This document shows, piece by piece, positions 1 through 42,636 of a DNA stretch of 42,636 nt. Position 1 is the first letter of the stretch; the number at the start of each line of letters is the position of its first letter. Source of the stretch: Acidobacteriota bacterium (lineage in GTDB: Bacteria; Acidobacteriota; UBA6911); NCBI GenBank assembly GCA_003225335.1, contig QHZE01000418.1:14787-57422 (forward strand), written 5' to 3'. Below the pieces are notes generated by a model. That model saw only the letters and a list, made by a program, of their open reading frames with translations. It did not search any database and was not told where the DNA came from. Both the position numbers and the translations under genes were made by a program.

Positions 1-642
1 TTCTTCCTCAACTCCTCGAATCCCACGAACTTCGAGCGAACGTGGAAGAACGCAGCCTACGTCTACCGCGAGCTCGGCCGGATCAGCGCGCCGGCCCCCT
101 TTGACCAGGTCATGGATTTCTCCTTCATCCAGAACCTTCAGAAGAAGGGGAGCTTCGCACAACAGAAGGATGAGAGCGTTGCCACTTTCACGCCCTCGAG
201 CTTCCGCAAGGTGCCGGCAGAAGCTCCGATCCTCACCCAGACGATCCGCATTAATTTTTACCCGAACTCCGCCAACCCTTACGAGCCCGCGCGCGACGAC
301 TTGGGCACTCCGATACAAGGCAGGCTCTACGATCCCAACGTGGATGCCACGCTCGAGCAGGTTGCGCGCCTCGCCGGACAATTCGCCCGCGCGGTGATTC
401 TCATCGAAGGACACACCGACTCCAGCATGAAAGGGAAAGTGCCGTTGCAGGCGGTGAGAGACTTGAGCGTTGCTCGCGCCGAATCGATCAAGAGGGCCTT
501 GATCGACAAATTCAAGTTCGACCCGAACAAGTTCAGCATCGAAGGGAAGGGGTGGGAGGTTCCAGCCGATTCCAACGATCCGAGTAACCAGGCCCTCAAC
601 CGTCGCGTGGAGATCAGCGTATTTCCACCGGAGCAGAAGTGA
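1..642 (+). CDS. OmpA-domain protein, C-terminal part (5' end outside window)
   Basis: The reading frame is open from base 1, so only the last 213 codons are present. The first ~60 residues (NAAYVYRELG, then PFDQVMDFSFI) resemble the tail of periplasmic substrate-binding proteins of the kind fused to OmpA domains. The last ~110 residues are an OmpA-like peptidoglycan-binding domain: a beta strand ending in IEGHTDS, a helix with LSVARAESIKRAL, and the terminal NRRVEISVFP. Family knowledge says such domains hold the cell wall noncovalently in the periplasm. The ATG at 112 is internal and should not be taken as the start. The stop is followed directly by a hairpin repeat. The fold of the C-terminal domain is sure; the fused substrate-binding part is inferred. 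Confidence 0.8.
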   Translation, partial: FFLNSSNPTNFERTWKNAAYVYRELGRISAPAPFDQVMDFSFIQNLQKKGSFAQQKDESVATFTPSSFRKVPAEAPILTQTIRINFYPNSANPYEPARDDLGTPIQGRLYDPNVDATLEQVARLAGQFARAVILIEGHTDSSMKGKVPLQAVRDLSVARAESIKRALIDKFKFDPNKFSIEGKGWEVPADSNDPSNQALNRRVEISVFPPEQK

Positions 643-655
643 GCTGCCGAAAAAG

Positions 656-741
656 CTTTGTGATTCTTCGTGTCTTCGCGTCTTCGTGGTGGATTGTGCA
701 TAGCCTCTACCGCTCCGACGCGAAGACACAAAGAATCACCA
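656..741. repeat. Hairpin dispersed repeat (GAAGACACAAAGAATCACC type)
   Basis: The left arm (656-689) contains GGTGATTCTT-like sequence reading TGATTCTTCGTGTCTTCGCG. The right arm (720-740) reads GCGAAGACACAAAGAATCAC on the opposite sense. The pair lies between the convergent ends of the OmpA gene and aspS and could act as a bidirectional terminator. The same words recur near 6871, 9690 and 30655. Confidence 0.65.
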
Positions 742-743
742 GG

Positions 744-2504
744 CTACTCCAGGATCTGCAGATGCAGCTCGCGCAGGTGCTTGGGGTCCAGCTCCGAAGG
801 CGCATCGAACATCAGGTCGGCGGCGCTGGCGGTCTTCGGAAATGCGATGACCTCGCGAATGTTCGGCTCATCCGCAAGCAGCATGATGAGCCGGTCAATG
901 CCCGGCGCCATTCCTCCGTGCGGCGGCGCCCCGTACTCGAAAGCATCCAGCATGTGTCCGAAGCGCCGGTACGCCTCCTCATCACTGTATCCCAGGCTCC
1001 TGAAGATCCTCGCCTGGATGTCGCGCCTGTGTATGCGGATGCTCCCGCTCGACAACTCGTAGCCATTGCACACCAGATCATAAGCGTCGCTCAGCACGGC
1101 CCCGGGGTCCGTTTCAAGAATATCGAGATGTTCTTGCTTGGGCATGGTGAAGGGATGATGGATGAAGCTCCAGTGCTTCTCCTCCTCATCCCACTCGAAC
1201 ATCGGAAAATCGATTACCCAGGCAAAAGCGAGCAGATCCGGCGGAGCCAGATTCAACCGATCCCGGAAATCGAGCCGCAGGGCTCCCAACGCCTTGCTCG
1301 CAACGTCCGCCCTCCCGGCCACCATGCATGCCAGGTCCCCTTGTTTGGCCTCCAGACGCCGCACAATCTCAGAAACTTCCGAGTCCTTTAGAAGCTTTGC
1401 GGCAGTGCCTTTCACGCCCTCCGCTGTCCACGCGAGTGTTGCCATCGCTTTCGCCCCGGCAGCCTTCACCAGATCGGTCATCGTGTCGACCTCTTTGCGC
1501 GAGGAGCCCGCGCTCGAAGGAGCCACAATGGCTCGAACCGTCCCTCCACTTGCGATCGGCTCCGCGAACACTCGGGCCTCGCTCCGCCGCAGGGTGTCTG
1601 TAATGTCGACGATTCCCATGCCGAACCGCAGGTCTGGCTTGTCAGTCCCAAAACGCGCCATGGCCTCGGCGTAGCTGAGCCTGGGAAAAGGCTCGAATAT
1701 TCGCTTGTGCGGGGTGACGACCGGAATCAACGCAGTGACCAGTCCCTCGACAACCGCGAGCACGTCGTCGCGGTCCACGAACGACATCTCTAGGTCGAGC
1801 TGGGTGAATTCCGGCTGCCGGTCTCCCCGCAAGTCTTCGTCACGCATGCAGCGCGCGATTTGAAAGTAGCGCTCGTACCCTGCGACCATCAGGAGTTGTT
1901 TCAGCTGCTGCGGGCTCTGCGGCAGGGCGAAAAACCTGCCCGGCTGCAGCCTGCTGGGAACGACATAGTCCCGCGCTCCTTCGGGCGTAGATTTGATCAT
2001 CATCGGGGTTTCGATTTCCAGGAAGCCTAGCCGATCTAGATAGTCGCGGATAAACTTAATCGTCTTGTGCCGCAGGATTATGTTCTCTTGAAGGCGGGCC
2101 CGCCGCAAGTCCAGGTAACGGTATTTCAAGCGCTGGCCCTCGTCAGTCCTGTACCCATCGTCATCCAGAGGAATCGGTGGCGCCTTTGCCGGGTTGAGGA
2201 TCTCGATCGAATCTGCCAGAACTTCAATCTCCCCCGTTGGCAAGTTGGGATTGACGAGGTTTTCCGGACGCGGCCGAACCACTCCATCCAGCTTGAGCAC
2301 AAACTCCCCGCGCGCTTTCTCCGCTACCGAGTGGGCTTCGCCCCGGCCTGGCTGCACCGTGATTTGAACAAGCCCGGACCGGTCGCGGAGGTCGATAAAG
2401 ATCAGCCCTCCGTGGTCCCGCCGTCTGTGTACCCACCCCGCCAAGGAAACCTCCTGTCCGGCATGGGATAGTCTTAACTCCCCGCAGTTATGCGTCTTGA
2501 GCAT
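744..2504 (-). CDS. aspS: Aspartyl-tRNA synthetase (possibly aspartyl-tRNA(Asp/Asn) synthetase)
   Basis: 586 aa, the usual length for bacterial AspRS. It charges tRNA with aspartate in the cytoplasm. The N-terminal OB-fold anticodon-binding domain includes GWVHRRRDHGGLIFIDLRDR. The class II core has motif 2 (RDEDLRGDRQPEFTQ) and a motif 3 ending GMAPGIDRLIMLL, with the bacterial GAD insert between them. The ATG at 2504 is chosen because GGGGGAG lies six bases upstream; the frame continues to 2609 but into repeat DNA. His31 in the anticodon-binding domain is a residue reported for non-discriminating enzymes that also charge tRNA-Asn; discriminating enzymes have Leu there. Position 82 is Asn rather than the Gly of the Pseudomonas enzyme, so the specificity call is only suggestive. 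Confidence 0.96.
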   Translation of the reverse strand: MLKTHNCGELRLSHAGQEVSLAGWVHRRRDHGGLIFIDLRDRSGLVQITVQPGRGEAHSVAEKARGEFVLKLDGVVRPRPENLVNPNLPTGEIEVLADSIEILNPAKAPPIPLDDDGYRTDEGQRLKYRYLDLRRARLQENIILRHKTIKFIRDYLDRLGFLEIETPMMIKSTPEGARDYVVPSRLQPGRFFALPQSPQQLKQLLMVAGYERYFQIARCMRDEDLRGDRQPEFTQLDLEMSFVDRDDVLAVVEGLVTALIPVVTPHKRIFEPFPRLSYAEAMARFGTDKPDLRFGMGIVDITDTLRRSEARVFAEPIASGGTVRAIVAPSSAGSSRKEVDTMTDLVKAAGAKAMATLAWTAEGVKGTAAKLLKDSEVSEIVRRLEAKQGDLACMVAGRADVASKALGALRLDFRDRLNLAPPDLLAFAWVIDFPMFEWDEEEKHWSFIHHPFTMPKQEHLDILETDPGAVLSDAYDLVCNGYELSSGSIRIHRRDIQARIFRSLGYSDEEAYRRFGHMLDAFEYGAPPHGGMAPGIDRLIMLLADEPNIREVIAFPKTASAADLMFDAPSELDPKHLRELHLQILE

Positions 2505-2528
2505 GGATTTACTCCCCCAAATTGCATC

Positions 2529-2738
2529 AACCACAAAAAAACGCGGCCACGAATTCCACGGCGCAGCCCAGTCGCAACCACAACAACGAATGAAACCACA
2601 GATGAACACGGATCTGTGTTCATCTGTGGTTTCATTTTTGTGCAGGCTACGCAGACGAAAATCCTTGCCAGCTTGCGAAGGATTTTCAGCATAGTAGTAC
2701 GGATTCCACGAATTTTTTTCCAGTAATTCGTGGCAAAT
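2529..2738. repeat. Composite repeat zone between ispG and aspS, with a 20-bp perfect hairpin
   Basis: A perfect 20-bp inverted repeat with a 6-base loop lies at 2590-2609 and 2616-2635 (core CACAGATGAACAC) and is followed by TTTTTG. Around it are fragments of another repeat class: CCACGAATTCCACGGCG near 2549 and CCAGTAATTCGTGGCAAA near 2721. There is no gene in this 258-bp spacer. The hairpin plus T run could terminate plus-strand transcripts, but no plus-strand gene feeds into it. Confidence 0.7.
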
Positions 2739-2762
2739 TTCTGCGAAGAGTTTTTCCGGGGC

Positions 2763-4010
2763 TCAGTGACGGGTTACGGGAGATGTCTCCGCGCCTTTCA
2801 GGGAAGAATAGTGGGAATCTACGTACCTGTTAAGGATGGTGATGAATTCTGCCACAATTCCTTCACCACGCAATGTCGTCATCAGCTTTCCGTCGGCGAA
2901 GACCGGGGCCTTGGGTTCCTCTCCCGTTCCGGGCAGAGAGATTCCAAGATTGGCATGTTTGGATTCGCCGGGACCGTTCACTACACAACCCATAACCGCG
3001 ACCTTCAATTCTTCGACCCCTCGGTACTGGTTTTTCCAGACCGGCATCTGGTACCTGAGGTAGCTTTGGATCTGGTCTGCCATTTCCTGAAAGAAGCTTG
3101 AGGTGGTGCGCCCACAGCCAGGGCAAGCGGACACCTGGGGGACAAAACTTCGTATTCCTAAAGACTGCAGAATCTGCTGAGCCACGCGCACTTCCTCGGT
3201 GCGGTCTCCGTTTGGAGCGGGAGTCAAGGAGACTCGAATCGTGTCACCGATCCCTTCCTGAAGAAGTACAGCCAGCGCTGCCGTGGACGCCACAATCCCC
3301 TTCGCTCCCATCCCTGCTTCCGTAAGCCCAAGGTGCAAAGCATAATCGCATTGGGCTGCCAACAAGCGGTACACCTCGATGAGATCCTGCACACCGGAAA
3401 CCTTGGCGCTGAGGATGATATGATTTTGCGGGAGGCCGTATTCCTCGGCCATTCGCGCCGACTCCAGGGCACTGAGAATCATGGCCTCGATGAGCACTCC
3501 CCGGGCGTCCTTGGGATCAGCACGCTTCGTGTTCTCGTCCATCAGCCGCGTCAGGAGGGTCTGGTCGAGCGACCCCCAGTTCACTCCGATGCGCACGGGT
3601 TTGTCGCTATCCATGGCCACCCGGATCATCTGGAGGAAGTTCTCATCGTGCCGCCGGCCCACACCAACATTCCCCGGGTTGATCCGATACTTCGCGAGGG
3701 CGGCTGCGCACATGGGATACCGCGTAAGCAGGATGTGCCCGTTGTAGTGAAAGTCTCCGATGAGAGGGACTCCGACGCCCATATCCTCAAGCCGCCGCTC
3801 AATCTCCGGAACTGCCGCGGCAGCTTCAGGGGTATTGACCGTAATCCGGACGAGCTCCGAACCGGCGGCGGCAAGCGCAGCGACCTGAGCAGCCGTCGCC
3901 GCTGCGTCCGCCGTGTCGGTATTGGTCATCGACTGGACGACGATAGGCGCGCTCCCTCCGACCGTCACCCCGCCCACATTCACGGGCACGGATCTTCTTC
4001 GCTGCAGCAT
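2763..4010 (-). CDS. ispG: 4-hydroxy-3-methylbut-2-en-1-yl diphosphate synthase (GcpE/IspG)
   Basis: 415 aa. It makes HMBPP from MEcPP in the non-mevalonate isoprenoid pathway, in the cytoplasm, using a [4Fe-4S] cluster. The N-terminal TIM barrel begins [10 protein letters not shown] and contains [10 protein letters not shown]. The C-terminal cluster-binding domain has CPGCGRT (Cys296, Cys299) and CVVNGPGE (Cys342, Glu349), the expected three Cys plus Glu. The start is the ATG at 4010, eight bases after AAAGGA; a TTG two codons earlier would sit too close to that site. It is divergent from hpt across a repeat-filled 267-bp spacer and upstream of aspS on the same strand. Confidence 0.96.
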
Positions 4011-4079
4011 CGCCAATATCCTTTCTCAAAGCCAATATCATACAAAAATCACCCGCCTTAAACCATAAGGGAACCATGG

Positions 4080-4232
4080 CATGGGGACATGGGGACCCTA
4101 TCGACCTATCGACCAGACGTCAGACTTCAGGGGTCAGACCTCAGACCTGCAAACGCCTGAATATCTATGCGTTTTCTGTTCGTGCTCGTGCGCAGTCTGA
4201 AGTCTGATCCCTGCGGTCTGAAGTCTGAACTT
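4080..4232. repeat. Repeats of the TCAGACTTCAG class in the ispG-hpt spacer
   Basis: Two opposed blocks, around 4116-4147 (GTCAGACTTCAGGGGTCAGA) and 4190-4230 (CAGTCTGAAGTCTGATCCC), can fold on each other. A short CATGGGGACATGGGGACC direct repeat precedes them. Both promoters of the divergent pair must lie in or beside this DNA. I see no convincing -35/-10 pair. Confidence 0.55.
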
Positions 4233-4277
4233 GGAGCTGTTGGCTGGGAAACAAATCTGTGTTAAAGAAGGGGACCA

Positions 4278-4841
4278 ATGGAAGGGGACTGGTATAACGA
4301 CAAGAACGAGGTCTTGGGGGAGGTACTCCTGGACGCCGCAACCATACGAATGCGCGTCCAGGAACTGGGAGCGCTGATTACAAAAGACTATCGCGGCAAG
4401 AACCCGCATCTCATCGGCATCCTTAAGGGAGCGAGCGTCTTCCACGCGGACCTGGTTCGCGCCATTGATCTGGTGGTCTCTGTTGATTTCATTGCGGTTG
4501 GCAGTTACGGGACCTCCACCAAGAGCAGCGGCGAGGTGAGGATTCTAAAAGATCTGGATGAGAGCGTGGAAGGAAAGGATGTCCTCCTGGTGGAGGACAT
4601 CCTCGATACGGGTTTGACTTTAAGCTATCTGCTCCAGATTCTGGAGTCGCGCGGTCCCAGGTCCTTGAAGGTCGTTGCCCTGCTCAATAAGCCTTCGCGG
4701 CGAATCATCGAGGTCCCCGCGGAGTATATCGGGTTCGAGATCCCCGACCATTTTGTGGTTGGCTACGGACTCGACTTCAACCAACGCTACCGCAACCTGC
4801 CTGACATTACAGTCCTGAAGGTCGATCCCGGCGAATCTTAA
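4278..4841 (+). CDS. hpt: Hypoxanthine phosphoribosyltransferase
   Basis: 187 aa type I phosphoribosyltransferase that converts hypoxanthine (and often guanine) plus PRPP to the nucleotide in purine salvage. The PRPP-binding motif LLVEDILDTG is at residues 103-112. The pyrophosphate-binding loop ILKGASVF is at 48-55, and the flexible-loop sequence SYGTSTKSSGEV is at 76-87. The start ATG follows AAGGGGACC. It is a lone plus-strand gene facing the minus-strand salvage cluster (pnp, deoA, deoB) a few kilobases away, so the bases released there can be reused. A degraded copy of its PRPP-motif segment lies at 5801-5847. Confidence 0.96.
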   Translation: MEGDWYNDKNEVLGEVLLDAATIRMRVQELGALITKDYRGKNPHLIGILKGASVFHADLVRAIDLVVSVDFIAVGSYGTSTKSSGEVRILKDLDESVEGKDVLLVEDILDTGLTLSYLLQILESRGPRSLKVVALLNKPSRRIIEVPAEYIGFEIPDHFVVGYGLDFNQRYRNLPDITVLKVDPGES

Positions 4842-4848
4842 AGCGTCA

Positions 4849-5025
4849 CTGTTTGGAGTTCAGCGTTCAGGCTGCAAGCTAAAGCTTGAACTCCGAGCGA
4901 ACCGTGCGAAAAACCGATCCCCCGTAGGGGCGACCCTATGTGGTCGCCCGACAGCCCAGTAGCGCGGACTTGCGGGCCGCCACGCAGGCCCCCCCGCCCC
5001 CAACGAGACGTGGATTTTTCCACAG
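4849..5025. repeat. Repeat-rich spacer after hpt
   Basis: Contains an imperfect hairpin GGAGTTCAG...TGAACTCC (about 4854-4892) and a GTAGGGGCGACCCTATGTGG block near 4925 with GGTCGCCC pairing potential. The first can follow hpt as a terminator-like structure. The sequence CTGTTTGGAGTTCAG at 4849-4863 recurs at 5846-5860. Confidence 0.6.
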
Positions 5026-5029
5026 CCTC

Positions 5030-5458
5030 TCACTCGGTGCCAGCAGGGACTGCCAGATTCGCCCCGGCAACCGCCGCAGCCCGTGTCGCCTGGTCTTCGG
5101 AGTGATACTGGTTCCAATGCCACCGGGACGCCGCGGCGCGCTGCTTCTCGTTTCCGTAGAAGTTCGACTTTTCGTACAAGCGAGTGTACTCGTCGCAGGA
5201 CATCCGTTGGTGCAGGATGTGGATGAAAGCCTTCTCGCTGCTGGTCACTTGGGGCCACTCCCCTAACTCCCCTAGCCAACTTGTCAGAATGCTCTTCATC
5301 CGCGCCAGGCTCACTGTGCAGGACTCGTTTTCTTGGGCGTCCAGCGAGCGAGCGAAGGACAGCTGACTCAGAAGAGCAACGGACAACAGGAACGAGGCAG
5401 CGATCCGGAGCGAGAAACTTTCTTTAAGGTTGATCATGCGACAGCCAATTCGACCCAT
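5030..5458 (-). CDS. Small exported protein of unknown function (paralogue A)
   Basis: 142 aa; I do not recognise a family. Residues 8-36 form a signal peptide or membrane anchor: a basic start, then AASFLLSVALLSQLSFA with a plausible cut after SFA. The mature part has two Cys (in ESCTVS and RMSCDEY) that could form a disulfide outside the membrane. It ends with a conserved helix carrying RWHWNQYHS. It is clearly related to the C-terminal half of the protein at 5916-6581. Its first seven codons (MGRIGCR) match the end of the PilZ domain in that paralogue, so this copy seems to have lost PilZ and gained a new start. AGGGGGA sits five bases upstream of the ATG. Met8 is an alternative start. Confidence 0.6.
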   Translation of the reverse strand: MGRIGCRMINLKESFSLRIAASFLLSVALLSQLSFARSLDAQENESCTVSLARMKSILTSWLGELGEWPQVTSSEKAFIHILHQRMSCDEYTRLYEKSNFYGNEKQRAAASRWHWNQYHSEDQATRAAAVAGANLAVPAGTE

Positions 5459-5800
5459 AGGTCCCCCTCTCTGGCGCGAAGCGCCAGGGATCTGCTAACT
5501 ATTCTATTGACTTCGAAGCACCACCCTTTGCTGATTGTTAGACAAGGTTAACTCGCGCAGTCCCGGGCGCGCAAGGGCCGATCGGCCCATTTCTTCTAGG
5601 CCGTGACTCCCATTTTTGTGCCGGGCTCGCACCCAACCCCGCGGCACAAGACATGGGATATTTGTGCCAGTCACCACGACTTTAAGGTTTATGGAAGGCT
5701 TTCAAGCAACGGACCGCTCGGAGAGTTCAAGCTTTCGCTTGCAGCCTGAACCCAAGAGGATCCACGTATTGTGACGGGATGACAGGATTGATTAGTTAGT
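5459..5800. other. Spacer without a gene between the two paralogues
   Basis: No credible coding frame. It holds a short palindrome GGCGCGAAGCGCC near 5472 and an imperfect hairpin GAGTTCAAGCTTTCGCTTGC at about 5726. Directly beyond it lies the hpt relic. I find no recognisable remnant of the missing PilZ half here. Confidence 0.5.
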
Positions 5801-5847
5801 ATGAAGAGCGCGGGAGGGAAGGATGTTCCGCTGGTAGAGGACATCCT
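5801..5847 (+). pseudogene. hpt: hpt fragment (PRPP-motif relic)
   Basis: 47 bases align to hpt bases 4558-4603 with seven mismatches and one gap, mostly at third codon positions. Translated, it reads GGKDVPLVEDIL against EGKDVLLVEDIL in hpt. Immediately after, CTGTTCGGAGTTCAG matches the sequence that follows the hpt stop codon, so about 245 bases of the gene's 3' end have been lost. It is non-functional, and it marks an old tandem duplication. Confidence 0.75.
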
Positions 5848-5915
5848 GTTCGGAGTTCAGGCTTTAGTGCTGCGAAGTAAGCGAACGCCTAAAGGCTGAA
5901 CCCCAAACCTAAAGA

Positions 5916-6581
5916 TTACTCGTTGCCAGCAGCGACTGCCAGCTCCAGGCTGGAAACTGCCGCAGCCCGGATCGTTTCATCCTTGGAGTGATACTGATTC
6001 CAATGCCACCGGGACAACGCAGCGCGTTTGCTTTCATCCCTGTGGATCTTCGCCTTCTCGTACCAGCGAGTGTACTCTTGGCAGGACATCTGCTGGTGCT
6101 GGGAGTGAATGAACGCCTTGTCGGTGTTGGACACCAGGGTCCACTCCCCCAGCCTGCTTTCCATGGAGTTCTTCATCCGCGTAAGGCTCATCGTGCAGGA
6201 ATTATTCGCTTGCGCATCTCGCGAACGAGCGAAGGAGAGCTCACCCAGAAAAGCAACGCACAACAGCAGCGAGGCGGCAGTCCGGAACGGGAAACTTACT
6301 CTCGGGTTCATCAGGCAGCAGCCGACTCGAACCTTGCCGGTTTCGGCGTCGAGCCGAACCCATTGCACCACAGCTTTACCGTGGAATCTCTTCGGGACGT
6401 TAATGGTCAGAACCGAACCCCGACCGACCACATCCTGAGGCACGAGCAGACCCAACCCCTTCCGGCTGAAGTCGGTACTTTCCCCTTGAAACTGAAATGG
6501 GCGCCCTAAACGATCGGTGCCTTGAATGATCACCGGAGCACTTAAGCCCGCCCTCACATTTCGTCTTAAATCAATACCCAT
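5916..6581 (-). CDS. PilZ-domain membrane protein with an exported C-terminal domain (paralogue B)
   Basis: 221 aa. Residues 1-90 are a PilZ domain with both c-di-GMP signatures: R6xxxR10 (RRNVR) and D37xS39xxG42 (DFSRKG). Residues ~95-118 are a hydrophobic segment (FRTAASLLLCVAFLGELSFA) that by itself looks like a signal peptide. Residues 119-221 are the unknown two-Cys domain ending in RWHWNQYHS. As one protein it would place PilZ inside and the rest outside the membrane. Alternatively the Met at 6311 (residue 91) starts a separate exported protein. AAGGAG eight bases before the first ATG supports use of the long form. A c-di-GMP-sensing, envelope-acting role is inferred from the domain only. 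Confidence 0.7.
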   Translation of the reverse strand: MGIDLRRNVRAGLSAPVIIQGTDRLGRPFQFQGESTDFSRKGLGLLVPQDVVGRGSVLTINVPKRFHGKAVVQWVRLDAETGKVRVGCCLMNPRVSFPFRTAASLLLCVAFLGELSFARSRDAQANNSCTMSLTRMKNSMESRLGEWTLVSNTDKAFIHSQHQQMSCQEYTRWYEKAKIHRDESKRAALSRWHWNQYHSKDETIRAAAVSSLELAVAAGNE

Positions 6582-6949
6582 ATGACTTACTCCTTATGTA
6601 TTTCAACATTACTTCTGTCTTATCGTCTGATAACGTCATTACATGCCTTCGCAATTTGTGTACCAATGGGTTGATCCGCTTCTAAGGGAGCCGGCAATTC
6701 ACGGTAATCGTAAGTAAACGAGTCAGTTGTCACATTCCTAAGGGTGCTCGATCGATCGCGCAAACAAGACACTGAAAGCAGGAATGGGTCCCCGATTTCC
6801 TTATCATTGATGAAATCGGACCCCTTCGCGTCTTAGTGCCTTAGCGGTGAATTGGGCGCAGCCAATACGCACAAAGAATCACCAAGTCTTTGATTGCTCG
6901 GCGTTCATCCATGGCGTTCCGTGCACGCCCGTGTCGGGTTAGCATTAAG
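6582..6949. other. Spacer upstream of the PilZ gene, with a GGGTCCCCGATTTC hairpin and a repeat end
   Basis: No gene. An inverted repeat pairs 6786-6799 (GGGTCCCCGATTTC) with 6812-6825 (GAAATCGGACCCC). From about 6826 to 6886 it joins a repeat of the class seen at 656, ending ACAAAGAATCACCAAG. The promoter of the PilZ gene should lie at 6590-6700. The hairpin sits downstream of deoB. Confidence 0.5.
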
Positions 6950-8119
6950 TTAGCGGAGCTGCGTTAGAAAGGAGGTCCCCGCGGACAGACTCAGGCCGAA
7001 ATTCTCGGCGACGGTCTGACCTATGTCGGCCAGAGTGCTTCGGGTTCCAAGGGGGATACCCCGGCGGAGCTTCTTGCTGAATGCCAGAATCGGCACGTAT
7101 TCGCGTGAATGGTCGGTGCTCGGTGTTGTCGGATCGCAACCATGATCCGCACTGATGACCAGGCAGTCGTCCTCACGCAAGTTTTTGAGAAGCAGCGGGA
7201 GCCTTCGGTCGAACTCCTCGAGACCTTCCGCGTATCCCTTGACGTCGTTACGGTGACCCCAGAGCATATCGAAATCGACGAAGTTGCTGAAGATGAACCC
7301 CTCCGAGGTGACCTCCAACGCCCGGAGTGTTCCGTCCATAGATTCCGTGTTGTCCCTGGCCGCGACATTCTCGCCAATTCCCCGATAGTCAAAAATGGAA
7401 GCTATCTTGCCGACCCCCACCGAAGCAAGGTCGTTTTGCCGCAACAGATCCAGTAAGGTAGGATGCGGCGGCGGGATCGCAAAATCCTTTCGATTCTTGG
7501 TGCGCTGAAAGCTATCAGGCGCACCCGAAAAGGGCCGAGCAATGACCCGCCCGACCCGGTCCTCCCCGTCCAGCAGCTCCCGGGCTATTCCGCAAATCCG
7601 GTAGAGATCCTCAAGAGGTATGATGTCCTCATGGGCAGCGACCTGAAACACCGAATCCGCAGAGGTGTATAGGATCGGACGGCCGGTCCGGACGTGTTCC
7701 TCGCCCAGCTCCTTGATGATTTCGGTGCCCGAAGCCGGCTTATTTCCCAGCACCTTGCGACCGATAGCCTTCTCGAAGGGATTCAGGATCCTGGCTGGAA
7801 ATCCTTTGGGATATGTGGGAAAAGGAATCGGCGTGATGAGTCCCGCCATTTCCCAATGCCCGACGGTACTGTCCTTGCCGTTTGAAAGAATGGCCGCTTT
7901 GCCAAAACAGCCTGCGGGTTGCGGGACGGGAGCAAGGTTTGGCAAGGCTCGGATATTTGCGAGCCCCAACCTTTGCAGGTTTGGAAGGGCGGGGTTTTCT
8001 CTTTCCAGGACGTGCCCTATAGTGTCGCTCCCTTGATCGCCCCATTTGGCGGCGTCGGGCATCTCGCCGATTCCCGCACTATCCAGCACGATTAACACTA
8101 CACGCCGGAACAGCCGCAT
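6950..8119 (-). CDS. deoB: Phosphopentomutase
   Basis: 389 aa alkaline-phosphatase-superfamily mutase. It interconverts ribose- or deoxyribose-1-phosphate and the 5-phosphate, channelling phosphorolysis products into sugar metabolism. The metal-binding N-terminus is VVLIVLDSAGIGEMPDA, followed by GSDTIGH. The C-terminal metal site is ISADHGCDPTTPSTDHSRE, and the substrate-threonine region is SKDSTVGHWEMAG-like. GGAG lies nine bases before the ATG. It is the last gene of the minus-strand nucleoside-salvage cluster, separated from the deaminase gene by a 101-bp spacer holding a repeat. deoC is not in the window. Confidence 0.96.
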   Translation of the reverse strand: MRLFRRVVLIVLDSAGIGEMPDAAKWGDQGSDTIGHVLERENPALPNLQRLGLANIRALPNLAPVPQPAGCFGKAAILSNGKDSTVGHWEMAGLITPIPFPTYPKGFPARILNPFEKAIGRKVLGNKPASGTEIIKELGEEHVRTGRPILYTSADSVFQVAAHEDIIPLEDLYRICGIARELLDGEDRVGRVIARPFSGAPDSFQRTKNRKDFAIPPPHPTLLDLLRQNDLASVGVGKIASIFDYRGIGENVAARDNTESMDGTLRALEVTSEGFIFSNFVDFDMLWGHRNDVKGYAEGLEEFDRRLPLLLKNLREDDCLVISADHGCDPTTPSTDHSREYVPILAFSKKLRRGIPLGTRSTLADIGQTVAENFGLSLSAGTSFLTQLR

Positions 8120-8144
8120 CTCGCGTCATCTCCAGTAAAATTCT

Positions 8145-8218
8145 TTGCCTCTTCGGGCCTTCGCGGTACGTCCCGGGCTGCTGGATCGCATCGCGAAGGC
8201 GCGAAGGACGCCAAGAAC
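8145..8218. repeat. Dispersed repeat between the deaminase gene and deoB
   Basis: Shows CTTCGGGCCTTCGCGGTACG and then CGCGAAGGCGCGAAGGACGC in opposite sense, giving an imperfect hairpin of the same class as the repeat at 656. It may weaken transcription into deoB. Confidence 0.5.
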
Positions 8219-8220
8219 CG

Positions 8221-9738
8221 TCACCTGCTCTTCAGGCTCGACAGGACGCGTTCCTGAATGATCCTCGCTTTTTGTTTGATCTTCCCCTCGTCCAATGTCA
8301 AAACGACGCCGTCCAGCATTGCGATCTTTCCGTTGATCACGCTCAGCCTGACGTCCGCGCCTTTCAAAGCATAGACCAGATGAGAATACACATTGTACAT
8401 GGGCACTGCGTGAGCAGGCTCTGTGGAAATGGTTATAAGGTCCGCTTTCTTTCCCGTTTCCAGCGAGCCGATTTCCTTGTGGAGGCCAAGGACCCTGGCT
8501 CCTCCGAGTGTAGCCAGCTCGACGACCTTCTCCGCGGGCAGGGCCGCCGGATTTCCGGAAACGAGTTTTTGAAGCCTGGCCGCGGTGGACATGGCTTCAA
8601 ACATGTCAAGGTCGTTGTTGCTCGCGGCTCCATCCGTTCCCAGTCCCACGGGAATCCCAAGGGCGAGCATCCGCAGGACCGGCGCGCTACCCGATGCCAG
8701 CTTCATGTTGCTCTCGGGATTATGCGTGACGCCTAAACCGCGGCGCCGGATGATGCCCAGGTCCTGCTCTGTCAGCCAGACCCCATGATTGAAAATGACA
8801 TTAGGACCCAGGACGCCAAGCTTCTCCAACCATTGAGTAGAGGTCGTCTTGTATTTAGCCTTGATCTGCCGAACCTCATCGCGCGTTTCGGACACGTGGA
8901 TGATCATCGGCACGCCGTATTTGTCCGCAAGTCCTTTGCAAGCCCTGAGCGTTTCGGGAGAGTTAGTATATGGGGCGTGTGGGGCCACCGCGGGAACTAT
9001 CAAGGAGCTGCCTCTCCAGCGTTGGATGAATCGCTCCGTGTACTTCAGAGCCTCCTCGGGGTTCCTGCTGTCCGGTGATGGGAACCCAAGAATCGTCTGG
9101 CCGAGAACCCCTCTTACGCCCGCCTGATTCGTAGTTTCGGCGACCTTGTCCTCAAAATAATACATGTCCGCATAGGTGGTGGTTCCCGAACGGATCATCT
9201 CCAGGCAGGCCAAGTCCGTTCCTGCCTGCACAAACTCAGGTGAAACGTTCCTGGCCTCGGCAGGAAAAATGAACTTCTCCAGCCAATCCATCAGAGCCAT
9301 ATCATCGGCGATGCCGCGAAAAAGAACCATCGGGGCATGGTTATGCGTGTTGACCAGTCCCGGCAAGACGATCTGATTTGCGGCAGAGATCTCCTGGGCC
9401 GCCTGGAATCTCCCTGCCAACTCCGAAGCAGGACCCACCGCAATGATGCGGTCTCCTCGGATGGCCACCATGCCCTTATCGATAATCCGCCGGGACGAGT
9501 CCATGGTGACTACGGTCCCTCCTGAAATCAGAATGTCAGCCCGCTCTTGTGTTTGTGCGGGCGTCGGGCCAGCGACCAACGCACAGAAAGGCAAAGTCAA
9601 CCACGAAGACACCAAGACCCGAAGAAACACGAAGCGTTTTAGATTTAGATCGATGGCAGATTCCCTCGCCGCAACCAAGAACTTGGTGATTCTTTGTGTC
9701 TTCGCGGCTTGATCGTAACGGCTCCGCCCGGCAGACAC
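8221..9738 (-). CDS. Amidohydrolase, MTA/SAH (adenosine-type) deaminase family, with repeat-derived N-terminus
   Basis: 505 aa metal-dependent deaminase of the TrzA/MtaD group. From residue ~67 it has the family's ADILISGGTVVTMD start, the metal motif H132xH134 in NTHNHAPM, IIHVSETRDE, FNHGVW and GLGTDGAASNND. Members deaminate adenosine derivatives such as 5'-methylthioadenosine or S-adenosylhomocysteine; the neighbours (pnp, cdd, deoA, deoB) favour a nucleoside substrate. The GTG at 9738 is four bases after the cdd stop, with GGAAGG nine bases before it, so coupling to cdd is likely. The first ~66 residues are unusual: they are encoded by a dispersed hairpin repeat and include a hydrophobic run (VFLRVLVSSWLTLPFCALVAG) that could export the enzyme. 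A later start cannot be excluded. Confidence 0.85.
   Translation of the reverse strand: MSAGRSRYDQAAKTQRITKFLVAARESAIDLNLKRFVFLRVLVSSWLTLPFCALVAGPTPAQTQERADILISGGTVVTMDSSRRIIDKGMVAIRGDRIIAVGPASELAGRFQAAQEISAANQIVLPGLVNTHNHAPMVLFRGIADDMALMDWLEKFIFPAEARNVSPEFVQAGTDLACLEMIRSGTTTYADMYYFEDKVAETTNQAGVRGVLGQTILGFPSPDSRNPEEALKYTERFIQRWRGSSLIVPAVAPHAPYTNSPETLRACKGLADKYGVPMIIHVSETRDEVRQIKAKYKTTSTQWLEKLGVLGPNVIFNHGVWLTEQDLGIIRRRGLGVTHNPESNMKLASGSAPVLRMLALGIPVGLGTDGAASNNDLDMFEAMSTAARLQKLVSGNPAALPAEKVVELATLGGARVLGLHKEIGSLETGKKADLITISTEPAHAVPMYNVYSHLVYALKGADVRLSVINGKIAMLDGVVLTLDEGKIKQKARIIQERVLSSLKSR
9598..9714. repeat. Hairpin repeat lying inside the 5' end of the deaminase gene
   Basis: The arms are 9598-9640 (CACGAAGACACCAAGACCCG) and about 9680-9713 (TTGGTGATTCTTTGTGTCTT). 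Both arms match the repeat class at 656, 6871 and 30655. The repeat is within the open reading frame and is translated if the GTG at 9738 is the start. Confidence 0.65.
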
Positions 9739-9742
9739 GCCT

Positions 9743-10141
9743 TTATTCCTTCCCGAGGAAGCGGCTGTCGAAGGGGAAGGGCAAGAGTTCGCGCATCCGA
9801 TATCTGGCTCGCCCCCCCTTAAGATTCGCGAGGACGACCTCGATGTCGCCGCAGTACTCCCAGATAATCTGGCGGCAGGCGCCGCACGGCGGTGTCAGGT
9901 CTTCGGTATCCGCCACAACTACCAGGCGGCGAAAGTCAGACTCCCCTTCCGAAAGCGCTTTCCAGATGGCCACGCGTTCGGCGCAAACGGTAAGGCCGTA
10001 CGTGGAGTTTTCGACATTGCAACCGCTGTAGAGTTTTCCCTTTCGGGTCTCGACCGCCGCCCCCACCTTGAAGCCGGAGTGCGCCGCGCGGGCATGGTCT
10101 CGCGCACATTTGGCTGCGCGCACCAGATCCTCTGCCTTCAT
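9743..10141 (-). CDS. cdd: Cytidine deaminase
   Basis: 132 aa, typical of the small tetrameric form. It deaminates cytidine and deoxycytidine to uridines. The zinc site is complete: TVCAERVA (Cys53, catalytic Glu55) and PCGACRQ (Cys86, Cys89). The substrate-binding GCNVENSTYG is at 40-49. The ATG overlaps the pnp stop as TGATG, so the two are translationally coupled. The product uridine and deoxyuridine would feed the pyrimidine phosphorylase encoded upstream. The 4-bp gap to the deaminase gene continues the operon. Confidence 0.96.
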   Translation of the reverse strand: MKAEDLVRAAKCARDHARAAHSGFKVGAAVETRKGKLYSGCNVENSTYGLTVCAERVAIWKALSEGESDFRRLVVVADTEDLTPPCGACRQIIWEYCGDIEVVLANLKGGRARYRMRELLPFPFDSRFLGKE

Positions 10142-10983
10142 CAGCCATTCCCCTCTGCCCGCGCAAGAAAGGCCAGAGCCGGGATAATGCTCCGCAGAAG
10201 CGACATAAACTGTTCCTTCACCCGTTCTGTGGTGTCCATCACTTCCTGGTGGGTCAGCTTCTGGGGGAGAATACCTGCCGCCATGTTCGTTATGCAGGAG
10301 ATTCCAAATACGGGGATACCCATATGGTTTGCTGCTATGACCTCCGGGACCGTGGACATCCCCACGGCATCCGCGCCGAGCGCGCGCATCATCCGGATCT
10401 CCGAAGGTGTTTCATAACTCGGCCCCGTCAGACCCATGTATATCCCCTGGCGCAAGAAGAGACCCTTCTGTTCCGCAACGCGGAGAGCGACCTCCCTCAT
10501 AGCGCGGCTGTACGCGTCGCTCATATCGGGAAAGCGCTCGCCAAGCTCGTCGATATTGGGCCCTATGAGCGGGTTCGTGCCCATCATGTTGACATGGTCC
10601 GTGATTACCATCAGATCGCCCGGCCGGAAGCTCAGGTTGATCCCGCCGGCCGCATTGGTCACTATGAGCTGGCGCATCCCGAGGGCGCCCAGAACCCGCA
10701 CCGGGTAGATGACCTCCGCCATCGAGTAACCCTCGTAGAAGTGGACGCGGCCCTGCATCGCAACAACGGGCACGCCTTCACCCTCGCCGAGTACGAGATT
10801 GCCGGAATGTCCGATCGCTGTGGATCGCGGAAAATGGGGCAATTCGGAATAGGGGATCACAGTGCGAGGCTGAAAAGTATCGGCGTAGGAACCAAGGCCG
10901 GAACCGAGAATCAGCCCGAGAACTGGAGTCTGGGCATGGCGTGAGCGAATGACGGCTACGGTTTCAAGGATCTCTTTGTACAT
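10141..10983 (-). CDS. Purine nucleoside phosphorylase (trimeric, PNP type I/MTAP family)
   Basis: 280 aa. It splits purine nucleosides with phosphate into base and (deoxy)ribose-1-phosphate. Signatures are GLILGSGLGSYAD near the N-terminus (phosphate site), GHSGNLV, MQGRVHFYEGY, TNAAGGIN and GPSYETPSEIRM. The last includes the Glu of the purine site. MSTVPEVIAANH and CITNMAAGI follow. The length and the GPSYET motif point to the low-molecular-mass trimeric class; punA, deoD and xapA are all used as names, so no symbol is given. No strong ribosome-binding site is visible before the ATG. It lies 155 bp downstream of the pyrimidine phosphorylase gene, with an inverted repeat in between. Confidence 0.95.
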   Translation of the reverse strand: MYKEILETVAVIRSRHAQTPVLGLILGSGLGSYADTFQPRTVIPYSELPHFPRSTAIGHSGNLVLGEGEGVPVVAMQGRVHFYEGYSMAEVIYPVRVLGALGMRQLIVTNAAGGINLSFRPGDLMVITDHVNMMGTNPLIGPNIDELGERFPDMSDAYSRAMREVALRVAEQKGLFLRQGIYMGLTGPSYETPSEIRMMRALGADAVGMSTVPEVIAANHMGIPVFGISCITNMAAGILPQKLTHQEVMDTTERVKEQFMSLLRSIIPALAFLARAEGNG

Positions 10984-10997
10984 ACAGGCATTGCTTC

Positions 10998-11117
10998 GCC
11001 ACGAATTACACGAATTTCACGACAACAGGCTCGCCGTCAAAAAAAAAGTGCGCGTGGGGACCTCCTTTCGAGGGAAAAAGATTTCAAAGAATTCGTCTAA
11101 TTCGTGAAATTCGTGGC
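10998..11117. repeat. Inverted repeat of the CCACGAATT class between deoA/pdp and pnp
   Basis: The left arm, 10998-11022 (GCCACGAATTACACGAATTT onward), pairs imperfectly with the right arm, 11092-11117 (ending GTGAAATTCGTGGC), around a 69-base loop. The same arm sequence appears at 2721-2738. It occupies most of the 155-bp gap in the salvage cluster. Confidence 0.7.
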
Positions 11118-11138
11118 AAGTCTTTCTCCGTGGGTCCT

Positions 11139-12443
11139 CTATCCAATGACCTTCTTGATAAGAGTAGGACGCTGGGGAGGCTCCGGCGACAACTTGTAGG
11201 ATTCTCTCAGGCGCTTCAAGGCTTCCTGAAAGCGCGCTTCGTCATTGTAAAAGACGGTGCATAAGGCCTCCCCGTCTTCCACGGCATCCCCGATCTTCTT
11301 GTCAACACGCATCCCCACGGCATGATCGATCTGGGAGTCAACGGTCTCCCTCCCGGCTCCGAGCATACTCATGGCCAGTCCGATCTTCTCCGTGTCCATG
11401 AATTGCACATATCCCGTCTCTGTTGCCAGGAGCGGAGACTCGTGCCGGGCCCGCGGCAACAACGAGTAATCCTCTATGACTGCCGGGTTTCCATCCTGTA
11501 GCCGAACAATCTGCTCGAATTTTGCAAGTGCTTGACCCGAGCGGATCATCTTGCGAAACAGTTCGCGCCCTTGCTCGAGGTTCTCGACCGCACCTCCGAG
11601 AACAAAGCAATGCGCCGACAGTTCTTCGGAAAGCGCCACAACATCTCGGGACCCCCGGCCTTTCAAGACCTCGATGCATTCGACAACCTCCAGGGAGTTG
11701 CCGACCAATTCGCCCAGCGGCTGGTTCATATCCGTGATCAAGGCGGCCAATTTCTTGCCGCAGCTCTGGCCGATTCCAACCATGGCACGTGCCAATTCTT
11801 CCGCCTCCTGTTGCCCTTTCATAAAAGCCCCGCTGCCGGTCTTGACGTCCAGAACCAGAGCGTCAATTCCTTCCGCGAGCTTTTTGCTCATGATGCTTGC
11901 CGCTATCAGGGGCTGGCAGTCAACGGTCCCGGTCACGTCACGCAAAGCGTAAAGCTTTCTATCGGCAGGCGCCAACCTGTCGGTCTGGCCGATCAAAGCC
12001 ACGTTTGCCCTGGCCAGCGTCTCCTTGAATTTTTCGCTGGTGAGCCGAACGTTAAAACCTGGAATGGATTCGAGCTTGTCCAGCGTTCCACCCGTATGGG
12101 CCAAACCCCGGCCGGCAATCATGGGCACAATGAGCCCGGCGGCGGCAACCGACGGGGCGACGATGAGAGACGTCTTGTCGCCGACGCCGCCCGTGGAGTG
12201 CTTGTCCACCTTCACTCCGGCGAGAAATCCCAGATCCAGAACCTCCCCGGAGCGCATCATCTCCTCGGTCATTGACGCCATTTCCCCCTGACTCATACCG
12301 CGAAACGTTACGGCCATGAGAAAGGCAGACATTTGATAGTCCGGGATGGTCGTGGCGCAATACCCGCGTATCAGAAAGAGCATCTCCTCGCGAGAAAGCT
12401 CCCCGCCCTGTCGCTTTTTACGGATGATGTCGACCGCGCGCAT
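11139..12443 (-). CDS. deoA: Pyrimidine-nucleoside / thymidine phosphorylase
   Basis: 434 aa, matching the length of bacterial pyrimidine nucleoside phosphorylases (also named pdp or pyn). It phosphorolyses thymidine, deoxyuridine and probably uridine. The phosphate loop KHSTGGVGDK is at 81-90, followed by MIAGRGLAHTGGTLDKLESI, which contains the family signature. ALRDVTGTVDC and SIMSKKLAEG form the substrate and lid region. The C-terminal alpha/beta domain runs through DHAVGMRVDKKIGDAVEDG. The ATG at 12443 gives the normal MRAVDIIRKKR start; the upstream extension MAPDSFF is not family-like. It opens the nucleoside-salvage cluster on the minus strand. Confidence 0.95.
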   Translation of the reverse strand: MRAVDIIRKKRQGGELSREEMLFLIRGYCATTIPDYQMSAFLMAVTFRGMSQGEMASMTEEMMRSGEVLDLGFLAGVKVDKHSTGGVGDKTSLIVAPSVAAAGLIVPMIAGRGLAHTGGTLDKLESIPGFNVRLTSEKFKETLARANVALIGQTDRLAPADRKLYALRDVTGTVDCQPLIAASIMSKKLAEGIDALVLDVKTGSGAFMKGQQEAEELARAMVGIGQSCGKKLAALITDMNQPLGELVGNSLEVVECIEVLKGRGSRDVVALSEELSAHCFVLGGAVENLEQGRELFRKMIRSGQALAKFEQIVRLQDGNPAVIEDYSLLPRARHESPLLATETGYVQFMDTEKIGLAMSMLGAGRETVDSQIDHAVGMRVDKKIGDAVEDGEALCTVFYNDEARFQEALKRLRESYKLSPEPPQRPTLIKKVIG

Positions 12444-12565
12444 AGAGGTCCGGAAATAAAAAAAGCTATCGGGCGCCATCAGACGAATCGGGCTGGCCCG
12501 CGCGATTCGCCTGCGACGCTGATAGCTTTGGATGAATCTCAGAAGCCCTCTCTTTTTTGAGAGTT

Positions 12566-12766
12566 CTACGGGCTGCGGAAGCTACGCATTTTCTTCCGCA
12601 GGCGTTTTCGCGCCAGGGCCTGTTTAATACGCCGCTTTTCTCCGGGCTTCAGATAGAAAGAGTGCTTCTTCGCATCTTTAATAATGTCTTCCTGCTGAAC
12701 CTTGCGCTTGAAGCGCCGCAGAGCGCTTTCCAAAGACTCGCCGTCGTTAATGATGACTTCCGCCAA
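12566..12766 (-). CDS. rpsU: 30S ribosomal protein S21
   Basis: 66 aa basic protein of the small subunit, needed for translation initiation. The sequence AEVIINDGESLESALRRFKR and the Arg/Lys-rich tail RRIKQALARKRLRKKMRS are typical. The start is the TTG at 12766, because AGGAGGT lies seven bases upstream. The longer frame would start at a GTG inside that ribosome-binding site, giving an untypical MFC prefix. A small CTCTC/GAGAG hairpin follows the stop. It sits upstream of deoA, 122 bp away. Confidence 0.95.
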   Translation of the reverse strand: MAEVIINDGESLESALRRFKRKVQQEDIIKDAKKHSFYLKPGEKRRIKQALARKRLRKKMRSFRSP

Positions 12767-12901
12767 GCAAAACACCTCCTTGTAGGCAAGATAATAGCGG
12801 CCGCCAAAATACCTTCTCCTCCATCTCCTGTCAAGGGTGTTTGAGAGCTATCACGAGCCTGACGGGTCGCGGGAAGCCCAGCTCGAGAAGAATTCAAGCA
12901 C

Positions 12902-12998
12902 TTTATTCACCACGGAGACACGGAGTTCAAGGAGATGCACGGAGAACCCTGATGTCTCTGTGAAATCTCCGCGCCCTCCGTGTCTCCGTGGTCAAACA
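12902..12998. repeat. Hairpin dispersed repeat (CACCACGGAGACACGGAG type)
   Basis: The left arm at about 12907 reads TTCACCACGGAGACACGGAG. The right arm near 12974 reads CCTCCGTGTCTCCGTGGTC. It lies in the spacer between the TPR gene and rpsU. Close copies lie at 36896 and 41858. Confidence 0.75.
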
Positions 12999-13063
12999 GG
13001 ACCTCTTGCCGCTGCAGGTTGTCTGAATCGCAGCACCATGGAGGAAACTGCGCGTTCGAATAG

Positions 13064-13882
13064 CTAGTGGGACGAGTGTGGTTCCCAGATCAGGACTTGT
13101 CCCGAGCCGATCTGCTCCCGTTTTGAGCTCAGCCGCGCGACCTCCGCCTGAATCCTGCGCTCATTCTCTCGTGTCGGGTCCAACCTGCGTACCGTTTCTA
13201 TCGCCCGGTCAAAATCGTAGAGAGCCTCGTAGGTTTCCATGAGGTTCAGCAGGGCCCTCCGCCTGCACTCGACACAGGGAGACACCGTTACTTTTTGAAA
13301 AGGCTCAAGAGCATCCTGATACCGCTTTCGAATCTGGTAAATGTTGCCGATTTTCAAACGCGCCTGATCCGCGGTGTGGCCTCCCGTCCCTTGTTCCTCG
13401 ACACGGCGCAACTCCCGCAAGGCCCGGTCGTAATCGCCCAGCTTGAAATACGCGTTGGCCATCTGCATCCGGATCTCGGCGCTGTTGTCCAGACCTTTCC
13501 ACGCAAGAATCTTCTCGTACTCGCAGACCGCCTGCGTCAGGTCCCCGATCTCGTTTGCGTGAATCTCGGCCAGTTTTTCGCGAGCCTTAAATTCGTCGGG
13601 CGTCCCAGGGCGCTCAGCAGCCAGCTTTTGATACATTTCAATGGCCTTGCCGAGCTGCCGCAGGTTCAGGTAGTAAATATTTCCCAGATTCATCAGGGCT
13701 TGCGCGCCATACCTTCCACTCGGATCGCGATCGTGCAGCAAAAGATTGAGGCGGACGGCGTCTTCGTAATCTCCCTCTCTCCACCTTGCTTCAGCCTGCT
13801 CCAAGAGTTGCCGCGAGTCTGCGTTGCACCCCCACAGCAGGGCGAACAGAGCCAGCAAGGTCCACAGAGCAAAGCGCTCCAT
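13064..13882 (-). CDS. TPR-repeat lipoprotein
   Basis: 272 aa. It begins with a lipoprotein-type signal peptide (ALWTLLALFALLWGC), with Cys19 as the likely lipidated residue; Trp at the -2 position is unusual. The rest is a series of helical tetratricopeptide-like pairs, for example QALMNLGNIYYLNLRQLGKA, IRMQMANAYFKLGDYDRALR and ARLKIGNIYQIRKRYQDALE. This is a protein-binding scaffold fold. It is probably anchored in a membrane facing the periplasm; the partner is unknown. The ATG lies two bases after the gyrA stop, so it is probably co-translated with gyrA, but nothing links it functionally to gyrase. Confidence 0.82.
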   Translation of the reverse strand: MERFALWTLLALFALLWGCNADSRQLLEQAEARWREGDYEDAVRLNLLLHDRDPSGRYGAQALMNLGNIYYLNLRQLGKAIEMYQKLAAERPGTPDEFKAREKLAEIHANEIGDLTQAVCEYEKILAWKGLDNSAEIRMQMANAYFKLGDYDRALRELRRVEEQGTGGHTADQARLKIGNIYQIRKRYQDALEPFQKVTVSPCVECRRRALLNLMETYEALYDFDRAIETVRRLDPTRENERRIQAEVARLSSKREQIGSGQVLIWEPHSSH

Positions 13883-13884
13883 GC

Positions 13885-16335
13885 TTACTCGCCTCCCTGA
13901 TTCTCGCCTTCCACCTCTGCTGCCACGACTGCCACGCTTACCACTTTGTCCCCTTCTTCCAATTCAATGCATTTCACGCCTACAGCCGCCCTGCTCTGGG
14001 TCTGCCGGATGTCTTCGGCGTTGAGCTGGATCAACTTCCCGTGCTCGGTGACGAGCATGACTGATGAATCGTCGCGGACGTGGCGCGTGCTGACGACGTC
14101 GCCGTTGCGCTCCCCAACCCGGATGTTGATGACCCCTGAGCCGCCACGATGGTGCCTCGGGTACTCGTCGATTCCGGTCCGCTTGCCGAAACCCTTTTCG
14201 GTGACGCTGAGGAACTGCCCTTCACCGCTGCAGACAGCCATCCCGACGACAACGTCGCCCTCCTGCAGCCGGATCCCGATGACCCCCTGCGTGGTGCGCC
14301 CTTTGTCGCGCACGTCCGACTCCGCGAAACGCATCGCCTTTCCCTTGCGCGTCACCAGCAGCACATCGTAGGAGCCGTCGGTGAGCTGGCAGCCGATCAC
14401 CTCGTCTTCTTGCGCGACAGTGATGGCGATGAGCCCCGGGCTCCGGATGTTGGAGTACTCGGCCAGGGCGGTCTTTTTCACGATCCCGTTGCGGGTCCCT
14501 ATCAGGACGAACTTGTCGGGCTCGAAGTCCTTGATGGAGAGGATGTCGGCGATCGTCTCGTCCTGGCGCATATTGACCAGGTTGACGATCGCCTTCCCCT
14601 TGCCGGCGGTCCCGACGTCGGGGATCTCGTGAACCTTCAGCAGGTAAACCTGGCCGCGATTCGTGAAGATGAGAAGGTAACTATGCGTCGACGCCACGAA
14701 GACGTGGTCGATGAAATCCTCTTCGCGCGTGGTCATCCCAATCCGGCCCTTTCCTCCGCGTCCCTGCGACCGGTACAAGGAGGCGTTGGTGCGCTTGATA
14801 TATCCCGAGTGCGTTACTGTAATGACCACATCCTCTTCGGCGATCAGGTCCTCCAGTGTGATCTCGACTTCCTCATCAACGATTTCGGTCCGGCGCGCAT
14901 CCCCATAATTCTTTTGAATTTCCTGCAACTCATCGACGATGACCCCTTTGAGGGCTTTTTCGCTGGCAAGGATCTCCTTGAGGCGGGCGATCAACTTCAA
15001 GGTTTCTTCGTATTCGCTGACAATTTTCTCGCGCTCCAGGCCAGTCAGGCGCTGCAAGCGCATTTCCAGGATGGCCTGGGCCTGGGCTTCGCTGAACTGA
15101 AACTGCGTGATGAGTCCCTCCCTCGCCACGGCAGGTTCCTTGGAAGCCCGGATCAGAGCGATGATGGCGTCCAGCATGTCCAGAGCTCGCTTCAGCCCTT
15201 CCAGGATGTGGGCCCGCGCTTCCGCCTTCTTCAGGTCGAACAGGGTTCTCTTGCGAACAACCTCCTTCCTGTGGTCAATAAAGCACTCGATGGCCTCCTT
15301 CAGCGAAAGGACTCGAGGCTGGTTATTGACAATTGTCAGAAGGATGATGCCGAAGCTCGTTTGCATCGGCGTCAACTTGTACAGGTTGTTCATTACCACC
15401 TGTGCCGGTTCCTCTTTCTTGAGTTCGATGAAGATACGCATGCCTTCGCGGTCCGACTCGTCTCTGATATCGGAGATGCCATCGAGCCTCTTGTCCCGCA
15501 CAAGCTCCGCAATGCGTTCGATGAGTTTCGCCTTGTTGACCTGGAAAGGGATCTCCGTCACCACGATGGCTTCGCGGTCCTTGGAGATTTTCTCGATGGC
15601 CATTCTGGCGCGCAGCGTGATGATCCCCCGCCCTGTCGCATAGGCCGATCGGATGCCGGTGCGCCCATAGATAAAACCCGCCGTCGGGAAATCGGGACCC
15701 GGAACGAGCGATAACAATTCGTCCAACGTGGTGTCGGGGTTCTCTATCAGCCGGATCGTCGCGCTTATGATCTCCGTCATGTTGTGGGGCGGCACGTTTG
15801 TTGCCATCCCCACTGCGATCCCGGAGGAACCGTTGACGAGCAGGTTGGGAAACTTTGCCGGCAGCACCAGCGGCTCCTGCAAGGAGCCGTCATAATTCGG
15901 CACGAAATCGACGGTTTCCTTCTCTATGTCGGCCAGCAACTCATCCGTCAGCCGGGCCATGCGAACCTCGGTATACCTCATGGCCGCGGGGTTGTCCCCG
16001 TCCACAGAGCCAAAGTTTCCTTGCCCGTCGATCAGCGGATAGCGGAGTGAGAAGTCCTGGACCATGCGCACGATGGTGTCGTACACCGCGTCGGGGCCGT
16101 GCGGATGGTACTTACCGATGACGTCGCCCACGATGCGAGCCGATTTCTTGTAGGGCTTGTTGTAGGTGTTGCCCAGCTCGTTCATGGCGTGCAGAACGCG
16201 CCGATGCACGGGCTTAAGCCCGTCGCGGGCATCCGGGAGCGCGCGTCCGATAATCACGCTCATCGCGTAGTCCAGATAGGACGTGCGCATCTCATCGATG
16301 AGGTTTACAGGAGTCGGTTCCAGTGCGGTAGGCAT
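13885..16335 (-). CDS. gyrA: DNA gyrase subunit A
   Basis: 816 aa. It is the DNA-cutting subunit of gyrase and introduces negative supercoils together with GyrB. The catalytic tyrosine is Tyr121 in [10 protein letters not shown]. The winged-helix and tower region starts [17 protein letters not shown]. The C-terminal wrapping domain carries the GyrA box QGRGGKG, which separates it from ParC. The quinolone-resistance region reads [13 protein letters not shown]: where E. coli has Asp82-Ser83, this protein has Pro81-Asp82; the Asp equivalent to E. coli Asp87 is kept. No strong ribosome-binding site is visible. It lies downstream of gyrB and is separated from it by an inverted-repeat element. Confidence 0.97.
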
Positions 16336-16366
16336 GGCGGGAATTCAGCTCGCTTCGCTCGCTAAC

Positions 16367-16499
16367 TTTAGGGGCCCCTCATGCTTATCCGCTTGTTTCA
16401 GGTGACCACCATATTTACGATAGGGCATGGCTTCAGGAATCTAACCGCCACAACATATAGGGCCAACCTGAATTAAGCGGATAAGCATGAGGCCCCTAG
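16367..16499. repeat. Long inverted repeat between gyrB and gyrA
   Basis: The arms at 16367-16394 (core TCATGCTTATCCGCTT after AGGGGCCCC) and 16475-16499 (AAGCGGATAAGCATGAGGCC) are near-perfect complements around an ~80-base interior. The interior has no coding frame. It fills nearly the whole 167-bp gap and may be a small mobile (MITE-like) unit or an attenuating structure. Confidence 0.75.
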
Positions 16500-16502
16500 C
16501 AG

Positions 16503-19459
<2,957 letters not shown>

Positions 19460-20584
19460 CTAGTCGAGATCTGCATCACCCTCAGCGGGCGCAGGCGCTA
19501 TTGTTCCCGAGCGTACTTCGTACCGGCGCACCCCGGCTGCGATTTCCGCGACGCTGGTCTCCCTGGCGGTTGTAAGGAACACTTGCGTCCGTTGAGCGAG
19601 ATGACCCAGAAACCTCTTCATTCTCTCTGAATCCAATTCGGCTTCCACATCATCGACCATAAAAACCGGGTAGAACCCGTGGACTTCCTTGTGGGCTTCC
19701 ATCTGCGCGAAATAGAGAGACAAAAGGCTACTGCGTTGCTCTCCCGCAGAGCCGAATTCCGCGAGAGGCTTTCCATTCAGGAAAAGCTTGAGGTCGTCAC
19801 GATGCGGGCCGACGGAGGTAAATCCCGACCGAAGATCCGCTGTCCTCTTTTCGCTCAATCTCTCCCGAAACTCCCACTCGATCTCCTCGCCGTCACCGGG
19901 CTCCAGTGCCGCATTGGAAATGTATTGGAGCGTCAAGGTATCATCTCCGAACAGCTTATCGGGAAGGCGGCCCTTCAAGGCCTCGACATAGCGTGCACGG
20001 TCTCTCAAGATTTGCGTCCCTTCCACGATCAGTTTTTCTTCCCAAGCCTCGATCAACGAGTCGTCCACTCGCCGGTCTTGTCTTTGGTAGAACGAGAGAA
20101 GTTTGTTTCTCTGGCGCAGCGCTCTCGTATAAGCCGCGAGTCTTGCGATGTGTCCCGGACAAACAGTGACCATGGCCCGGTCCAGAAAGGCCCGTCGCTC
20201 TCCGGGCCCTCCCCGAATTACACCTAGGTGCTCGCTAGTGAAGGCCGCGACGTGCAGATTGCCGACGAACTCCGCCCACCCGACGCTCTTGCGATGGAGC
20301 ATAAGTTTCTTCTCGCGAGACGAGATCGCGACCCCGAGATCCCTTTCCACAGACTGCTTTTCAACGACTCCTTCGACGCCGCAGAGTTTCTCCCCATGCT
20401 GTATGCAGTCTCTGGCAACGACGGTACGAAAGCTTTTCCCGTATGCGAGAATGTAAATGGCTTCGAGAACGTTAGTTTTGCCCTGGGCATTGCGCCCGAA
20501 GAGCATGTTGGACCCGGGAGAGAAAGAAACCTCCGCTCGCGTAAAGTTACGAAAGTTGAACAGGCGGAGAGTCGATAACCGCAC
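19460..20584 (-). CDS. recF: DNA replication and repair protein RecF
   Basis: 374 aa SMC-like ATPase that helps load RecA at gaps. The N-terminus LSTLRLFNFRNFTRAEVSF is typical. Walker A is GRNAQGKT at 30-37. The ABC signature region is AGEQRSSLLSLYFAQME, and Walker B is PVFMVDDVEAELD. The start is taken as the GTG at 20584, 18 bases after the dnaN stop. The frame extends further upstream into dnaN without family-like sequence. No clear ribosome-binding site is seen, so coupling to dnaN translation is likely. Confidence 0.95.
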   Translation of the reverse strand: MRLSTLRLFNFRNFTRAEVSFSPGSNMLFGRNAQGKTNVLEAIYILAYGKSFRTVVARDCIQHGEKLCGVEGVVEKQSVERDLGVAISSREKKLMLHRKSVGWAEFVGNLHVAAFTSEHLGVIRGGPGERRAFLDRAMVTVCPGHIARLAAYTRALRQRNKLLSFYQRQDRRVDDSLIEAWEEKLIVEGTQILRDRARYVEALKGRLPDKLFGDDTLTLQYISNAALEPGDGEEIEWEFRERLSEKRTADLRSGFTSVGPHRDDLKLFLNGKPLAEFGSAGEQRSSLLSLYFAQMEAHKEVHGFYPVFMVDDVEAELDSERMKRFLGHLAQRTQVFLTTARETSVAEIAAGVRRYEVRSGTIAPAPAEGDADLD

Positions 20585-20601
20585 GGAGCTGGGCCAGGCT
20601 T

Positions 20602-21711
20602 CTAGAATTTCATTGGCATCACGACATAGCGATACTCCATATCTGCCGCGCCTGCAGGGCAAAGCATTCCTTGAGTCTCACTGTCCTTTACCGCGATAGA
20701 GACGGTTTCAGTCCCGCAGGCGCCGAGGAAATCAATGAGGTATTGCGGGTTGAACCCGATGGCCAGAGACGTGCCGTCGTAATCCACAGGCAAGACCTCC
20801 CTGGCCTCACCTGCGTCGGCGCTGCTTGCCGTCATCTCTACAGCTCCACGGCTGAACGAAAACCGGATCGCTCGCACCCTTTCATCCGACATCACCGCGG
20901 CTCGACGTATCCCATCGGCCATCGCGCGCGTAGATGCAATGATTTTCTTGTCATTGTCCTTCGGTATGACCATCTCATAGTTAGGAAACTGGCCGGCCAG
21001 GACCCGCGAAACCAGCCTCTTCCCCCCCAGGGAGAAAAAGAGATGGTTTTCATCGCGGCCAAATTCCACAAGCATGTCCTCCGCGCCGACCAACTTCTGA
21101 AGCTCTACCAGTGTCTTCCGAGGAATGAGAGCGCGTATCTCTCCATCAACTCCAGCGAAATCCACGGCCTTGGAAACGGACGCAAGGCGGTGCCCATCGG
21201 TCGCCACCATCCGCATCTCGTGAGGCGTCAAAACCATCAGCGCCCCATTCAGCGAATATCTGGACTCCTCCTGGGTGATCGCAAACATGGTCCGTTGGAT
21301 CATTCCCTTCAAAAGGCCGCCAGGAACTGAAACACTGGAAGCTCCCAGCTCCGGAATGGAAGGAAAGTTCTCCTTCGGTAAGCCCACCACCTTATATTCA
21401 GAATTTCCTGAGCGGATCTGCACCCAGTCATTCTCGAGAAGTGAAAAATCGATGTCTGCGTCTTCGGGCAACAGCCGGACAATATCGAAGATCCTCCGCG
21501 CGGAAAGCGTCGTTGTGCCCGCCACGCGGACTTCACCCGGGCAGCCGCAGCAGATGCTCACGTCCAGGTCCGTGGCCGTGATATCCACGCGATCGCCAGA
21601 AGCGCTGAGAAGTATGTTGGACAAGATAGGGATCGTCGTTTTCCTCTCGATCACGCCCTGAACAAGGTTCAACTCACTTAGTATTGCGTTTCGCTTTACG
21701 GTAAATTCCAT
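20602..21711 (-). CDS. dnaN: DNA polymerase III subunit beta (sliding clamp)
   Basis: 369 aa, the usual clamp length. It forms a ring dimer that tethers the replicative polymerase. It starts MEFTVKRNAILSELNLVQGV and ends EYRYVVMPMKF, close to the standard C-terminal MPM motif. SRYSLNGALMVLTPHEMRMVATDGHRLA marks the second domain. The ATG at 21711 is preceded by AAGGAG eleven bases upstream. Upstream frame residues come from a repeat and are excluded. It is directly downstream of the candidate unwinding segment. Confidence 0.97.
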   Translation of the reverse strand: MEFTVKRNAILSELNLVQGVIERKTTIPILSNILLSASGDRVDITATDLDVSICCGCPGEVRVAGTTTLSARRIFDIVRLLPEDADIDFSLLENDWVQIRSGNSEYKVVGLPKENFPSIPELGASSVSVPGGLLKGMIQRTMFAITQEESRYSLNGALMVLTPHEMRMVATDGHRLASVSKAVDFAGVDGEIRALIPRKTLVELQKLVGAEDMLVEFGRDENHLFFSLGGKRLVSRVLAGQFPNYEMVIPKDNDKKIIASTRAMADGIRRAAVMSDERVRAIRFSFSRGAVEMTASSADAGEAREVLPVDYDGTSLAIGFNPQYLIDFLGACGTETVSIAVKDSETQGMLCPAGAADMEYRYVVMPMKF

Positions 21712-21771
21712 GGAAGTCCATGCTCCTTGGAGTTTTGGCTTGGCGGAACGACGGATTATAACAGAAACATC

Positions 21772-21856
21772 TTTTTCACCACAAAAACACAAAGATCTCA
21801 AAAATCCACACAGAGAAAAAACTGACGGCTCTCTTTGTGGTGTTTTTCTATTTATT
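21772..21856. repeat. Hairpin repeat abutting the AT-rich origin segment
   Basis: The arms are 21777-21797 (TTCACCACAAAAACACAAAG) and about 21834-21850 (TCTTTGTGGTGTTTTTC). It belongs to the accessory-repeat group of this chromosome and sits between the candidate unwinding element and dnaN, where the dnaN promoter should be. Confidence 0.6.
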
Positions 21857-22048
21857 ATTTATATGTTTTTATTCAGTAGTAGTAGCAGCGGCTGTGAATT
21901 TGTTGAAAATTACCCTAACTTATTGGGCGAGACTCCGATAGGTTCCGGATAACTTCGGGAGACCGCCGTGCGCATACGGGTTCCAGATGTGGAAACCTTT
22001 GGAACCGTAAATTTTCACAGGGAACCATTGATGCGGCGGTGTGAAAAA
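21841..22048. other. Candidate oriC unwinding segment with DnaA-trio, between dnaA and dnaN
   Basis: Read on the dnaA-coding (minus) strand, this spacer has several DnaA boxes matching TTWTNCACA. The box at 22048-22040 (TTTTTCACA) matches 9/9. Boxes at 21996-21988 (GTTTCCACA) and, on the plus strand, 22011-22019 (ATTTTCACA) match 8/9. A weak box at 21901-21893 (AAATTCACA) matches 7/9. Next comes GCCGCTG, then CTACTACTACTG (TAG trios on the complement, 21874-21888), then an AT-rich run at 21841-21873. Box, GC patch, trio and AT run follow the order and polarity of the Bacillus DnaA-trio unwinding system. Confidence 0.75.
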
Positions 22049-22058
22049 CAGGAGAAGC

Positions 22059-23378
22059 TCAGCGGAAAGAACTGATTATCTTGTTTACTGCCGTGTGAAT
22101 TTCTGGGTCTGTTTTTTGCAGTTCTTCGATCTTGCGAATCGAGTGCAGAACAGTGGTGTGGTGCTTTCCACCAAAATCTTTTCCAATTTGAGGCAGTGAC
22201 AACCCGGTGAGTTTCTTACAGACAAACATGCCGATCTGGCGCGGTAGGGCGACCGCGCGGGAGTTGTTCTTCGATTTCAACTGATCCGGCTTGAGGCCGA
22301 AATAAACGGAAACTGCGCGGATGACCATTTCTGAAGAAGCGGTCTCTCTCTCCCCTTTGACAAGGTCCTTCAGAACTTCTTTGGCATAGCTCAGGTCGAT
22401 ATCCTCCGTATCGATTCCGTCCAGGGACGCACGAGCCAGGAGGCGCGTAAGAGCTCCGTTAAGATCTCGGATGTTCGATCGGATCGAGCTTACCAGATGC
22501 ATGGCGACTGCATCGGGTATCGCCGCATTCTCGGACGCGGCGCGCCTTTTCAGGATCGCGAGTCTTGTTTCCAGGTCCGGGGGCTGGATGTCGGCGATCA
22601 AACCCCATGCGAAGCGCGAGTTGAGCCGTTCCTCGATCGTAGGGATGTCCTTGGGCGGGCAGTCGCTGGTAATGACGATCTGTTTCTGCGCGTCGTAGAG
22701 AGCGTTGAACGTGTGGAAGAACTCCTGCTGGGTACGCTCTTTGCCCGCGAGAAACTGAATGTCGTCCATCATGAGCACGTCGATTTCGCGGTACTTCTGC
22801 CGGAACTGGAAGGTCGTTTCGTGGCGGATCGAAGTTATCAAATCGTTGAGGAAGGTGTCTGAAGACATGTACAGGAACCGCAGCCTGCCGTTTCTTTGGC
22901 GGATGTAGTGGCCGATGGCGTGCATGAGGTGCGTTTTTCCCAGCCCCGTGCCCCCGTAGATATAGAGCGGGTTGTAGGCCTTGGAGGGTCTTTCCGCGAC
23001 TGCCCGCGCAGCTGCCTGAGCGAACTGATTGCTGGACCCTACCACGAATGTTTCAAACGTGTTGGCGGAACACAACGTGCCCTGACACCGTTCGTCCCTC
23101 TCTGGAGGATCCGCCGGGGCCGACGTGCGTTCTTGCCCGGCGACGCTTCCCGCCCGGACCAGAATCTGCAGGCGTGAGTGAACCGCTTCATCGACGGCAT
23201 TTTGAAGGATCTCGGAATAATTCGCGAGGAGCCACTTCCTGAAGGTTTCGTTGGGAACCGAGAGGCGGAGCAGCGTTCCGTCGCAACCCTCGAATACGAT
23301 CGGGCGAAACCACGTGTCGTAGCTCTCCTGGTTGACACGCTTTTGAACGGTTGTGAGGACCTGAGCCCAGACATCCAT
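22059..23378 (-). CDS. dnaA: Chromosomal replication initiator DnaA
   Basis: 439 aa. It binds DnaA boxes and opens the origin. Domain I (MDVWAQVLTTVQKRV to ~75) is followed by a short linker. The AAA+ core begins FVVGSSNQFAQAAARAVAE, with Walker A GGTGLGKT at 142-149, Walker B LMMDDIQFL and the arginine-finger segment LNSRFAWGL. Domain IV ends with the DNA-binding signature FGGKHHTTVLHSIRKIE. The ATG at 23378 has no strong ribosome-binding site. Candidate origin segments lie on both sides of the gene. Confidence 0.98.
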   Translation of the reverse strand: MDVWAQVLTTVQKRVNQESYDTWFRPIVFEGCDGTLLRLSVPNETFRKWLLANYSEILQNAVDEAVHSRLQILVRAGSVAGQERTSAPADPPERDERCQGTLCSANTFETFVVGSSNQFAQAAARAVAERPSKAYNPLYIYGGTGLGKTHLMHAIGHYIRQRNGRLRFLYMSSDTFLNDLITSIRHETTFQFRQKYREIDVLMMDDIQFLAGKERTQQEFFHTFNALYDAQKQIVITSDCPPKDIPTIEERLNSRFAWGLIADIQPPDLETRLAILKRRAASENAAIPDAVAMHLVSSIRSNIRDLNGALTRLLARASLDGIDTEDIDLSYAKEVLKDLVKGERETASSEMVIRAVSVYFGLKPDQLKSKNNSRAVALPRQIGMFVCKKLTGLSLPQIGKDFGGKHHTTVLHSIRKIEELQKTDPEIHTAVNKIISSFR

Positions 23379-23394
23379 ACTGCAACCCGCTCAG

Positions 23395-23660
23395 GGGAAT
23401 AGTGAAGGGGATGAAAAAAACTTCGGCGCGGATCCAAGAGTTTTCCACAGAATTTTCCACAGCTGTGGAAAACACAACACTACTTACCAGCAGTTTTCCC
23501 CATTTTCTGCTGCCCGAAGCGTCTTTCGATTCGGTTGATTTTCTTGTTGTGAGCCGTTCTTTTTTTCTGCGGTTTCTGCTAATCAACCCGACCGCGCGAG
23601 AAAGTAGCACACGCATTTTTCACGCGCAAGAAAAAAAGAATAAAAAATTTTTCCTGCATG
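23395..23660. other. DnaA-box cluster upstream of dnaA (second origin segment)
   Basis: Two direct TTTTCCACA boxes (23441-23449, 23453-23461) and one inverted TGTGGAAAA (23464-23472) are packed in 32 bases; the last two form a 20-bp palindrome. A near box TTTTCCCCA lies at about 23494. AT-rich DNA (AAAAAAAGAATAAAAAATTT) is at 23628-23653. Clusters like this upstream of dnaA act in initiation or autoregulation. With the dnaA-dnaN spacer it forms a bipartite origin layout. The rest of the spacer, to 23818, has no gene. Confidence 0.8.
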
Positions 23661-23818
23661 CGATGACCTTGAAACCAGCGCCCCGTGCTGGTTTCGAGCG
23701 GCAACGCTCGCCAACGCGAGGACAAATGCCGACGAAAAGTAACTTGGGAGAAAAAAACCTTTCGCAGACGAAGGTTGAAGGAAGCCTCGATCTTGCTGGA
23801 TAGGATATTGCAAAAAGA

Positions 23819-24304
23819 CTACTGAAAATACGGCAGCAGGCGCTGGTAGGTCTTGGGCAATTCTTCAGGCAGAACCCTTGTTTCCGCAATGACCGACACG
23901 AAGTTTGAATCGCCTGTCCAGCGGGGCAGGATGTGCATGTGAAGGTGATGCGCGACGCCGGCGCCGGCCGCGCGGCCCAGATTAAAACCCAAGTTGTACC
24001 CGTCCGGATGGTACTCGGATTCGAGGGCCCTCTCGCATCGCTGGGCGAGATCCAAGAACTCATGGATCTCTTCGCTTCCTGCATCCCGCAAAAATGCAAT
24101 GTGGCGGTTCGCCACGACGAGGATGTGGCCGGCGGTGTAAGGGAACAGGTTCAACAGGACGAAGGAATTCCTGGCACGGCAGAGGACGAAGTTATCGTTG
24201 TCGCGCCGCTCGGACAGGATCGCGCAGAAGACGCAGTCGGCCCCCTCGGAGCTGCTGATCTTGTTGATATAATCGAAACGCCATGGGGTCCAGAGGCGAT
24301 CCAT
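23819..24304 (-). CDS. HIT-family hydrolase/phosphorylase (Ap4A phosphorylase-like)
   Basis: 161 aa. The start MDRLWTPWRFDYI, the CVFC pair (Cys24, Cys27) and the histidine triad HLHMHILPRW fit the branch of HIT proteins that includes Ap4A phosphorylases of Rv2613c type. These act on dinucleoside polyphosphates. Between them lie FVLLNLFPYTAGHILVVANRH, the nucleotide-binding strand region, and YNLGFNLGRAAGAGVAHH. The ATG at 24304 is chosen for its typical N-terminus; the frame upstream runs into an inverted-repeat element. A second, shorter HIT gene lies at 38324. Confidence 0.9.
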   Translation of the reverse strand: MDRLWTPWRFDYINKISSSEGADCVFCAILSERRDNDNFVLCRARNSFVLLNLFPYTAGHILVVANRHIAFLRDAGSEEIHEFLDLAQRCERALESEYHPDGYNLGFNLGRAAGAGVAHHLHMHILPRWTGDSNFVSVIAETRVLPEELPKTYQRLLPYFQ

Positions 24305-24359
24305 TACAGCTCCCATCCAGACAGTGACCCTGGCAGCCGCACGGAACGGGATAACCCAA

Positions 24360-24630
24360 GGGCTCGCGCAGGAGTAAATTCCCATTTTGGCGCGGGCGCC
24401 GGGCGGGCAGATGCGAGGCGCCGCGACGAAGTCGCTGTCGGACATCGTCTAGGAGCGGCAACAAAGCCGATACGCGCCCTTCGGCGCCGCGCCCCTGCGG
24501 GCTGCGGCCCGCAGGCCCGCTGGCGTTGTTGCTCGCTCCTCACATACCGCCCCGGGTATAGCTCGGGGCTCGCGCCTCGCCAGCGGGCCTGGGGGCCAGC
24601 AAAATGGGAATTTATTTCTGTGCGAGCCCT
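24360..24630. mobile_element. ~270-bp element with ~30-bp terminal inverted repeats (MITE-like)
   Basis: The left end, 24360-24390 (GGGCTCGCGCAGGAGTAAAT then TCCCATTTTGG), and the right end, 24601-24630 (AAAATGGGAATTTATTTCTG then TGCGAGCCCT), are imperfect inverted copies. The interior is very GC-rich, with internal hairpins such as GCGGGCTGCGGCCCGC-like sequence. No transposase is encoded. It lies just upstream of the HIT gene start. The call as a non-autonomous element is inferred from structure alone; I did not identify a target-site duplication. Confidence 0.5.
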
Positions 24631-25049
24631 AAGTCCCGAAGACATCCGAAGGGATCTGTCAACGTCGTTCTTAAGAGCGAGACGGCGGTTAAAGAGTTGA
24701 GAAGCGATGGCTTTGATCCTGCGCGACGCTTGTCGTTTGGTCTTCTGGGACGGCATCTGAGCACGCGTCTTAGGACTAAAGGGCATCGCTATCGTTCCGG
24801 CGTCCAAAATCACGGACCCGCTATAAGTGCGCGGGAGCACGTGGCCACCGCTCCTCACGGCTGGGAGGAAATTGGGTGTCAAAACTCTGAACGCCGAAGG
24901 CGCGGTACGGCCGGGTGCCGGTTCTTCGCACCTCGGGTTACGGGCTCCCCAACGGGCGGGGCCAGTCAGCGCCGGTCCTTCGGCCCCCGGCTAAGCGAGC
25001 CCTCCCAAAAGCCTGCGAGAAGAAACCGCTACTGTCTGAATTGCCCGCA
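24631..25049. other. Non-coding or unassigned stretch between HU and the HIT gene
   Basis: No recognised gene. On the minus strand a basic frame (MPSQKTKRQASRRIKAIASQ) could start near 24786, but it runs on through the inverted-repeat element and matches nothing I know. Segment 24885-25030 is GC-rich with several complementary blocks (GCCGGGGGCC, GGCCCC, CCGGCACCCGG). It may be a structured RNA or another dispersed repeat. Confidence 0.4.
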
Positions 25050-25325
25050 TTACAGGTTGATGAGGTCCTTAAGTTCCTTTCCGGGTTTGAAGTAAGGAAC
25101 TTTTTTTGCTGGGACGCTGACCCCGGTGCCAGTCTTGGGATTCCTGCCCTGTCGCGAGGATCGATTGCGTATGCGGAAGGAGCCGAACCCTCGAAGCTCT
25201 ATTTTTTCACCGCGTTGCAGGGAGTTTGTGATGCTGTCCAGAACAGTCTGGACGATGACTTCCGCATCCTTCTTGGTCAGGTCGGACTGGCTTGCAACCT
25301 CTTCCACTAGTTCTGCCTTTGTCAT
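25050..25325 (-). CDS. HU/IHF-family DNA-binding protein
   Basis: 91 aa histone-like protein that bends DNA as a dimer. MTKAELVEEVASQSDLTKKDAE is the helical half. IELRGFGSFRIRNRSSRQGRNPKTG is the beta-arm with the GFG and RNP signatures, and VPYFKPGKELKDLI closes the fold. Sequence alone does not separate HU from IHF; length and end favour HU-like. It follows sppA by six bases on the minus strand, so they may be cotranscribed. Nucleoid proteins assist origin opening, and the gene lies only 2 kb from the dnaA origin segments. Confidence 0.95.
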   Translation of the reverse strand: MTKAELVEEVASQSDLTKKDAEVIVQTVLDSITNSLQRGEKIELRGFGSFRIRNRSSRQGRNPKTGTGVSVPAKKVPYFKPGKELKDLINL

Positions 25326-25331
25326 GTCCGT

Positions 25332-26240
25332 CTATCTCCAAAGGTACGCAAAGCGGATCTGAGACTCCGAGCGGTCCGGGTGGAGGGACACGGCGCTGCG
25401 GTAGTCTCCCAGCAGGAAGTCCAGCACGGAGAGCTTCTTCTTTGGGGGGGTGACGAGCCTGGGTTCGCCCGAAATGCCGCTCATTTTGGCCGCGGCGGCG
25501 ATCGCATCCTGGAGCGTCCCCAATTCATCCACAAGGCCGTTGGTCCTGGCCTCCTGGCCAGTGAAGACGCGACCGTCCGCCAACTTGCGGACTATGGCCT
25601 CGTCCATATGACGGCTCGTGGCGACTGCAGTGACAAATTGGTTGAACATATTGTTGATGAGGCTCTGAAAATAGGCCTTCTCTTTTTCGGTAAGAGGGCG
25701 CGTGGGGGACCCGGCATCCTTGAGGTCCCCGCTCTTGAACACAACGCTTTTCAATTTGGCCCATTCCAGAAGTTCGCCGTAATTGTACCACTCTGCAATT
25801 ACGCCGATGCTTCCGGTGATGGTGCCGGGGTTGGCAAAGATTTTGTCCGCCGCGCATGCGACGTAGTAGGCCCCCGAAGCGCCCACGGAAGACATGCTGA
25901 CGACGACCTTCTTCTTGCCCTCGGTGCGGACCTTCTTGACCGCCTCGTAGATCTCCTGCGAGGCCGCCACGCCCCCACCGGGGCTGTTCACTCGAAGCAC
26001 GACGGCTTTGACTGCGGATCTGTTGCCGTACTCCTTCAGTTGGTCGGTGAATTCCTTGGAGTCGAAGATGACCCCTTCAAGATCCAGCACTGCCACGTGG
26101 CTGGAAGATAGAGAGATCGACGGCGCGGACCCCTCTTCTGACAGATACATGGCGAGGGCAAGGAGAGAAAGAGTGAAGAACAGAAGCGCGCCCCCGCCGA
26201 GAATCAACCACAGAAGAAAGTTGGATTTCTTTTCCGTCAT
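25332..26240 (-). CDS. sppA: Signal peptide peptidase SppA (short, membrane-anchored form)
   Basis: 302 aa serine protease of the S49 family that cuts leftover signal peptides in the membrane. One N-terminal membrane segment (FLLWLILGGGALLFFTLSLLALAMYL, residues 8-33) anchors it. LRVNSPGGGVAASQEI forms the oxyanion region. The nucleophile is Ser122 in SSVGASGAYY and the general base is Lys174 in SGDLKDAG. The spacing of 52 matches the Bacillus enzyme. The short form lacks the duplicated N-terminal domain of E. coli SppA. It lies 30 bp after rpsA. Confidence 0.95.
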   Translation of the reverse strand: MTEKKSNFLLWLILGGGALLFFTLSLLALAMYLSEEGSAPSISLSSSHVAVLDLEGVIFDSKEFTDQLKEYGNRSAVKAVVLRVNSPGGGVAASQEIYEAVKKVRTEGKKKVVVSMSSVGASGAYYVACAADKIFANPGTITGSIGVIAEWYNYGELLEWAKLKSVVFKSGDLKDAGSPTRPLTEKEKAYFQSLINNMFNQFVTAVATSRHMDEAIVRKLADGRVFTGQEARTNGLVDELGTLQDAIAAAAKMSGISGEPRLVTPPKKKLSVLDFLLGDYRSAVSLHPDRSESQIRFAYLWR

Positions 26241-26270
26241 GACACCGCGGAGCCGGAGGCCTCAGCGTTG

Positions 26271-28064
26271 CTACTCACTCTCGTTTTTCTTGAACCTTGA
26301 TATCTCCCGCAACTGGTCGCCGAGACGATCCCCCATCGAGGCGCTCCCTGAATCAGCAGAGGCAATATAGGAAGTGAATTCGACCCTGGGTTCTTCCTCT
26401 TTCATGGCCTTGAGACTCAAGCCGATCTTCTTTTCCTGGAGGTTGAGTTTGATGATCTTCATCTCGACTTCCTGACCGGCGGCAAGAAACTCGGCGGGTT
26501 TGTCCACATGCTTTTCGTCCAACTCGGAAACGTGGCACAGCCCCTCGATGCCATCGGCTAGCTCGACGAAAGCGCCGAAGTTGGTAATGCGGACCACGTT
26601 GCCCCGGACCACGTCCCCGACGTTGTGACGGCTGAACCAGTCCTCCCAGCGGTCCGGCTCGAGCTGTTTGATTCCCAGCGACAGCTTCTGGTTGGCCGCA
26701 TCGATGCTGAGGATGACCGCCTGAACTTCATCGCCCTTCTTGAAGAGCTCGGAGGGATGCTTGACCCGCTTGGTCCAGGACATGTCGGAAACATGGACGA
26801 GGCCGTCGATGCCGTCCTCTACTTCCACGAAAACGCCGAAGTCGGTCACATTCCGCACTTTTCCGGTAATCACGGTTCCGGGCGTGTATCTCGACTCCAT
26901 GACGTCCCAGGGGTTGGGCTCCGTCTGCTTCAGGCCGAGCGAGATGCGCCGCGCTTCCGTGTCGATATCCAGAATCACGACGTCGACCATTTCGTTGACG
27001 CTCACTATCTTCGAAGGGTGTTTCACTCTCTTGTTCCAGGTCATTTCAGAGATGTGAATCAACCCTTCGATCCCCGGTTCGAGCTCTACAAATGCGCCGT
27101 AGTCGGTGAGGCTGACTACCTTCCCCTGAACCCGCAGGTTCTTGGGATACCGCATGTCTGCGTGAAGCCAGGGGTCCTCGCTGAGTTGCTTGTAGCCCAG
27201 GGAGACACGTCCGTCTTCACGGTTAAACTTGATGACCTTTACTTTGATTTTGTCCCCGACGTTGAACAGCTCGGAAGGATGATTGACGCGGCCCCAGGAC
27301 ATGTCGGTGATGTGAAGCAGCCCGTCCACGCCGCCCAGGTCAATAAAGGCGCCGTAGTCGGTTATGTTTTTGACCACGCCCTCCATGACCTTTCCGTCCT
27401 CCAGGACCTCCATGGTCTTGGCCTTTTCTTCTTGCATCGCTTCTTCGAGGACAGCCTTGCGTGAGAGAACGATGTTTCCTCGCTTCTTGTTGACCTTGAT
27501 CACCCGCATCTCGAACTCTTCGCCGCGCAGGCTGTCGAGGTTTCTAACCGGGCGCAGATCAATCTGAGACCCTGGAAGAAACGCGCGTACGCCGATGTCG
27601 ACCGCAAGGCCCCCTTTGATGCGCTCGATCACACGGCCCTTGACCACGGTCCCTTCCCGGTAGGCCCTCTCGATCACATCCCAGATCTTCATGCTCTCGG
27701 CTTTCTCTCGGGAAAGGACGACGTGGCCGTTCGCGTCTTCGGTCTGTTCGAGAAAGACGTCGATCTGGTCGCCCTCCTTCACGGTGCAGCGTCCTTGCTC
27801 GTCGAGAAACTGCTCGGTTGGGATAATCCCTTCGGATTTGAAGCCGACGTCTACAATGACCCCTCCCGCCGAGATGGCGATGACCCTTCCCTTGATGACC
27901 TCGCCCTCGGAGAAGCTCTGGGTTCTTCCCTCATAGGAGTCGAGCAGGGACTTGAAGTCCTCGTCCGGCTGTTGCCCAGCCGGGGTCTCACGGGAAGCAC
28001 TTGGTCGCTTCTCGGAGGAGATTCCTCCCGCTCCAGATCGCGTGTCGTTTGTGTCAAATGCCAT
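26271..28064 (-). CDS. rpsA: 30S ribosomal protein S1
   Basis: 597 aa with six S1 RNA-binding repeats, the full-length form that helps mRNA bind the ribosome. Repeats start near EGEVIKGRVIAIS, EGTVVKGRVIERI, DGKVMEGVVKNI, NLRVQGKVVSL, PGTVITGKVRNV and VGDVVRGNVVRI; repeats 3-6 carry the DYGAF/FGAF core. The acidic or flexible N-terminus has ~50 residues before the first repeat. The ATG at 28064 is preceded by AGGAGG at five bases; a TTG six codons earlier lies upstream of that site and is not used. It heads an rpsA-sppA-HU gene run. Confidence 0.97.
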   Translation of the reverse strand: MAFDTNDTRSGAGGISSEKRPSASRETPAGQQPDEDFKSLLDSYEGRTQSFSEGEVIKGRVIAISAGGVIVDVGFKSEGIIPTEQFLDEQGRCTVKEGDQIDVFLEQTEDANGHVVLSREKAESMKIWDVIERAYREGTVVKGRVIERIKGGLAVDIGVRAFLPGSQIDLRPVRNLDSLRGEEFEMRVIKVNKKRGNIVLSRKAVLEEAMQEEKAKTMEVLEDGKVMEGVVKNITDYGAFIDLGGVDGLLHITDMSWGRVNHPSELFNVGDKIKVKVIKFNREDGRVSLGYKQLSEDPWLHADMRYPKNLRVQGKVVSLTDYGAFVELEPGIEGLIHISEMTWNKRVKHPSKIVSVNEMVDVVILDIDTEARRISLGLKQTEPNPWDVMESRYTPGTVITGKVRNVTDFGVFVEVEDGIDGLVHVSDMSWTKRVKHPSELFKKGDEVQAVILSIDAANQKLSLGIKQLEPDRWEDWFSRHNVGDVVRGNVVRITNFGAFVELADGIEGLCHVSELDEKHVDKPAEFLAAGQEVEMKIIKLNLQEKKIGLSLKAMKEEEPRVEFTSYIASADSGSASMGDRLGDQLREISRFKKNESE

Positions 28065-28353
28065 TCCTGCCTCCTGATTCAACCGGGACAGGGCGTGGAA
28101 CGGCCTGTCCCAGTGTGTCTATTCTTTCTCTGATCGCTATGAATGCCTCTGATGTGGAAAAGAACGTGGGAAAGAAAAAGCTAATGCGGCAATATAAGTT
28201 TGGGTTCAGCTCCAGAGACAAAGGTTAACATTCCTTAATATCGCTAGATTTAAGGACCTCTCTTATACCCCGTCGTCAGGCGATTTGTCAAGCCAAGCCC
28301 AATCCGAATCCGTCAGTTAACCCCGGTCTCGTTCGAGGTGGGGGGACAACCGC
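28065..28353. other. Spacer upstream of rpsA
   Basis: 289 bases between the fpg stop and rpsA start, both on the minus strand. No gene is seen. It should contain the rpsA promoter and leader; the AT-rich part near 28190-28270 is the best place. I see no clear terminator for rpsA-direction transcripts and no leader structure I can name. Confidence 0.4.
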
Positions 28354-29271
28354 TCAACGGTGCTTCAATGGGGTGTGGGAACGGACCTCCTCGAGCTCTT
28401 CCAGGGTGCGTGGCCAGTCATCCCGAAGCAGGCGGGAGAGCGAACGGTCGGCCAGGAGCCTGCCTCCAGTCTGGCACGTAGGGCAATAGTTCGTTTCGTT
28501 TTCCGCATAAACGATTCGCTGGACTGGGGCGCCGCACACGGGGCAGGGCAGCCTGTAGCGTCCGTGAACCGCCATCCCTTCCCGGAATGCCGTCACCTTT
28601 TCCGGAAAACGCTCTCCCGCTTCCTCGCGCAGCCGTTGCGTCCATTCCACCAGAGTTTGCCGCGCAGCTCGATGGAGACGCGCGATTTCATCCTCCCGAA
28701 GCTGGTCGGTCCGTTTGAGTGGTGAGAGCTGCGCTCGGTGAAGGATCTCGTCAGAGTAGGCGTTCCCGATGCCGCTGAAAATGCGGGGATCCGTCAGCGC
28801 GCGCTTCAGGGTGTGGTTCTCCCGCGTCAGCGCTGCGCGGAATTCTCCGGCAGCAGCTTCGAGAACTTCCAGACCTCCGGGATCGTGCCGCAACAGGGTA
28901 TTTTCGCCGCGCGCGATGTGAAGCGCCGCGCGTTTCTTTGTTCCTGCCTCCGTGAGGGTGAGTGTGCCGTCCGGGAAATCAAAGGCTGCCAGGCCGAGCT
29001 TCCCGGGAATCCTGGAGCCCGCCGGCTTCCAATGGAGCCGGCCGGCGATCATGAGATGGAGAATCAGGAACAGCTCTCGTTCGAGGCAAAATACGATGCG
29101 CTTCCCCAGTCTCCTCAGGCCCAGCACCCTCGTGTTCTCAACATCACGAATGGTGGGCTGTACGGAGCGCAGGAGAAAAGGGCTCGCAAGGCGGATCCTC
29201 TGCAAAAGCTTCCCCACCACCCGCGACTGAAGGCTTTCAATATAGACCACCACATCCGGCAGCTCTGGCAT
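28354..29271 (-). CDS. Fpg/Nei-family DNA glycosylase, atypical
   Basis: 305 aa base-excision repair enzyme of the formamidopyrimidine-DNA glycosylase fold. The catalytic Pro2 and Glu3 (MPELPD), Lys57 (LGKRIV) and the H2TH Asn170 (SGIGNAYSDEIL) are present. The zinc finger has four Cys (243, 246, 263, 266). Departures from classical MutM: position 6 is Asp not Glu, HLMIAGRL replaces HLGMSGRL, and the finger hairpin reads ENETNYCPTCQ, lacking the conserved Arg that contacts the DNA phosphate. About 39 residues follow the last Cys. This is probably a MutM-like side branch, so lesion preference should not be assumed. It is divergent from the MFS gene. Confidence 0.88.
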   Translation of the reverse strand: MPELPDVVVYIESLQSRVVGKLLQRIRLASPFLLRSVQPTIRDVENTRVLGLRRLGKRIVFCLERELFLILHLMIAGRLHWKPAGSRIPGKLGLAAFDFPDGTLTLTEAGTKKRAALHIARGENTLLRHDPGGLEVLEAAAGEFRAALTRENHTLKRALTDPRIFSGIGNAYSDEILHRAQLSPLKRTDQLREDEIARLHRAARQTLVEWTQRLREEAGERFPEKVTAFREGMAVHGRYRLPCPVCGAPVQRIVYAENETNYCPTCQTGGRLLADRSLSRLLRDDWPRTLEELEEVRSHTPLKHR

Positions 29272-29352
29272 CGTTTCAAATTCTACGCCATATCTTTTCG
29301 TGAGTCTTTGCGCTTGGCGGTGAAAAGGGGAATCTTGACTCGGGCGTTCGGA

Positions 29353-30576
29353 ATGCGGAATCTTCTTGGTCTCATGAGCGACGAAGAAACTCGGGTGGCG
29401 CGAAGCCGGCTGACAATATTGATCGCGACTTGCAGTGTGGACATGATCGGCTTCGCCATAGTGCTGCCGCTACACCCTTTCTATGCGCTGGAGCTCAAAG
29501 CTTCGCCCGTAATCATCGGATTGATCATTTCCTCTTTCTCCGTCGCCCAATTACTTTCGTCGCCGATTTGGGGCCGGGTCTCGGATCGTTACGGGCGCAG
29601 GCCAGCGCTCCTCATCGGCCTGAGCGCCTCCGCGCTTGCCTACTTCATCTTTGCCCTGGCCGATGCGGTCTGGCTGCTGTTCCGTTCGCGCCTCATTCAG
29701 GGGGCCGATGGAGGAACCACAGGCGTCGCGCATGCCTATGTCGCGGATACCACACCGCCGGAGCACCGCGCCCGCGCCCTCGGCTGGCTTTCGGCCGCGA
29801 CTTCCGCCGGAGTGATGGTCGGACCCGCGATTGGTTCTTCCGCGGCGCACTGGGGCCGGGCTGCGCCGGGACTGGTGGCGGCGGCGCTGTGCGTGACCAA
29901 CGTGGTGTTTGCGTGGAGACGGCTGCCGGAATCGAAACAGAAGCATCCGCCGGACCGTGCAGAGCCCCGGGCTTCAATATGGCGTGCTGCATGGGCTGTC
30001 GCGCGGCATCCGGGTCGCCCTGCCTCCCGGCTCATGTGGATCTACGCAGTCGGCATGCTGGCGTTTACGGTGTTCACGTCCATCCTGTCTCTTTACCTGG
30101 GGATGGATTTTGGCTTCACGGATCAGACGGTCGGATATGTATTCCTCTATGTCGGCGCGCTTGCCGTTGTCATGCGGTCCCTCTGCCTCGGGGCGATCGT
30201 CGACCGCGTCGGGGAGGCCTGGGCGATGCGTCTCGGCGCATTCTCGCTGGCCGCGGGTCTGCTCCTGTATCCTCTCCCCGGCAACTTTTGGGCGCTCGCC
30301 GCGATCATGCCTCTGGTGCCCGTGGGAACCGCTCTGCTGTTCCCGTCCACGACGGCGCTTCTGTCAGGCGTTGCGCAAAAACAGGAGCTCGGAGCAACCA
30401 TGGGGATCGCGCAGACCTTCGGCGGGATCGCGCGTATGCTCGCGCCAATCCTGAGCACCACCTTGTTCCAACGCTTCGGGCATCGTGTGCCATTCTATGT
30501 CGCGGGCATTATCGTTGGCCTCGTGAGCCTCCTGGCCTTCCAGGTCGAACCCGCCCGAGACGACGAGGCGCTTTGA
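29353..30576 (+). CDS. MFS transporter, drug:H+ antiporter-like
   Basis: 407 aa inner-membrane carrier with about 12 predicted membrane segments. Motif A is in loop 2-3: GRVSDRYGRRPALL. RSRLIQGADGGTTGVAHAYV and WLSAATSAGVMVGPAIGS match the motif B/C regions of DHA1 (TetA-like) exporters. The substrate is unknown. The start is the ATG at 29353 or at 29374 (MSDEET); neither has a clear ribosome-binding site. The frame extends upstream through the fpg gene as an antisense shadow and is excluded. The 81-bp divergent gap to fpg must hold both promoters. Confidence 0.9.
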   Translation: MRNLLGLMSDEETRVARSRLTILIATCSVDMIGFAIVLPLHPFYALELKASPVIIGLIISSFSVAQLLSSPIWGRVSDRYGRRPALLIGLSASALAYFIFALADAVWLLFRSRLIQGADGGTTGVAHAYVADTTPPEHRARALGWLSAATSAGVMVGPAIGSSAAHWGRAAPGLVAAALCVTNVVFAWRRLPESKQKHPPDRAEPRASIWRAAWAVARHPGRPASRLMWIYAVGMLAFTVFTSILSLYLGMDFGFTDQTVGYVFLYVGALAVVMRSLCLGAIVDRVGEAWAMRLGAFSLAAGLLLYPLPGNFWALAAIMPLVPVGTALLFPSTTALLSGVAQKQELGATMGIAQTFGGIARMLAPILSTTLFQRFGHRVPFYVAGIIVGLVSLLAFQVEPARDDEAL

Positions 30577-30584
30577 CTTCATTC

Positions 30585-30672
30585 TTCGCGCTCCTTTGCG
30601 CTTTCGCGTCTTTGTGCTAAAAGCACGCCACGCCGCATTCACCGCTAAAGACGCGAAGAATCACCCGGGAGT
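30585..30672. repeat. Hairpin dispersed repeat between the MFS and M14 genes
   Basis: CTCCTTTGCGCTTTCGCGTC (about 30590) and ACCGCTAAAGACGCGAAGAA (about 30641) are opposed arms. The copy ends in AATCACC like those at 656, 6871 and 9690. It follows the MFS stop directly, which fits a terminator role. Confidence 0.6.
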
Positions 30673-30740
30673 TCTTTTTCATTGCGTGTGGACACTCATG
30701 CAATCCAAAATCGGACGCTCAAAAAACCCAAGGAGTCTCC

Positions 30741-32207
30741 ATGGCAGCAAAAAGACTTCCGCGCCTCCGGCACTCTGTAATTGTCCTGTTGTTAATTCCT
30801 GTAACAGCCGGGCTGGGCCAGGGCAAGATCACAACCCCCAAAGAGCAATTCGGCTTCAACCTCGGAGACGACTACCAGCTCGCCAATTACAGGCAACTGG
30901 CCGAGTACTGGAAGAGGCTCGATCAAGAGTCCGACCGCATGATCCTGCAAGACATAGGCAAGACGGCCGAAGGGCGAACCATGTGGATGGCCGTCATCAC
31001 CTCCCCGGAGAACCACAAGAAGCTTGCTCACTACAGGGAGATCTCCAGACGGTTAGCCCAGGCCGAGGGGCTTACGGATGAGCAAGCCCGCGCTCTGGCC
31101 GGCGAGGGGCGCGCCGTCGTCTGGATAGACGGCGGGCTGCACGCGACCGAAGTTCTGGGAGCGCAGCAGTTGATGGAGCTGGTTTATCAGATGGCCAGCG
31201 GGACTGACCCCGAGACCTTGAGGATCCTGAATGACGTCATCCTGCTTGCGGTGTGCGTGAACCCCGACGGGCTGGACCTGGTGGCGGACTGGTATATGAG
31301 AGAACGGGAACCGGCGAAACGCTCGACGTCGGGCCTTCCTCGCCTGTATCAAAAGTATATCGGCCATGACAACAACCGCGACTTCTACATCTCGAATCAG
31401 CCCGAGACCGAGGCGATAAACCGCGTCTTCTACCATGAGTGGTTTCCGCAGATCGTCTACAATCACCACCAAACGGGTCCGCCGGGAACGGTGCTCTTTG
31501 CCCCGCCGTTTCGCGATCCCTTTAACTACGTGTTTGATCCACTCATTCCTGTAGGTATCGACCTGGTCGGGGCCGCAATGCACGGCCGCTTTATTGCGGA
31601 GGGGAAACCGGGTGCCACGATGCGGTCGGGCTCGAGCTATTCCACGTGGTGGAATGGCGGATTGCGCACGACGGTGTACTTTCACAACATGATCGGCCTT
31701 CTGACGGAAAGCATCGGCAATCCCACGCCGATCCAGATACCTTTCATTCCCGAGAAACAACTCCCGAGTGGTGACCTTCCTTCGCGAGGATTTTCTTTTC
31801 AACATCTACCGGATGGGGAAAAACTCCATCGAACGTGGAAGCCGGGACAACTGGACTGTCTACCCGAGAAGGATCGCGTCGGTTCAGACGGCGACCGCCA
31901 AGGAAAGGGAGCAATCCGAGAGAGCGGGGCGCCCAGGCGGAGTTCCTTTGAAATACTACGAGATGCTGCGCGATCCCGCACTGAGAGACCCCAGAGCGTA
32001 CATCTTGCCGTCGGATCAGCCGGACTTCCTGACCGCGACGAAGTTCGTCAACGCGCTCATCAAGACGGGCGTCACGGCGTTGCGCGCCACCCGCTCCTTT
32101 CAGGTTGCCGGCAAGAACTATCCCGCGGGCTCCTATGTCGTCAAAACCGCGCAGGCTTTTCGCCCTCATGTCCTGGACATGTTCGAGCCTCAGGACCATC
32201 CGAATGA
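30741..32207 (+). pseudogene. M14 zinc carboxypeptidase-family protein, catalytic part of a frameshifted gene
   Basis: Starts with AAGGAG and an ATG, then a signal peptide (RHSVIVLLLIPVTAGLGQG), so it is exported. Catalytic M14 residues are visible: zinc ligands in GGLHATEVLG (HxxE) and YNHHQTG, and the Glu of LLTESIGNPTP. Family-like sequence runs to about base 31780 (IPFIPEKQLPSGDLP). After that the frame makes no sense and stops at 32207, while homology resumes in the next frame at LREDFLFNIYRMG. About 25-30 residues expected between these points in full-length relatives seem to be missing. So this is an internal deletion plus frame loss, or an assembly fault, rather than a simple slip. 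The catalytic domain itself looks whole. Confidence 0.82.
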
Positions 32208-33432
32208 CTTTACCTATCCGGGCGGCCCGCCGAAGCCGCCTTACGACAACGCCGGGTGGACGCTCGCATTCCAGATGGGAGTGCAGTTCGATCGGATCCT
32301 GAATGGCTTTGACGGCCCGTTTGAGAAAATCGTGGGGCCGGCAAAATTTCCTCCGGGAAGGGTGGGTGAGGCGCGCAATGCTGCTGGATTTCTGCTGAGC
32401 CATCGCACGAATGATGCCTTCATTGCAATCAACCGGCTGCTGGCGTCCAGGGAGGAAGTGTACTGGTTGAAAAAGCCGTTCAGTGCAGGGGAGAACACCT
32501 ATCCGGCCGGGACGGTGTTCATTCCCGCAAAGCCTTCCACTCTCCCGATGCTCCAGAAACTGGCAGCGGACCTCGGCTTGAATTTCGATACCGCAGCCGC
32601 CAGGCCCGCCGGTGAAGCGTTCCAGCTGCGGCCGATGCGCATCGGCCTGTGGGACCGCTACGGCGGCTCGATGCCTTCGGGCTGGGTGCGCTGGCTGCTG
32701 GAGAAGTTCGAGTTCCCCTTCGAGGTGGTCTATCCAAAGACGCTGGACGCCGGCAACCTGGCAGCGAAATTCGATGTCCTTGTTTTCGTTACCGGCGCAG
32801 TGTCTCCTTCCACGGAGACGGGCAGCGAAAACCGCTTTGATACCCCGCCAGACCCGGACGGCGTTCCCCCCGAGTTCCGGGAACGCCTGGGCAGGATCAG
32901 CGTGGAAAAGACCGTTCCCCAGTTGCTCCAGTTTCTCCATGAGGGAGGAACGATTCTGGCGATCGGCAGCTCCACATCCCTGGGCTATCAGGCAGGGCTC
33001 CCGATCACGAATGCATTGACGGAAAAACTGCCCGACGGCACCGATAAGCCGCTGTCGCGCGAACAGTTTTATGTGCCCGGATCTGTGCTCCGAGCCCGCG
33101 TGGACAATACCAACCCGTTGGCCTACGGGATCGGCGAGGAGGTGGATATCCTTTTCGACAACAGTCCGGTCTTCCGGCTCAAACCGGATGCCGGGCTGAA
33201 GTCGGTGCGGCCCGTCGCCTGGTTTCATAGCAAGCAGGCTCTTCGCAGCGGCTGGGCATGGGGCGAGGGATATCTGGAGCAGGCGGTTGCAGTAGTCGAC
33301 GCGAGCGTGGGCAAGGGGAAACTTTTTTTGTTCGGGCCGGAGATAACGTTCCGCGGCCAACCGCACGGCACGTTCAAATTCCTTTTCAACGGGATCTTCT
33401 ACGGACGCTCCGCCTCCGTCACCCTCCCTTAG
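31768..33432 (+). pseudogene. M14 carboxypeptidase-family protein, C-terminal part in shifted frame
   Basis: 554 codons from a GTG; family-like sequence starts at LREDFLFNIYRMGKNSIERGS. It is continuous with the catalytic part at 30741-31780 but one frame over. It contains the accessory domains of large acidobacterial-type M14 proteins: SYVVKTAQAFRPHVLDMFEPQ, a class I glutamine amidotransferase-like region (RIGLWDRYGGSMPSGWVRWL; LHEGGTILAIGSSTSLGY) and a C-terminal beta domain. It has no signal peptide or catalytic residues of its own, so if the break is real it would be useless alone. The stop is at 33430. Confidence 0.8.
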
Positions 33433-33439
33433 TTTCGTT

Positions 33440-33575
33440 TCCACTTCGTGGCACGGGCGTCCCGCCCGTGGGAACTGGGGATCGAACCTATAGGGTTTCT
33501 TGGTGGACACAAAGTTTACAAATCGGTCAAGTTTTGCAGCATGGCCGGGACGGCCATGCCACGATGACGGGTTAA
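33440..33575. repeat. Two palindromes of the CGGGCGTCCCGCCCG and GGCCGGGACGGCC classes
   Basis: CACGGGCGTCCCGCCCGTG at 33452-33470 and the 21-base near-palindrome at 33539-33559 (core ATGGCCGGGACGGCCAT) lie together between the M14 gene and rpmE. The first may terminate the M14 transcript. Confidence 0.65.
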
Positions 33576-33677
33576 GAGAAAATTGATGTGGCCGGGCTTG
33601 ACAAGCGAGCGTATACTACGAGATTGTCCCGGCGGCACGATAAGCTAGTGAGCGCCGGAGTTGCAGAGGTGGACAAC

Positions 33678-33902
33678 ATGAAAGAAGGCATTCATCCCAA
33701 GTATTACAAGGTCCTGGTAACCTGTGCCTGTGGGAATCAGTTTGAGACTCGCTCCACAAAAGCCGAGATCCGCCTGGAAATCTGTTCTGGTTGTCATCCC
33801 TTCTTTACCGGGAAGCAAAAACTGGTGGATACGGCCGGGCGGATAGAACGGTTTCAAAAGAAGTACGGCCGGACGGGGACGCAACCACGCCATGCCCGCT
33901 AA
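33678..33902 (+). CDS. rpmE: 50S ribosomal protein L31 (zinc-binding form)
   Basis: 74 aa. It starts [27 protein letters not shown]. The zinc-binding Cys are in CAC (VTCACG) and CSGC ([10 protein letters not shown]), so this is the C+ form. [19 protein letters not shown] is the standard C-terminal part. The ATG at 33678 follows AGAGGTGG; the frame extends upstream without likeness. It heads the usual rpmE-DUF1385-prfA-prmC run and overlaps the next gene by 11 bases. Confidence 0.96.
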
Positions 33903-34860
33903 ACCAGGCGCTCCATCTCCTGAGGATATTCTCGTAGGCGGCCAGGCCGTCCTCGAGGGTGTGATGATGCGCACGCCATATGCCTATGCGGTCGCCGTGC
34001 GGCGCGCGGACGGTTCCGTCAACGTGAAGCGAGAGGCGGTTGAACGGTTGTCCGGCTTATGGAAGCCCCTTTCGTGGCCGGTCGTTCGCGGCTTTGCGGT
34101 TCTGATTCAGTCGCTGGTTCTCGGGCTTCGCACGCTGAACTTTTCCTTTAACGTTGTGATGTCCGATCTCGAATCCGATACGGAGAAAGAGAAAAAGAAC
34201 GAATCGGACAAAGGAGGAGATTTTCTCCCGATCCTCTTCTCCATGATAGCCGCGGGTGCGGTGGCGGTGTTCCTGTTTATTCTGGCCCCGCTCGGGATCA
34301 CTACCTGGCTGAAGGGCTATTTCCCTTCTATCCAGAACTGGGTGGTTTTTAACCTCGTGGACGGTGTGATTCGCGTCCTGTTTTTCTTGGCTTACATACT
34401 TTTCATCAGCAGGATGCGAGACATCCGGCGAGTTTTCCAGTACCACGGCGCGGAGCACAAAGTGGTCTATACCTGGGAAGCCGGTGAAAACCTTACGGTG
34501 GAGAATGCCCGCAAGAAGTCGACGCTGCACCCCAGATGCGGCACGAGCTTCCTGCTCTTTGTCATGGTGGTCAGCATCGCGGTCTTTTCTGTATTCAAAT
34601 TCCACGCTTTCTGGGCCATTTTTCTCTCCCGAGTCGTGCTGATTCCCTTGATCGCGGGACTCTCCTATGAGCTGATACGCCTGTCGGCTCCACGCTGCCA
34701 AAGAGGCGTCTTCCGCATCGTGGTCATGCCCGGGCTTGCGCTTCAGCGCATCACAACCAAAGAGCCCTCTGACGACCAGCTGGAGGTGGCCATCATCGCG
34801 CTGAAAGAAGCCCTGGAACTGGACGGGATCAAGGCCCGCGAAGCTCAAGCTGCCGCTTAG
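33892..34860 (+). CDS. DUF1385 (YqhQ-like) membrane protein
   Basis: 322 aa. The family has no settled function. The family start [15 protein letters not shown] is present, then [13 protein letters not shown]. Hydrophobic segments lie at roughly residues 115-140, 155-172, 218-240 and 245-262. The conserved core [18 protein letters not shown] and [13 protein letters not shown] contain His, Glu and Cys residues typical of the family. It starts inside the 3' end of rpmE and precedes prfA by 81 bp, the same arrangement as in many phyla. Confidence 0.92.
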
Positions 34861-34941
34861 CGGGGCTCCCCCGCGACTCCTTTCTCCATTCTGACCCCTC
34901 TGTGTTGTACCATTTGTCAATAACCCCCGGGGAGCACCTGT

Positions 34942-36021
34942 ATGATCGACAAACTTAATGCCCTGGAACAAAGGTTCGAAGAGCTCAGCGCGATAATGTC
35001 GGAGCCTTCCGTTATTGCGAATCCCTCCGTATATCAAAAGCACGCGAAATCGTATCGGGAGCTGGGTGGAATTGTAGAGAATTTCAGGGAGTACAAAGAC
35101 ATTTTACGCGGGATCGAAGAAACCAAGGCGCTGTTGAATTCCGAGGAAGATCCCGAAATGCGCAAGCTCGCTCAAGAGGAATTGGACTCTCTCGAGGGGC
35201 GCGCGGAAGCGTGTCAGAAACAGCTCCAGTTGCTGCTGACTCCCAAAGATCCCAACGACGAAAAGAACGTTCTGTTGGAAATCCGTGCGGGCACGGGTGG
35301 ATCTGAGGCGACGCTTTTCGCCGCAGAGCTGTTTCGCATGTACTCCCGCCATGCAGAGAGATGCGGCTGGCGTGTGGAGATCATGGAAGAGCACGCGTCG
35401 GAGGTGGGCGGGTACAAGGAAATCATCGCGATGATCGAAGGGGACCGGGTTTATAGCAAGCTCAAGTACGAAAGCGGAGTACACCGCGTCCAGCGCGTTC
35501 CGGTGACCGAAGCGAGCGGCCGCATCCATACGTCCGCTGTAACCGTCGCGGTCCTGCCGGAAGCCGACGAGGTCGAGGTCGTGATCGATCCCAAGGACAT
35601 TCGCATCGACACCTTCTGCTCCTCGGGACCCGGCGGGCAGTCGGTAAACACGACGTATTCCGCTGTCCGAATCACTCACCTGCCCACCGGTCTGATAGTC
35701 TCCTGCCAGGACGAAAAGTCTCAGACCAAGAACAAGGCGAAAGCCCTGCGGGTGTTGAGATCGCGGTTGTACGACATCGCCCTTCAGGAGCAGCAGAAGT
35801 CGATATCCGAGAATCGTCGCAACCAGGTAGGTAGCGGGGATCGGAGCGAAAAGATCCGGACTTATAACTTCCCTCAGAACCGCCTGACAGACCACCGCAT
35901 CGGCCTCACGGTTCACAACCTCACGGACATCCTGGAGGGAAATATCGGAGAAATAATCGACTCCCTGGTTACGCACTTCCAGGCCGAGAAGCTGAAGAAT
36001 GCCGTGGTAACTCCCGCGTAA
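34942..36021 (+). CDS. prfA: Peptide chain release factor 1
   Basis: 359 aa. It reads UAA/UAG stop codons and triggers peptide release. The codon-reading tripeptide is Pro-Val-Thr in [15 protein letters not shown], where E. coli has PAT. The catalytic GGQ is in [12 protein letters not shown]. The ATG follows GGGGAG. The next gene, prmC, methylates the Gln of GGQ, so the pair acts together; that partner is damaged here. Confidence 0.97.
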
Positions 36022-36117
36022 GGGGACTGGCGCGGATTCTCATACGGGAAGGGAGTGACCTGCATACGGTAAGAGATGCATTGAGATGGGCGGAAGAGGA
36101 GCTCGTGGAAGCCGGGA

Positions 36118-36816
36118 TTGAGTTTTTTGCTGCGCGACCTGATAGAGCGGAGGAAGAGTAGGGAGCCCTTGCAGTACATCACCGGTTACCAGGAGTTTTT
36201 CGGGCTGCGCTTTCGTGTGGGCGCCGGCGTCCTGATACCGCGCCCTGAGACAGAGCTCCTGGTGGAGAAGACGATCGAGCTCGGAAGAGACCTCGGGGGA
36301 AAAGATCTGCGCTTTGTCGATGTGGGCACGGGTTCCGGATGTATCGCTGTCTCGGTCGCCTGCGGGCTGGCGGGCTCCCGAGGTTTTGGAGTTGATATCT
36401 CGTTTGAGGCGCTGGGCATCGCGCGCCAGAACGCCTTGATGAACGGGGCGGAAGATCGAATTGAGTTCGTCTGCGCCGACTTGCTGGACTGCTTTCCGCC
36501 CGAGCCGGCCTTCCATTTTGTTCTCAGCAACCCGCCCTATGTTTCGCGGCGTGGTGCAGACATGCTTCCGCGTGAGGTGCGGGACTACGAGCCGGATGTC
36601 GCGTTGTTTAGCGGCGAGTCAGGTCTGGAAATCTACCGCCCGCTGATCCGGCAAGCAGCGCCTCGGCTCTTGTCCGGAGGTTGCCTTTTGATGGAGGTAG
36701 GCGCTGGGCAGTCCGACGAAGTCAAAGGCATCGCGCGTGAGGAAGGGCTTTTTCCGGAGGCGGTGCTCGAGGATCTCCGGGGAATCCCTCGGTGTCTGGT
36801 TGCTCGTAAAAGATAG
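36118..36816 (+). CDS. prmC: Release factor glutamine methyltransferase, N-terminal region disrupted
   Basis: The 232-codon frame contains the complete SAM-dependent methyltransferase domain: RPETELLVE, VDVGTGSGCIAVSVA and the catalytic SNPPYVS. It methylates the GGQ glutamine of release factors. Its apparent start is a TTG without a ribosome-binding site. The expected N-terminal helical domain lies upstream in another frame: from a possible CTG at 36060 (AGGGAG before it) one reads HTVRDALRWAEEELVEAGIE, which is typical PrmC, then it leaves the family sequence at about 36117. About 35 residues of the N-terminal domain seem absent at the join. So the gene is probably broken, or the sequence is faulty there. 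Confidence 0.85.
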   Translation: MSFLLRDLIERRKSREPLQYITGYQEFFGLRFRVGAGVLIPRPETELLVEKTIELGRDLGGKDLRFVDVGTGSGCIAVSVACGLAGSRGFGVDISFEALGIARQNALMNGAEDRIEFVCADLLDCFPPEPAFHFVLSNPPYVSRRGADMLPREVRDYEPDVALFSGESGLEIYRPLIRQAAPRLLSGGCLLMEVGAGQSDEVKGIAREEGLFPEAVLEDLRGIPRCLVARKR

Positions 36817-36893
36817 AAGATGGAGGACGGTGTCCAAGCACCGCAGTTGTTTTGAAACTGACCAACACAGTGCAGCCCAGCCGCAACCAAAGA

Positions 36894-36962
36894 ACTCACC
36901 ACGGAGACACGGAGGACACGGAGAATTCTTCGTGAGATCTCCGTGTCTCCGTGGCGAAGCCT
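36894..36962. repeat. Hairpin dispersed repeat (CACCACGGAGACACGGAG type)
   Basis: The left arm CACCACGGAGACACGGAGGA (about 36898) and the right arm ATCTCCGTGTCTCCGTGGCG (about 36938) form a stem of ~17 bp. It lies between prmC and murA. Confidence 0.8.
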
Positions 36963-37005
36963 TTAGCTTTGGTTTAGCCTGTTATATGCATGATTGAGTG
37001 GAACG

Positions 37006-38262
37006 ATGGATAAAATACGAGTCAGAGGAGGCAGCGTCCTTGCAGGGACGGTAGAGATCAGCGGGGCCAAGAATGCCGCGCTCCCGGACATGGTGGCGTC
37101 TCTCTTGACGGCGGAGCCGGTCCATCTGCGGAACCTTCCTTATGTAAGAGACATATTGACTACCAGGAGACTGCTTTCGGAGATGGGGGTTGAGGCCGAG
37201 GTCCGCGAGGACGGGACCTCTTCGCTGAAGGCGGCAAACGTCACTTCGCTGGAGGCTCCCTATGAAATGGTGAAAACCATGCGCGCCTCGATCCTGGTCC
37301 TGGGACCGCTGGTGGCGCGCTTTGGCCGCGCCCGGGTTTCGCTGCCGGGCGGCTGCGCCATTGGGGCCCGGCCGGTAAATCTGCACCTAATGGGTCTGGA
37401 GAAGATGGGGGCCGCCTGCGAAGTGATGCACGGTTACGTCGAAGCCAGCACGCGGCGTCTCTGTGGAGCTTACATCCTGATGGATATCGTGACCGTGACC
37501 GGCACAGAAAACCTCATGATGGCGGCGACGCTCGCCAAAGGGGAAACCGTCCTGGACAATGCTGCCTGTGAGCCGGAGGTTAGTGACCTGGCAAACCTGC
37601 TCCGAAGCATGGGAGCCCGCATAGAAGGGGACGGCACGAGAACAATTCGCGTGCAGGGTGTGGACGCGCTGCACGGATGCGCGCATCGCGTGATACCGGA
37701 CAGAATCGAGGCGGGCACGTTTGCCGCCGCCGCCGCAGTTACGCGCGGAAACGTGGAAATCACGCACTGCCAGCCGGCTCACATGGTCGCCATCCTGGAG
37801 CAGCTGCGGCGGACGGGATGTAATATCGAAGTTCGAGGGGATGAGACCATTCGAGTGCAGGGGAGGGATCCCATCAAATCGCAGGACGTCACGACTCTGC
37901 CGTATCCCGGTTTCGCCACCGACATGCAGGCGCAGTACATGGCCCTGATGACTCAGGGCGATGGGGCCGCTGTTATCACGGAGTCGATCTTTGAGAACCG
38001 GTTCATGCACGCCCTGGAGATGATTCGTATGGGAGCCGACATCACCATCGTCGGGAGGCGCGCCGTCGTAAAGGGAGGCAGATCGCTCACTGGGGCAAAA
38101 GTGCTTGCATCGGATTTGCGAGCCAGCGCTTCGCTCATACTTGCCGGCCTCGTGGCCAAGGGCGATACCGTGGTCGACCGCGTGTATCACCTCGACCGAG
38201 GTTACTACCGCATCGAAGAAAAGCTTCGCAGGCTCGGCGCCGATATCGAGCGAATCCATTGA
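37006..38262 (+). CDS. murA: UDP-N-acetylglucosamine 1-carboxyvinyltransferase
   Basis: 418 aa, the standard length. It catalyses the first committed step of peptidoglycan synthesis: transfer of enolpyruvate from PEP to UDP-GlcNAc. Lys22-Asn23 are in SGAKNAALP. The catalytic Cys117 is in [14 protein letters not shown]; having Cys rather than Asp, the enzyme is expected to be fosfomycin-sensitive. Later motifs are [13 protein letters not shown] and [14 protein letters not shown]. The ATG at 37006 is preferred over a TTG four codons earlier. The stop lies two bases before an in-frame ATG of the HIT gene. Confidence 0.97.
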
Positions 38263-38323
38263 AATGATCCCCTTTGCCGTCAAGAAGTTGGTCTTCTATG
38301 CCTACAAAAAAGGGATGGTGAAA

Positions 38324-38665
38324 ATGCTTGGATGCATCTTCTGTCAGGTAGCCGCTCGAGAAAAACCTGCGACCCTCTTGTACGAAGATGACCAGTGTGT
38401 TGCTTTCCAGGATATCAATCCCAAGGCTCCGGTCCATATACTCGTCATCCCTCGCAAACACATTTCTTCGTTGAATGACGAGATCAAGGACGAAGGTCTC
38501 CTGGGGCACCTTCTGGTGGTTGCCGGACGGATGGCCAGGGAAAAGAGCATCGACCGCTCCGGATTCCGGACCGTAATCAATACCAACGCCGAAGCGGGCC
38601 AGACAGTGTTCCACCTTCACGTGCACGTTCTAGGCGGTCGCATCATGGCATGGCCGCCCGGTTAA
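38324..38665 (+). CDS. HIT-family protein (HinT-like)
   Basis: 113 aa nucleotide-phosphoramidase-type HIT protein. CIFCQVAAREKPATLLYEDD starts the fold, with a CxxC pair. VLVIPRKHISSLND follows, and the triad is HLHVHVLGGRIM. The start is uncertain: the ATG at 38324 gives a normal length, the ATG at 38315 adds three residues, and an in-frame ATG at 38264, two bases after the murA stop, would add a basic 20-residue leader and couple it to murA. This is the shorter HinT branch, distinct from the HIT gene at 23819. Confidence 0.92.
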   Translation: MLGCIFCQVAAREKPATLLYEDDQCVAFQDINPKAPVHILVIPRKHISSLNDEIKDEGLLGHLLVVAGRMAREKSIDRSGFRTVINTNAEAGQTVFHLHVHVLGGRIMAWPPG

Positions 38666-38667
38666 CC

Positions 38668-38753
38668 AGATAAGGGGACAGTCACCGAAATTCCTGTGTG
38701 CCCAGATCCTACGGTTGAGCGGGACGGGAATTTCGGTGACTGTCCCCTTATCT
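38668..38753. repeat. Perfect 27-bp inverted repeat with a 32-base loop (REP-like)
   Basis: 38668-38694 (core AAGGGGACAGTCACCGAAAT) is exactly complementary to 38727-38753 (ATTTCGGTGACTGTCCCCTT). It lies three bases after the HIT stop and ends 18 bases before the next gene. It resembles the REP/BIME palindromes spread by RAYT transposases in other bacteria; no such transposase is in the window. Confidence 0.85.
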
Positions 38754-38771
38754 GTTGTGGGAGAAAAAAAT

Positions 38772-39080
38772 ATGGCCGCAGAACAACGACCAGTGCAAAT
38801 TGTTGCGGATCCCAATCTGTCTTCGCCGAGGATTTACTCCAACTACGTCCAGGTGAACGTCTCTCCCATGGACTGCACACTCACCTTTTGCGAAGTCATC
38901 GGGCCGCAGAACGAGCAAGAGGCATTGAAGGTCCAGCGCACAGGCGTTTTGCCCTGTCCGGTCAAAGCGGTGCTTGTGATTCCGAACCACATCGTCGACG
39001 GACTGATCCAGGCGCTGCAGACTCAGAAAGAGCGGCAGACGGGCGTGGATAAGCCTCCCAGCGGCACCACGGTCCAGTAG
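38772..39080 (+). CDS. DUF3467-like small protein
   Basis: 102 aa. The core IYSNYVQVNVSPMDCTLTFCEV, followed by VKAVLVIPNHIVDGLIQALQTQ, fits the DUF3467 family, whose function is unknown. It is probably a cytoplasmic protein; no signal peptide or membrane segment is visible. The ATG at 38772 is seven bases after GGGAGA; frame upstream of it lies in the inverted repeat. The same strand continues to the helicase gene, 264 bp on. Confidence 0.75.
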   Translation: MAAEQRPVQIVADPNLSSPRIYSNYVQVNVSPMDCTLTFCEVIGPQNEQEALKVQRTGVLPCPVKAVLVIPNHIVDGLIQALQTQKERQTGVDKPPSGTTVQ

Positions 39081-39344
39081 GGTCGCGCAAAGCCAGGCTG
39101 CTCCGACAAAACCACAGACAAACCTGGCGCGGCATAGCCGCAACCAAACACATTCACCGCAGAGACGCAGAAAACGCAGAGAGAGAGCTTTGGGAAAAAT
39201 GACAAATCGCAGTTTGTCGTCCGGATTCCGACTTCTATTTGTCATTGCTCATTTGCCATTTATCATTTGTCGTTTGGCGGAGAACTCTTTCCAGCCAGCG
39301 AAGGATTTTCACGTTAGTGCATAGTACCGGTCTCTCTTCATCGT
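39081..39344. repeat. Repeat-filled spacer before the helicase gene
   Basis: ACATTCACCGCAGAGACGCA at 39149 is a single arm of the CACCACGGAGACACGGAG class. From 39200 there is an ATGACAAATCGCAGTTTGTC hairpin, then TTTGTCATTGCTCATTTGCC and TATCATTTGTCGTTTGG, another opposed repeat. No gene. Confidence 0.6.
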
Positions 39345-40832
39345 TTGGATGCCGGGCACGCGCTGCCAGCCCAGGTGTTATACTGTGCCCGGACCGCCAT
39401 GGCCAAGGTTGAGCAGTTGATCGACGCCTCTTCGCTCGAGGCGATGCGCGAGACGATCGAGGAGGCCCGCGGCAATGAAGTCTTCTTTCTGGCCAGACTC
39501 GACGACAGAGGAATGGCCCATGAAATCGTCCCGCTGGCGCGCGGCCACGACTCTGCGGTTCCCGCTTTGATGCAGGTAGCCGGCCAGGGGGATGTCGTGA
39601 TTCACAATCACCCCTCCGGTTGCCTGGACCCGTCGTCCCCCGATATCGCCGTCGCTTCCGAACTGGGTAATCGGGGTGTTGGCTGTTACATCGTCAACAA
39701 CGCCGTAGATGACGTTTACGTTGTTGTCGAGGCCTTCAAAAAACAGCAAAACCAGCTATTGAATACGCGCGAAATCATCGGGTGGCTGGCGCGGGAGGGG
39801 ATGGTCGCGCGCAACCTGACCGGGTTCGAAGCTCGCCGTGAACAACTGCGTATGCTGGCGGCGATCTGTCATGCGTTCAATGACTCGAAGCTGGCACTGA
39901 TCGAAGCGGGCACGGGCACGGGAAAGAGCCTGGCTTATCTGCTCCCGGCACTTTCCTGGGCGGTTCGCAACAAGCAGCGCGTCGTGGTTTCAACCAACAC
40001 GATCAACCTTCAGGAGCAGCTTCTTAACAAAGATCTTCCTTTGCTCGAGCGCTCTCTTCCTTTCAAGTTCAAAGCGGTCTTGATGAAGGGACGCCAAAAC
40101 TATGTCTGTCTCAACAAAGTCGACAATCTGGAAAAAGATGGGGAATACCTGATTGAGACGGAAGAGCGCGCCGAGTTGAAATCCCTGCTGCAATGGGCTC
40201 ATAAGACCCGGGACGGCAGCCGGTCCGACCTCAGCATTGTGCCGAAGCCTTCCGTCTGGGAAAAGGTGGCCTGTGAAAGCGACAACTGTGCGCGCGTGCG
40301 CTGTTCGTTCTACAACAACTGCTTCTTCTACAATGCTCGCCGCGAGGCGTCCGCGGCCGATCTGCTCGTCGCCAATCACCACCTCCTGTTCGCCGATTTG
40401 GCCGTGCGCAGCGAAACAGGCAGCTACACCGACGCGGCCATCCTGCCCGGTTACTCGCGAATCATATTGGACGAGGCCCATAACGTCGAAGACGTGGCCA
40501 CCGACTATTTCGGCACTCAGCTCTCCAGGCGCGGGCTCCTTCAACTGCTGGGGCGCTTTTACAGTTTGCGCGAGAAAGAGAAAGTCCGCGAGCGGGGGTT
40601 GCTCCCTTACTTGCTGGCCAAGCTGAAAGGCGTCAAGGGAATCGATCTCAAGCTGTACAGCCGCATCTACAGCCACGTCCAAAACCAGCTCCTTCCGCTG
40701 CGTGAGCGCGTCGCGGGGGGCGTCAGCGGCTTGTTCGATCAATTGTCCGCCTATTTTGAGAGCTCCAGGAAGGAGGAGGGCGCGGAGTTGAAGGTCCGGT
40801 TCACGCCGGAGATTCTTGGCCGGCCCGAGTGA
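39345..40832 (+). pseudogene. JAMM-domain / DinG-XPD helicase fusion, N-terminal part of a frameshifted gene
   Basis: Residues ~20-150 form a JAB/MPN domain. Glu45 and the complete JAMM motif are present: His87, His89, Ser97 and Asp100 (in IHNHPSGCLDPSSPD). It resembles RadC-like and deubiquitinase-like metal sites. The helicase part has Walker A EAGTGTGKS, four Cys for an Fe-S cluster (ACESDNCARVRCSFYNNC) and Walker B LDEAH, as in DinG/XPD helicases. The frame starts at a TTG (39345) or the ATG at 39399. Family sequence runs to RFTPEILGRP; it then stops at 40832, while the helicase continues in the next frame. A stretch of perhaps 20 residues seems lost at the junction. Confidence 0.82.
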
Positions 40833-41847
40833 TTTGCTTGGGGAAAAGGCTTCGGAGGCGGTGCTTTCTCAAGCGGTGGAGCTTTCGGCGCTGACGGGCC
40901 GCATCGAGACGGCCGCGTCGTCCCTGGGAGAGATATTCGGAAAGGAAGACGAAAGCAAGGTGCGCTGGATCGAAATGCGGGAAGGAAAGACCGGGAAAAG
41001 CTTCATCCTCAGGCAGGTCCCGTTGAACGTGGCTGGGCTGCTGCGAGAGCAGTTCTTTCATAAGTTTGAAACGGTGGTCCTGACCAGCGCCACTTTGACG
41101 ACGGAGAACCGGTTCAGCTACATCAGAGAGCGGCTGGGCCTGGACGGGGTGGCGGGCGGAAGGCTCGTCGAAATGATGCTCCCTTCTCCCTTCGACTATG
41201 CCCGCCAGGTGATCCTGGCGATCCCTGTGGACATCCCCGCTCCCGATCACCCCTCTTTCGCAGCCGAGCTCGGAAGGCTGGTTCTGGAGTCGATCCGAAT
41301 TTCGGAGGGGCGAGCGCTGGTGCTTTTCACCTCGTACTATCTGCTGAGGCGAACGTTCCAGGAATTGCAGGCGGGTCTTGAAGCCGGAGGGATTCGCGCC
41401 TTGATGCAGGGCGACGCGCCCCGACACCGCTTGACGGAGGTCTTCAAGCAAGACAAGACCAGCGTGTTGTTTGCCACCGACAGTTTTTGGGAAGGGGTGG
41501 ACGTCGCCGGTGAGGCGCTCGAAAACGTCATCATCACGAAGCTCCCCTTCAGCGTGCCTCAGGAACCTGTGGTGGAGGCTCGTGTGGAGGCGATTCAGCG
41601 GCGCGGCGGAAATCCTTTCCTCGAATACAGCGTCCCGCAGGCGGTGATCAAGTTCAAGCAGGGCTTCGGCCGTCTCATCCGCACGCGGACCGATCGCGGA
41701 TCGATCATGATCTTCGACCGGCGTATTCTGGAGAAAAAGTACGGCCGGATTTTCCTGGACTCGTTGCCGCCTTGCAGGCGGGTAAGCGGAGGGAAAGGTG
41801 AAGTATTCAACGAAGTCCGGGAATTCTTCGCCGCGAGCCGGAGGTAA
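40816..41847 (+). pseudogene. DinG-like helicase, C-terminal part in shifted frame
   Basis: 343 codons from a TTG, continuing the helicase after the break. It has VVLTSATLTTENRF (start of the second motor domain), RALVLFTSYYLLRRTF, FATDSFWEGVDVAGEALENV and motif VI QGFGRLIRTRTDRG. Together with the previous part it would give a ~850-residue SF2 helicase. On its own it has no Walker A and cannot hydrolyse ATP. It overlaps the upstream frame by 17 bases, with no clear slippery run at the overlap. Confidence 0.82.
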
Positions 41848-41855
41848 GGGCCTCT

Positions 41856-41903
41856 TTCACCACGGAGACACGGAGGACACGGAGATTCACAGAGACGTTA
41901 GCT
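41856..41903. repeat. Dispersed repeat (CACCACGGAGACACGGAG type), one arm plus remnant
   Basis: TTCACCACGGAGACACGGAG followed by GACACGGAGATTCACAGAGA. It is nearly identical to the left arm at 36896, but the right arm is missing or degenerate. It lies between the convergent ends of the helicase gene and hutU. Confidence 0.75.
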
Positions 41904-41926
41904 GAGCTAATGGATGAGACGGCTAC

Positions 41927-42636
41927 TTAGACCATCGGGATGCGGATGCCCTTGCGCCGAGCGAAATCCCGCGCCTCCGCGTAACCGGCGTCAGCATGGC
42001 GTGCGACGCCGATGCCAGGATCATTGGTGAGCACTCGCTCGATGCGTTTGGCCATTTCGGGCGTGCCGTCGGCGACGGTCACCTGTCCGGCGTGGAGCGA
42101 ATAGCCTATGCCCACACCCCCTCCGTGGTGAAACGACACCCAGCTCGCGCCGCTGGCAGTGTTTAGCAGAGCGTTCAGGATCGGCCAGTCGGCAACAGCG
42201 TCCGAGGCATCTTTCATCGCTTCGGTTTCCCGGTAGGGGGACGCGACGGAGCCGCAATCGAGGTGATCGCGCCCGATGACCACCGGGGCCTCGATCTTGC
42301 CGCGCGCCACCAGATCGTTGAGGCGCAGGCCGAAAGCCGCACGCTCGCCGTACCCCAGCCAGCAGATGCGCGAAGGCAATCCCTGAAACCTGATTCTTTC
42401 CCGAGCCAGGCGTATCCAGCGGGCGAGCGATTCGTTTTCGGCAAACATCTCCAGCGCCAGATCGTCGGTGACAGCTATGTCTGCCGGGCTGCCTGAGAGA
42501 GCGACCCATCGAAACGGGCCGCGGCCTTCGCAGAAAAGCGGCCGGATGTAGGCCGGGACGAATCCCGGAAAGTCAAGGGCGTTGCTCACTCCGGCCTTGA
42601 GCGCCTGGCCGCGAATGTTGTTGCCGTAGTCGAACG
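41927..42636 (-). CDS. hutU: Urocanate hydratase, C-terminal part (5' end outside window)
   Basis: The frame is open to the right edge; about 235 codons are present of an expected ~550. It adds water to urocanate in histidine degradation, using tightly bound NAD. It begins with [15 protein letters not shown], then [40 protein letters not shown] and [19 protein letters not shown], all characteristic of urocanase. The GTG at 42589 is internal and is not the gene start. Other hut genes are presumably outside the window. Confidence 0.96.

Follow-up and report, generated by a model that had tools for sequence, protein, structure and literature searches.

The basal unwinding system (BUS) of Bacillus subtilis is the closest described counterpart of the element reported here. 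Under the published BUS rules, a DnaA box may carry up to 2 mismatches, the spacer may span up to 16 bp, no fewer than 3 triplets are needed and the better box lies 10 to 13 bp from the trios; most commonly, though not obligatorily, a second box in the same orientation, with up to 4 mismatches, accompanies it (PMC8287927). The trio rule itself is loose (NAN three times, with the middle adenine on the strand that DnaA binds and a preference for GAT; PMC8287927). In published trios, 3'-GAT-5' is found on the strand that does not carry the box consensus; B. subtilis has CTACTATTACTTCTACTA on its top strand and trios on its bottom strand (PMC10201434). A survey of 2070 origins predicted potential BUS elements in 85% of them (PMC8287927), which makes a BUS at the present locus an expected result. 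No origin study for Acidobacteriota was found in the literature searched. We describe a candidate BUS between dnaA and dnaN of an uncultured acidobacterium, and a sister subclade in which the same module is inverted.

Results

The window is the whole 42,636-nucleotide stretch analysed (assembly GCA_003225335.1, contig QHZE01000418.1, positions 14,787 to 57,422). A DnaA tree, in which several deep forks were weakly supported, placed it in Acidobacteriota near Blastocatellia. On the minus strand, dnaA (22059-23378; 439 aa; N-terminal, ATPase and helix-turn-helix domains; Pfam Bac_DnaA 1.5e-68, Bac_DnaA_C 1.8e-26, DnaA_N 3.6e-16) is followed by a 347-bp spacer (21712-22058, minus strand), the predicted downstream half of oriC, and by dnaN (20602-21711; 369 aa; Pfam DNA_pol3_beta domains; start in agreement with relatives). 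recF-, gyrB- and gyrA-like genes come after dnaA and dnaN, and dnaA, boxes, trios and dnaN are contiguous in the window. A consensus scan of the spacer gave no full sigma-70 promoter and no terminator; only a conserved TATAAT (21755-21760, minus strand), the probable -10 of a dnaN promoter, was retained, with TATAATC in the corresponding position in relatives of the same family. No Rfam match to an RNA element was obtained across 19-25 kb.

Five spacer sites match TTWTNCACA at 8/9 or better, compared with 0.44 expected from window density. Read along the minus strand, the spacer holds TTTTTCACA (22040-22048; 9/9), ATTTTCACA (22011-22019; 8/9, oppositely oriented on the plus strand), GTTTCCACA (21988-21996; 8/9), TTTTCAACA (21901-21909; 8/9), AATTCACA, a GC-rich link GCCG (21889-21892), the triplets CTG CTA CTA CTA CTG (21874-21888) and an AT-rich run (21845-21873; AATAAAAACATATAAATAATAAATAG; first 40 bp 85% A+T, spacer 57%). 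TTTTCAACA adjoins AATTCACA as the better member of a co-oriented tandem pair; it holds the position of B. subtilis box 6 and is found at the same place in relatives. The downstream weak box, AAATTCACA (21893-21901, minus strand), holds the position of B. subtilis box 7 and overlaps the upstream box by one base. TTTTCAACA has 2 mismatches to TTATCCACA, AAATTCACA has 3 on the same strand, and 12 bp separate TTTTCAACA from the first CTG; both core boxes are off consensus, TTTTCAACA being without a C that most boxes keep. The link reads GGCC, GCTC, GGAC, GCAC and similar in relatives. An imperfect 12-bp inverted repeat, GGTTCCAGATGT/ACCTTTGGAACC (21979-22006), overlaps the distal box GTTTCCACA.

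The plus strand of the trio run reads 3'-GAC GAT GAT GAT GAC-5', that is, five triplets with a central A, three of them exact 3'-GAT-5'. Because published trios lie opposite the box-consensus strand (PMC10201434), DnaA is expected on the plus strand, with the CTACTACTA-bearing strand displaced. The initial annotation had named boxes, a weak box, a GC patch, trios and an AT-rich run in that order on the dnaA-coding strand, all of which were found, and the likeness it saw to the order and polarity of B. subtilis unwinding agrees with the published rules (PMC8287927). Several details had to be revised. Its three boxes at 8/9 or 9/9 stand, but the better box of the tandem pair had been overlooked; its patch GCCGCTG keeps GCCG as the link and yields CTG to the first trio; its short trio of three exact repeats is right for CTA but extends to five triplets with the flanking CTG; and its trios do run away from the box, but the strand expected to carry DnaA is the plus strand and not the one it chose.

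Both strands were scored for a box followed by a trio run, using weights chosen by hand to reflect the published consensus. The window element reached 25.4 bits and the best dinucleotide shuffle 20.7, with 0 of 200 shuffles attaining the window score. Real DNA was sampled as 1148 non-overlapping 347-bp tiles from the window contig and contigs of three relatives (G003, G013 and G008); two tiles equalled or exceeded the window score, both of them dnaA-dnaN spacers (G003 and G013). The 7.5-Mb assembly has a single match to the pattern TTCACA-N0-12-CTACTACTA, located at the origin element, and the reversed-pattern control gave 0 matches. Applied to Bacillus, Paenibacillus and Clostridium, the same scan recovered the element expected there.

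Alignment of relatives' spacers, one of the checks proposed in the initial annotation, bore out a conserved box-GC-trio order, the lack of which in close relatives the annotation had named as evidence against its proposal. Of the 11 same-family genomes with a readable spacer (window included), 10 beat every shuffle and one (G004) beat 197 of 200. With the first trio as the anchor of the alignment, the core in most members is TTTTCMACA-AATYCACA-2-4 G/C-rich bases-CTACTA; box and trio are 12 bp apart, and an A+T-rich run follows. Orientation is that of the window in 8/11 (weakly in G004 and G002), and the element is inverted as a unit in the other 3/11. Beyond the family, it occurs in two genomes of the same class (G016 and G031) and, in the phylum, in G038 and 23/69 sampled spacers; the others do not score.

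The three inverted genomes (G005, G008 and G009; loci L011, L008 and L010) carry the whole box-trio-AT module pointing toward dnaA, and 0/200 shuffles reach its score. In reverse complement, the G005 module reads TTTTCCACA, TATCCACA, GGACATT, CTACTACTACTG; the other two have CTT CTA CTA. dnaA and dnaN keep their position and direction, and the spacer ends, including the dnaN promoter, align collinearly with relatives, the core aligning in reverse only. In the DnaA tree these three species group together with 100/100 support inside a genus that is otherwise forward, so a single inversion explains all three. Outside the window's class, the same two-strand scan found 68/68 scorable genomes forward (45/45 in a named, Bacillota-rich set and 23/23 in the phylum sample, sets that may share a few species). 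No paper on an inverted BUS direction was found in the literature searched, which covered few subscription journals. Family f7 (L032-L034) was considered as a second inversion and rejected: its reverse-strand match (CTA CCA CCA or CTA TTA CAT), though above shuffles, abuts the dnaA coding end and is without an AT-rich run.

The spacer is nearly absent in families f5 and f8 and at one of two f9 dnaA loci; with almost no spacer, the origin there must be arranged differently. In f5 and f8, of the same class (L028, L029, L030 and L031), the dnaA-dnaN gap is 24-61 bp, too small for the origin element, and perfect boxes are kept upstream of dnaA. Three genomes of one genus (G029, G030 and G035) have two dnaA loci each, one G030 copy being cut by a contig end. 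The two DnaA proteins of G029 (L020 and L151) are 81% identical; one gene is closely followed by dnaN and the other by a seemingly GGDEF-type gene. G003 has several dnaN-like genes besides the dnaA-adjacent one (L040, L048, L049, L050 and L051; about 50-54% identity to window DnaN). A DnaA search at E <= 1e-80 gave no match in the whole of family f30 of the same phylum (G061, G071, G081 and others, some single-contig), whose DnaA may be divergent.

Upstream of dnaA, away from the trios, a box scan located the only cluster of perfect boxes, three copies of TTTTCCACA at 23441-23472 (23441 plus, 23453 plus, 23464 minus), and perfect boxes occupy a comparable position in nearly all same-family genomes. 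This cluster is probably the upstream half of oriC, a dnaA autoregulatory site, or both. Skew was read per contig in four genomes (the window's, whose assembly is split over 795 contigs, and G003, G013 and G008). Cumulative GC skew of the 57-kb window contig falls to -833 at the spacer, keeps a shallow floor over 21-33 kb and then rises; its minimum of -868 lies at 32.3 kb, about 10 kb from the spacer. In G003, G013 and G008, the lowest point falls about 7, 4 and 2 kb, respectively, from dnaA or dnaN. The far-off minimum that the initial annotation held would count against its proposal was not seen, since the skew turns over the 21-33 kb floor and relatives' minima lie about 2-8 kb from dnaA or dnaN. 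These data support an origin near dnaA at a resolution coarser than base level.

The best solved relative of the window DnaA is 8btg, presumably the B. subtilis BUS complex of PMC10721633. By ungapped ATPase-domain alignment to 8btg (offset 9), B. subtilis N187, I190 and R264 correspond to N178, I181 and R255, with N178 and R255 unchanged across eight relatives. In B. subtilis DnaA, N187 contacts a trio base, I190 contacts single-stranded DNA and R264 is the arginine finger. These conserved residues are common to DnaA proteins in general and are no proof that trios are used. The assembly (96.7% complete) contains a homologue of the helicase operator DciA and gave no match to DnaD-type PF07261, for which a B. 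subtilis control gave a match; a B. subtilis-like step, in which DnaD reads the strand opposite the trios, is therefore unlikely here, and the predicted helicase operator is probably DciA.

A copy of a dispersed palindromic repeat (21775-21844), with arms like TTCACCACAAAGACACAAAGA, separates the AT-rich run from the dnaN promoter and lies outside the BUS. The repeat has 121 matches (at most 2 mismatches) in its own assembly (45 near copies in one count), 33 in G016 of the same class and none across a search of 12 other genomes of its family; G003 carries a different sequence at its position. No paper on it was found in the literature searched, in which few subscription journals were covered.

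Discussion

We put the probability that 21845-21909 (minus strand) forms the unwinding core, or BUS, of the chromosome origin of this uncultured acidobacterium at roughly 0.86. This reading is based on sequence, order, spacing, conservation, skew context and conserved DnaA residues. The element lies between dnaA and dnaN with a box cluster, and contig-level skew turns close by in four genomes. By analogy with B. subtilis work (PMC6669920, PMC8287927, PMC10721633), we infer DnaA binding, strand choice, opening and helicase loading as follows. DnaA would bind the tandem boxes TTTTCAACA/AATTCACA as double-stranded DNA, and ATP-DnaA subunits would extend over the GCCG link onto the plus strand, one per trio. 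The oligomer would stretch and hold that strand, and the DNA would open on through the AT-rich run in the direction of dnaN, with helicases loading there. The distal spacer boxes and the triple cluster upstream of dnaA may raise the local DnaA level and probably regulate dnaA.

Opening might instead occur upstream of dnaA, beside the three perfect boxes at 23441-23472, with the spacer element serving as an auxiliary DnaA-binding region or surviving as a relic. That the sole perfect-box cluster is there and is kept in the family speaks for this arrangement, as does its retention in several same-class families with short spacers and no BUS. The upstream region, however, holds no convincing trio run (best window score 19.4, with one CTA in three triplets; same-family relatives at most 17), and the spacer element is conserved together with its spacing, which makes upstream opening improbable; a BUS upstream of dnaA was also considered as a candidate and set aside, its scores being mostly shuffle-like.

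Less probable still is that the boxes control transcription of dnaN, or read-through from dnaA, and that CTACTACTA is a conserved promoter feature and not an unwinding motif. There is indeed a downstream dnaN promoter with TATAAT, whose -10 recurs across the family, but the internal spacing of the core is constant while its distance and orientation to dnaN vary, and a promoter element is poorly suited to such a pattern. Chance resemblance in an AT-rich spacer could draw on the looseness of the published NAN rule and on the restriction of exact CTA to three triplets; with no shuffle reaching the score, only relatives' own origins matching it among the real tiles, and conservation across the family, we regard this as the most remote of the readings. 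As a BUS, the element is an additional, well-conserved box-trio example in Acidobacteriota, of a kind already known.

For the reversed spacers, we consider it fairly likely that the entire module was inverted in place in one same-family subclade, with genes collinear, and remains a working origin. If so, they would be a natural experiment, in which the BUS behaves as an autonomous unit that can face either way relative to dnaA-dnaN, even though nearly all bacteria scored here have a single direction. With forward and inverted origins so closely related, one could ask why nearly all bacteria point from dnaA to dnaN, and whether direction affects which helicase is loaded first.

The incC BUS of B. 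subtilis (boxes 6/7 and trios; PMC6669920, PMC8287927, PMC10721633) resembles the window in its place beside dnaA, its tandem co-oriented boxes, its GC-rich link and its trios running toward an AT-rich run, and the DnaA residues that contact its trios are conserved in window DnaA. A Bacillus locus (L086) reads TTATCCACA, TATTCACAAGCC, CTA CTA GTA CTT CTA, with the 12-bp distance and the dnaA-to-dnaN direction of the window. Compared with B. subtilis, the window has weaker core boxes (TTTTCAACA) and five triplets with CTG at both ends; its assembly has DciA, and no PF07261 DnaD-type protein was found in it; its perfect boxes are concentrated upstream of dnaA, and a dispersed repeat copy abuts its AT-rich run. 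In Escherichia coli oriC, DnaA boxes likewise lie beside an AT-rich unwinding element. That origin has been rearranged and is no longer beside dnaA (PMC6669920), whereas the origin elements of the window are contiguous with dnaA and dnaN. Helicobacter pylori oriC, from a different phylum and compared here by its published description, is reported to be a two-part origin too, with an initiation complex that works through both a double-stranded DnaA box and a single-stranded trio (PMC8235120).
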